Shown piece after piece: positions 1 through 64,000 of a DNA stretch of 64,000 bases (position 1 is its first letter; each line of letters starts with the position of its first letter). Source of the stretch: Onthophagus taurus (Eukaryota; Arthropoda; Insecta; Coleoptera; Scarabaeidae); the NCBI RefSeq assembly GCF_036711975.1, contig NC_091972.1, positions 1,369,001 through 1,433,000 of the forward strand, written 5' to 3'. A model generated the notes under the pieces. It ran no database searches, was not told the DNA's origin, and saw only the letters and a program-made list of their open reading frames with translations. The position numbers and the translations under genes are program-made.

Positions 1-344
1 GTGGTTCGTGATACGCATCGGGAAGAAGTCGATTCATTATCGGCCGTTTTTACAGCGGCACTGTAATCAGCCCTTGGGTATCATCATTAGTGTGCGGCGA
101 GATTACCGCTTTATATCGGACCCCATCCAACCCATATGTTTATATTGGGAATTCAATTTTGTCGCGGCAACTAATAGAAGGCAATAACTCGCCAATTCGT
201 GCTTTGCTCTATAATTAACGTCGATAAAGGCTAATACTTAATTAAGGCGAGTAAGCTTTCGATTAAAATGACCAAGAGATGCACCAACGATGCACGTTCT
301 CTTCTCTTATCCTACATTTCCACATCTCACACATGTACTCAATC
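1..344. other. No gene seen
   Basis: Mixed-composition sequence with no ORF, RNA gene or clear repeat that I can support. It ends where the first R1 repeat fragment begins. Confidence 0.5.
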
Positions 345-418
345 CGATGTTTTAAAAATAAAATGCAACATGTTAATATAATTTGACATTACAGTAAAAT
401 TAGACTAACACTAACACT
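345..418 (-). repeat. R1 dispersed repeat, fragment
   Basis: This is the left remnant of an R1 copy. Its reverse complement (tail containing TCAAATTATATTAACATGTT) matches 4365-4400, and its CTAACACTAACACT end continues at 1673 beyond the inserted hAT-like element. The last 8 bases, CTAACACT, are the target duplication of that insertion. Confidence 0.6.
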
Positions 419-1672
419 CAGCGATGGGCGCTGGGTAAATACCCGACGGGTAGGTATTTCTAAAATGGGTATTTATCCGGGTATTTACCCCGGCCCACGG
501 TAAATACCTAAACAGTAGGTATAAAAGTGATACCAGTAAAAATATATCAGATTCCAAAAAAATGAAGAGGAAGATGATGAGGAATTGTCAACAGTCAAAG
601 ACGTACTATCATTAGACGAATCTGTCGTAATTTAGATTAGATCAAGTTATTATGATTATTATCATCAAGCAGCCCTCTGCGTCCATTGTTGGACATAGAC
701 CTCCCCTATTCTGTTCCATTTGATTCTATTCTGTGCTGTCTGAATCCAATTGTTAGTCGTTCTTTTGACGTCTATTTCGCCTGTTCGCTCGCGGTCTTCA
801 CTCAAGCAACCATTTTGTCCACTTGTCCAGTTCCACTTAAGCTTTGCCACAATGTTGACCATATCATTTACGCCAGTTCTTCTTCATAGGTAGTCCCTCA
901 GAGTTACATCCAGGATCGATCTTTCCATCTATCTTTGCGTTACTTGGACCCTCCTGGCAGTGGCTATCGTTAATGTTAAAGTTTCTTGGCCTTTTCTCTT
1001 TAAGATGTCTCTAAGTTTCCCGTAGGCTGTCCATACGAGTGTGAGCCTTCTGTTTAGTTCGCTTGTTTGATTATCTCTCGATACACGAACCTCATAGCCA
1101 AGATATACATAGCTGTCAACCCTCTCAATCTCATTGTCCCCAATGTTGATGTTAGAGCTGGGAACAAGATTTATCATAAATTTTGATTTCTCCTCGATGA
1201 TATTTAGCCGGACTCTTGCACACACCTCCTTTAAGTCGTTCAGTTTAGTTTAATCTCTCCAAGGCTATCCGATATAAGAACTATATCGTCCGCGTAGCGC
1301 AAATTACTTAAACATTTGCAATCAATGTTTATGCATTTTCGGGTCGAATCCAGACAATCAACAATCATCAACAATTTGGGTTCAACAGTGTATCGCTTTG
1401 TTTTACTCACAATCAGTACTTTAGTACCTCTACTCTCTTCAGTACTTTCATGCAATTTTACCGTCATTGTAGCATTCTTGTAGATGTTATAAATAAGTTT
1501 GTTATATCGATAATCGACTCTGCATTCTTGAAGTGTTTGCAAAGCTGCCATCAACTCAATTTAAATTAAATTTTATAAATACCTCTAAATATCCATCTTG
1601 GGTAAATACCCCCGGGTATATATCTAGGAAATTTACCCTTGAAAATAAATACCCGGGTATTTTACAACACTG
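419..1672. mobile_element. hAT-like non-autonomous element with 8-bp target duplication
   Basis: The element starts CAGCGATGGGCG and its right end, reverse-complemented, starts CAGTGTTG, the usual form of hAT termini. Both ends carry degenerate GGGTAAATACCC palindromes (425-510 and 1594-1668). It is flanked on both sides by CTAACACT (411-418 and 1673-1680), an 8-bp target duplication, the size expected of hAT. No hAT transposase is present. The interior is taken up by an RTE-like LINE relic at about 640-1554, so the element was about 330 bp before that insertion. The superfamily call rests on end sequence and duplication size. Confidence 0.75.
640..1554 (-). pseudogene. RTE-like LINE reverse transcriptase, 3' fragment, decayed
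   Basis: Three broken minus-strand pieces follow in order. At 1554-1240 there is an RT segment with the motif YADDIVLIS. At 1225-929 comes the region just after the catalytic site (DSYVYLGYEV, then a segment ending in YGKLRDILK). At 862-665 comes the far C-terminal segment ending YVQQWTQRAA. This order and these motifs are those of the endonuclease-reverse transcriptase of RTE-like non-LTR elements in insects. The minus-strand 3' end runs into TTGATGATAATAATCATAA, a short-repeat tail expected of a LINE. The 5' portion (endonuclease, finger and palm start) is missing, and frameshifts separate the pieces, so it is dead. It lies inside the hAT-like element. Confidence 0.8.
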
Positions 1673-2365
1673 CTAACACTACATCTAGAACTACCTAGAA
1701 TCATTCCATTTAGCCGCGTGTCTCTTAAGACGGCTAAACCTGAATAAATAAAAACCTAAATAAAAATATACAATATTCTAGTACTGAATAACAAATAATA
1801 CTAGACTAACACTAGCACTAAAACTAATACTACACCTAGAACTAGAAACATTCACGTTTAGTCGTCTTAAGAGATAACGGAATGTTTCTACTTCTAGGTC
1901 AAATTTTAGTTCTAGTGATAGTGCTAGGTAGCGATAGTTAGCATTAGATATCACTGTGTTGCATATTTTTATTAAATTAAAACTAGAACTAACACTACTG
2001 GAGACTGAGAACTGGAAAATTTTGGGTTTAGTTCTAATTCTGGCACTAGCACTATCACTAACACAAGATTTAGAACTAAAATCATTCCGATTTAGCCGTC
2101 TTGAGAAACTTGCCGCTAAATCCGAAGTCTAGTGATATTTTTATTGAACGAAAAGTAGAACTAACACTAGACCTAGAACCAGAAGCATTCAGGTTTAGCC
2201 ATGCGTCGACCGTCATCTTAAGACGGTCGAAAACTCAGGGTTGTCATAAGGACGTCACCTTTTCCCCAGCAAAAGTTTTCCTGTGCAAAACTACCCAATG
2301 CCTCTACTATAAAGCTATGTTGCATTTTATGTTGGACAGTGCAAGTGCACAGTAGTTTCATAAGT
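1673..2365 (+). repeat. R1 dispersed repeat, several hairpin copies
   Basis: Degenerate CTAGAACTAACACTAG motifs surround hairpins built on GTTTAGCCG and CGGCTAAAC with TCTTAAGA in the loop (about 1711-1741, 1857-1880, 2092-2125, 2193-2226). Beyond the last hairpin a unique tail (GCAAAACTACCCAATGCCTC at 2286-2305, then CAGTGCAAGTGCACAG) recurs at 58150-58260 and, inverted, at 20357-20480. The ORF at 2101-2355 is repeat sequence and not a gene. Confidence 0.75.
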
Positions 2366-2439
2366 ATGGTTACTGCATTCATATATTGCGAGTTATATGA
2401 AATTCCCGGTAAATACCAATATAAATTTATCAATCAATC

Positions 2440-4310
2440 TTTATACAACATGAGCATGTTGTATTCTTCTCAGATATACGTTTATTTTGGCAAAAATCAG
2501 GCCCAACAAACACACCTACTTATAATTTTGCTTCTTACAAATGAGGAAATTTCTCACAGACATAGTTACAGTAGGGCAAGGAATCAAAGATATACTATCC
2601 CATTCACATAAGACCAAGAAGCATGCCTGACACATAAAAAAGGGATTTTTACATTATAGTTAAAAATATTGTAATACAATTGAGGAAAAAAACGATTAGT
2701 CTCTATTTCGATTTAATTTATAACAGTTAGCTGCATCGGAGAGCACGGTTCATTAAAACGGCGTTCTTGGAATTTCTACGGTTCAAGCGGCAATATCGCA
2801 ATGCCGGTCGTGTGTTCCATATCTTAATATTCCTTGGCGGTCGTATACACGTGTCCGGCTTGGGCTAACGTGCCAGAGGGCCGTTCGTTTTCTATTTATT
2901 GCCGTACAATGCCGAACCGTTTAATTAGTCTTGTACACTCATTACACTATAAATAGTTCGAGAAATAGTTTTGTCTTCGGTCGGCCGCAATCGCATTGAG
3001 CCGGCTCGACGACCGCAGAAACTTCAACGCGCCCGGTGAAAGTCCACCGTGGTCATTTTTAAAGGTGAACTGGAACGAACTCAAGGAAACGAAGAGATTT
3101 GTTAGAAATATAACCGGGAAATTTAATCTTAACGTAGTTTATTAAGTATTTAACCGGTTGTAGGTATCTAATTAATAATTAACTAATCGTTTTGGTTGAA
3201 GATAAGGCATGCGACGATCTCATAAATATAAATTGTGCGTGATTAGTGCAGCTTTTCTTCTGAGAAACGGGCCGTATGCGTTTTCAGACTTAACTTCGAA
3301 GGAATGGCAAACATTTTCCGTAACGAGCAACGTGTGCGGTTCTAGGAAACGCTACGGCGCAAGAATAACGCCTTTATCTTTCACTTCGAGCGTCCGGGCA
3401 TCGACAATTATTGTCGAAAGAGCGCTGGATAAAAACCTAATTTAGATCGCACAAAAGATATAGTATAATAATGAGAATAATAACAATAACGCAATTTGCG
3501 GCAATTCACGACCGGACCACCATCGCTGCAAGGTCGCGAGCATTAACAAAAGAACTTTACCTATTCAGGATTTCAATGAAATCGATAAAGAAGTTAGCGC
3601 TAAAAGGAATTCCACGCGATTGACCGCACCCCTAATTCTATAATTAGGTATTTACTTACCTTTCCTCAATAATAAGTTAACGGGAAATTACACCCACTAA
3701 AAACAGAAAACGTCTCGGTGAACAACTCTCTGGCACTGTTATTCTCGCGGAATTAACCTGCAAAAAAAAGACAAAATAGAAAGCGTGTTATTAAGCCGTA
3801 TTTAGCTTTGTTGATCGTGTCAGTTTCTGGGCGCAATAAATCCTTTATCTCATTGACAAGATCCGTATCATAATTTGCACCTGCACGTAACAGTTCGTTA
3901 GAAACAAATTGACACTATCGTCTAAAGAAACATTAAAGTTAACGGCCTCCAATATTTGCTGCAAGTTTTGCAATGTCACATTGTCGACCGTGCAAATCCG
4001 ACAATTATATTTCTGTGGGAATAGGCGATACGACGGTGAGATACGGTGCCGCTCATTAATATTAATGGTAAAGAGACGTAATGTGGGTCACCGCGACTCC
4101 AACTTGTATGCATCGACACTGTCCATTTTACTTTCGATACAATCCCACAAAACTGTTTTGTTAAAACCGATGTGAAAATCTCTAAACGATCGTACAATAC
4201 CGAAAATCTCACGGGTATTTCTATCAATAATAAAATTTGCATTGAGAAATACAAGAATTGCAATCATTTCCTGTAAGTGTCTGCAAAAAAGAGTGAAAGT
4301 CTAAGAGTAA
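2440..4310. other. No gene seen; includes a GC-richer island
   Basis: The island at about 2720-3080 is CpG-containing with no coding-like ORF. It holds CACTATAAATAG at about 2945, which resembles a TATA box, but no initiator or transcript supports it. The rest is AT-rich with short chance ORFs such as 3209-3445. Confidence 0.4.
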
Positions 4311-4316
4311 GAGTCT

Positions 4317-4490
4317 AAAGACACTGTGTTCCCAGTATTGATCTGTTATATCGAGGTTTTACTGTAGTGTCAAATTATATTGACATGTTGCATTTCAGGT
4401 GGGAAAGTAAGTAATTACGCCCTGATTTCTACAGAAATATATTTTTGTATATTGCATCTTAAGTGAAATTCATTGTATACACTGTACACA
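4317..4490 (+). repeat. R1-associated repeat, copy of 22137-22315
   Basis: The block with TTATATCGAGGTTTTACTGT, a tail with GACATGTTGCATTTCA and then TGCATCTTAAGTGAAATTCA is repeated in the same orientation at 22137-22315. CCTCGATATAAC in reverse complement is also reminiscent of pogo/Tigger termini, so part of this repeat may be a pogo-derived MITE. Confidence 0.6.
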
Positions 4491-4668
4491 AAGCCTATAC
4501 AGCAACTGCATAAATTGTACATCACTTATAGACAGGACGTAATCGCAAAACAAGGTTAAAAGAACATGGAAAAACACTACCTTTGATATCCACAAGCATA
4601 TGTATACGAATCGAGACGTGTAACGTAACATTGATAACAACTTTATTTAACCCATCGACGACTTGGGT

Positions 4669-4850
4669 ATTAGATATAAAATGTAATGTAACTAATTCTA
4701 GGGACTTTTAAAGTATTATTGTTAGGTTGGTATCTATGAATAAGTGAAGTAAGCCGTAAGCGAGAAAAACCGAGCGTGCTGTAAAATTTCTATAACAAGC
4801 TTTAATTAAACTACGTTCTTAATAAAAGGCAGAGTTTCAATTATAACCCA
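4669..4850 (+). repeat. copia 5' LTR
   Basis: It starts TATTAGATATAAAATGTAAT, where the 3' copy has TGTTAGATA; the canonical TG is mutated in the 5' copy. The end is placed at the CA of TTATAACCCA just before the primer site, giving about 182 bp. Only about 83 bp can be compared with the 3' LTR, so the right boundary is inferred from the primer site. Confidence 0.75.
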
Positions 4851-4855
4851 TAATA

Positions 4856-4871
4856 GGTTATGGGCCCAGTC
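4856..4871 (+). other. Primer binding site, internal tRNA-iMet type
   Basis: GGTTATGGGCCCAGTC is the primer site known from Drosophila copia, which uses an internal cleaved segment of initiator methionine tRNA (around the anticodon stem) rather than the tRNA 3' end. It begins 5 bp after the inferred LTR end. Confidence 0.85.
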
Positions 4872-4945
4872 GCGAGTGGTCGCAAGTAAACAATTAACCG
4901 CGGTAGTTATTGAGTCGAAGAGGCGAAAAGATTGAGGTTAGAAAC

Positions 4946-7900
4946 ATGTCGAACGCGTACGTAACGGTTCCAATTCTGACAGCCAACAATTTTAATAATT
5001 GGAAATTTCGAATTATCGCAATTTTAAGAAAAGAACAATGCGCAAACGTCATTGTTCAAGATCCACCTACTAATTCGGAAGAGAAGAAATTATTTTTGGT
5101 GCAAGATGCTAAGGCTCAGTCATTTATAATCCAGGGAGTATCGGACGAACATTTGGATATTATCAAAGATTGTAAGTTTGCTAAAGAGCAAATAAGAGCA
5201 TTAAAAGATGTATTTGTTAGAACAAGTTCATTTACAAAACTGACGTTATGGAGAAAATTGTTTAATTTAAAATCTGGTATTAATGAGAGCTTAGAAGATC
5301 ATTTCTTAAACTTTGATACAATTATTAGAGATTTACAAGATTTGGGTTCAACAATTGACGAAACAGATCGAGTTTGCCATTTATTATTATCATTACCCGA
5401 TAAGTATGATGCTGTTATAACTGCTTTGGAAACAGTATCCGAAGTAAAAATGGATTTCGTTAAGGCTCGTCTATTGGATGAGGAATTGAAGCAAAAGACT
5501 AAAGTAGAAGAAAAACCAAGTGAAGCATTTGGTTTACGAGCAGATACAGGATGTTTCATATGTGGAAGTAAAGAACATTTTAAAGCCCAATGTCCAAAAC
5601 GGTCCGATGTAAAACAAAGAAGTAATCGAGGAAGAGGCGGTTTTCGAGGAAGAGGTAGAGGTTTTCAAAAGAAAGAGGAAGCTAATGCAGCAAAAGATGA
5701 CATTGTACTGGTAGCAGCAAATTTTTGTAATCAAAAGGACATATTTAAAAATAACATTTTTGTGTTGGATTCCGGGGCAAGTAATCATTTCGTAAAGGAA
5801 GAATTAGAAGAATTCATGAAAGATGTTACCGAATTAGAAAACGAAGTTACAGTTCATATTGCCAATGGAGATGTTTTAAAAGCTTTTAAGAAAGGAAAAA
5901 TTCAAGGTATGTGTGAAGGTAGATTAATTACTATAGAAGCAATAATTGTAGCAGGAATTAAACATAATTTGCTCTCTGCTGCAAAATTGACTTCAAGAGG
6001 TTATAAAATAATAGTACAAAGAGATCATATGTCAATTTGTGGTAAAAATTTTACATTAACATGTAATAATTTAAATGGATTATATATAATGAAGATAGAT
6101 ATATTTGAAAAAGAACAATGCAATGTTGCAATTGATTTGTGGCATCGAAGATTGGGACATGCTTCGTCAAATGCATTAAAGGAACTAGGATTGCCAGCTC
6201 CTTTAACAAATTGTAACACCTGCGCACAAGCAAAAGCAGTAAGATTGCCTTTCAAAACAAATGAAACAAAAACCAAAGCTATTGGTGAATTAATTCACAG
6301 TGATGTTTGTGGACCAATTACACCACAAACAAAGAATGGAGAGAAATATTTTCAGGTGATATTGGATGATTTTTCTCATTTTCTAATAATTTATTTATTA
6401 AAAAATAAAAATGAGGCTGAAAATAATTTAATAAATTATATAAACGGAGTAGAAAGACAACATGGAATTAAAGTGAAGAGGATAAGACTAGATAATAGTG
6501 GAGAATTCACATCAAATAATTTTAAGAACTATTCCAATGGAAATGGAATTAAAGTTGAGTATACAATGAGTTATAGTCCTCAAATGAATGGAAAGAGTGA
6601 ACGAATGAATAGAACCCTACTAAACATGATTCGAGCAAAATTAGTCGATTCAGGTTTACCAAAATTCCTGTGGGATGCAGCACTAAAAGCATCAGTTTAC
6701 GAATTAAACCGAACACCAACTACAGCTCTAGAAAAAGGGAAAACACCATCTACAGTTTGGCATGGAAGAAACGATTTAACAAAAATTAAGATTTTTGGAT
6801 GTCAAGCATGGGTGGCAGTGTTACCTAAAGGTGATAAATTAAATCCAAGAGCTAAAGAAGCAATAATGGTAGGATATTGTGGTGGTGGTTACCGGGTGTG
6901 GTTGCCGAAAGAAGAGAAAGTAGTAAAATCTAGAGATGTACGATTTGTTGAAGAAATTATGCCATGTAAACATAAAGTAAATGGAAAGATGGAAGAAATT
7001 TTGCCCAGAGACGTGTTGATACCAGTTGAAAATAATTGTGAAGAAGAAAAATCAGAGGAAGAGTCAGAGGAGAATGAAGAACAAGCAGAAGGTGAAGGGA
7101 CAGAAGAAATTAGAGAGAAATCATCCACATTTGGAAGAACAATTAAGAAACCGAAAAATTTACAAGATTTTGAACTGTATACAGCATATTGTCTATTGAC
7201 ACAAGTTGAAGAACCAAAAAGCTTTGATGAAGCAATGAATTGTAAAGAATGGAGAAAAGCTATAAATAGAGAACTTGAATCACATCAAAAGTTATTAACT
7301 TGGACAGAAACAGAATTGAAAAAAGGAGAAAAAGCAATAGAAACAAGATGGATTTTTGTAAACAAAAGTGATGGAACAAAGAAAGCAAGGTTAGTTGCAA
7401 GAGGGTTTCAAGAAAAATTAATAAAAGGTTTAGAGTTCAATTATGCACCTGTCTGTAGAATGTCAACAGTAAGATTATTTCTATCTATATCAAAACATAA
7501 TGATTGGACTTTACGACAGATCGATGTTCCAACGGCGTTTTTAAACAGCAGTTTAGAAAAAGAAGTGTATATATACTTACCAGAGGGCGTAAATTCAAGT
7601 AAGAAAATAGGTAGATTAAATAGAGCATTGTACGGATTGAGAAGTGCATCGAAAGTGTGGAATCACAAATTTACAGAGATTATGACAAAATTGGGATTCT
7701 ATCGATCTAATCATGATTTTTGTCTATATTGTAAGAAAGGAGTATACCTGGTATTATTTGTTGATGACGGACTCATTACTGGGGAAGAAGAAAAAATAGA
7801 AAAATTAATAGTAAGTTTACAAATGGAATTAAATGTTAAAGTATTTAAGGATAAAATATCGTTCTTGGGAATGGACATTAAAGAGACGGAAAGTGGACTT

Positions 7901-7987
7901 AAAGTAAATCAATCAAAGGCAATAAACCGATTGTTGAAAGAATTTAAGAAGAAGTGTAAGTGGATTTATGTGTTATCATTCAGGTAA
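4946..7987 (+). pseudogene. copia gag-pol polyprotein, truncated after the RT core
   Basis: I place the start at ATG 4946 (MSNAYVTV); the frame is open from 4910, but that codon is TTG. Residue numbers below count from 4910. A copia Gag region covers about 13-200. A CX2CX4HX4C zinc knuckle lies at 215-228, followed by an RG-rich stretch. The aspartic protease motif DSGAS is at about 287. The integrase has an HHCC zinc site (HRRLGHASS, then CNTCAQAK) and a DDE core (HSDVCGP, LDDFSHF, NGKSERMN). The RT has YGLRSASKVW and the catalytic FVDD box. The frame stops after residue 1025 in out-of-frame sequence (KCKWIYVLSFR), because a deletion removes the RT C-terminus and the start of RNase H. The product would be a polyprotein for particle formation, processing, reverse transcription and integration; this copy cannot complete the cycle. 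Confidence 0.93.
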
Positions 7988-8372
7988 TCCAATAGCCTGG
8001 CATTCTAAGAAGCAAAATTGTGTTGCCTTGTCCTCAATGGAGGCCGAATATATCGCGGCAAGTGCAGCAGCACAAGAACTTATAAACTTAAAGGGAATTC
8101 TATCAGAATGTGTGGGAAAGGACACTATAGATATTGTACCGGTTGTACTCAATGTTGATAATCTTAGTGCAATATCAATAATGAACACTTTTGAAAATTC
8201 TAAGCGAGGTAAACATATAGATATACGATTTCATTTTATAAAGGATTTGTGTGAGAAAAAGGAAATAATTGTAAAATACGTTAGTAGCGATAAAAATGTA
8301 TCTGATTTATTAACAAAATCGTTAGGTAAACAAAAGTTCATTACTTTAAGAAAAGCTATTTTGAAAAATTAA
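7959..8372 (+). pseudogene. copia RNase H C-terminal remnant
   Basis: This frame picks up at SGFMCYHSGNPIAWHSKKQ (about 7959) and continues with ALSSMEAEYIA and the C-terminal KHIDIRFHFI and VSDLLTKSL motifs of copia RNase H. It lies in a different frame from the upstream pol. Compared with intact copia proteins, roughly 130 residues between RT and this point are missing; the junction is near 7955-7958. It stops at 8372. Confidence 0.88.
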
Positions 8373-8421
8373 TGTCAACTTAATAATATTGTGTTGTAAA
8401 TGATTATTAGTTGAGGCGGCG

Positions 8422-8505
8422 TGTTAGATATAAAATGTAATGTAACTAATTCTAGGGACTTTTAAAGTATTATTGTTAGGTTGGTATCTATGAATAAGTG
8501 AAGTA
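8422..8505 (+). repeat. copia 3' LTR, truncated
   Basis: It starts TGTTAGATATAAAATG directly after the purine-rich tract TTGAGGCGGCG (8411-8421) and matches the 5' LTR through GAATAAGTGAAGTA. After that the sequence is unrelated, so the remaining about 100 bp of LTR and the 3' target duplication are lost. Confidence 0.85.
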
Positions 8506-11500
8506 TTTTTAAGAATATCAATATTAGAATATCAACAATATTTTAATCTTCTCCACTAGTAGTCCTCCTTAAAAATCTCAGATGGAATTTTTGGAGATAC
8601 TTGATATCGACAGTTAAGTATAAATAAAAAGCAATTGTAGTTGATATTGATCATATTCCGTTGGTTTAATAAATTTTTAAGACTTGAGATTTTAATCTAG
8701 GTCAGCAAGAAAAGTAACAAATTTAAACTCTATACAAACCGGTTGAGTTGTATAAAATCTCACGGATATTTCTCCTAAGCGTTTGAAAATTTGCATTGTC
8801 TCATTTAAAAATACTACCGCATTCGTTCGATTAAATATAGTAGCCGTTGCATACGATTTCGAAAGGAACAGTAATGGAATGTTGTTCCGAAAACAACGCT
8901 TTCGGTTACAACGTAATATTCGTTGAGTGGAAACGCACATAGAAACCGTTAAGGAAACGAAAAAATCTACCTAAGTGTATACTTTCTATCCGGAAGAAAT
9001 ATTTATATTGTCATGGTATAAGTTTTAATCATAAATTTAGTATATTAAGGCTCACTTTAACTCTACGTATAATGATTGGCAGCTTTATTAATTTAAAATT
9101 GATATGGCAAAAATTTGTATGGATTTTAAAGCTTTTTAGTAACAAATTAACCATTACATTGAAATCCGAACAAAGAGGTTTTTAACGCGAAAAAGTGTAA
9201 GATGTTTTAGCTTTAAGGAATTTATCCTTAATCTTTATAAGCAATACATGATTAATGACCAAAAAATAGATGACCTCTTGATAATAGTTGGCCTAAAATA
9301 GATAAAATACTTTGAGAATGAAAGTAGTGCTAATTTAATAATTTTTATGTCGAAGAGTAAAGTCTCGAAGCCGTGGAAGAATTTACGACTTAATAACTTC
9401 ATTGTACGTAGTGTGCAAATGGCGAAGAAGTACGAGCGTTTCCTGTCCGAACCACTGGATCATTAGAGGAACACTAATCGTCGTCGAACGTCTGCAAAAA
9501 CAGACCTGTCGTGACAATAAATCAATAAGTGTACCGAGCAACGATCATCTAAGACCGTTACCTCGTGGTAATACATATTTAATGGCGGCTTAAATTGATG
9601 AAACGTTCACCAACGAATACTTAATTATCTTACGTAATCTGATGAGAATCAGGAAACAAAGGAAGTTATTATAAAATGAAATTATTATTATTAAATAGGT
9701 TAAAATATGTAAAATTTTAGCGTGACGTGTATTGTCGACAGTTTCAAATATGGAAAGCATTTCTTATGGTTCGATGTCCCGTGGGCACGGTGACAAACCC
9801 AATTTCTTCCTTGTAGTGTCGTTGAACCGGATATTTTCAACACCCGGTGTCCCCACGCACCCCGACCGCCAATAAATGCCGCAGTCGTATCACGTTTCCT
9901 ATTTGGCCACCGTAAGTGACTCACTTTTTTAATTGGCTCAGTGCGCACACCAAATACAGACAGTTTATTACCATCATCGTGCCCAATCAAGACTACGACA
10001 CAACTTCATCCAACTACTTTTAGAAAAGGAAAATTTGAGTGCCCAAAAAAAAATTAATTGTGTTTTTCGTGGAAATCATTTGCGGAAAGAAAATAATAAT
10101 AATAATCTTACGCGGAAATGCCTGCATAGTTACATCACGTAACAGTTACGTGTCAAAAATTCTCTCAATTACACAGTAGCGTACTGGTAGTACTTTAGTT
10201 TGAAGTTGTCGCGTGATGTTAATGGATGGTTGTAGAATTACACATCACCTGCTTCCTTTTGCAAACAATTATTCGCGTTGTTTCTTTTTTATTCAAATTT
10301 AATCTAGCCGAATTTTACATTATTTCTTTGGTAAGATTCGCGGTCTAACAGTAAACGATTACGTCATAAATTTATGCAAATCTCATCGCCTACCTCCGCA
10401 AAAACCTACACGTACTGAACGTTTTGCATATCATATTATAAGCGACACAATCTGCCATTCTTGCGCTGATCGTGTCCTTATAACCTTTCGTGATTGTTGT
10501 GGAACGAAACCTTCATAAAACGTTGATAAATAAATAATTTTTAATAGAATTTGAGGTCGATAAAGAGTAACAAATTCATGGCAGAACATATCTGTAAACA
10601 AACATTTATCATCGCGCCCGCACCACGTTCAATTTTCACGGTATTCACGTCGCCGAGCTGGCAATTTATCATCCGGTCGTTGATGACAAATGACCGAATG
10701 GCAAATCCCATTTGCCGACTCCCACAACCCCCTTGTAAATAAGGCGCGCGTTTCGGAACGCGCTAAATAAACAGTTCCTCGCAGCAGATGAAAAATGCGA
10801 TAGAACTTGCGGCGGCACGAGCTTTTGTCCGACTTAATCGCCTCGCAATGCACGAACCGCGTTCCAACCACATGGCACCGAGTGAGGAGATTTGGTAGAA
10901 ACAACTTTTCACCGTTTACCTACACTACCATATACAGTTAGAATATCCAGTGCTATTACATTTTAAGTTTAAATTCTTTGCGGATTCTAAAAGCATTTTA
11001 GTGTTGATATCTCGACTAAACCAGTCGAACTTTCCTTTTCTACAAATAGAAATCTTCAACTCATGTTAAAGTTCATTGTCAGTCGTATCAGGGCGAAATA
11101 ACAAACGGAAACTGTACCGCATTATATCACAACAGCACATTTACGCCCCAGTTAAGAACCCCGATAAAATCTGATCTATCGACACAAAGCAAACATAAAG
11201 CACTACCAGGAGCCTAAACGATTGACTTTAGGCACGCATTCAATCAACTGCAACGCATGCAGTTGCGAAATCGGTACTTTTGAAAGCCCATTTACAAGTT
11301 ATTACTGACATTTGCACTTATTACGCGTTTTCGAATGAAATGTTTTTTTTTCTCTTCTTTTAAATTCGAGAGGGTATGATGCATTCTTGCCATTTAATTG
11401 CATCACGTTGGCTTGTAAACGGCACAGTTTTGTTAGTTGCATGGTTACATCGATTCCGCGTTATTCTACCGTGTACCCAGCACAACCTTTCACTGGTACG

Positions 11501-14500
11501 CTCTCTAACAAAAATGTTTCTATGCAGTAAGAGAAGACGTTCCAAGATGAGCTCACGACCTGGCGTATCATGCTATGCGGTCTTGGCAGGTGAAAACGCC
11601 TTCGAAGACGAAAAGATTATTTAGAGAAAGCTGCTCGGGAGGAGGCCGGTACCGGTAAACTCGAAGGAGATATAAACCGTATAGGAAGCTCCCGTTAAAA
11701 AATTTAACACCGAATAACAACGCCTCTTACCTTCTGGCGTTAACATTTTCTACACTATAAATGCCCTTGAGCAGTGAAATCTACAACAACTACTACCGCC
11801 CAACAGACACATTACTATATCGTGGTTCTAACAGAGCAAAGTCTATCGCGTCCGAGTTCCTTCCTTGTTACCTTTACGTTACTCTTGTCTCAAGACCACA
11901 ATAACAGTTCTTCGCAATTATGTTGCGGACAACGTTACCGTTAGATTGACGTATTAATTATAACGATATGTATCCCACTGGGTACACTATTTACGCTCCG
12001 AGTTACAACCCAAGATCTTCAAAACAGATTGTCGTTTTCAATTACCTTTCCTTCTATAGATATCTACAATAAACTATCAAAATAGATAAGATGTAATTAT
12101 ACAGACCAGCTATAAAAAAAGTTTGTCAAATAAATACTACTACACATAAAATATGTGTTGAAGATCTTACAGAATGGTCAAAAAAGGATAAAGAAGTGAG
12201 TAGGTTTGCTGTTATATTGATTATTACTTTTGTATCATTAATGTCACAGGATGCAACTCAAAAAATACGATAGCAAAAATAGTAAAACAGACATGGAGAG
12301 TTTCAATACACAATTCAATTCAAGCTAAATGTTAACTAAAAATATCACAACACAGATAGGGTGTCATCATGTATAAAAAAAAATCTTCAGAGACATCACA
12401 AAAAAATGTCACAAGCAACAGCTGTAAACAATAAAAGTTTTTTGAGATTTTGTTTTGTTTATCTGCTGTTTATACGCTATTGTAAGTCCACTACAACTAC
12501 TACTTCTATTTTAAACTGGGATGCAAAAACAAAAACTGAATTCTGAGTTGCAATCTTGAGGATGTCAAAATAACAAAGGTTAAAAAAAATATTAAAGTTA
12601 ACGGTTAAACCCACAATACAGTGTAATAAACTGAAGATAAGAATGATTATGACACAAAGAATGGTCTATTAAGATATAGAATCGTTTTAATAAGTGTCTT
12701 TGAACTTCTATATTGCGGAATAAAAAATATATATTGAATTATACTTTATAAGATTAAATAGTTTCGGAAACTGATGATGTCTGAAAGATGGAAGATATAA
12801 TTCCAATTGCGTTTGAATTAGAGTTAGTGTCGGCTTAATTACGTATTTGTAATTAGAACGAATTGTAAAAGGACGCGTATTTAAAAGGGTGTGCGTAAAT
12901 GCGGAAACGCACACTGCAGGATAATTAAATCGACGAAGCTCGTTGACGCACCTGACAGGACGCGCGGCATTAATATGATTTATTGAGGGAGACAAAAACG
13001 CCGCTCTTCGTTAGCAAACGAGATGATTGTAGGTACGCCGCGGCGATCCTATCTGACAATTTGGTGTTGAAAATAACGGCGAGCCGCCTGCCACATTCGA
13101 GAGGGTATAAATTAAAATAATCACGAGCGGGTCTCCAAGCAAAAATCTGAGCGCCGCACCTAATAACCAAGCATTACGATAATCGCATTGAGATTATGAG
13201 CGTATACATCTCGCATCGCCGCATCAAATCATAGGGTGTTGTATTGCCGGATATTCGACTTAAATAAATATTAAAATTATATAATATTTGAGTATCTATG
13301 CAAATTTATACATATTTGTAAGACCACTGTTAAGTAGGTACATAATTCATAATCAGTAATTTAACGTAAATATTTAATAATAGTATCGAATAAGATAATA
13401 GTTAAGATGACAAATTGACAAAAGTTGTGGATCGAGACAAAGGTCTGAAGGTCTGAGAGCGGGTCGGTACGGCGGCAAATCTTCTGCCTTAACCTTTCAC
13501 TTGTGGTCGACCGGGAAAAGGCCAAAGTTCCGCGATGGGAAACTGGTCGATTGGGACCGTAACGTTCAGAAATATATTATGTGCAATCAGATGGCCGATC
13601 AAATGCCTTTGTCACACTTGTCCAAGCGGAGCGGCGCGGCACAGATCGCGAGCGTCGATTTCCGCATTTCGAACGGCGATCGCCGAAGATTCAGGGACCT
13701 TTCGACGCTCAGACGACTACTAGTAAAAAGGCCAAATCTCGTTAGAACGAGTATGAAGAGGCGATTCAGCGACTCACCACCGGCAAACGGCGTATCCAAA
13801 CACCATTAGCGCTAAATAATGGCTCAGGCTGAGTCGTGCCAGTCGTTAGGCCCAATAAGAGGAAATTAAAGGACATTAATTACGAGCGAAGGAAGGAGGA
13901 ACAGGAATTGCGGCGTTTATTAAGCAATTTTCGCCGGTCGCACTTAACACCTGTCGGAGGATCGCGGCGACAAGGAAGGAATAGCTCCTCGCGCATTACA
14001 GCTTCAATGCCGGGAGGATAATGAGCACATGAGGATTATCCTTCTAAGAAGCCAGAGCTCGCCCTTTGTCCAATGTGACTAAGCATGGGAACCAAACTCG
14101 GTCCAAGGGTTCATAATGACGCCTCATGTCCTTGCAGCGATGTAATTGCATCTCAATCGAACACGAATTCAACATTAACTAATTGAGTTTACTGTCAAAA
14201 CATCATTTTATATCTTACCATACTAAAAGTAGTCCTCTTTTTAATCCAACTTCTTATACTCAACAAAACGTAACGGATAAAGTGAGTAAAGTCTTGAGAA
14301 GAGTCGATGACTTAACCGCGGGCAGTCCACTTTTAAGGACTGGGCGGTCAATAAGGCACTCGAAGGCGATGGTTTGCGGCAATTTGTACAAATTAACTTG
14401 TCCATTACGCGAGCGCTTCAAAATATTTAATCTGCGGCCGGCCGCGTTTGAGTCGCTAATGACCGAGTTGCACCGTTCGTAATTAATAGGTGGCCGCGAT

Positions 14501-14734
14501 AGGGTGCGAAAGAAATATACTGCAAATTATTACTCTCCACGCACAATGGGGGCGGTACCAACAGGCTGTAGTACGCTGCCCTTTTAATTAACAACACTTG
14601 CGTCTAAATTGGATCTAAGACACAGACGTTCTTCTAAATAATTAGCATCATAGGGTTGATACTTTAGTTGTATTAAACATTAAAAGATTAATTTATTTTG
14701 CAAAAATTAAACTTTATAACATATATAGAACTAA
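8506..14734. other. Long stretch without a recognisable gene
   Basis: AT-rich sequence with short ORFs, none resembling a protein family I know. GC-richer CpG-containing islands occur at about 10540-10880, 12890-13230, 13430-14050 and 14290-14560. The longest ORF there (13501-13809) has no family resemblance. Possible roles (introns, enhancers) are inference only. Confidence 0.45.
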
Positions 14735-14738
14735 AATT

Positions 14739-14759
14739 AATAATAATAATAATAATAAT
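14739..14759 (+). repeat. (AAT)n microsatellite, LINE 3' tail
   Basis: Seven TAA/AAT units lie at the 3' end of the LINE above (ATT on its own strand). A very similar tail ends the LINE at 43345. Confidence 0.8.
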
Positions 14760-15120
14760 GTCTTTATTCGTACCAACATCAAATTAACAAATTAAATATT
14801 CTATACAAAACAAAAAAAAATAAAATAAAATACTAAATTCACTAGTAAATTATAATAGTACGAAATGGCGAAGTTCAGTGCCGAGACACTTAACCTTAAA
14901 TTCCATTATAATAATATTCAAAAAATTCCAAAACGTTCAGCAACAAGCGAACAAACTAAATATATAAAGAAAATAATTAAAGAAATACCTCTGCCAGTAC
15001 AGACAGAAACGGAAAAAAAATGCAAAAAAAAAAGAAAACTAATACTTAATAAATGCCACCTTCGCCTTACATTTAAATAGTTAGGATGGCCGTCTGTTGA
15101 TCAAGTAAGCAACCAAACAC

Positions 15121-16200
15121 TCACTTTTTAAATGAGGAGACGCTTGCTAGCAGTTTCGTTTCAGTGGGTAAATCATTGTACATCTTTACAATCTGATAAC
15201 TGAAGCTCCGTTTAAATAATTCCGTATTGTGGTTAGGAGGTGACAGAGCCCCCCTGAATCTCAAATTCAAGTTATGAATGTCAGTGCGATATTGAATTTT
15301 TTGGCATAAATATTGAGGCTTTTCTCTCTGAATTATGTTGTAATAAAACACACAACAATGCAGCTGCCTCCTACGGACCATATTAAGCCATTTTACTTCT
15401 GTCAACTTATGTGAAATTCTGTCATACTTCCTAATTCCGAAAATAAATCGCAGACAGGCGTTCTGAACCCTCTGTATGCGCTGCTCATCGACCCTAAGTA
15501 AAGACGGCCCATACACCACATCTCTAAAATTAAATTTTGATAAAATCAGCGCATTACAAAGTAGAGTCTTAGTGTTGACAGTGAGAAGATGGCGAGAGGG
15601 GTACAGAGCTTTTAGTTTACCAAACGCACCCTGAAGCATACTTGTCACGTGACTCCGGAATCTCAAATCCGAATCCATCACCAACCCTAAATTACGTGCT
15701 TCAGATACAATGGGGAGCGTTGATCCCCTGACATCTCCACCATAACGCAAAATATCCATTTTTCGGCCAAATATCATAACTTTTGATTTATTCGGATTGA
15801 CTACTAAACTGTGATGGTTGGCGGCAGACACCAGATCCGACAATTCTATATTCAATAAATTCAGATAATGTTGTTCTTGAGGTTTATATGATATATACAC
15901 CTGAGTATCGTCTGCGTAAAAATGAACTTTGCAGTACTTAAAAATATTACTTAAAGGTGCTGTGTAAATTGAGAACAGGGTTGGGGAGAGCACAGAACCC
16001 TGCGCCACACCCGACCCAAGAAGGCGTACATTAGATTGATGGTTAGACAGCTGCACGTATTGTTGACGACCACTTAAGAAATTCTCAAAGAATGCAACTG
16101 CTGAATCTTCCAGCCCATAGGGCTTTAAAATAGTTAGTAAGAGGTTGTGATTTACTGTATCAAATGCCTTCGTGTAATCCACTAGAACAAGTATAGTCAT
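15121..16200 (-). pseudogene. LINE reverse transcriptase, C-terminal 359 residues
   Basis: The frame opens at the RT active-site strand: motif A is DYTKAFDTVNH at about residue 8, then GVAQGSVLSPTLFSIY, then the catalytic FYADDTQVY at about residue 93. Next come NKSKVMIFG and LGLVMDSDLRF of the thumb, then the region with RIQRVQNACLRFIFG typical of CR1/Jockey-like LINEs. All RT motifs before A (fingers) and the endonuclease are missing. The frame is uninterrupted, which suggests a fairly recent copy, but the truncation makes it non-functional. The antisense ORF at 14865-15080 is 3' UTR sequence. Confidence 0.85.
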
Positions 16201-16269
16201 GTTAACATTAAATTAATAACATCGAATTAACATTCGATTTTTGGAAAGAGGACTGGTGTTACTTCTATA

Positions 16270-16500
16270 CCTTTTCAAGCTCAAATTGGCACTAATCAGA
16301 ATCAAAATGACATTAGTCAAAATCAAATTGGCAATAATCAAAATTAAAATGGCATTAGTCAATATCAAATTGGCAATAAACAATATCATATTGGCATTAA
16401 TCAACAAATTTAGCACTAATCAAAAGCAAATCGGCATTAAACAAAATCAAAATGACATTAGTCCATATCATATTGGCACTTATGAATTTTAAATTGACAT
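16270..16500 (+). repeat. Left TIR array of the IS630-like element
   Basis: Roughly a dozen tandem, degenerate units alternate AATCAAA(T/A)TGGCA(A/T)TA and AATCAAAATGACATTAGTC. The outermost 60 bp are a near-perfect inverted copy of the right end; the inner units vary in number and order between the two arms. Confidence 0.8.
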
Positions 16501-16590
16501 GGAAATAAAATTATATATCAGCATTAAATAAAATGAAATGGGCAAAAACATTTTATTGATACAAACATAGTTAGGTTTTAAATAACACTC

Positions 16591-17621
16591 TTAAAAATTT
16601 ATATCTTGCATATTCAATGCAGAAGGGATAAATCGTTGGTTGTGGGCAATAAACATTGCGCAATTGGCAACAGTAATCTTGTCCATATTATTATGAACGG
16701 TGTTTTCTAATTTCTGCATTCGATATTCTGTTTGAGTCAGATGATCCCGGTCAGCACCAGCCAAGATGTTATTTAGCTGTACAGCCATATCTGCTTTTAA
16801 TGCAGACCACGCTTGTTCAATAGGATTAAACATAGGGCTGTACGGACTTAGTCGTAAAAGTGTGTGGTGTTCAAATTCGTTTTCTGCAAAAACCTCTTCA
16901 ATAGTAGAGTGGCATGAAGCATTATCAATAACTAATGCAACTCCAGTTTGGTAAAGGCCTTGCGCTCTTCTTAGGCATTGCCTCACAAATTCATTTGCTT
17001 CCGGCTTCTTGAAAGAGCCCCGACGTAGTTCGAAATAAATTAGCCCCATGTTTCCAATGCATCCTATTAGGTGAATATTCGACCCTCTGCAACCTGCAGA
17101 CACTGTTGTGCAGCGAGTCCCTTTTTTTGAACGACCCTGAGTCCGCGATATGAACAAATTAAAGTTTGTCTCGTCCATGTATATGATTGTTTGTGCTTGA
17201 AGATCCAATAAATTTTCTACATAAATACTCCTGCTTGTTTTCGTTTGAATACTATTCGCGTTCTCTGGGTCTGTACGAGCAGTCTTCAAAGTAAACATCA
17301 ATCCATTGAGATGCTGTCGAACGCATTCGTTGGAGACATTGAGTGCAAAATCTTCACGGATTTTTTCACTCAGTCCTTTAAGAGTAATTTTAGGATTTTC
17401 TTCGACTGAACGTTCCACGAATTGAGGGTGCTCATCAGTTATTTTAGCTCTACACCTCCTCGCTGCTTTTCCGGTTGTTCTTGGTTGTTAACCCATCGAT
17501 ACGCGGTTCTTTTTGGCACCTGTAGTACGTTTGCAAGATTACGCCAGTCACCATTGGCATTATACAAAGCGCAAATCTGTGACCTCAGATTTGCAGCAGC
17601 ATTTTTCTTTAAATAAGCCAT
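16591..17621 (-). pseudogene. IS630/Tc1-like transposase (DD35E spacing), one frameshift
   Basis: The N-terminus (ATG at 17621) encodes a helix-turn-helix region (RSQICALYNA, VPKRTAYRWV) for binding the element ends. Near 17455-17465 the reading frame shifts, and the protein resumes in another frame (RRCRAKITDEHP) into the 275-residue ORF 17418-16591. There the catalytic acidic residues are visible: D82 in YMDETNF, D165 in VIDNASCH and E201 in FNPIEQAW, with 35 residues between the last two. The family cuts and pastes DNA at TA targets. The single frameshift suggests a recently inactivated copy. It is flanked by its own TIRs, so this was the autonomous form. Confidence 0.88.
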
Positions 17622-17734
17622 CTCGTGTGAATATAATAGTTGAAATCTCGCAATAAATTACCATAAACTTGACAATAACCGATAAGTTAACAATTGTTTG
17701 ACACCGATTTATACATTTATTTTTCATGCCATCT

Positions 17735-17957
17735 TGATATTGTTTGGTGCCAATATGATATGGACTAATGTCATTTTAATTTTGATTATTGTCAATTTGA
17801 TTTTGATTATTGTCAATTTGATTTTGATTATTGTCAATTTGATTTTGATTAATGCCAATTTGATTTTGACTAATGCCAATTTGAAATTGACAATTCCAAT
17901 TTGATTTTGACTAATGTCATTTTGATTCTGATTAGTGCCAATTTGAGCTTGAAAAGG
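17735..17957 (+). repeat. Right TIR array of the IS630-like element
   Basis: Tandem units of about 20 bp (TGTCAATTTGATTTTGATTA and variants), inverted relative to the left array and with the outer end GAGCTTGAAAAGG shared. Such an array could hold multiple transposase binding sites. Confidence 0.8.
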
Positions 17958-17959
17958 TA

Positions 17960-20345
17960 TAGATTAAAAGATTTTTGATGACTGGACAGCAAGAAGCATT
18001 TTGCCGAAAAAGCCTTCTTTTCTTCTAGTCACTTTTTTACCGTTCTGGAGTAATTCATTCTTCTAACTTTATTTTGAATCTGTTCCAACAAGTTTTTTCG
18101 TTAACTTTTTCGTTGACCAGACGGGAATTAAGATTGTGATTTTGAGGTCGTCTTCGATTTGCACATAATTACATCACGTTTTTAATAATATTGAAATCTA
18201 TCAGATATGGTATCTTATCTGGATCATACTGTGTTGTTAAACATTTTAGTTTCTTGAATTTTTTACGGAACAATTTTCTATATTAATGATTAGAATTAGT
18301 TTAAACGGTCAACTGTGTTAGCATGTAACCTGCGGTGGATGAGTAGGAAAACATGTTCGAAAGGTATCACGTTAGTTTTCCGCGTAGTTCGAAGTCCAGC
18401 TCGACTCTTATCGTAGTACCGATCTCAATTTAACGGCGATTGTGATCTGTTCGCAATCTCTGGACCGTGGCCTGTCGACGGGGCAGCCGGTCGCAGCCGT
18501 TCTTCGGTCCCAACGTGGGGCACAACACACGAGTTATCGTCGAATCCGTCCAATAGATCGAAGAAGTTGAGCCTGGCTCTCGACCGCCTCCTAGGCGAGA
18601 CATAGAATCACGCACATGCAGTTAGCTGCGTGCCGATGTTCAGTTTGTTAAGACAACGCGAAATCAAATGACAGATCTCGGGATATGTATGTGTAGGCCG
18701 GCGCGAGTGCGGAAGCTCAGAAGCGAACCCACTGAAAGACGATACACTATAGGTACTATAATGGTGGAAATGGAAAAGCGAAATGTTTCGCGTCGTTTGG
18801 ACCGAACGGAATGCATGAGGAGACGTTGTCGGCGAACCAACGACGCTGAATGTCAACCGCTAAGACGACCTCGTCCTTCGAAGGACCTCCCGCTCTCGGG
18901 TCGGTTGTTGTGAATGGGCCCCATTCGCTTTCGCCCAGGAATGCATATTAAGGCGGTAAACTGTGGGAGTTACCCATTGCTTTCCGTCATAATCATTCTT
19001 GAATTACTTTGAAATCAAACTTCACTTAATTATAATTGTATGGATATGTTGTGAAAAGCGTTTATTGCTATTTTTAAGGTATCAAAAAAAAACCTTATTT
19101 AATGAGCTGATAAATTTGCGATTTGAAAACGGCACTTGTCGCGTACTTAATTGAAAACGATCACGTTTCCTTTGATGTTCATACATTTTTTTAACTATTT
19201 ATTTCTTTTGATTTGAAAATGACTTGCTCGAGGCGTGTGATCGAGAGGGAATCGGAACGGGTCCGCGCAGAATATAATTAGTGTAAATGAGCGCGAATTA
19301 TGCAGAAAATGTGCGCGGGCCCGTATATTAAAACGCAAAGTACATATTCCTTAATAAGCAATAAGGGCGGTGTCTGTACGTCGGCGTAACTCGGCTTTGG
19401 TGCGTAAACGCGACGGTAATCGGTGCGGTTTTTCATGTGGATTTTTCCGACTTGTAACGCGATTGCCGCTGGCAAATTAGATTGCCCCGTAATGGATCGC
19501 GACGCAAACCCGCACTATTACTAGAATTTGCGATTTAAACCGACCGACGTAGAAATCAAAGCACCGGCTTTGATCTCATGTCTTTAAACGGCAATAAATT
19601 ATTGATCAGAACGATCGTTGAAAACTACCTCTTAATTCGTTGCGAAAATTACAGGACCTTACGTTTTTTTCAATACAGTTAATTAATTAGCTTCAAATTG
19701 TTTTTTATAACATAAAATTGTATGAAAATATTTTGTTCTTTATTAATAAACTTGCAGGTACGTAATTTAATTTATAAGAAATTTCTTAAGTAGGTAACTT
19801 GTTTTACGGTTTCATCCATTTCCATTGTACCGTTAAGGTACTCAGATAATTGCTTAAACGATCCTCTCTCTTGATTTGTCATAGGTGTTACAACTGGAAT
19901 TACCCAAAACCGTAACCCATTATGCGATCTACCCAAGCGAATCGTACACCATGCTATTATCAGTTATGGTAGATACTTATTACAACCATCACTAAATCCC
20001 CTTACAAGTACAGTTAAAGTATATATTCATTTCTATTCTAGCATTATTTTTATTTGTCTTTTATTAAAGGATCGTTATATTACGTAACATCTAAAACTAT
20101 CAACCTAAATCGTAAACAGGCCTGATTATGTTAATAATTGCGATTTTTTCGACAACAACATCGTCCACAAAAATTGCTCATTAACGGATACCGTAATTAA
20201 GATCTCAAAGTTCGCAGTGGAGCAATAAAAGTGCAGTAAAAGCGCCGTTTTTACTATGCTGGTTGGACTTTTACGATTACCATAATTTTTACCAGATTCA
20301 ACACTTCGTGTTAAATTCACTCGGTTCGTTGTCAACAATTTTTTG
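17960..20345. other. No gene seen; two GC-richer islands
   Basis: CpG-containing islands at about 18420-18960 and 19200-19580 carry overlapping short ORFs on both strands without recognisable domains or consistent splice sites. The rest is AT-rich. Confidence 0.4.
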
Positions 20346-20349
20346 AATA

Positions 20350-20640
20350 ATCAATTTTGTTTATTAATTATGCAAACTACTACGCATTTGCACTGTCCCA
20401 CATAAAATACATAGCTTAATAGTACAGGCATAGTCTGTAATTTTGCAAAGGAAAAGTTTTGCTTGAAAAAGATGACGTCCATATGATAACTTTGAGTTTC
20501 CGTCTTAAGATACGCACGGCTAAACCCGAATATTTCTGGTTCTAGGTCTAGTGTTAGTTCAACTTTTCGTTCAATAAAAATATACCAAAATCTAACGCTA
20601 AATAACAACTAAAACTAGAATCTAATCCGCAGCCCGATTT
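20350..20640 (-). repeat. R1 dispersed repeat
   Basis: Reverse-orientation copy. It has the tail block with GGGTAGTTTTGC-like sequence changed to CTGTAATTTTGC (20430-20450), the hairpin CCGTCTTAAGA..CGGCTAAACC (about 20505-20530) and the GGTCTAGTGTTAGTTC arm, ending in TTCGTTCAATAAAAATAT as at 2150. The ORF at 20351-20608 is a product of the repeat. Confidence 0.7.
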
Positions 20641-20869
20641 TAAAAATGCATAGTGGTAAAAAAATTTTGTTTGCGAATGTAATCCGCATCTTTCTTAGAG
20701 CAATTCGACAACACCAAAACGATGCGATGCTTGTGTGAATTCCGTTCATATACTGCCCTCGTAGTAGCTCGAACGTGGTGTGTGCTTAATTATACATATA
20801 ATAGCGTAATTATAAAAAAAAAGTAGCAAAAATCTAAAAGGTTCTTCTATACAGCAAAGTTTAAAGAGA

Positions 20870-21485
20870 TGTTATTAAGTTAGCGTTAAGGAAATCGAAA
20901 AGCTGGTACAATTTTTGCTGTTAATGAGAGTAACGTTGCGGCTGTTGCGGAAAGACAAGGTAGCTATTGTAGACTGTGAGGCATCGTGCAAAAAATTTAC
21001 CGGGCCAAAGGAGAGATGATTTCATGAAATTGACGAGGCAGTTTTCTAGTTCTCTCAAGAAAAACGAAAGGAGGGATTAAAAAATTTTTAATACTAGCTA
21101 AGGTTGGACTGTGGGATTTATGCGCCGAATGGTGTTATCGTTGAGGCGCAGAACTACAATTTCCCAAAAGCTCCTAATGATTTTCAAGAAAATTTCAATT
21201 TGTCTCAAACTTAATTACACACTGGAAAGAAGAGGTGTGTGGGAAATTTCTTTATAAACGAGTGGTTCCGACAAATTGGGCATAACATTGATACTAACAG
21301 TAACAAGTGATAGGGAAAAATTGTCGACATTATTAATATTGAGAAAAAAACCATTCTGAAATCTGAAAGACTTCCTGAATGACGTCCTAGTTAGGGCACA
21401 GCAAAAAGGATGGATAATGGAAAAGCTGATGATGGAATGATTAAGACAACTATGGAGTCTTAGACCAGGAGGATTATTAAATAAG
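20870..21485 (+). pseudogene. pogo/Tigger-like transposase, heavily decayed
   Basis: No long frame survives, but reading across frames shows the family order. There is a CENP-B-type helix region with IDEAVF..FSQEKRKEG, then KAPNDFQENFNLSQT matching the DFxASxGWLxRWKKR position of the HTH domain, then GWIMEKLMMEW and LRQLWSLRPGGLL matching the DDE-domain segment before the second catalytic aspartate. Frameshifts and stops break it at several points. Flanking sequences share AATCTAATCC(G/A)CA blocks (20615 and 21874), perhaps terminal repeats of the element. It is an old, dead insertion close to R1 copies. Confidence 0.55.
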
Positions 21486-21954
21486 GATATTAATTAATCA
21501 TAGACTGATTGCCCTTGGTTTAGACTTCTTGTCATAATAATAATACCTGGTGGAATAACATCCATACTACAACCTGTGTATGTATATGTATATTAAAAAA
21601 CTCGAGAATTAACAAAACCGGGAGCAATTAAAGGACCTTCTTAACTTGTTCAGTGAGTGTAGGCGACATGGAAAACGATCCCTGAAAACAATATTATAAC
21701 ATCATTTAAGAAGTTTTGTATAATCCGAATTGATCCGTATTGATCCGAAGATGACGTAATATGGGAAGAAAATGATACATAAAAATGTAAATATCGTTCT
21801 AAAACCCTTAATAAAGTGTTAGTGTTATAATGTAATTTTATTTTACTATTTTCCAAATTGCAACTATACGACTGCGAATCTAATCCACACCCGATTGTAA
21901 TCCGCATTTGATTTTAGAGCACATAAAAATATGTAACGTAGTGATATCTTATGC

Positions 21955-22315
21955 TAACTAGCGCTATCTACCACTGTCACTAGAACTAACATTAGACTTA
22001 CAGGTTTAGCCGTCTTAAGAGATGCGCGGCTAAACGGGATGTTTCTAGTTCTAGGTCTAGTGTTAGTTGTAGTCCTAGTGTTGGTCTAGTTTTATATGTT
22101 ATACAGCGCTAGATTGTTGTATATTTTTATTGAGCTATAACGAACACTGCGTTCCCCGTATTAATCCGTTATATCGAGGTTGTACTGTAATAAATACTGT
22201 AATAAATTATATTGATATGTTACATTTTATGTGGGACAAAAGTAAGTAGGTAGTCTAAGTTTCTATGGAAATATATTTTTATATATTGCATCTTAAGTGA
22301 AATTCACTGTACAAT
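21955..22315 (+). repeat. R1 dispersed repeat with near-perfect hairpin
   Basis: The hairpin GTTTAGCCG-TCTTAAGAGATGCG-CGGCTAAAC (22006-22036) lies between CTAACATTAGACTTA and TCTAGTTCTAGGTCTAGTGT arms. It is followed by the TTATATCGAGGTTGTACTGT block (copy of 4317-4490) and TGCATCTTAAGTGAAATTCA. Confidence 0.75.
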
Positions 22316-22319
22316 CGAT

Positions 22320-25300
22320 AGTAATAGTAAGTATTTTTATGTGCTAAATTCTATGACAAGTGAAATATAGAAAGAGAAACGATTGAGAAAATAGACCGAG
22401 GACACGACTGTACAATACCGATGCGTAACAACACGTGCTGCAAGAAATGGTGACGAGTAGATCACGTTAGCAGGTCGATAATTGGCTCGATACTGCGTAG
22501 TATGCGATTGCAGTCACCTTGAAATCGACATAAAATCACCAAACGTCCGTAATGCACACGCGCGTACCTCGCATGTTTTCGATCCATAAACTATTCGCCA
22601 TCTATACAAGTGAGACGCCGTTAACATCGATTACCTTCCCATTATGTTTCGCGACCGCACCGAGTTAATGAATAATCCATGGTTAATTGTTTTCCTTTTT
22701 CTTTTCATTATATGCCTATATAATTAAGAATTGTCGTAAGAATCGCCAATTTCGACCACTTCCAATTACCAAACGTTAATAGAAACTCCAGAAATTTCTT
22801 TGCATCATTGGTTACATCCATAAAACGAATACTTTGGCTGTGTTGAAATGGCACAAAACAGTTAAAATAAAGATGGAAATTGCGTTCGGTTAATGGAACG
22901 TTTATATCTTCTGTTGAACGTGAGGGTTGCAACTTTTTCTGCGAAAGACCTATGTATTAATATCCATGCTAAAAGGATGCAAATACATCGATCTCGGACA
23001 GTTTGCGCCGAAAAAAGAATAAAGACGATAAGTACACAAGACACAATAGCGGCACTTAAACCGGACAATTTGCCGTGCTTCATTTTAATATAAATAAAAG
23101 TAATGGAAGGACGGACGTCGTTCATGTAGCGTTATACACGTGAAGAAATAACCTGAGGGACGAGAGTTACTTGAGGGCACCGGAATTTTTATTAATTGAT
23201 CCGCGCCGTCTCTCCGCAGTTTTATCTCCCAATTAACAATATTCCCAAGTCCGCCGCCATTAAGCATAGGAACGCCAATTACGCGGTTGGCATCGCACAG
23301 AGAGTTAAGGTCAAAGTCGTATTGGACCGACAAGATAACAATCGTAGAAAGCTACCGAGAAACCTAAACATATCTTTCCCAACCGAACCGATTGAATAAA
23401 AACCCAGAACCATTACTTATCGGGACTTACAGCAAAGTAAAACTATTAAACAAAAAACTTTGTGAATAATTAAACCGCACATTACGAGTAGTATCGGTCC
23501 AGGTGTGCCGTCGCCTTGAGGTATATAATGTGGCACCATCTGATGCACAACTATACAATGAACTAAGAACATTTTACAGCCTTTAATCCCATTGAACACG
23601 TCGCGCACTCAACTCAATGGTATTAGTTTCCAATAATGTCTATAATATATGTACACGATGGTCATGCAACGTATAAGTAATTAATTGGACTCCAACCCCA
23701 CTGATTATTAGTAGTTACGTATCTACTATTTTATTTTAAAACAAAACTAAAATCAAATGGGATTAGACTTAAAATACAAAACATTACATACTTAAAAGAT
23801 TTTTAAATATTCTTCACATCAAAAGATGTTAGTTACAACAACGCTAAATAATTAATAAAGAACTTCCTGCATACAAACCCAATTCAACTAAATACGACGA
23901 AATGGGGAGGCAACAAATCACACAACATTACTGTATTTGTTACATTTGTATTTTTGTTTGCGCAGATTTGCACCCAATAAAAGATTTTGAGAGATCGACC
24001 AAGTACTAAAATGTTGCACAAGATAATCTACAACGTGTAGCAAGAGCTAATGCCTGATTAGATTGTTCTAAGAGTCGCGGATGACCAAGTGCTGATTAGA
24101 AGAATTATGGACAAAACGATGCAGTGGATAAATTAATTAGTAAGTAATACTTCAGATTTTGACATAACCTAGCTACTAGTAAATTTGGAATTTGATCAGT
24201 GCAAAACAATTCATACAATTTGATGTTTCCAGATATTATGGTAATTACAAAAATTATATTTAGATTGCAGAATCATATTCTTCATACTTAAAGATTCTTC
24301 AGTGAAATGTCTTTAACTTTTTCGTTCCATTTAGAGAACCAGTGTAATTTGAGGTGTTTAAACTTGCCCAGAATGGTTCCAAATATTTTCTTGGAGTTGA
24401 GACTTCAGCGGGTGTAATTCCAGAAATTCTTCTGCACTTTAGAGTAATACCAATTAATTCCAGATATTTTCTTACAGTTTAGCGGTTGCCCAATAGGTGT
24501 GCTTTTAGTACATCTTATACTTAAAGTTACAACAAATTCTGAAAGAAACTCAAACTTTATTTTTAATTTTTTCTAATAAAGTGAATAAAAAATGCGGTGT
24601 AAATATCAGATATACGTTATTTTTTCAATAAAATTTAACCTCAATTAGATTATTATTCAATGATAAAGAGCAAATGAGTGTACACATTAGCATTCGTAAA
24701 GTAATCATGTTGCTCCGTCTCGTAAAGTACGCTAGATAAAAATCTGTCGGAAAATCTACCCTATGAAAACAATGCACAGACTAAGGATAATTTCAACAGT
24801 AATTACAGATAATAACGTAACATATTCGTGACGGGCACGATGTTTCATAATTGGGGGAACACACACGTGCAAGCGAATTGGGGAAGCGCAAAAGTCACGC
24901 TCGAATCATCGCCCGGCGTGCGTTTGTTAACGAGACGTTTGAACTTCTCTCTGTTTAGTCCCAACTTGTGTCTTCACTAAGTAGATTCAAAATATCTCTC
25001 GTCTTGAAACTCTTAAAGCTCTTTCTTCTTTCCTTGTACACTCTGATGGATCAAATATACTCATTGTGGAAATTTTCAAATGTTTGAATGGAATCGTTTT
25101 AATTCTTGGAATAGCGAATAATTTGTAGCAATCGTGAAAGGAAACTTTAAGATAAGGAGTGTATTGTTTGGTGCAATAACGGTACATATGTCCGGAAAAG
25201 ATATTGCGTTTGTGTAAACAATAATTTAATTAGTTGTTGGCCTGAACAATACCTATACGTTCAGTGTACGGATTTGTTGCACTTCCATAAGGAACGAGAG

Positions 25301-25850
25301 AAGAGTTGCGTAATTGGCGCTAACTGTAAACGGCGTCCTCTATAAGAAAACTCGGCGCGGCCGAGAAGGTGTCCTTTCGCGCCGGACCGATTGTAAATTT
25401 CACTTTTAACGGCCTCCGTTGGCTCGTTTAGGTGAACGTTCCGATTAGCAAAACCGTCGTCGACGACGCCGCCGCCGCAACCACAGCCGTTTACGCTGGA
25501 GTTAATAAAACGTGTCCGACTCAAATATAAAGCAACGAGGAAGTGTGCTCAGGACCTAACTGTAATGTAATTGTGCGGGTTCCAACTACGTAAGTAGACG
25601 TACGCGCTCCGCTTCTCTCTCTACTTCTACGCATTTAAATTCGTTTCTCTTCTCTTTTCGGCTCGACGTCTAGGTATTGCAAGTTTGTATGCAAGAACAA
25701 CCGGTTCAACGCACGCGCCCAACACATACTGATTTAACTACATTAAACATTTTATTCCATTTAAAACATAAACACAATTTTTGTTTGCTTTAGATTTCTG
25801 GATGTTAAAGACAATCACATAAACATTTAATTTTTCCTAAAGAAGAAATT
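22320..25850. other. No gene seen
   Basis: AT-rich sequence with GC-richer islands at about 22400-22660, 23090-23340 and 25300-25690. The minus-strand ORF 25261-25524 reads through one island but shows no known domain. Two short related stretches (AAATATTTTCTTGGAGTT and AGATATTTTCTTACAGTT, about 24385 and 24463) suggest a minor local duplication. Confidence 0.4.
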
Positions 25851-26006
25851 ATATTTGAAGTGCAAGCTATTCGCAGAATATCTGCAGTGAAAGCAGAAGA
25901 ATACCAATATGACCAATTGACGAATGTCAAGACATAGCGAGAGTACTTAAAACAGCAAAACCACCAAAATCAAACATAACCGTGAACGAAAAAAGAGCAC
26001 TACGAA

Positions 26007-26709
26007 CATTGAGGTCTTATATATAATCTAGAGTGCGTATGCCGTTGTCCCCACCACGCCTAAAATGAAGCCAGAACATGGCAACCTATGTTAGATGTAC
26101 CAACGTAGCGGGAAATTCGAAATTCTTATATATACCTATGCAAGAATTTACATTATTATAAACTGGAAAGGCAGAAAATAATAACCAAAACAAAACATTA
26201 ATATTTATTGATAAATAATTATTAATTATATGATATTTTAAAAGAACTTAATAATTTTTAGCCATGACTCTCATAATTAACAAACTAAGAAGAAAATATT
26301 TAAGGAACAGTCCTTAATAATAAACTTTACTTGAACTTCAATTGAAGGAAGCTTCATTTATCAAGAGAAGGAGCAGAAGGAGTTGTCCCCTTCTTATACC
26401 GAGGTCTTCAATTGTTAATTCCAAGTCAACTAACTAGAAACATTTTATGGACTGTTGTAAATAATCGTCCAACTTAGCAAATTATAAAAAACATATGTCA
26501 AAACGAAAAGAATTCGAAAACTTTCAACAAAAATCAAATTTTAATAAAAATAACAATATGTTTATGAGAATTGTGAGGTTATAATTGTAGGTACAATAGA
26601 GACTTGAAACTATAGCTAAGTTCAGGTCGGTACATCCAACATGTCTGACTTTCTGATTACCCCCACCACCACCACATACGCTCTCTAGATTATATATAAG
26701 ACCTCAATG
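26007..26709. mobile_element. 703-bp DNA transposon with 8-bp target duplication
   Basis: Both ends read CATTGAGGTCTTATATATAA inward and remain inverted repeats for about 35 bp with one mismatch; weaker similarity continues for another 60 bp or so. The flanks carry the same 8 bp, ACTACGAA (25999-26006 and 26710-26717). Removing the element and one copy of the duplication restores the Penelope reading frame across the site. No ORF of note is inside, so it is non-autonomous. An 8-bp duplication fits hAT or P-type elements; the CA start alone does not decide. Confidence 0.88.
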
Positions 26710-26717
26710 ACTACGAA

Positions 26718-27343
26718 CGATAGAGGAAAAAACAGAAGTTATTGTCCTACCAGCGGTCAAGGGGAATGCGACCGTGGTTATGGACAGAAATGAATACGAT
26801 GACAAGATCAGAAACCCTTTTAGACCCAGCCGCCTATAAAAAGATAAAAAAAGACCCAACCGAGAAGGTAGCATGGAAGATAAAAGACCTGGTAAAATCA
26901 ACAGGAATCCCAGCAGAACTACAGAAAAGCTTATTCGTACAGGCCCCAGTACCCCCAAAAATATATGGATCACCTAAAATCTATAAATCAGAGGTTTCAG
27001 TATGCCCTATTGTCAGTGCCATAAATTCTCCCACTTATCGGATAGTAAAACAGCTTGCCAAGATTCTGTCTCCTTCTGCAGGTAAAACAGAGTGATATGT
27101 CAGAGATTCCACACATTTTGTAGAATCAATCAGAGTATCAAGCTAGACCCTCAGAATATCCTGGTAAGTTACGACGTGGAATCTCTATTCACCAGAGTCA
27201 AAGATGCCGTGGAGGGTGTTAGCCAGAAACTCATTCCGGTGGGTTTTGCCAAAGTATGTTCCAGGACTAGTGGAGTACTGCCTATCGTCGCCATATTTTG
27301 GCTGCGACGGAGCGAATTGCGAGGAAAAGTGATATCGTGGTAA
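26718..27343 (+). pseudogene. Penelope RT region, N-terminal part
   Basis: The first frame segment gives VIVLPAVKGNATVVMD, then a frameshift after KIRNPF, then 26742-27095 with LDPAAYKKIKKDP and the conserved PPKIYGSPKIYK. A further shift at about 27090 leads into 27092-27343 with NILVSYDVESLFTRV, the strand carrying the first catalytic aspartate. Sequence then jumps, without the later RT motifs, toward the endonuclease. In intact elements this RT extends the cut DNA end using element RNA. Confidence 0.75.
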
Positions 27344-27648
27344 GATACGGAACGGTCAGCAAAATACAAAACGCTCTTCCGATAGCCAAAGACAAACTAT
27401 CCCCATTAAAGGGAGTGGGTATCTATCGGCTATCGTGCAGTAGCGTGAAATATTACGTTGGCCAAACTGGACGTAACAACGAATGCCGCATCAAGGAACA
27501 CGAGAGGGATGCCCGACTGAGTAAAATCCAACAATCTGCAGTCGCAGAGCATTGCCACAAAGGAGGACACACGATAGAGTTTGACAAAACCAAGGTGCTA
27601 GCAAGAAACGGACATGACTTCCAAAGATTGACTTCTCCACACGGATGA
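27298..27648 (+). pseudogene. Penelope GIY-YIG endonuclease
   Basis: The segment has GIYRLSCSS and YYVGQTGR (the GIY-YIG pair, here GIY and YVG), an arginine two turns later, and the KEHERDAR segment, followed by AEHCHKGGHTI. These are the conserved nuclease positions that nick the target in Penelope-like elements. The frame itself is open to 27648 but is cut off from its RT by deletion and frameshifts, and the start used here is arbitrary. Confidence 0.8.
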
Positions 27649-27649
27649 T

Positions 27650-30195
27650 GTCGATGAAAAAATTCACAAAAACAACTTAGTTGACAATTAGACACCAATT
27701 AGTTATTAACTATCTTTTCATGTATTTATTGTCAAATTTTAACCGATTTCATCTAATCAAAAGTTACGCGATATTACAAGTAATTACTTATTTACGTAAA
27801 ATACTTTGTTAAATTGAAAATTACACTGAACATTTTAATATATCCAATATCGGGAATGTTCCAAAGCGCAGATTGAAAATATATCCGAGTTAGTGTAAAC
27901 AAGATGTGCATATACATACTAAGCAAAGAAGAAAAAGGAATATTAATCCTAGATGTCAAGGTTGCACTAATTATTTGATGCAACGAAGAAGATGATAATC
28001 AAGGTGAAATTTTTTTAAATCTGAAGATTTTTTTATTTGGCAGATATAACGATCAAAATTAATAATCCCTTCCAAAGCTGATTAGTGAATAAATTAAAAC
28101 TGAAGGAATAGTTAAAATCCCAAGGCGGCCAATTTACTTTCTTAATGTTCAAAAGCATTATTTCTTTGTATAATATAAACAAACAGGACAACGAACTGTT
28201 CAACGTAACTTTCACAAAGCTGATGTTTTTCAAAGCGTTCCGTCTGTATCGCGTGCCAGTTTCTATTTCCTTTTAGCCTTTTTCCGCTAAACTTATTGCC
28301 ACACGTAATCGGTTAATGTAGCCTCTATATCATACAGGACGTAATTGCATTCTTTAAGCACTGACCAATTTATTGGTCGGTTATTAACAAGAAAACCAAA
28401 CTCTCAACAACATATTCCAATATTATTTCAGTACATTTATGCTCAATATATTGCGCGGATAACGTAACATTAACTCGGATTTGTTTATAAACATATTAAT
28501 AATAAACGACAGTACGTAACTTGGTTCAAGATAAATCTATATCCGGTGTCAGGAGAACGAGCACGAGTCGCGGTTATTGTTAACTGTTGTTTTACTTACG
28601 TTTCAGTGTAACTGTTAGTAGCAATAAAGGAAGTCATTCGAAGTATTGCAATGGTTCATTTATGTTTATTAGTAATAAGTGTTATTACTATTATTACGAT
28701 TTGTACATCTCATTTAGAGAAATTAATCTGATTCAATTTAACGTCACTAATATTCGCACATTTATGAAGATACAAATTATAAAGTTATTAAGTACAATTA
28801 TTTTTTTAATTTTATGGCTATCACTAAACATAACTTTTGTGTGGTATAGAAAGTTAAATTACAATAGAATATGTGTGGCTTTACAGTCACGCTTTATTAG
28901 CAAAGAGATAATGTAATAAGTTAATTAGTTTATAAAAAGTCTCGCCGCTCAACCTAATTTAAAGAGAAGTAAAGCGATATAATTTTTTTTCTATCCGAAC
29001 ACTAATAGATCTAATAGACGTATAAATAGAAACTAATTAATATCGTAAAATAATCATCAAACCACTCTTCAAAACTATAATAAGAGCCGCTCCTCATTCA
29101 TTTCCGCTTCGATAAATCTTTTTTCTATTCATTCGCAATGAGGAAATCGATTTATCTACAATTTTTATTTTAATTTTCCACCAACAAATGAAATTTATCG
29201 ATAGGAAGTAAAGGTGGAACTTATTTTTACGTCGTCACTGACCCACCAAAGACTTTCTGGGTAACTGTGCGAACCGGCAACCTTAACCTACCATTAAGAT
29301 GAGATACCTTGACCGCAATCCTCGGTCTGAACCTTAAGCTTCCATATACGGGAGGCCTCAGGATGCCAAAACCGGCCCGTCTCAGTCGGCGAAGAAATTC
29401 AATTAATCCAAAAACCGGGACGATGAACAAGAAAAACAGAAATGGTAAAAAAGAAAAATGTAATCCAGGTACCCACCTAATTAACACGTAAACCCAAGAA
29501 GGGATTCCTTTCATGAAGTCTTTTTTATACGTCACCATCAGGTAGGAAAAATTCTATTTAAAAATATTCGTTTGTTATTGTCCAAAAACATTTTTAAATA
29601 AGAATATGGAATTAAACGATATTTGGGTGCATAATGCCAAATGAACTGAAAGAGGCGAAAGCTATCTAATTATAAATTTAACGCTTTCACGATCTATACA
29701 GGAAGTATGAAACATGTTAATAGGTCCTTTGTAGAAAATCGAGGGAGTATTAATTACGTCTGTTTTATTTAAAGTTAATTTTAAATTGCCATCTAATTTC
29801 CGAAAAAGATTTTTTTAATGATAATTATCTAAAAAATTCTTATAAAAAATAAAATCTGTAGAAATGTAAAAAAGTAAACAAAATCGCTTACAAACGTCTC
29901 ACTTACCGATGGTAGGTCTCCGTTAGCGCCGTCGATGGTAGGCGTAAAAGGATAACGAAGAAAAACTACCGCGAGAACGAATCGTAGTCGTCGTCACCGT
30001 GGAGTTTGTAGTAGTAGAGAGAACGGAGTAAAGAAAGAGAAAAAAAAAGAAAAAAAATAACAAGGATCGAGAAAATAAAGTTGGTATCAATCCGTTGGAC
30101 GTCGATAGCGGTCGATCGACAAAAACGAACCCGCGAAAGGATCTGGTAAACACACTGCACGCGACCGACTCAGAGAGACGACGAGACTAACTGAG
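27650..30195. other. No gene seen
   Basis: Strongly AT-rich intergenic or intronic sequence. Short ORFs such as 28587-28916 and 29227-29538 show no domain. A purine-rich low-complexity run (about 30030-30062, GA/A-rich) precedes the GC-richer segment at 30080-30420. Confidence 0.4.
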
Positions 30196-30201
30196 ATATA
30201 C

Positions 30202-30418
30202 CTTCACAGGTGAGCCTTGCAAGAAAACTGATCGAGGCAAGGCTGCTGCTGGTCGTCGGTCTGAGACTCCTATCTCCTGCCGAGCTACCGCTTGCTGATG
30301 GAGGCACACCGTACATGTCATTCGCGATTTGCTCGCGTTTTCGTCGCGGCCCCTTCTTTCTCCTTTCTTCATCGCAACGATCCGCGAAAGAATCGCCACT
30401 CATTGAATCACCCATCAT
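30202..30418 (-). CDS. Candidate coding exon, unrecognised
   Basis: The minus-strand frame starts with MMGDSMSGDSF and continues with a strongly basic stretch (EERRKKGPRRKRE), then SASGSSAGDRSLRPTTSSS and FLARLTCEG, ending at a possible splice donor AAG|GTATAT (boundary 30202/30201). The composition is protein-like and GC-richer than its surroundings. I do not recognise a family, no downstream exon was found, and the plus strand has a competing acceptor-like TTCACAG at the same place. Treat as a hypothesis: it could be a first exon of a gene extending leftward or noncoding GC-rich DNA. Confidence 0.25.
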
Positions 30419-30816
30419 ATATCTTAGGCATACACACCATATTATATACTACTATTAAATTAAAAAATTATTCAAACTTTTCAAGTCGCGGAACACTTAC
30501 GTACGTAAATAGTAATAATGAAAAATATATTTGGTAGATTCACACAATAAACTTTATTGGTATTAATTAAAAAAAATAGTAAATTAATAAATACTTCTAC
30601 ATAATTGGAAAAGACAAACTTTACAAGAACTACAACGGAAATAATATTAATTGTCCTCAAAGTATTAGAACTTACATGCAAATTTTTCACTAAGATATAA
30701 ACGTTTGTAAGTTGTATATAACACATAAGAAAGAAGATACGAAATAGTTACAATTCAAAGAAAAATAATACATATGTTTCAAAAGAATCACATTAAAAAA
30801 TCGTAAAATATTTGAT

Positions 30817-30822
30817 TTTATT
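30817..30822 (-). terminator. Polyadenylation signal of fumarase gene
   Basis: AATAAA on the minus strand, about 45 bp after the fumarase stop codon, a normal distance for an insect transcript with a short 3' UTR. Confidence 0.65.
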
Positions 30823-30865
30823 TATAAAGTAGATAAACATACACTCTAAATAAGCATAAAATACA

Positions 30866-32341
30866 TTATTTAGGTCCCAACATTTGCTCAGGTTTAACCC
30901 ACTCAGCAAATTGCTGCTCATTGAGATGTCCAAGTTTAATGGCAGCTTCCTTCAAAGTACTCCCATCTTTATGGGCCGTCTTCGCGATTTCAGCAGCCTT
31001 GTCGTAACCGACGTGTGGATTAAGTGCTGTGACCAACATAAGACTCCTCTCCATAATCGTTTTAATCGCCTCCGTATTAGCCTTGATTCCACACACGCAA
31101 TTCTTTGTAAAAGCCATACAACTATCCCCAATCAGTTTCGCCGACCGTAACACGTTCGATACAATTACCGGTTTAAAAACGTTCAATTCGAAATGTCCCG
31201 TCGCACCACCGACGGTACATGCCACGTGGTTACCAATAACTTGGGCGCAAACCATCGTGATGGCTTCGCATTGTGTTGGATTTACCTTTCCCGGCATGAT
31301 ACTGCTACCCGGTTCGTTCTCCGGTAAAGATAATTCGCCAAGGCCGCATCGTGGGCCGGAACCCAAGAAACGTATGTCGTTTGCGATTTTCATCAGTGAA
31401 CAGGCGATTGTATTCAGTTGTCCTGAAACTTCTACCATTGAATCGTGGGCGGCTAAAGCTTCGAATTTGTTTTGGGCTGTTACGAATGGTAAACCTGTTA
31501 GTTGAGCAATAACAGCGGCAGATTTTTCCGCAAATCCTTTCCTAGTATTTAAACCAGTTCCAACGGCGGTCCCTCCTAAAGCTAATTCGTATAATCTTGG
31601 TAAAGAACTTTCTATTCTATCAACTCCGTAAGCTACTTGTTGAGTATAACCGCTAAATTCTTGTCCTAATGTCAAAGGAACTGCGTCCATTAGATGAGTA
31701 CGACCTATTTTAATAATTTTATCAAATTCACAAGCTTTTGTTTGTAAAGCGCTTCTTAAAGCCTCTAACCCCGGTAAAGTGCAATGATTTAATTCTTCAG
31801 CGACCGCGATATGCATAGCTGCTGGAAAAGTATCATTGCTACTTTGGCTTTTATTAACGTGGTCATTTGGGTGTACAGGAGTTTTAGATCCGAGTTTACC
31901 ACCCATCTTCTCAATAGCTCTGTTACTAATTACCTCATTAGTATTCATGTTTGTTTGTGTACCAGATCCCGTTTGCCAAATAACTAAAGGAAAATGTTTT
32001 TCATATAATTCACCACATATAACCTCATCGCAAACATCGGAAATCGCGTCAGCTATTTTCACATCTAAACCAAACTCCTTATTAACAATAGCCGCAGCTT
32101 TTTTTAAAATACCCATTGCTCTAATAACTTGTGGAGGCATTCTTTCCGCATTACCACCGATCGGAAAATTCAATACAGATCGCATCGTTTGACACCCATA
32201 GTATTTATCAGCAGGAACTTTAAGCTCACCCATAGTGTCTTTTTCTATTCGAAAATCGCCAGAATAACATCGCTGATACCTTAAAACGCTCCAACACCTA
32301 TTTAAAATAAATCGTTTGTACAAAACTTTTTTGAAGAACAT
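30866..32341 (-). CDS. FH: Fumarate hydratase, mitochondrial (class II), intronless
   Basis: The 491-residue product matches the usual length of class II fumarases, which interconvert fumarate and malate in the citric acid cycle as homotetramers. The first about 30 residues are rich in Arg, Lys and aromatic residues without acids ([11 protein letters not shown]), fitting a mitochondrial presequence. Visible active-site elements are [10 protein letters not shown] at 124-133, [14 protein letters not shown] at 157-170, GRTHLMDA at 213-220 with the catalytic-base position H216, and the flexible-loop signature [10 protein letters not shown] at 345-354. The start was taken at the first ATG because it supplies the presequence; Met37 (MGELKVP) could yield a cytosolic form. 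No intron or frame break is present. Being intronless it may be a retrogene or a naturally single-exon gene. Confidence 0.97.
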
Positions 32342-32344
32342 TTT

Positions 32345-32810
32345 GATTTTGAAACTTCAACTAATGTCACAAAAGGACAGTTTTTCAGATATTTTTTTGA
32401 CGTGAATGGACTACTACAAATAACCATCGCTGTTCTACAGCGGAATCTTTATTGGCTGGCATACATTATGTCAATTACCGGAGAGGAAGTGCGGACGTGC
32501 GTTAGATGAACGCGGCAGATTATGCGGTGTACATTTCGAGTTCAATAAATCAGTACGCGAGCTGGTAATGTGGAAATCGAGCTTAAATCCTGCTCTCGCA
32601 TTCGAACGATGCGCTACTCATTAGCTGCTTGGACTCCATGCAATGTGACCTCGAATTACTTATAAGTACATATTTATAGTAACAATATCTTGTAAACTTA
32701 TCCTTTTACAAAGAACATTATCACTTCTTTAATCTTAAAAAATTCTTCATGACAATTATTCTCTTACAATTAATAAGAAATCTCTTGAAAGATTATAATT
32801 TTTAAAATTC
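32345..32810. other. Upstream flank of fumarase; no gene seen
   Basis: This should contain the fumarase promoter. No TATA box at a fitting distance stands out. A moderately GC-rich stretch lies at about 32450-32640. Confidence 0.4.
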
Positions 32811-32814
32811 GGAC

Positions 32815-33040
32815 CTTGCGCAAAGCACATGGACCCATACATGATGGTACTGGAATGAGGATAATGTATGGATGATACATCTGGAGAAATGCAGGAAGAC
32901 AGAGGAGTGAAGAGAATTGTAGAATGGACACCACATAGACACGGAGATAGAGGAAGACCAAAGAAGCCCAAAATGTACAGAATACCGTAGTGCTGGGAGA
33001 AGAAAAAGAATACATGATTTCGCAGAATGAAGCACAAGGT
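32815..33040 (+). pseudogene. LINE C-terminal relic
   Basis: Reading across frames gives CMDDTSGEMQEDRGVKRIVE, then WTPHRHGDRGRPKKPK. The motif pattern (RGVKRIVEWTP followed by RGRPKK) is the characteristic C-terminal tail of RTE-like endonuclease-reverse transcriptase proteins. Nothing else of the element is nearby, and the left edge of a Harbinger element follows at 33116. The antisense ORFs here are shadows. Confidence 0.5.
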
Positions 33041-33330
33041 GTTATTAATGTCATATCAGCTCAAAACTAGTAAACATATATTGCATTGCCTTGGGCACAA
33101 GCAAACTCAGCTTAATGCGGCCCATACACGCGCAGGTAAGTGTTAGCACTTGCCTGCACAGGTCGTAACTCACGAGTAAGTGCGTAAGTGTAGGACCTAA
33201 AACTGAGAGCGAGTTCAGTTCCGGGCGCGGCTCGAAATAAATCAGATGAGGTTTGATTTTTCGTGCAAGTCCGAAGGTAAGTATGAATGTGTATGTTAAT
33301 TTATTCGAGTCAAGCATCAGTTTTCTCAAC

Positions 33331-34255
33331 ATGTCGCGAAATACATCAAAAAAATATGAGGAGGTTATGAGAGAGTTCATTGACATCTATAAAGAAAATG
33401 AATGTATATGGAAATTAAAATCTAAAGATTATACAAATAAAAGCTTAAAAGAAGAAGCTCACAAGAAATTAGTAGAAAAATTAACTGAAGTTGACTCAAA
33501 CGCAAAAAAAGAAGATGTTATAAAAAAAATAAATTCTTTACTTAGTTGCTTTAGAAAAGAATTTAAGAAAGTTACCGATTCAAAAAAATCTGGGTCTGGT
33601 TTTGAACAGGTATATAAGCCAAATCTTTGGTATTACGAGCTCTTATTGTTTTTAAAAGATCAAGAAATCCCAAGGGAATCGGTAGGATTTGATACACCAC
33701 ATTTTTTTGAGGACACTAGCGACGTAAGTTTTGTTTTTCGGTTATATGAAGGTGCTAATGTTTGTTTTTTTTTTAGGGTAAATCAGATGGGAATCGTGAT
33801 GATCCACAAACATCTAAGTCCGTATCTTCTTGCCATTCATCCAATATCTTCCGCTAAAAGAAGAAGAAATGCTAAAGAAAACGACAATACGGAATCGCTA
33901 ATAACATTAGTAACCGAAAAGCTTAAAAAAACCGAAGAAGACGAATTTGACATAATTGGCAAAAACGTTGCTGAAAAATTGAGGAAACTTCCTACTAATA
34001 TAAAGTTATTTTCAGAAAAAATAATAAACGATTGTCTTTTTGAGGCACAATTAGGCACCTTAAACAGGCATGCATATATAGAAATCCCACAACAAGCACA
34101 ATCATATATTTGTCCTAGCGAAAATTTTACATTAACGGTAACTCATTAGATTTTGAAATATTATATTAAAATTACACGATTTATCATTTCAGAATTTACA
34201 ACAGCAAAGACAAACCTCTGATGTAACTAATTATATAAATAATTTTCAAGGTTAA
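33331..34255 (+). CDS. Harbinger-encoded MADF DNA-binding protein, three exons
   Basis: Start ATG 33331 (MSRNTSKKYEE). Residues about 10-110 form a MADF (Myb/SANT-like) domain: FIDIYKENECIWKLKSKDY, then the second and third helices ending NLWYYELLLFL. Such proteins work with the nuclease in recognising Harbinger ends. Intron 1 starts at GTAAGT 33724. The first acceptor (AG 33776) gives a serine-rich linker but hits a stop at 33855; a later AG at 33786 keeps the frame open into AKRRRNAKENDN and the C-terminal helix region. A second intron, 34138-34192, is well supported: it removes a stop, and the last exon (NLQQQRQTSDV) ends at TAA 34255. Either the downstream acceptor is used or a 1-nt indel lies near 33850, so integrity is uncertain. 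Confidence 0.75.
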
Positions 34256-34565
34256 TACTCAAAGTGTTAAAGGTTTAGTACTTCTGTTTATTTGTTATTA
34301 TTAAACATTTTTTGTTACACAATATGTTACATTACATAAATAAAAGGAGTGTTTTTGTAAGTTTTTAAAAAATAAACCAATTTATTCATTACTCTTTGAT
34401 TTAATAAAAAAAATAGTAAACTATAAGCAAAAGTACTATCAGTACAATATTCTGGATGGGTTGCACCAACATTTTTAAGAAACATTTTTTATATTTTAAT
34501 TCAGTTCAAAAAGTTTACACACTTGACAAAGTAGGATTAATTTTATAAAAAGGGAATATTTATGT

Positions 34566-35849
34566 TTATTTTATAGCATTTTCTTGCCACGAAACTTTTC
34601 CATCAGTCATAAAATATTCCAAAACTGCATTCCTAACTTCTTTGCCTTGGTCCGAAGCATGCCTATTTTGTCCTCGTTTTAAATTTGTAAATCCATGTTC
34701 TTCTTCATAAATTAAGGCATCTTCAATATCAGTATAATTGGATCCCAAATAATCTTTGCTTTTTTGTCTAAGAAAATTATGAAGCGCGCAGGTTGCTAAT
34801 ACAACGGATTCGATATTTTTTATTTGCATGTTTATTTCTGTGTGATAAATTCTGAATCTACTAGCTAAAATGCCAAACGCATTTTCAACAACGTTCCTTG
34901 CACGCGAAAGACGATAATTGAATATTTTTTTAGGTGTTGAGAGATCTCTTTGGGCAAACGGTTTCAAAAAATCTGTTCGCAAAGAAAATGCCTCATCGCC
35001 AATAAAAACAAAAGGTAGCTTAATTGTGTTGTTTGCATTAACAAAAGATGAATTTGGAATATGTAAATTCTTGGATTTTAATTTCTCATAAAAAATTGTG
35101 TTTTCAATTACACCGCCATCTGACACACGTCCGTTTATACCAAAATTTATCAGGATAAATTGATAGTTACTATCAACAATAGCTAATAATACTGAACTGA
35201 AAAAGCCTTTATAATTAAAAAAATATGATCCACTATTAAGGCTTAACGATTCTGACATGTTTCCCATCAACTGCTCCTAAACAGTTTGGAAAATTCCACC
35301 TCCGTTTAAAACCTTCAGATATTATTCTCCAATCATTTTCACTCTGAGGAAACTACAAATGTACATGATTTGAAACAATATTTCAATTAATGATTATACT
35401 AAAACTACCTTTACATAGTCTTTTAAAACAATACAAATTGCTTTGCATGTTTCAGGAATTATCCGTCCCAATGCTTGTGCTGATATTATTGTTGTGAACT
35501 TCAGATCCTCATAACTTCTTCCTGTGGCTAAAAACCTGAGAGTGGCACTCAATCTCTCATGAGGTGTTATCGCTCTTCTCATTCTTGTGTCCTGATGTTT
35601 GATAAGAGGTGTTACTAAATTTAATAATTCAAGATAACTTTCTTCGTCCATTCTTAAATAATTTCTATAGTCGTCGGGCTGCAGTTTTAATTCAGTCAAT
35701 AAATTAACATGGGAAAATTTGTCACGTTTGGAAAGCCATGCTTTTGTCCACTTAGTACGTTTTGATATCTTTTTCATATTTTGTTTGTTTTTGATAGTAA
35801 TAAGCAAAAGACCAATTGCAATTAATATTGATTCCTCAGAAATCATCAT
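34566..35849 (-). pseudogene. HARBI1-like nuclease, one intron, one frameshift
   Basis: Exon 1 (35849-35409) has the N-terminal helical region with ERLSATLRFLATGRSYEDL. A 56-bp intron with GTAGTT..TTTGTAG (35353-35408) joins DYVK to FPQSENDWRIISEGF. Exon 2 reads RWNFPNCLGAVDGKH, holding the first catalytic Asp, but breaks near 35240, where about 2 nt are missing after IVKP. The frame resumes as LNSGSYFFNYKGFFSSVLLA, with the second Asp in GRVSDGGV and the Glu in RNVVENAFGIL. The catalytic residues remain, but the break prevents a full product. HARBI1-type nucleases cut element ends in cut-and-paste transposition. The domesticated cellular homologue has no such TIR context. Confidence 0.9.
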
Positions 35850-36033
35850 ATGAGAATATTTATGTATAACAAGTAAACCACACTACCACATTAAATCTTC
35901 TTCTAAACAATTCCATTAAAACTGAGAATCTGAAGTGAATAATGTATGGCGAAAACTCGCGTTCAGTTTTGCTCGAGAGCTTAACTGTGCGTATTTACTC
36001 GCGGACTTACCTGCGTGTGTATGGGCCGTATAA

Positions 36034-37500
36034 TAAACTGAAATCATACATTCAGTCATAAAATTACTATCATATCGATACAGTATGTAAAAATGAATTT
36101 TATTCTACTTTTTTTGTATCTAGAGTTGAATTAATTATAAAAAAGTCTGTGACAAAAATGTACGTTCCTTCCAACTAATACAGTTAGAATGACGGTGTTC
36201 GCACGAGAATCTGAAGCGAATAGTTCGAGTGAACGGCGGAAGGAGTGTAGTCGCGGAAAACGAAATTAACATTTTGTCACGTTTGGTCATAAGACGTGGC
36301 CCGATGGTTACATTGGTTTTTTAGAATGTATACCAACGCTTGATGGTTCTTTTTTACTCGAAGCGTATTGAAACGGATTTAAAGTATATAAGAAATAAAA
36401 AAAGTAGTGTCGAACTAGCCCCCGAGCAGATGACGTCGTAAATATGGACGTAAGCTCGCAAATTTCTAGTAATCACGAGCGCGATCTAAATTAATCACGG
36501 CGGTTTACGCGCTCGGGTGCGTCTCGAGAGTGTGAATGTTTAGCAGCAGATAGCTTCATGGGTTTTACTCCACGTACCGCCGCCCTTCTAGTTGATCGTC
36601 TCTGTCCAGATGGAACGAATACTGAGCTATTATAAAAAAGTTACCACTTAAAACCTCTAATAAAATAACATTTTCATATTTATTAAAAATTCGAAGGAGA
36701 TATAAGCATGGAGAGTAATTCGGGGTCACGTCCGTATGTAAATTTCGACCATTATTCCCAATGAACAACGTCGCGCGGTTTTAAATGCAAAACTCTTTTG
36801 TGTTTTGTAGACGTCAGTGACACTTTTACGCGACAAACACCATTGATCGCTGAACAGGGCACATATCGGCCGTACTCGCACGCTTACGGAATACACGCTG
36901 AGTTTGGAAGAAACGGCTGCGAATAAGTAATGAGAATAATCGTCGTCTCTTTCCTTTTATAACAGACCGCCCGTAAACCCGTCACCTTTTCAACCACTAA
37001 AAACGGCGCGCTTTGATAAACAAATTGCCAATTAACGCAAGGGGTGAATTTGCAATTATGCGAATCAGAGAATTCCCTGTCAATTCGATCGCTTTTATTA
37101 GAACGATCAGGATAAATTATACACTTGTGGTCGTCTTTCACGTTACTACGAATTCACTAGAATCACACAATGATAATTTCTTGGAAATATTTAACTACAT
37201 TACATCTTAATCTATGAATATTAACGTGTAATACCAATGACAACAACATGTAACATGTAAACCCGAATGATTCTAGTTCTATATATAGAATGATTATTTT
37301 TATTTTAATTATGTTTGCCAAAATAAAACATTCATGATGTGAAATTAGTGGAACTTCCGGAAGATTTTACATACAAGTTCCTTGTGAAGATTGGTAAGTA
37401 TGTGCAACTTGGTGCAACTATACATATAGGAAACTTATAGAAGACTCATTAAATGCAGTTTTGATGGTGACTCGGTGGAAACTTTAAAATGAATTAAGTA
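36034..37500. other. No gene seen
   Basis: A GC-richer island lies at about 36180-36560. A small R1 arm fragment (AAACCCGAATGATTCTAGTT) lies at 37260-37280. The rest is AT-rich with chance ORFs. Confidence 0.4.
37258..37320 (-). repeat. R1 arm fragment
   Basis: AAACCCGAATGATTCTAGTT is one arm of the R1 hairpin, as at 54391-54412; the partner arm is missing. Confidence 0.5.
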
Positions 37501-37507
37501 TTATATA

Positions 37508-38189
37508 CAGGGTGATTCACATAAGAACCGACACAGAGCAGGGACATGTAGAGGACAATAAATTAAGATGATTTAAAGTAACTTACCTCTATACTAAGTT
37601 GTACACCTGAGGAGTTATAGGACTTCAAAGTTATTTATAAAATTTGGTTATAAAATTATTTGACAACAAGGTTTTATAACCTATTTGTCAAGTTTGACGT
37701 ACAATTTCACAGCCGACTACTGAATTTTCGATGATTTTAAGTAGCATTAACGAAATACGTGTCTTTAGTTATTTGAGTTTTTTATGAAAACGACAATGCT
37801 TTTTAAAAAATAATAAGAGTAAAAAAAGTTTTAGAATTAAATTCCACATGAAATGAGGCAATAATGTGTTAAATCCACCAAAAGGTTAAAAAAATCTGTC
37901 AAAATTTAGGAGACCATCACCCTTAATCAATCCTTTGAAATGCCATAATTGGTCTCAATTTGCTACCAATTAATACCTTCAGTACACTCATAACGTATAC
38001 CAAATTTGGTTTTTCTAACTTAATGTATTACGAAGATATTCAATGGTTTAAAAATTTAAAACTCAACTTTGAAGGCCTATAACTCCTCAGGGGTACAATT
38101 TAGTATAGAGATAAATTGCGTTAAATCATCTTAATTTATTGTCCTCTACATGTCCCTGCTCTGTGTCAATTCTTATGTGAATCACCCTG
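37508..38189. mobile_element. 682-bp MITE with CAGGGTGATTC termini
   Basis: The left end CAGGGTGATTCACATAAGAA and the right end in inverse form stay complementary for about 140 bp (including GACATGTAGAGGACAATAAA). It is flanked by TATA on the left and TA on the right, consistent with a TA target duplication and a Tc1/mariner-type origin. It has no coding capacity. Confidence 0.85.
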
Positions 38190-38202
38190 TATGTTATATG
38201 TA

Positions 38203-39896
38203 CAGGGTGTCCCGTTAAGCGTACGGAGCGGCTGTATCTCAATAACGGTAAGGCCTAGAGGTTTGGGAAAAAAATCGTTATAAGCAAAGTGGGCAAGAGA
38301 AATAGCTGGAAATTATTTTGAAGTTCGTAATTCGACCGCTAGGGTCGAACAAATAAGAGAGAACAATAATTTTCTTATCTAGAACCTTCTAGAACACTTT
38401 ATCCAAGCTTAGAACTGCTTCAAAACTACTTTTGAGGCGTGTTGAAAAGCCAACGGATCAATGAAACATCAACAATGATAATAAAACAAAATAAACCGAA
38501 ACACTTAGAACAACTTCAATTTTTGACAAAAATAGCTCACTAATGTTCGAAATGTCTTACATAAACCTCGATGCATTTATTTAATCTAGTTTCGACGAAA
38601 AAAAAGCGCTGCTAAGTCTCTTCCCTGGACACGTTTTTACTGGTATTTAGTGTTTTGTCATATTTTCCCTGGTTATTGGTTTTTCTTGAAAAGTCAGGTC
38701 GTTTAGTCTACCCAATAGATAAAGGGGTTTTGCTCGAATCAAGAATGCATATTATGCAAGTTTACATCAGCTTGTGGACAGATGCTTCATGCATCCATAG
38801 CATTTGTGATAAAAGGTTTGGATTTGCCCAAATCATATTTGAAAGTCAATGGTAATAGTTCAGTCTGTTATCATAATCGGTATCTGTTAAGGCCTGATGT
38901 AAAACAAGGTGGTGGAGATATTATTCTCTTGAGAACTCTTGTGGACAATTGTTTTCGGAGTTCCCAGATTATGTGGGATCACATTGCGCACCAATATGAT
39001 TTACGAATTCATAGAGACGTCTGAATGGGCTACACGTTGCCAGTTTTCCGTAATCGCTAAGTCAATCTTAAAAACACTTCTAGAGAAAAATGTCTTTCTT
39101 TGTCGTAATTGCATTGCACATTTTTGCCATGCAGTTGCATCGTATTCGAAACATTGAAAATAAATCATCATACGCTCTATCATACGCTTCTGCGTTAGTA
39201 AATGACATGTTTACAGTTACCATGGTAATGTGATTTGCTTTTCTCGATAAGGTAACTGAATCCGATTGATGGCACTCGAGTTTTTAACATTTTCTTCTAT
39301 AACTCGAGAACGGGTGGCGATATCGAGATGCGGTTTTCACTAAAATTTAGCAAATTTTAAGGTGACTAAGGGTCTGTGAAGTAAATAGTATCGTTCCATT
39401 TAACTTTTCTTCAAAAATCACAAAAATATGTAATCGCTGCAGATAACGTCCTATAGCTCATTTGTTTTAAAGCAGACGGTCTTACTGAAAATATCTTTAA
39501 AAAGAGCATAAAATGCTCTTTCAAACAACACCGAAAACATTCAAATCGGTTGAATGGTCTAGGAGATATTAAAATGTAAACATATGAAAACGCATTGGCC
39601 TCCCCCTCCCTTATTATGACAGATATGAGAAATATCGCAAAACAAAAGCGATGCGGTATTATCCAAGCTATTAAATGATGTTGTCAAAGTTATAGCTCAT
39701 CGTCTAAGTTTCTGAGATAGCGGCAACTTTATGTTTCTCAATGGCAGTTACGCCCCCTAGCGGTCGAATTACGAACTTCAAAATAATTTCCAGCTATTTC
39801 TCTTGGTCACTTTGCTTATAAGGATTTTTTTCCCAAACCTCTTGGCCTTACCGTTCTAGAGATACAGCCGCTCCGTACGCTTAACGGGACACCCTG
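38203..39896. mobile_element. Mariner-like element with CAGGGTGTCCC termini, decayed
   Basis: Terminal inverted repeats of about 145 bp begin CAGGGTGTCCCGTTAAGCGT; both ends are flanked by TA. It lies only 13 bp from the previous element. The interior contains a broken HTH domain (39001-39208, minus) and no DDE catalytic domain, so it is an internally deleted, non-autonomous copy. Confidence 0.82.
39001..39208 (-). pseudogene. DUF4817-type HTH relic of a mariner-like transposase
   Basis: From ATG 39208 the frame reads MSFTNAEAYDRAYDD, then a shift to the frame with CFEYDATAWQKCAMQLRQRK and FFSRSVF. This FTNAE start and ATA..RQRK..SRSVF pattern is the N-terminal DNA-binding domain seen in mariner-like proteins with DUF4817. 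The catalytic domain is gone. The same domain type is present in the 47340-49649 element. Confidence 0.55.
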
Positions 39897-40054
39897 TATA
39901 TAAACAGAATTTAATTTTTTTAAATTTAAGTTATAACAATATATTACAAGTAAAAATAAAAACAAATATTTTATAATTTTGATTTTTATTACAAGCGTAA
40001 AAGTTCCCTAAAAATACTCCACTTCCTATTAAAAATTAACACTAATAAGTGGAC

Positions 40055-40365
40055 GATACACACTATTTAGTGACATTTTGTCAATTAATAGAGTAAAATT
40101 AGAGCGAATTTTTAATAATTTACACTGATTAGATTAGAAATGTATCTAATTAGAGTCACGACAACATCTAGTTAGATTACATATAATACACTATAATAGA
40201 GTAACGATTTTACACTATTTCATAAACACCATCTTCTCACTATTTAGTGTACATTTTTAATCTATTCACCTACACTATATAGTGCAAAAAAATAACTCTA
40301 AATAAATTGGACCGATCTGAACCATGTTTTAGAGTTGATTTTTACTCTATATTTTTTCCTGTGTA
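40055..40365. repeat. Palindrome-rich AT stretch, possible MITE remnant
   Basis: CACTATTTAGTG occurs twice and CACTATATAGTG once (about 40059, 40239 and 40272), each a perfect or near-perfect palindrome. AGAGTTGATTTTTACTCT (40331-40348) is a further inverted repeat, and TTTTTTCCTGTGTAG (40353-40367) resembles a transposon end. No partner terminus was found on the left. Confidence 0.4.
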
Positions 40366-40425
40366 GGTCTTGTGTTAGTTCTAGTGATAGTTTAATAAAA
40401 ATATGCAACATAGTTTAATTTATTT
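40366..40425 (+). repeat. R1 fragment
   Basis: Contains GGTCTTGTGTTAGTTCTAGT followed by a run of AATAAAAATATGCAACAT, the R1 arm plus its outer flank (compare 1960-1980). Confidence 0.5.
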
Positions 40426-42128
40426 ACCTTTTGTATTCAATAAAGATTATTAAATTTATTTATACAATACTTTATATTTTTTATGCGTACGATATTTTAA
40501 TTTAAAAAACGATAATTTTTTCGCATGTACGATAAGTATAATGTTCAAATCTGGCAACACTACTCTCAAGTCTCTCTGTTTCTGAAGAAGTGTTCATCAT
40601 TTGCCACTCAATAGCTTAAATCTAATTGGTTTCAAAAAATAAAAATGTAAAGGTAATTTGAATGAAATGAAAATGAAAATTCTCGTATCATTTGTACACA
40701 ACAAAGAATGTATAGTGATTCCGTGAAAACTCGATACAATCTTCATAATACCCTTCATGCATCTACCGAATCATTGTAATTCATGGAAAGCGAGGACAGA
40801 TGGGGAGATACCCCGAAGATGGATGCATAGAGATGTCCGTAAATACGACGGTTGAAGGCCTATGGGGTTGTGGTTTTTTATAATATTTACGGACCACGTC
40901 TTTTGTTCATAGTTCTTCCCATGGTTCCGTAGAAAACCATCTACATTTAGACTGTACGTTGGGTAGATTTTGAGAAAGGATAACGCGGCGTATCGGGTTA
41001 CGAGATGAAAAATTTACAATTTTGTTTTAAATTTATACTATTCAGGAAAAATTACTTGTTTTTCTCTTTAAGAATATAATCCAAAACGATCGGACCTTAA
41101 AACGAGGTGAACGTCTTCATAAAGAGGTAACGTGCCCCCCCGCGATCATCGAGCCCTAACTAACGCCTGTTTACCTCAAATAAACAGGTCGAAAGAACTG
41201 CGAAAGCACAACGGACAACGGCGCAATAAATATAGACGAGGGTGCCACCCGTGGTTTGCGAAAAATCGTATATTTTGCACCGCGAGAGGTTTCTTACACA
41301 CACTCGCGCCTTACAGTTGTTTAATTTAAGCGGGGACACTGACATAAAGGCGCAAACGATACGGTCAGTAAGCCATAAGTACTAGAAATAACCTAACGTG
41401 TTTTAGTTACATAATGTAGGTATGTTACACTTCTATTTTCAAGAGAAACGCAAATCTAAAACGTTGTACAAAGTTACTTTGTTATCGGTTTTGTTAGAAA
41501 ATCAACTTTTATGACACTTGAGTAAAGGGAAAGTGAGTTTAATTTTATAACTTGATCTTCAGAGTTGGTTCTGTGGAAAGATGCCATAAGGTATAAAATA
41601 TCACAATAAATTGGATAGAACTTTAAACAGTTACCTTGACTATGTGAATCTTTATTTTCAGCATGAACATTTTCCCCTTCTCCCCGCTACTTGAGAAGCG
41701 AAAACAGTTTAATTCCTGCTTCAATCTTTCCATAATTTCATGATGGACAGTACAGAAATGATAGATAAAAAAAATGTAAAGACACTTTAAAATTTGAGTT
41801 AAAATGTCTGTCCATTTTAATTCAACTAGAAAGTTCCGAGTTTAGTCGTGCGTCTACAGAGTGGATAAATTGCAATAGTAAGAAGCTAAAATAAATATAT
41901 GTCATAAACAATAGAAATTAAATTCAAATTTTACGAAGTAATGAAAATAACAAAATAAGTATATATTTTCACATTTCTCAACTTTCTATTCAGTCATTTT
42001 CAAATAATAGGTAATAAAAAATAGTTTCTATTTAAAATTGCAGTTATCCATAGAGTTTAATATAAATTAATTAAATAGAAACTGTAACTAATCCTTAAGT
42101 AGCAAGGAAATATCTGTAAAACACCACA
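40426..42128. other. No gene seen
   Basis: AT-rich, with a GC-richer island at about 41090-41370 and a small R1 fragment at 41824-41860 (CTAGAAAGTTCCGAGTTTAG). Short ORFs on both strands have no recognisable domain. Confidence 0.4.
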
Positions 42129-43344
42129 AAACAATTAACCGGCGAGACGATAGCAACAAATCGCTCAGCAACAAACTTTTTCCTTTATATTTCCACCTAC
42201 TTCTAGGGCCCATATCTTCGTTATCTAGAAAGATAGCGAAAAACTAAAAACTAGCGAAAGAGCAGGAAATTTCCCATAAGTTCAATATAGTTGTAGAGTT
42301 TTCTCCCTGTCAAATAGGAAAGTTATTAGTGCAAGCAATATTTGCGTGTTTTTATCGGTAGGGGCTTTTTCAGGTGGGTTTTTCTTACAGACGCTGATAG
42401 ATATTGGCGGACGAAAACTCGGAATAAGATAGTCCAAGGTCAGCTCTTTCTGAATATATAAGCCATTTATTGAATTTAAATCTGTTAACGGCTGCACAAG
42501 GCCGTGAAGTTTGGTAATTTTGAGGTAAATTGAATGCAGCGCGACGTTTCTTATTTTTTCTTGCTCTTATTATCAACATATCGGCGGACGAAAATGGATA
42601 AAACGGATAAATTGGTTTAGGATAGAGAAACGACCAAGCTTTCCAACCGTGTGCTTAGTTTTTCGCTATCTTTCTAGATAACCAAAATATTGGCCCGAAA
42701 AGTAGACGGAAATACTAGGGAAAAGTTTGTTGCTGGGCTGATAAACGATTGTGCAAACGTGTGATTGAGATGTGTTATATACCGATGAAAAGAGTAGAAA
42801 ATTTCCCATAAGATGAATATAGTTCTACAGTTTTATCCCCGTCATATAAGAGAGTTATAGACCCAAGCGTGGTTTAGCCGCGGCAAAAATTCATGGCAGC
42901 GCGACGTTTCTTATTTTTTTCTTGCTCTCATTATCAACATATTGGCAGACGAAAAGTTGGTTTAAGATAGAGAAACGACCAAGCTTTCCAACCGTGTGCT
43001 TAGTTTTCCGCTAGCGTTATAAATAACAAAGATATCCATCCGAAAAGTACATAGATGGAAATACAAAAGTAAAGTTTGTTGCCAACTGTAGGCTCCTTTT
43101 CAGGAGCGTTTTTTTTATAGCGCCTACGGATATTGACGGACGAAAACGTCAATACGACGGAATCGGAATAAGATAGTCCAAAGTCAGCTCTTTCCGAATA
43201 TGTAAACCATTTATTGAATTTCCATCTGGTAACGGCTGCACAAGGCCGTGAAGTTTGGTAATTCTGAGGTAAAATGAATGCAGCGCGACGTTTCTTATTT
43301 TTTCTTGCTCTTATTATCAACATATCGGCGGACGATTTATGATA

Positions 43345-45247
43345 ATAATAATAATAATAAACTTTATTGCCCAACAGCGCACCATATTAAGGGCAAAATA
43401 CAAAAAATATACAAATTATTACAAATTGTACATCAATATAATTACAAGTGAAATTAAAATGCATATAATACATACCTAAATAATAATACAATCAAATAAA
43501 AGAGGCAAGAAAAGAGACAGAAAATGCAATGTTTATTCTAGCCTACAACTATCGTTCATGTTCGTGATCATATGTGTTATCGGCGCCCTTTTTTTGACAT
43601 TTGTTCTGCATAAAGGTGGATAAAAATACAAATGGGACCGAGAATTTATGCGCGGCACCACTATATTCACTCGCGACAACAACCACGCACAGTCGATCTC
43701 ACCACACATCAACTTTTGCAAGAACGAGGCACTTTGGACCATTCTTCTATCCTGCAGAGAAGGAAGCTTGTGGCGATGCAGTAGATCTAAGTAGTTCACT
43801 CCTTTAGGCGGATATTTACCATCCATACGATATGACAAAAATTTGAGAAATCGACGCTGGACTTTCTCAACCATTAGTTGTTGTGACGTGTAAATAGGGT
43901 ACCATATTACAGAGGCATACTGGAGGCGAGAGATCACCAGAGCCATAAATAGCGTTTTCAGGGTACCAAAATCAGCAAATCGACCCATGATCCTCAGTAT
44001 GAAACCCAAAGTTCTCCAAGCCTGAGAGCACATCTGCTCAATATAGGGCAAGAAAGAAAGTTCTGAGTCAAACAGCACTCCCAGATCCTTCACCGTAGAG
44101 ACCCTTGTTAGAGGTATGGAAGCCGCAATATAAACTGTGTCGATTTTATTTAACTTCTTTGTAAATGATATATAAGTACATTTACTGACACTTAAAGAAA
44201 GGGCATTGAAATTGCACCACTTCTGAATAATGTCCAGGTTGTTCTGCAGCATCCTAGAGTCATCCAATGATCTGACCTCCACAAAAATTTTCAAATCATC
44301 AGCATAAGCAAGCACTGGACAGCGGTAAGCGAGTCTAATAAATCGTTTATATATAGAACAAATAGCAGCGGTCCCAGATTGGATCCTTGAGGAACTCCAG
44401 ATGTAGGCGAGTAGCCGTCGGAATAAAATCCATTGTAAAAAACACGACATACTCTATCAGCAAGGTACGATTTCATCAAATTTAATGAATTAGAAGACAT
44501 ACCAAAATAGCTCAATTTCTGTAGCAACATACTGTGATCAATGCGATCAAAGGCCTTCTCAAAATCGGTATAAACTACGTCGACTTGTCCACCAACATCC
44601 ATTACCTCTGCGACGTACTGGGTAAGACAACATAAATTAGTTATTGTCGAGCGTTTAGGCACAAAACCATGTTGGTGAGGCGATACATATGATTGTGTGT
44701 GACGATAAATTGTATTAAAAATTATCTGCTCATATACCTTTGCAAAATTAGATAGAATAGCAATTGGTCTATAGTTGGTTACCAAGGACTTGTCACCTTT
44801 CTTAAATACGGGCGTGACTCTAGCTGACTTCCATCTCTGAGGGAAAATCGAAGCAGTTATAGAGCGATTAATAATGTACATCAACGGTTTAGCTAACGCA
44901 AATCGTACATCACGTACCAGAAAACTAGGTATTTGGTCTTCACCCGCTGTGAGTTTGGAGCTAAAACCCCTCATTACAGCAATTATATCCTCCTCGGTTA
45001 CCTGATGGATATTAAACGTTGGCAACGTGGGAACTGCGTCAGTAAAATCCCTGGAATTGTCCGAATAAACAAATGAAAAATAGGAATCGAAAGCATTGAC
45101 TATATCAATCGGAATAGTATATTCATCTACATCATCTCTAACGATCGACGGTATTCTGCTAGTACCTTGCTTTAGTCGAACGAAATTCCAGAAATCACTA
45201 GGATCGTGCTTTAAATTATCAGAGGCATGTTGCCAAAAGGAATAGAG
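43345..45247 (-). mobile_element. CR1-like LINE nested in Foldback-like element A
   Basis: The 3' tail is a (TTA)n run (43345-43360) and the 5' end is truncated within the ORF. Flanks share GATA (43341-43344 and 45248-45251). The uninterrupted module at 51410-51430 (reverse complement GGCGGACGATTTATGATAGA) is the empty-site version, which proves where the insertion happened. Confidence 0.88.
43533..45241 (-). pseudogene. LINE reverse transcriptase, 5'-truncated, one frameshift
   Basis: The open frame extends, without a start codon, from about 45241 (SFWQHASDNLKHDPSDFW) through the RT motifs: TAGEDQIPSFLV, WKSARVTPVFKKGDKS, NYRPIAIL, HGFVPKRST, motif A DFEKAFDRIDH, and GVPQGSNLGPLLF. Near 44305 one base is missing, splitting the catalytic YADD box between two frames (CLL then YADDLKIFV). 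The second frame continues through the thumb and C-terminal region to 43533. Relative to intact LINE proteins the endonuclease is absent. The element class (CR1/Jockey-like) is inferred from motif style. Confidence 0.88.
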
Positions 45248-45400
45248 GATAGAGAAAAGACCAAGCTTTCCAACCGTGTGCTTAGTTTTTCGCTATCTTT
45301 CTAGATAACGAAAATATGGGCCCTAGAAGTAGGTGGAAATATAAAGGAAAAAGTTTGTTGCTGAATGGTTTGTTGTTATCGTCTCGCCGGTAAACAATTA

Positions 45401-47335
45401 TATATAAAATCATTTCAGTTGTGTGGTCGATGTGATCATAAAAAAAGTAAAATTGATATGGAGATTAAGTTAAAATAGTCGTGTAATCTGTATTTATAAT
45501 GACAAAATATCATTATAGCTCGGTTAATTGAGTTTGACGGTGGTGGTCCTCGATTTTATTATTTATTCGACGATAAATAATAAAATGGCTACGGCCCCCG
45601 TCCTCCGCCGGATAGAAGTCGACCCTCTGCCTTCGAGGTGTCGGCCTCGCGGTGACGCGCGTGTGTTATTGCGGGAAATTAATGCGAATGGAATCGAATC
45701 CGGAGCCGGTAAATGGGAATCGTTTTGTTCTAGTCGACGTAAAACACGATCGTCCGTTGCGTTCCTCCTGCGGGGCTCGCTTGGGCGTAGGGTGTTAATT
45801 ATTGTCGCGTTAATGGCCATTCTGGGAGGAGGAGAATCGAACCTCAGTTAACTCTACGTGAAGAAATCGTTGCTAAGGTCCGTATAAGGAAATCAAGAAA
45901 AGAAGTTTTTGAAACATTTCTACTCTCACTTTCTTTGTTTTCTATCAACAGATTATTATTTACTATTTATTTACTTTATATTTTATTGCCGCTTTAATTA
46001 TATGGAATCTAACACACACACAATACTACTTTCATTTCCTGGCACAAACATTCCAAACTGCTCCTCTTCCTTCTAAATACACACCTTCGAATGTTCTTCG
46101 TGTTCACCTTATTGTGAATTCTTTAAATTCACTCCCTGGCGCTACGATGGTTCATGTAAATAAGTCAATTAATTTAACTGGTTTAAACTGTTTTAGATTC
46201 CGATTCGATTGTTTTAACATGTTGAAATTGGAACCGAAATCGAATGATAATTTCGCGTTTTTTTTTGTTCTTTTGGCGAATTAAAATGATGAAGGCGTTA
46301 GAATTTTGGAGGTACGTCTATTGTAAATTAAACATTTTGTGAGTGGGTATTTGGCGTGGTTTTTAAGAGTCTATTGACCTTAGAATTGCGGTACAAACCG
46401 CTCGAGGTGAGAAAATACAACGGACCCGCTGACACTATTGGCTATTTATGGGAATTGTTTTTAGATACAGATTACTTAGAAATTGTTCTGTAGCTTTAGG
46501 TTTTTTATTATTTTTTGTCTCTCACTTTTGTAATCCCACTGTCAAGACTCTTAATTGGATCGGATAAAACATTATAAATAAATAATGTTATTGGCGCTAC
46601 GTATTACAAGAGTTGCGTGGAAGGTGGTCTTATGGGTTTTATTTCATGTGTGTTTACAGTTAACTGCAATAAAATGCCTCCAAGCCACCGCATTAACCCG
46701 CTTTCCGGCTATAACTTTTCTACCGTTGCTAATTTTAATTAAATTATTAGAACCGTATATACATGGTTTCTCACGTTATAACAATAAATTTTGAGAATAA
46801 TTAAACAATTAAATTATGCAATTGAATTTCTAGGAATATAACAACGAAATTTTCAGGTTTTCGTAGACAACAAGATAAAAAAATTCCTGGAAATTCAAGG
46901 AAGATAAGAAGCAGCTATAAAACTCGCGAATCCTTTGTCTAGAAAGATTTACCAATTGATTGCGCTCTAAATCAACTATTTCGTGAGTTACAAGATTAAC
47001 CATTAAGTAGACTTCGATTCATTTTTTTCATCCACACCTAATTATGATAAAATTCGAAAATATGAAAATTAGAAGAATTCGTAGTTTCCAAATTGGTTAA
47101 TAAAAAAAAACGATATTCCGAGCATGATACAGAAAACCTTTTAGAATAAAAGTTGTGGCAAATTTTACCCTTTACACATTACTCACTAACACTTTTACAC
47201 TCAGATGCATCAATGTCGAGAAAATTCGAAAATATGAAAATTAGAAGAATTCGTAGTTTCACAATTGTTTAACGAAAAAAAAAAACGGCATTCCGAGCAT
47301 GATGCAGTATACTTTGTAAATAAAATTATTTAATG
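45401..47335. other. No gene seen
   Basis: A GC-richer island at about 45530-45850 has overlapping ORFs on both strands, and another lies at 46370-46760. Neither has a known domain. A local direct repeat lies at 47046-47306. Confidence 0.4.
47046..47306 (+). repeat. Direct repeat, two units about 172 bp apart
   Basis: AAAATTCGAAAATATGAAAA, then GAAGAATTCGTAGTTTC and TTCCGAGCATGATRCAG, occurs at 47050-47130 and again at 47222-47306. The second copy abuts the mariner-like element at 47340. Confidence 0.75.
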
Positions 47336-47339
47336 TTAT

Positions 47340-49649
47340 ACAGGGTGACTGGTACATAAACGTGAATATTGAAATACGTTGTTCTAGAGCTCATTTGTAA
47401 TTGATTAAGCCAAATATGCCTTATACAAAGCTGAATAGTTTAGGAGTTATTTCAATTTTTTGTTTTTTGTACAAGTTCAGTACATACTCTTACAAATCTT
47501 AAAATTTAGAGAGTAATAATAGTTTCTTTGGCAATGTATTGACTTTTCTGGATAGATTACACTCTAATACACATTTTAAGTTGAAAAATATTTTAAATAT
47601 TTCGATGCTTTAAAAATATAGGGTGTGAAATATTCGATTTTTAAGTTAATTTTTATATAATGTGTTTATTTAAAAATTTTGATAATACATTTAGCGTACC
47701 AATTATTGTAAAAACTTCTCTGTTTTCTTACATTTCGAATAAGGTATTAAGCATGGAAAAATGTCTTTCTAATTACCCAATAATAAGATAACAAGTGGCG
47801 CGAATACAATTTTGACAACCTACCCAATGTTAATGAAAGTCAAAATCGATTACACCTACTATTTATTGTTGCTTATTAGAACTAAAACATAACGTTAATT
47901 CAGACAACCATAAAAAATTAAGCAACTAACATTAAAAAAAAATTAACAGAATCATGTGACATAACTTCTAACTCTAACTCAAAAAAACTCAGCGCGAAAC
48001 ACAATTTGGCCCCCCCCTGTTGCAATAAGGAACCAACTGGAAAAAACTTTACCGTCAAGGGAGGTCCAATTACAAGTCTGCTTCAAAAACTGCACCTCTA
48101 TTCCTAATACATGCTTGAGCCGTTTATCTTATTTCCGACCTTGTTATTTTATTTGTAATTGTAGTTCTTAAAACATTTGCTTCATTTTGGATTCTCTCTA
48201 TTAATTCATCCCTAGTATTGATTTGTGTTGCATACACTCTTTCCTTCATGTGGCCCCACACATAAAAATCTAGGGGCGTCAAATCAGGACTCCTTGCAGG
48301 CCATGGAATTGGACCTCCTCTCCCAATCCAGCGGTTAGGAAATAATTCATTTAATGAATTTCGCACATTTTGCGAATTGTACGCAGGGCATCCATCATGT
48401 TGGAAAACCATGTTATTCCTGTTTTCTAAACGTACACGGTCCAGCATTTCTATTAAATTATTATGTAAAAAAATCACCATACGTTGCGCCATTTAAATGA
48501 TCGGGAAAAAAATGAGGACCAATCAAATTATTTCCAATGAGCCCCATCCACACATTCACATTAAATTTTCTTTGGTTGCTCCTTTCCTTCGTTAGATGTG
48601 GATTTTCGTCAGTCCAATAATGTAAATTATGAAGATTTGTTATACCTTCTCTGTTAAACTTCGATTCGTCGTTCCATAAAATCCGTCTCAAGAAATATTC
48701 ATCCTGAATGTCAGCATTTAAAAGAAACTGGCAAAATTGAATCCTTCGTTCAGGATCGCCGTCTTCAAGTGCCTGGATAGGTGTGTAATGATTGCCCATT
48801 TGTCGAAGAGTTGACCAGACTTAACATTGTGATATCCCCAAATTAGCAGCGACGTTTCTTATACTGGATGTGGGTACTTCATCGAATGTTTCCAAAATGT
48901 TTTCTTCCACATTAAGTCCTACACGTTCGGCTTTTCTTAAATTGCCAGTCTCAGCTAGACGCCGATAAGTGGCGCCAAATACACTAATATGAGCAATTCG
49001 TCGATTTGGATAGCGTTGCTGATATTCTCGATGTCTAAATTCCATGGCTTACTGCCAAAACGTAAAAAAATTGTTTAACCGATGGTTGTTAACCATTAAT
49101 GAATTGAATTTCAACCGCAGGTGTAATCGATTTTGAATTTTATTCACATTGGGTAGGTTGTCAAAATTGTGTTCGTACCAATTGTTATCTTATTATTGGC
49201 TAATTGGAAAGACATTTTTCCATGCTTCATACCTCATTTGAAAGCTAACAAAACAGGGAAGTTTTTACAATAATTTGTATGCTGAATGTATCATCGAAAT
49301 TTTGAAATAGACGCTCATGAATAAACACTTTGTTTGAAAATTAACTTAAAAACCGAATATTTCACTTCCTGTATTTTTAAACCATCGAAATATTTACAGT
49401 ATTTCTTGACTTTAAATGTGTATTAGGATGTAATCTATCCAGAGAAGTCGATACATTGCCAAAGAAACTATTATTACTCTCTAAATTTCAAGATTTGTAA
49501 GAGTATGTACTGAACTTGTACAAAAAGCAAAAAATTGAAATATTTTCTAAATTATTTACTTTTCTATAAGGCATATTTAGCTTAATCAATTACAAGTGAG
49601 CTCTAGAACAACGTATTTCAATATTCACGTTTATGTACCAGTCACCCTG
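47340..49649 (-). mobile_element. Mariner-like (DD41D) element with about 520-bp TIRs
   Basis: Both ends begin CAGGGTGACTGGTACATAAA inward and remain alignable for about 520 bp (47340-47860 and 49125-49649), with scattered substitutions and a few indels. Flanks are TATA on both sides, consistent with TA target duplication. Between the long TIRs is a single transposase gene. Unusually, TIRs make up nearly half of the element. Confidence 0.9.
48124..49045 (-). pseudogene. Mariner-like transposase with DUF4817-type N-terminus, DD41D
   Basis: The N-terminus (MEFRHREYQQRYPNRRIAH) is the end of a DUF4817-like HTH, followed by VPTSSIRNVAANLGIS, a second HTH. One in-frame TAA at 48821-48823 separates this from QMGNHYTPIQALEDGDPERR. 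The first catalytic Asp is in LWNDESKFN. At about 48480 an extra T in a run of seven shifts the frame; the rest has the second Asp in FQHDGCPAY (residue 33 of the last ORF) and the third in PDLTPLDFYVW (residue 75). The spacing of 41 residues gives a DD41D pattern. With only one stop and one homopolymer indel, it was active until recently or could suffer from assembly error. The encoded enzyme would transpose the flanking TIRs at TA sites. Confidence 0.9.
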
Positions 49650-49651
49650 TA

Positions 49652-51310
49652 TAGCAAAGTAAATAAAATTTGAACATAAATAATACATGTAATTCCTTTG
49701 ACAAATCAGAAAACATTTAACAAGACAGGCTACATAAATCGAGTTTATACACATATGAAAGGAATCGAACGATAATTTTAGATGGAAAAAATAGAGCATT
49801 TTAAGTAAGCAAGCAAAAGTGGCGAAGAGCTTCGTGTCGACGTCTCGTCGCTTTCGTTGTCGTCTTGGTCGATGTCGCAACGAACAACATTATGCGCCCG
49901 CAGGTTGGTTTACCTACATTTTAAGTGATGCCCTTATTGGGAAGCGCGCAGGTATTTAGGTTGACGGCTGTGATGAAGTGCTCTTTGTCAACGGGCACAT
50001 TTTCATCGTTGAGAAGAGAAATCACTGCAAATTGAGAGTAAATCGTTTGACCGTTTCATTATTATTAAACGAGAGATAAGAAATAAGAAGAGTTTAATTA
50101 ACATTTACCTATTAACCAGGTTGGTAGCTGAAGACGAAGAAAAATTTATTAAATAAAATTAAATAAATCATAAGGGGGCGACCCGACCTTGAGAATTTCC
50201 AATTGTTTCGCGAATGGAATGCAATCGGGAGGCGAACGCGGCCGAGATGTCGATGGTACACACGGCGAGAGAAAAGTCCATTATTGGCCAAGGCCGGGAA
50301 CCGTAATTGATTTAATTATTCGCGGGCCGCAATGCGAACTGAAAAAGAAAACGAAAAAATAGAAAAAAATCGGGGCCTGTTATAATTTCCAGTACGCATA
50401 GATATTCGAACGCCGCGGACCCGATTAGATAGATATTACTTAGGAGCGGACGCCCGACTGGGGGGTCCACGCGTTCCCCAATCTCTTCACTCTTCTCCAC
50501 TCCTCTTAAACCCATCACTAATACAGTCCAGGACTCGGCAATTTCAAATCTAATCCTATTCGTCAAGAATTATAATCATCTAAAAATTGTTAGTAATTAA
50601 ACATTTATTACATTTAAGAAAAAAAATATTTTTACTACTAAAATAAAGTATGTTTTAAGATTAGGCAATAAAAATTAAAAAAAAAAGATTTGTTTTAGTT
50701 TAATTTAATTTAATTTAAAAAATTCTGTCACTTGCATTTTTTATTTCATTCAATTATATTAATTTAATAAAAAGTCTGTTTTATAACTGAGTCCGACACT
50801 GTTTGGTCAAGTCACAATTACAGAATTGTTGCGTACGACTGCGCACCGGTTATTTCTAATTATTTTAAAAGAAATAAAATATCCACGGATGTTCCTAGAA
50901 GCGCGGCATCGGGAGCAGTCGTCTCCTCATACCGCCACAGTGATCCTCTCTCTCAAAGACCAGCTCGCCTTCCCTCTTTAATGCCGTCCATTACCGGACA
51001 TTACATACGTACGGGCTATCAAGGCACAACTAAAAATGCCTTCCAGCAGAAATACCTCAAGAGCCACCGACGTTTATTTCAGAAAATTATCGGGAAGCGC
51101 TCCGTCGTCCTGCGACAACCAGCGCAACTGCTCTCCAATGATATTTCGTCGTCCTGCGAACGTTCAGACGGTCAATGCTACGCACACAACCCGTTCACAA
51201 CTTCGTCACCGCGCCGTTCAGAAATCCAACCACCACAAAGAAAATCATTATGATTATAAAAATCGAATATGAAATATCAAAAACGAATTTTGAAATGAAT
51301 AGGTATTGCA
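49652..51310. other. No gene seen
   Basis: A GC-richer island lies at about 50160-50540. The ORF at 50981-51253 has low-complexity composition and no domain. The rest is AT-rich. Confidence 0.4.
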
Positions 51311-51316
51311 AAATTC

Positions 51317-53222
51317 GCAACAAACTTTTTCCTTTATATTTCCACCCATATCTTCGTTATCTAGAAAGATAGCGAAAAACTAAGCACACGGTTGGAAAGC
51401 TTGGTCTTTTCTCTATCATAAATCGTCCGCCGATATGTTGATAATAAGAGCAAGAAAAAATAAGAAACGTCGCGCTGCATTCATTTTACCTCAGAATTAC
51501 CAAACTTCACGGCCTTGTGCAGCCGTTACCAGATGGAAATTCAATAAATGGTTTACATATTCGGAAAGAGCTGACTTTGGACTATCTTATTCCGAGTTTT
51601 CGTCCGTCAATATCCGTCGGCGTCTGTAAAAAAACGCTCCTGAAAAGGAGCCTACAGTTGGCAACAAACTTTACTTTTGTATTTCCATCTATGTACTTTT
51701 CGGACGGATATCTTTGTTATTTATAACGCTAGCGGAAAACTAAGCACACGGTTGGAAAGCTTGGTCGTTTCTCTATCTTAAACCAACTTTTCGTCTGCCA
51801 ATATGTTGATAATGAGAGCAAGAAAAAATAAGAAACGTCGCGCTGCCACGAATTTTTGCCGCGGCTAAACCATGCTTGGGTCAATAACTCTCTTATATGA
51901 CGGGGAGAAAACTCTAGAACTATATTCATCTTATGGGAAATTTTCTACTCTTTTCATCGGTATATAACACATCTCAATCACACGTTTGCACAATCGTTTA
52001 TCAGCCCAGCAACAAACTTTTCCCTAGTATTTCCGTCTACTTTTCGGGCAAATATTTTGGTTATCTAGAAAGATAGCGAAAAACTAAGCACACGGTTGGA
52101 AAGCTTGGTCGTTTCTCTATCCTAAACCGAGTTTTCGTCCGCCGATATGTTGATAATAAGAGCAAGAAAAAATAAGAAACGTCGCGCTGCATTCAATTTA
52201 CCTCAAAATTACCAAACTTCACGGCCTTGTTCAGCCGTTAACAGATGGAAATTCAATAAATGGCTTATATATTCGGAAAGAGCTGACCTTGGACTATCTT
52301 ATTCCGAGTTTTCGTCCGCCAATATCTATCAGCGTCTGTAAGAAAAACCCACCTGAAAAAGCCCCTACCGATAAAAACACGCAAATATTTCTTGCACTAA
52401 TAACTTTCCTATTTGACAGGGAGAAAACTCTACAACTATATTCAGCTTATGGGAAATTTCCTGCTCTTTCGCTAGTTTTTAGTTTTTCGCTATCTTTCTA
52501 GATAACCAAAATATTGGACCGAAAAGTAGACGGAAATACAAGGAGAAAGTTTGTTGCTGGGCTGATAAACGATTGTGCAAACGTGTGATTGAGATGTGTT
52601 ATATACCGTTGAAAAGAGCAGAAAATTTCCCATAAGATGAATATAGTTCTAGAGTTTTCTCCCCGTCATATAAGAGAGTTATTGACCCAAGCGTGGTTTA
52701 GCCGCGGCAAAAATTCGTGGCAGCGCGACGTTTCTTATTTTTTTTTGCTCTTATTATCAACATATCGGCGGAGGAAAATAGCGGTTAGAGAAATGACCAA
52801 GCTTTCCAACCGTGTGCTTAGTTTTTCGCTAGCGTTATAAATAACAAAGATATCCGTCCGAAAAGTAGATGGAAATACAAAGGTAAAGTTTGTTGCCAAC
52901 TGTAGGCTCTTTTTCAGGAGCGGTTTTTTTACAGACGCCGACAGATATTGACGGACGAAAACTCGGAATAAGATAGTCCAAGGTCAGCTCTTTCCGAATA
53001 TGTAAACCATTTATTGAATTTTCGTCTGGTAACGGCTGCACAAGGCCGTGAAGTTTGGTAATTTTAAGGTAAATTGAATGCAGCGCGACGTTTCTTATTT
53101 TTTCTTGCTCTTATTATCAACATATCGGCTTACGAAAACTCGGTTTATGATAGAGAAAAGACCAAGCTTTCCAAGTAGGTGGAAATATAAAGGAAAAAGT
53201 TTGTTGCTATCGTCTCGCCGGT
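51317..53222. mobile_element. Foldback-like element B
   Basis: Same family as 42138-45391, with forward modules on the left (copies of CTAAGCACACGGTTGGAAAG at 51378, 51739 and 52084) and inverted modules on the right (52795, and a deleted copy at 53158), meeting near 52470-52490. The right end has the full terminus (...TATCGTCTCGCCGGT, ending 53222); the left end starts at GCAACAAACTTTTTCC and lacks the outermost 15 bp, so it is truncated, and no target duplication was found. Modules contain the recurring 64-codon ORF discussed under rejected items. Confidence 0.85.
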
Positions 53223-54340
53223 CGTTCAAAATAAAATTTGCATTCAAAAATTCAAAAATAAACTATAATAAGTTTGTATTAATTGTATCAACAAATTTAT
53301 AATTTTTTATCCTCGTTTAAAAAAAAAAATTACAAGGAAAACATGTACAATGAATAAGATCGACAAAAGGAACGGTTAACCTTCACCCAAAACACCTTAT
53401 TCTGCAGAAAATAATAGGACGTTAAGGATCATGACGCGAAGAAAAAGAAGGAGTAGAAAATAATCCCGTTACAGTTTCGGCTACCTTGACACGAATGAGG
53501 GTGTCAGAAGGCACGATGATGACTACGACGAAGAAGAGGAGGTTACACGAAAGCCAAGGAAAAGGAGGCAAACCAGACCCGATCGGGAGCCATCGAGGAC
53601 CTGCACACAGCGTGAATCATAACTAAACCCGGCCATGTAAGGAGCCAGCGGAGGTTGTCTATAAAAACCGTCCATACACGACCGAGGTTCCACATTCACG
53701 CCGCCCGCAAACCAGAAAACGGGATTCCGCCGTTGCCCGAAGTAGTCGATGACGCCTTGGAGAACTTGTCAGCGCATGCTTCGGTGTTGTCGCTCCCGCA
53801 AACTTTTCACTTTTTCGGCGACGATTTTATAAGTTTATTTTCATTTTATTTACTTCTTTTTTTTTCTACCGGAACAATGCGAATTCTCGTTTATGTGGAT
53901 CTCTTCTATGGATAGTAAAGTTTTTGGGGTTGAGCTTACAATACCGAAATAAATTTCAATTAACCGTTTTCCTTTGGCGTTACGCCGCTCCGACCATCAT
54001 TCGTTCCTTCCATCGTTCGTTGGCTCATTCGTTCGAGCTCAGACGCAACAAGTGAATGAGCCTGCACATGTCACGTCGCATATTATGACCGCGACTTTCT
54101 TGCACAATCGCTTGTCACTGACCTACACAATTTCAAGCCATCTGTCCGTGCCGGTTTACCTCGACTTCTCTCCACTGACTACATATAGATACACAATTTT
54201 CCATAATAAGATTAAGTACATACACAGTTCTTTTTTTAAGAAAAAAACTTATCCTATAATAAACATAGTTATGATGAGTAACATACTATTATTATGCTTA
54301 ACATAGATGTAAACTCCTATTTTTCTTTATACAGTGAATT
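53223..54340. other. No confident gene; one exon-like ORF
   Basis: Frame 53467-53622 reads SFGYLDTNEGVRRHDDDYDE, then a basic run ending CTQRES. It is short and has no recognised family. The rest is AT-rich. Confidence 0.3.
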
Positions 54341-54344
54341 TCAC

Positions 54345-54562
54345 TGAAGATGAGCTAGTTTTAATTGTTATACAGTGCTAGACTGAGAACTAGAATCATT
54401 CGGGTTTAGCCGTCTTTAGAGACGTGCGGCTAAACCCAAATGATTCTAGTTCTAGGTATAGTGATAGTTCTACATAGTAACAGTGCTAGTGTAAAACTAA
54501 AACTGACACTAGACCTAGAACTAGAAAGTTGCGGGTTTAGCCGTGCGTCTGAAGACTTAATA
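54345..54562 (+). repeat. R1 dispersed repeat with 25-bp-arm hairpin
   Basis: GAACTAGAATCATTCGGGTT is continued by TAGCCG, an inverted repeat with 54427-54452 (one mismatch), around a 14-nt loop. A second, half hairpin follows at 54535-54553. The copy is cut at 54562 by Harbinger copy 2 and resumes at 58111. Confidence 0.75.
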
Positions 54563-54910
54563 GCTTTGTTTTGGTTCGGCAAATCTGTAGTTCCGAACGG
54601 TTCTGAACCATTCTGCGCATGCGTATTAATAGAAAAGGTGTTTTGGTTCGGGTAGAACTGGTTAAGAACTACTAAATTCTGTGTTTTGGTTCTAAAAACG
54701 TTCGTACTCAGGTAGTTCCGAATCGTTCGAACCGATTCCGAACCGTTCAAACAGTAACGGGGCAAAAGTGCGAACTCCTTTTCAGATCAGTAAGTGGAAG
54801 TGTTTTGTGAAAACAATTTTTCAAAAAATAATTTTTTTATATTTGGATGGTAAGTAGGTATCTGATAATTCAGCAAACGGATAAATAAAGCTTTTTTAAT
54901 TACTCCATAG

Positions 54911-56097
54911 ATGTCTGATTCCGAAATTTTTTTGCTATCTTCATCATCGTCTTCTTCTTCTTCTGATGAAGAAAGGATTTCAGTTTGCTTAAACGAAATT
55001 TTATATTCTCGTACAAAAAACGAAAATTATTTTGAAACGATTGTCCCTCAATATACGGACCAACAATATCTTGAACATTTTCGGATTTCAAAACATTTAA
55101 GTGCAAAATTGTCGACGGAGTTTGAAGCAAGCCACTACTATTCGAAATCTGATACTGGTTTCGATAGAATACCAGCCCAAAAATGCATTGCAATATTTTG
55201 CTGGTATGCTGGTCATGAAGCAGCTGGCTTTCGTGATGTTGCTGACCGATTTAATATTAGCATTAGTACACTGCACCAATTAATAGAAAAAGTTGTCTAT
55301 TTCCTAAGTTATAAATCACCATCCGTTATAAAATGGCCTAATGAAACTGAAAAGCGTGAAAATGAAAAACTCTTCAAAGAAAATGGGTTTTTCGGTGCTA
55401 TTGGGTGCATTGATGGTACTCACATTAAAATAGATAAGCAATCCGACGATCCCGATTCTTATTTAAATAGGAAGAAGTATTATTCCATTCAAGTAAGTTA
55501 ATTTCTTTTAGTATAATGTATATTTGGTGGTGTGAAAGAATGAAAGTAACGTTTTGATTCTAGGCACAAGTAGTATGTGATAGTACTAAAAGGATTATTG
55601 ACGTGTTTATTGGCTATCCTGGATCGGTGCATGATAGCAGAGTTTTTACAACATCACCTTTATACAACAATTTGGCTGAAAAATGTGGGGATTACTATAT
55701 ATTAGGTGACAGTGCATATCCTTGCCTAAAAAGTATAATGACACCATACAGGGATAATGGTCACTTAAATCCTACAGAAAAAAATTATAACTATAAATTT
55801 AGTCAATCCCGAATTAGGATAGAACATGTGTTTGGTATTGTAAAGCAGAAATTTCGCCAATTATACCATTTAAAGTTACAAAATATTAACACCATATGTC
55901 ATTTTATTCGGGCTTGTTTTGTGCTCTATAATTTAAGTTTGGATGATGACGTTAATATAGATGATGTCAATGAGGAATGTAATGGAAATGATAATATGAT
56001 CATGCACAATGAAGATGATGATGAAAATGAAGGAGACGACGCCGGAAAAAATTTCAGGAACTATATAGCTGCAGTTTTATACAATATTGGAGATTGA
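54911..56097 (+). CDS. HARBI1-like nuclease of Harbinger copy 2, intact
   Basis: Two exons, 54911-55492 and 55564-56097, joined across a 71-bp intron with GTAAGT..TTCTAG in phase 0; product about 371 residues, the usual HARBI1 length. The N-terminus is acidic and serine-rich (SSSSSSSSSDEER), then a helical HTH-like region (HEAAGFRDVADRFNIS). Catalytic residues visible: first Asp in GCIDGTHIKI, second in GSVHDSRVF, Glu in RIRIEHVFGIV. The C-terminus is acidic. No stop, frameshift or missing catalytic residue was seen. An AATAAA lies 108 bp after the stop. The enzyme would excise and insert the element with its SANT partner. Confidence 0.92.
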
Positions 56098-56205
56098 AAA
56101 AATATTGTGTACATTTTTGTAAAATTTTTTTGTACATGGTATTAATACAATTTTTTTTTATCTTTGTTTAACCTTTAAGGGCCAAGGTTTTCGTAAAACT
56201 TGTTG

Positions 56206-56211
56206 AATAAA
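56206..56211 (+). terminator. Polyadenylation signal of the nuclease gene
   Basis: AATAAA in TGTTGAATAAAAAAAAG, downstream of the Harbinger copy 2 nuclease stop codon at 56097. Confidence 0.6.
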
Positions 56212-56499
56212 AAAAAGATTTTAACTTTATTGGTTTTGTTTTATTGTTTTTGTTCCTTTTACTTAGAATTTGAAAAGTGATATTTGTTTTTTTTTCTTTT
56301 TTAGAAAAAAGAGTGGGTACTACATTTACATAAAGTCTTTTAACATAACGTTACCTGACATCCCTTTTTTTTTCTTAATAATGTAAGTACCTGCTCAGGT
56401 CATAAAAGTTAATCGTAACAAAGAAAAAGATATGTTTTTAAGGTTTGTTGGTTATAAACTAATATAAACCTTCTCCATTATTAACAGATCTTTATAAAA

Positions 56500-56874
56500 T
56501 GTGAGAAAAGTATTTAAAACAACTTTTTTTAGTTGCTTTATTAATTTATTTTCACGGCACCGGTTTCGAGTTTAATAAGATACTCATCATCAGCCGAATG
56601 TCAAAATTTAAAAGATATACACTAATGAAACAAAAACTTTATTTATTTTATTTATTTTATAATAAACTTGTCCATTTCAAGTTTTCAATACATTATTTGC
56701 AATTGTGTGGTGTTTATGAAAATGTTTTTGTTATATTTTTTAAATTTTGACATTCGGCTGATGATTCTTATTAAACTCGAAACCGGTACCGTGAAAATAA
56801 ATTAATAAAGCAAGTGTTTTAAATACTTTTCTCACATATTGTTATCTGAACTTGCAACATGGATTCAAACAATT
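56500..56874. mobile_element. 375-bp palindromic insertion with 14-bp target duplication
   Basis: Two arms of about 110 bp are inverted repeats beginning TGTGAGAAAAGTATTTAAAA; they contain ACCGGTTTCGAGTTTAATAA and CATCATCAGCCGAATGTC. A short single-copy tail (56836-56874) follows the right arm. The flanks carry AGATCTTTATAAAA on both sides (56486-56499 and 56875-56888), a 14-bp duplication typical of retrotransposition rather than cut-and-paste. It sits between the two Harbinger genes. On the minus reading the arms contain CTGATGA and GAAAC, discussed in the findings. Confidence 0.75.
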
Positions 56875-57086
56875 AGATCTTTATAAAACCGAAATTATAG
56901 TAAGGGAAAAAACTGAAGGGATTGTTAAAATAATAGATAAGTAAATAAATAATAGATAAGTAACATTTATACACATAAAAATAAATAATAAAAAATAATG
57001 TATTGTATACTAAAATATATAAAACAACATAAATACAGAAACATCTCCTACACTAAAATATATATAATCTACTAACTAAATTTAAA

Positions 57087-57858
57087 CTAATTTTTATTAT
57101 TTTTTTCTCTTTGAAGCGCCAAGTGTTCTTCCAGAATTTCTAATTTTCGTTGTCTATATATTTCTTTTGCTGCCATATACTCAATTTTTTTGTCATAGTA
57201 CGCTTTTAAGTCGTTTTTCATTTCAAGTAATATGTCATTTCTTTTTCTATAGGTAACTGTTGGTCTAGCTTTTCTTTTCTGTTTTGGTGTTTCGGGAATA
57301 CTTAACGTTACTGAATTAGGGTCAATTGGGGAACTGTGTTGAATTATTTGCGAGGTAGACGGTGTAATATTTATTATTCTTGATTCCTCGGTAGAGGTGG
57401 TTTCACTATGGGGGGCAGTATGTGATTGGGGAAAGGGTTCATTTAGTGGATACTCATTGGCAGCACTGAGTAAAACTTTTGGGTGTATAGATCTCTTCCT
57501 TCCTAGGACTTCGTGCATTTCATTTTCGAATTCAAAAATTTTACGCCCCCTACCAGTTTTACGATCATTATCAACTAATTTTTTGTAATTCCTTTCTAAA
57601 ACTTTCCACCGATTCTGACATTTTACGTCTGTAATAGTTACACCATTTGTACTAAGTTCATTTGCAATTACCACCCACATTTGGTTAATATTCTTTAAAT
57701 TTGAACTTGTACCAACTTTACTTCTATAAAGCCCATATAGTTTTATGAGCTCCCTTGTATTATTTACATTAAAAAAAAAATCTGAAAGGTATATTTTATT
57801 AATTAAGATTTTTTAATTAAAACGTTGCACCCTTACCTTTTTCACTTTCGCAACTCAT
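57087..57858 (-). CDS. Harbinger-encoded Myb/SANT-like DNA-binding protein, intact
   Basis: Exon 1 (57858-57837) encodes MSCESEK; a 55-bp intron (57782-57836, GTAAGG..TTTCAG) joins it to exon 2 (57781-57087), giving about 238 residues. The joined N-terminus (DFFFNVNNTRELIKLYGLYR) leads into a trihelical Myb/SANT-like domain with QMWVVIANELSTNG and CQNRWKVLERNYKKL. A low-complexity linker follows, then a helical, charged C-terminus (REKNNKN). Starting at the internal ATG 57680 would delete the first helix, so the spliced start is preferred. These proteins help Harbinger nucleases bind the ends. The gene is convergent with the nuclease gene in the same element. Confidence 0.85.
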
Positions 57859-58110
57859 TATAGAATAAGTATATTTGTTTTATTTAAAAATAAAATCAAA
57901 AAATAATAGGAAAAGAATTGAATTAACTTGTTTAAAAATTGCGGTGTTTTACTAACTACATCCACTCACGTTGTGTTACGCTCAAATTTAAGTTAAGAAA
58001 TCTGGTGCTTTTCGGTTAGTTCGATATCTGACCGCAAAACGGTTCAGAACCGTTCGGAACCGTTCGGAACCATCCGGAATCGACAACGAAAAAGTGAACC
58101 AAAACAGAGC

Positions 58111-58265
58111 TAATAACAATTAAAACTAGAACTAACACTAGACCTAAACGTCACCTTTTTCCAAGCAAAACTTTTCCTTTGCAAAACTACCCAATGCCTC
58201 TACTATTAAGCTATGTTACATTTTATGTGGAACAGTGCAGGTGCATAATAGTTTCGTAACTTATA
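58111..58265 (+). repeat. R1 dispersed repeat, right part
   Basis: Continues the R1 copy interrupted by Harbinger copy 2: AACTAGAACTAACACTAGAC, then the tail block GCAAAACTACCCAATGCCTC and GTTACATTTTATGTGG, as at 2260-2360. Confidence 0.75.
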
Positions 58266-58295
58266 TTATGTGTTACTTATAAAATTTGTTTTTTA

Positions 58296-60077
58296 TTTAA
58301 ATCAATTGTCATTGCCAAATTTTTATAAAAAAACGGTCTGTACCACCCTAGATACCATGTCCTATGACCACGCTTTATAATATTTTCCACTAAATAATAA
58401 GTAAGGTTGTGTATATTCTAAACGAAGTTGTCACTGATTGTCACTTTAAAGACGAAGCCACTAATCTCTCGTCACTTGGCTAATATCTACGTTTTGAAAT
58501 TAAAACTCGTGAGCAATATATTAAGATAACATAATTAAGTGCTATAATTAAAATTTGAATATTGTTTAAAAATCAGAATTACTGGAAGAATCTGAGTCTT
58601 CCGCTAGTTGGATGATTACAGAAGGTAAATCAGTTATTAATGAATTTCCCATTAATGTTGTCCAATCTTTTTTAATTAGTTCTTCACAGTGGCGAACACT
58701 ATTTGCCCACATCTCCGGAGTGTAATGACCAAGAGCTTTTTGCCAAGTCTCCTTGACACGACAGATCTTTTTCTCCGAGCTGGACTGAACATGTTTATTG
58801 TAATAAGTTTTTAAGAACGCCCAACATAGTTCAATTGGATTATATTGGCAATTGTATGGAGGAAGGCGAAGAACAGTTTCAATTTCAAAGGATTTTTCAA
58901 TTTGAGGCTTGTAATAACGGATTATTTCCCATAACGATTTTTTATTTAAGGTTGGTTCAAACTGTATATTATGTTCAGTTAAGCATTTTTTCATATCATT
59001 TTTTTTTGTGCAGAAACTTGGAGCTTTCTCGATTTGTTTTGAGTGATATGGAGCATTATCCATTACTACCGCACACTTCGCACCCAAATTATTTAATGCT
59101 GGAAGTAATTGATTTTTCACCCATTCCATAAAAATAATTGACGTCATATTTTTATGATAATCTCTGTGCTCCGTGTTGTCACTGAGCAAGAGATCACAAT
59201 TTGGCAAAAACCCTGACGAAGTGCCTGCGTGCAAGATTGTAAATCTTTTTCCTTCGCCTTGTGCTCTTTGCGGAATACCGAATCTTTCATGTTCATTTAC
59301 CCGTTGATAAACTTGGGTGCCATTTTCGTAAATCCAAGTTTCGTCAAGAAAAACAAAAGTATACTCTCCGGATTCTAGGTATTGCTTTTTGAAACTATAT
59401 GTGGTTGTTCAATTAACACTTTTCTATTGCTAATCTTTTTATATTTATATCCCATAGATTTTATAATTTTATGTAATTTTGATCTACCATTAGTAAAATC
59501 ACATTCATTTCTTGCAAAATTAAGTAAATCATTAAGATTAAAATACTGTTTCTTTTCATGCAACTTTTTGTATTTGTCTTCCTAACTCTTCTTTAATAAA
59601 ATATAAATTATTATCCGTTTTGTAGTTCATTTTACAACGCCCTTGTGTTTTTGGTTTTTTTACAGTTTGATATTTTTTGTAGATTTGAATAATTTTAAAA
59701 ACCGTCGTGCTGCGAACCTAATACAATTATGTTGAATATAAATTTAATTTTAAAACTCAAGTGCAATACACATACATCAAAAATACGTGAAGCTTTATCA
59801 CATATATATTTTAAATTCGTATTTGGTGTCTCCGTCTGTACTTCTTCACAATACCTAATTATAGAGTTTTTTTCGCGTTTAGACAGTTGACATCCCGTTC
59901 CACCCTTTCTTAACATTTTTATGGTAGATTTAGCAGCAAAAAAATTATATGAAAATTGTTTTTTAATCAATCTTAACAAATTTGATAGACAGTGGTGGCA
60001 CACAATTAAAGTAAAAGTCACGACATGCGCTTTTACTTTCAATACCAACTTGACGACACTTTGACAATTGATTTAAA
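58296..60077 (-). mobile_element. IS630/Tc1-like transposon with DD75E transposase
   Basis: Both ends read TTTAAATCAATTGTCA inward, and both are flanked by TA (58294-58295 and 60078-60079). The TIRs are short (about 16-18 bp). One transposase gene with a small intron fills most of the 1.78-kb element. It lies directly beside the R1 copy. Confidence 0.82.
58566..59916 (-). pseudogene. IS630/Tc1-like transposase with 75-residue D-E spacing
   Basis: Start ATG 59916 (MLRKGGTGCQLSKREKN), an N-terminal HTH. A 58-bp intron (59718-59775, GTATGT..TATTAG) joins ASRIFD to VRSTTVFKII. A frame break near 59570 and another near 59388 (one base lost) interrupt the HTH/linker. The catalytic region is open from there to 58566: FLDETWIYENG has the first Asp, VVMDNAPYHS the second, and YNPIELCWAFLK the Glu. 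Between the last two there are 75 residues, far more than the 34-41 usual in Tc1/mariner, with a helical insert (KKSLWEIIRYYKPQIEKSF). I have seen similar LRLPPY..NPIE proteins with an insert in arthropods, so it is a family trait and not a local insertion. Confidence 0.85.
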
Positions 60078-60118
60078 TAAAGAACATATTATACACATGT
60101 GCCTCTTTTGTTAGTATT

Positions 60119-60328
60119 CTAAATTGTCAATGAGAAATCATTAAAATCATACAGTTCTCCCATTTTCTTAAGACACAGCTCTACCTCATGGTGAAAACTA
60201 TCGGCACTCATGTATGTGTGACCCGCCTCAAAATAATGTATTATTAAAGTTTTAGGTTGTATTATATTACATATATGTAAATAGAAAAACATCACTTTAT
60301 GTAGGTAAAATGATATGATCATCATCAT
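60119..60328 (-). pseudogene. Possible fragment of a DUF7869-type protein
   Basis: The frame contains IIHYFEAGHTYMSADSFHHE followed by LYDFNDF. This pattern resembles a conserved stretch in uncharacterised insect and cnidarian proteins often annotated DUF7869, many of which look transposon-derived. Only about 70 residues are present and no start or partner domain is seen. It lies 40 bp outside the DD75E element. Confidence 0.35.
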
Positions 60329-60329
60329 T

Positions 60330-62210
60330 GTATATAATAAGAGTAGTCAAGAATCACATTTTTTTTGTATATCAGCGATTAAGTAGTCGATTTTAAAAGA
60401 ACCGCATAAAAAGCAAACGTTCTCTTCGCTACACATATTGAGCTATTAAAAGCGTCGATTTACCAGAAACGACCGCAACGTTCCATCGTATAGGTGGACA
60501 CGCACAAGTGGGACGGCTGCACGCGTATTGAGCGAAGGAATAAATAAAAATAAAGTCGTAATATAATAATCCCTGCGGAACGCGGTCGCGTACAAGAACA
60601 TAATATACAAGTGTATCAAGTTTACTAAATTATGGTCATAATACCTGATCCGTTTACATACACCGAATCGTTACCTCATACTACGTTGCATGGTAATTTT
60701 AAACAACAAACGCGTTTTACTAGAATCTTTTTGATATCAACACCGACAACAACTTCGTAACAATCGCAAAGAAATCGATGAAAGCCGAAGGTTTTTCATT
60801 TGCGGTTAATGCCGAAAGTGATTGTGGATTTAATCGGACCAACCTTTGTTTGGTAGATTTTAATGGCCCAATCTTTATAAGAGGCAGTTAAACAGTCAAA
60901 ATTGGCGAAGGAACGCCGTGAGGTGTGTATGTATGGTATGAATGAGGAGAACGCCTCGCCCAGTCACGATTTAATCGGAACTTTCGAAAAATTCTTTGAT
61001 TAATTATCTTTAAGAGTAGTACGATTTTATGTACTATTGGAAATGTATTCGACAATTTTTCTCTATTCTATACTTACAACGCCATCTGTTAAAGATAAAT
61101 TAAACTGTTATTCAAAGGAACAGATATCATTTTTTAAGAACTTTACATGTTATACAAAACATTGACAACAAATCTTAGTATTAGCCACTAAAATGAATCG
61201 CGGTGATGAGTTCTCTTTAAGTTACAAGTCTTTGAAACTCCATAAATGTTATTATTATATTATAAAGAACTAGAGTAACAAATTGTGTTTAACTGCAACA
61301 TTTTTGAAAAGTGAATTTTTAATGATAAAATTCTTCAAACTAAACATGCTCATCTTGAAAGTAGTAGTAAAAGATAATACTTTTCCGTTGTAAAATTTAA
61401 TTATTTTAATCATAAAGGCATGGTCGTTTTGTCGTTTCCATCATCTTAAATTAAATCCCAAGCGTTCCTCCACTTGCACGGGTCGTATTTACGATTTGTT
61501 ATTTACTGTCCTATTAACGGCTAGGGTGATTGTGGCTCATATTGGCACCACCTGGTAAAGCGCCAGAAAAGGATAGTGCTACCGGTACAGCGCTAGTAAA
61601 TAGTAGTAGCGGAGGCCGAACACAGCGAGGACCGATCTTTTGTTGTTGTCGTACGACAAGAAGTGCGAAGCCGCTTCGCCTTGCGCGGCAGGTGCATTCA
61701 GCCGAGTTATTAACTCTGTGATAAATATCAAATTTAATTTTAGAATTAATAAGCAAACAACGCGTTCTTCATTCCGTTCTCTATACATTCTCTACCTACA
61801 ATATACTTTTAATCAAAAAATCTAATAGGAGTACAACATTCACTTACTATAATTTTATTATTATTATTTTAACCGATACAGTTTCAATATAAACTGTAAT
61901 TTTAAAATTGAGTAGACTTGTACGAATAATAATAATAATAACAAACGGATTTTCCAATTAATATTATGTTGAATGAAGTTTATAGATTTTCCATTTAATA
62001 AGTTCGAGTGCGGATGCAATAGATATCTTGAAATGGACACAAGTGCATTTAAAATAAAAAGGAGATTGTTTAATAGCCAGCGAGAAACGCAATTAATGTT
62101 AATTAAACATATAAATTAAATATATACTGTGGGAATATAATCGCAAGTATTGCTCGGATACACCACAACTTAAACAAACGTAAATAATAAAAAGAAAAAT
62201 TTGTGGGCGA
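60330..62210. other. No gene seen
   Basis: AT-rich with GC-richer patches at about 60400-60600 and 61530-61720. An (AAT)n run is at 61925-61942. ORFs here are short and overlap on both strands. Confidence 0.4.
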
Positions 62211-62215
62211 TGAAT

Positions 62216-62220
62216 AAAAA
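62216..62220 (-). terminator. RNA polymerase III terminator of tRNA-Arg
   Basis: A run of five T on the minus strand, 6 nt after the tRNA 3' end. Confidence 0.75.
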
Positions 62221-62226
62221 TAAAGT

Positions 62227-62299
62227 CGATCCTGCCAGGATTCGAACCTGGAATCTTCTGATCCGTAGTCAGACGCGTTATCCGTTGCGCCACAGGACC
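62227..62299 (-). tRNA. tRNA-Arg (anticodon ACG)
   Basis: 73-nt cloverleaf without intron. The acceptor GGTCCTG pairs with CAGGATC (one G-U); the anticodon stem TCTGA/TCAGA encloses the loop CTACGGA, anticodon ACG (read as ICG for CGN arginine codons). The A box is TGGCGCAACGG and the B box GGTTCGAATCC, which serve as the internal Pol III promoter. It lies outside mobile elements. The ORF at 62099-62293 is its shadow. Confidence 0.96.
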
Positions 62300-62765
62300 T
62301 GTGACGTATATTATTTCTAAATACTTTTACAACATTGTAATTAACAATATTTTATAGCGAAAGTGATAAGTGGGAACCTTTAAAATTTCTCTTATGCTTA
62401 ATTCCTTATTCCTCCTCTTGTACTCTAAATACAATCCCATATATGCCAACTTTCCTAGCTTGTATGATGAACTACTTTATAAGGATTGGTCTTTTCTAAA
62501 TTTAGCAGGTGAATGCAGATGATGCTTTGCGAGCTTTCTATACAAAATTGAGATTTTGGATTTATTTGTTCCTAATCGCGTCGTAGATCCTCATACCCTC
62601 AACCCAACCCCAAAATTAAACGGCTATTAAAGGTGAAAAAGTATTATAGGAAGAAGTGGACGAGAAGCAACCCAGTAAACAAGAAACATCTGTGAAACAT
62701 TTCAATTTTAACGTACAGTGAATTAAATGAAACATTTTACAAGTACGTTTCATATACCCTGTTTT
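62300..62765. other. No gene seen
   Basis: AT-rich spacer between the tRNA and the pogo-like element. Confidence 0.4.
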
Positions 62766-62771
62766 TCCGCT

Positions 62772-62907
62772 AGAAGCCGCATTCAATATAAGCCGCGGCT
62801 TATTAAATGTTATACATTTTTCATTTTTTCTACATTTTATCCCTACTAAGCCGCACACAAATATAAGCCGCACTCAAATACAAGCCGCTCTCGATTATAA
62901 GCCGCAC
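62772..62907 (+). repeat. AAGCCGC repeat cluster at a pogo-like element
   Basis: Six copies of (T)AAGCCGC occur at about 62773, 62790, 62848, 62866, 62882 and 62899; one forms the palindrome TAAGCCGCGGCTTA. They lie just upstream of the transposase and look like repeated binding sites in the element's end. Confidence 0.65.
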
Positions 62908-62944
62908 ACATTCTGATGTGTTGAGCAGTAACACGTTGGCCACA

Positions 62945-64000
62945 AATAGAAATTCAATTAAAAAATTGGATAACTGAAAAAAGAAAGGATGGAATACAAG
63001 TTACTGGTAAACAAGTTCTGCGACAAGCAACATTAGTAGCCGAGGAGTTAGAAATTAATTTAAAGGATCTCCAAAATGGGTATATAATTTCATGAAAAGA
63101 AATGATTTTGTAAGAAGAGTTGCAACATCGGTGGGACAACATTTGCATGCAAATTGGGAGGAAAATTTAATACAATTTCAACATTTCGTAACCGAAAACA
63201 AAACAAACATGGACTTACCTAACATTGGGAATATGGATGAAGTTTTGACTTACCATCAAAATTTACTTTTGCGAAAAAAGGCAGTGATGACATAAAAATT
63301 GTAACTACTGGACATGAAAAATCTAATTTCACAGTGGCTTTAAGTGTTCTTGCTAGTGGCAAGAAACTGCCACCATATGTAGTATTTAAAAGAAAAACAC
63401 GCCCAAAAGGAAATTTTCCAAAAAGTGTTATTATTTCGGCTAATGAAAAGGGATGGATGTCTTCGAATGAAATGGAGCTATGGCTAAATGAAATTTGGAA
63501 TAAACAGCCTGGATCATTTTTTAAAAAGGATAATGGCCTATTAATATTGGACTCCGTACCTGGACATCGCACCGATGCTGTAAAAAATAAATTTAAAAAA
63601 AATCAAATAATACCTGTAGTTATACCTGGAGGATTAACGAAACTGTTACAGCCGTTGGATATTTCAGTTAATAAATTTTTTAAAGCAAAACTAAGAGAAT
63701 TGTGGGAGAAATTTATGATCAATTCTTATAATGCTTATAAAGAAACAGGAAAACCGATAAAGCGAGTGTCTTATGAAGAAATCGTTAATTGGATTGACAC
63801 AGCATGGCAAAATATTTCTGACGACGTCATTAAAAACGGATTTAGGGAGACTAAAATAAAATTCTACAATGAAGAAATAATTCCAAATGAGCAACTACAA
63901 GAAGATGAACCTATAAATGAAGTGGAAGTAAACGATCAGGAAGAAAGCAACGAAATTAATCATGAGGACGATCATTTATTGTATGACTGCCTTTTGTCAG
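62945..64000 (+). pseudogene. pogo/Tigger-like transposase, runs off the window
   Basis: An N-terminal CENP-B-type HTH (IQLKNWITEKRKDGIQVTGK) is followed by a frame change near 63080 into YNFMKRNDFVRRVATSVG, the second HTH. The first catalytic Asp is in GNMDEVL (63230). Another shift near 63283 leads into a frame open to the window end, with FTVALSVLASGKKLPPYVVF, the second Asp in LLILDSVPGHRTD, and the third in LLQPLDISVNKFFK, a DD30D-like arrangement of pogo/Tigger enzymes. The C-terminus is acidic, as is common in this family. At least two frameshifts make it non-functional as read; its end lies beyond 64000. Confidence 0.9.

Follow-up and report, generated by a model that had tools for sequence, protein, structure and literature searches.

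The element at positions 54562-58111 of the window (the whole 64,000-nucleotide stretch analysed, C7:1369001-1433000) is probably a complete two-gene PIF/Harbinger DNA transposon and the sole copy of its family found in this genome in which both genes are open. A nuclease gene and a convergent Myb/SANT gene lie between matching ends, and the same AAT duplication stands on either side. The element, copy A in the following, is a previously undescribed member of the established PIF/Harbinger kind, it is of the ordinary cut-and-paste type, and it changes no concept. At each end it extends one base beyond the span 54563-58110 given by an earlier sequence-only reading. The genome searched comprised 290.8 Mb on 33 contigs. 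The closest relative, copy B, is the locus L009 on contig C8. The features of copy A are as follows.

54559-54561, no strand: left target-site duplication AAT, identical to the AAT on the right
54562-54577, plus strand: left terminal inverted repeat (TIR) AGCTTTGTTTTGGTTC, same end in copy B
after the left TIR, to about 54748: GTTC/GAAC-rich subterminal repeats
54911-55492, plus strand: nuclease exon 1, 194 codons, with D168
55493-55563, plus strand: nuclease intron, 71 nt, GTAAGT...CTAG, position shared with L011, L015, L016 and L017
55564-56097, plus strand: nuclease exon 2, 177 codons and stop, with D243 and E281
56496-56840, no strand: nested hairpin repeat between both genes, inverted arms of up to 48 nt
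57087-57781, minus strand: exon 2 of the SANT/Myb gene
57782-57836, minus strand: intron of the SANT gene, 55 nt, GTAAGG...TTTCAG
57837-57858, minus strand: exon 1 of the SANT gene, 7 codons and one base (MSCESEK), conserved in copy B, L010, L011 and L013
58038-58079: 10-bp AACCGTTCGG repeats inward of the right TIR
58096-58111, minus strand: right TIR, reverse complement AGCTCTGTTTTGGTTC
58112-58114, no strand: right target-site duplication AAT

The Harbinger identity, which had been proposed before, was verified by a DDE_Tnp_4 and a Myb_DNA-bind_4 domain, the matching TIRs and the 3-bp duplication. Both ends start with AGCTYTGTTTTGGTTC when read inwards, 15 of the 16 terminal bases of the two TIRs are identical, the same ends are found in copy B, and AAT flanks each end of copy A; the TIRs are intact, as had been stated. 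After removal of the introns, the nuclease exons join to a single open frame of 371 aa and the SANT exons to one of 238 aa, and the claim that both genes are open thus holds. The nuclease matched DDE_Tnp_4 over the whole profile (E=1.4e-39, positions 1-158 of 158), and its acidic triad was located at D168, D243 and E281. By the pattern of the family, these are the putative three catalytic residues that had been claimed to be present. The SANT protein matched Myb_DNA-bind_4 with E=2e-11. For the nuclease, a search of solved structures found nothing meaningful (best E 0.14); for the SANT protein it gave a weak match to GT-1 (E=0.012).

Both predicted introns have GT...AG ends at exactly the boundaries given before, and the gene models appear sound because both introns recur at the same positions in relatives. 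The nuclease intron occupies the corresponding position, bounded by GT..AG, in copy B and in four of six relatives compared; three of these four (L015-L017) have nuclease proteins that are only about half identical to that of copy A, yet they share the intron place. In L012 and L014, the remaining two relatives, a deletion or alteration affects the donor side. In the SANT gene, the 7-codon first exon and its intron are kept in all five sequences inspected (copies A and B, L010, L011 and L013), which supports the earlier view that this small exon is real.

Relatives were searched in the whole genome. With the complete element as DNA query, 64 matches were obtained (93 candidates, 40 scored), with the nuclease protein 116 (749 candidates, 110 scored), and with the SANT protein 36 (all 46 candidates scored). 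Near-identical copies, for which a search had been suggested, were not found among them. The sole near-complete relative seen was copy B, which is broken and 94% identical by BLAST with gaps; the substitutions alone amount to 3.5% (124 of 3512 sites). The remaining long DNA matches are fragments of at most 84% identity. At none of the six further fetched places of the family (L009-L014) are both genes open; the relative on contig C1 has an open SANT gene and a broken nuclease. Open nuclease frames occur in more distant subfamilies, e.g., 419 codons at C3:15828956-15830044 (42-49%), and an intact element from another subfamily may exist elsewhere in the genome.

Compared with copy A, copy B has two stops (codons 289 and 295) and four frame-shifting coding indels, and a third apparent stop, which adjoins a 10-bp insertion, may be an alignment artefact. 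Its SANT gene is interrupted by a 3.9-kb element with a DDE_1 (pogo-type) gene and TA on both sides. In total, seven disabling lesions are found in copy B and none in copy A. The B branch carries 33 of the 55 polarised changes, and on this basis the one-sided chance that all seven fall on B is 0.028. Nesting of DDE_1 (pogo-type) elements in Harbinger copies was seen at L080 (C5:10694900-10699300) as well as at L009.

The flanks of copy A, joined without the element (window about 54412-54561 and 58115-58264), match a partly palindromic repeat that is dispersed in the genome (258 matches; 2722 candidates, 40 scored). All 11 fetched relatives of this repeat (L060-L070), which are 82-84% identical, read straight through the insertion point and lack the element; unoccupied relatives, which had been named as a check, are thus present. 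The insertion base is not exactly resolvable, because these relatives differ at the joint. Some of the matches to the flank repeat are arranged in tandem on C5, with a step of 131 bp. The flanks of copies A and B have just two hits in common, of 17 bp (E 0.04) and 13 bp (E 0.14); they are unrelated, and therefore the two copies are separate insertions and not the result of a host duplication. PIF/Harbinger elements prefer TWA (TAA/TTA) targets. The duplication of copy A is read as AAT, and the local symmetry TTAAT...AATAA also permits the reading TAA with asymmetric ends. Among five end-pairs in related loci, a 3-bp match was seen in two (AAT and ATT), L039 has a match of 2 bp only, and L049 has none. 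Copy B, the ends of which match those of copy A, has no 3-bp duplication, and a perfect 7-bp AATAATT flanks both of its ends.

The hairpin repeat has arms of 48, 34 and 26 nt and further matches elsewhere in the genome. It is also present in copy B and partly in a fragment on C3, and the C1 relative lacks the region 56454-56879.

A dN/dS analysis between copies had also been suggested, and its outcome is divided. Between A and B the ratio is 0.37 for the nuclease and 0.31 for the SANT gene, which points to constraint, but the noncoding yardstick described below does not confirm it. Without polarisation, 25 of 64 coding changes are silent versus 20-25% expected (p=0.0003-0.011). Changes were then polarised by parsimony counts with relatives as outgroups, which left nine unpolarised (four replacement, five silent). 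The A branch has 12 silent changes, 10 replacement changes and no stop, the B branch has 8 silent changes, 23 replacement changes and 2 stops, and the ratio on the A branch differs from that on the B branch (p=0.044) and from expectation (p=0.0006-0.005). At sites where all outgroups present agree, the counts are 10:6 for A and 7:24 for B in a by-eye tally (p=0.011). As a neutral control, a Harbinger-derived family of 962 bp with an unconstrained frame was used (11 silent to 35 replacement or stop). Copy A differs from this family (p=0.016), copy B does not (p=1.0), and for the unpolarised A-B total the value is p=0.10. In the worst case, in which the four unpolarised replacement changes are assigned to A and the five silent changes to B, the values are p=0.44 for A versus B, 0.004-0.023 for A versus expectation and 0.068 for A versus the 962-bp family.

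The divergence between A and B is equal in coding sites (64 of 1823, 3.5%) and noncoding sites (60 of 1689, 3.6%). Per site, the A branch has 0.0071 replacement, 0.035 silent and 0.0074 noncoding changes (the latter 6 of 813 outgroup-covered sites; replacement versus noncoding p=1.0), and the B branch has 0.018, 0.023 and 0.021, respectively. The replacement rate of A equals its noncoding rate, so that the signal comes from too many silent changes and not from too few replacement changes. Given the distance of the outgroups (dS 0.18-1.1), wrongly polarised silent sites may inflate the silent count of A. The noncoding comparison thus weakens the case for clear-cut recent purifying selection on copy A, and such selection since the split from B is suggested by the substitution counts. 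Longer-term constraint on the family is better supported, because dN/dS between copy A and the C1 relative is 0.14 over 222 codons for the SANT gene, which is open in both, and 0.23 over 118 codons for the nuclease.

Judged from these sequence comparisons, the chance that copy A is still transposition-competent is about even; it had been put slightly higher and was lowered because of the noncoding yardstick. By analogy with studied relatives, the SANT protein would bind the terminal repeats and bring the DDE nuclease into the nucleus, and the nuclease would excise the element and reinsert it at an A/T-rich 3-bp target, which would then be duplicated. For Ping and Harbinger3_DR both proteins are described as required for transposition (PMC2836001). 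The Myb-like protein of Harbinger3 is reported to bind the TIRs and to be needed for the nuclear localisation of the nuclease, and mPing excision is reported to be mostly precise (PMC2836001, PMC9179366). Copy A shows no sign of multiplying, as no near-identical sister was found; continued jumping is possible and, because young sister copies were not found, unproven. A more specific proposal is that copy A is the sole surviving competent copy. One lineage would then move by cut-and-paste without net multiplication, the relatives left behind would decay, and the foreign hairpin repeat of 345 bp would have been a passenger through at least one move, because it occurs in both A and B, which lie at unrelated places, and in part in the C3 fragment, and is absent from the C1 relative. 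In this full form the proposal is tentative and rather unlikely.

Quite plausibly, although we would put it somewhat below an even chance, copy A is a retired Harbinger, silent or incompetent, in which the genes are open by chance after only a late loss of function. A single intact copy with no near-identical relative found fits this reading, as does the frequency of A-branch replacement changes, which per site is that of noncoding changes; the ten replacement changes include R300Q and G333C (a single outgroup vote each), and open frames are no proof of competence. However, provided that the polarising is right, 12 silent to 10 replacement changes do not look like neutral decay, and the lesions, all of which fall on B, also speak against retirement.

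Adoption by the host as a gene pair, as it has occurred with PIF/Harbinger proteins in flies, mosquitoes and moths, is very improbable. One single copy has both genes open, and co-domestication of both PIF genes is described as recurrent in insects; the domesticated pairs DPLG7/DPM7, APLG/APM and LPLG2/LPM2 consist of linked nuclease and MADF/Myb genes, as in copy A (PMC9710019). Unlike such pairs, copy A keeps both TIRs and the duplication, which the account of a lepidopteran co-domesticated pair reports as missing (PMC9710019), and its sister at another place decayed; moreover, in the comparison with copy B the coding part is no better preserved than the noncoding part. That copy A is a chimera of genes from two different elements can practically be dismissed, since copy B likewise has both genes, in this convergent order and between the same ends, the C1 relative has remnants of both, and nothing was found in favour of such an origin.

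Like copy A, zebrafish Harbinger3_DR and other fish Harbingers have a DDE nuclease gene and a Myb/SANT gene, short TIRs and a 3-bp duplication, and the division of labour between the two proteins of copy A may be likened to that of Harbinger3_DR (PMC2836001, PMC9179366). Copy A differs from the Harbinger branch in its nested hairpin repeat and may differ in the nuclease intron after codon 194 and the 7-codon SANT exon. The rice Ping/mPing system (Tourist) also has two required proteins, and as here its genome contains short elements whose ends are related (PMC2836001). The target duplication of copy A, if read as AAT, differs from the TAA/TTA of mPing (PMC2836001). Also unlike mPing, the related short elements mostly begin with AGG and not AGC, and their dependence on copy A is only putative. 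Among the 100 matches listed of 290 matches to the end pattern (control 93), 7 were AGC ends, and 6 of these belong to long copies of the family of copy A.

A second Harbinger is present in the window, termed copy 1.

33116-36030, no strand: element of a different Harbinger family, with a MADF gene on the plus strand, a frame-broken nuclease on the minus strand and the duplication TAA on both sides

Both elements are two-gene Harbingers with convergent genes. Copy 1 differs in its MADF second gene, the duplication TAA and the TIR TGCGGCCCATACAC, which is unlike the ends of copy A. The two nucleases are 25% identical over 145 aa, and the SANT protein of copy A did not match the compared part of the MADF protein (E 9.3; the lowest value against any piece of copy 1 was 2.1). 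On these grounds copy 1 was rejected as an inactive version of copy A. As had been noted, its nuclease is broken, with the frame break just past its GAVDGKH motif. Its proposed use as the inactive partner in an active/inactive comparison fails with its assignment to another family, and this comparison therefore belongs with copy B.

From sequence, the better candidate than copy A for recent Harbinger activity in this genome is the family of L078/L079. Five loci, including the query (C11:6459630, C11:10815000, C11:6572202, C6:29290454 and C6:31693554), are 99-100% identical over all 2827 bp compared, a length that is the overlap of two fetched copies and is not bounded by the ends of the family; a sixth locus is interrupted. 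The nuclease frames have 353-355 codons without stops and match DDE_Tnp_4 (E=4e-32), and the second gene has BESS and MADF domains.

The 962-bp family used as the neutral control (L074:299-1260, equal to C15:481098-482059) has the TIR AGGTTTGTTCGAGCAG. Thirteen of its copies, including the query, cover at least 922 of the 962 bp at 98-100% identity. In the three copies with both ends readable, a 3-bp match was read by eye (ATA, TAT and ATT). The family codes for only about 144 aa of the nuclease N-terminus, without the DDE part, 46% identical to residues 17-143 of the copy A nuclease, and its parent may be the locus C6:31718986-31720904, which matches at 97% over the last 135 bp. A role as a conserved repressor, for which the KP protein of the P element is the model (PMC7776569), was not supported, since no constraint on the N-terminal frame was detectable: the 14 copies examined had 33 replacement, 11 silent and 2 stop changes, as expected of an unconstrained frame, and in 4 of the 14 the start string is lost or the frame is cut short. 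The literature search found no paper that combines Harbinger, internal deletion, an N-terminal transposase fragment and a MITE.

The zebrafish Harbinger system that was used in human cells is described as rebuilt from consensus sequences (PMC2836001), and natural Harbingers with both genes open are therefore of use as candidates for a natural system. The life and death of Harbingers can be compared within this one genome, which has an intact family of low copy number, a young one at about 99% identity and the 962-bp derivative.

Two further observations were made in the same genome. Of the telomere repeats looked for, TTAGG in five repeats occurs at one site only, which is internal on C3, and TCAGG in five repeats at none. 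Two SANT-like loci on C6 with equal scores were rejected as recent transposon copies, because they lie inside a stretch that is identical over 4464 bp. These stretches, C6:31636000-31640500 and C6:31665000-31669500 (L072/L073), are 100% identical over that length and about 29 kb apart, and represent either a recent segmental duplication or an assembly duplicate.
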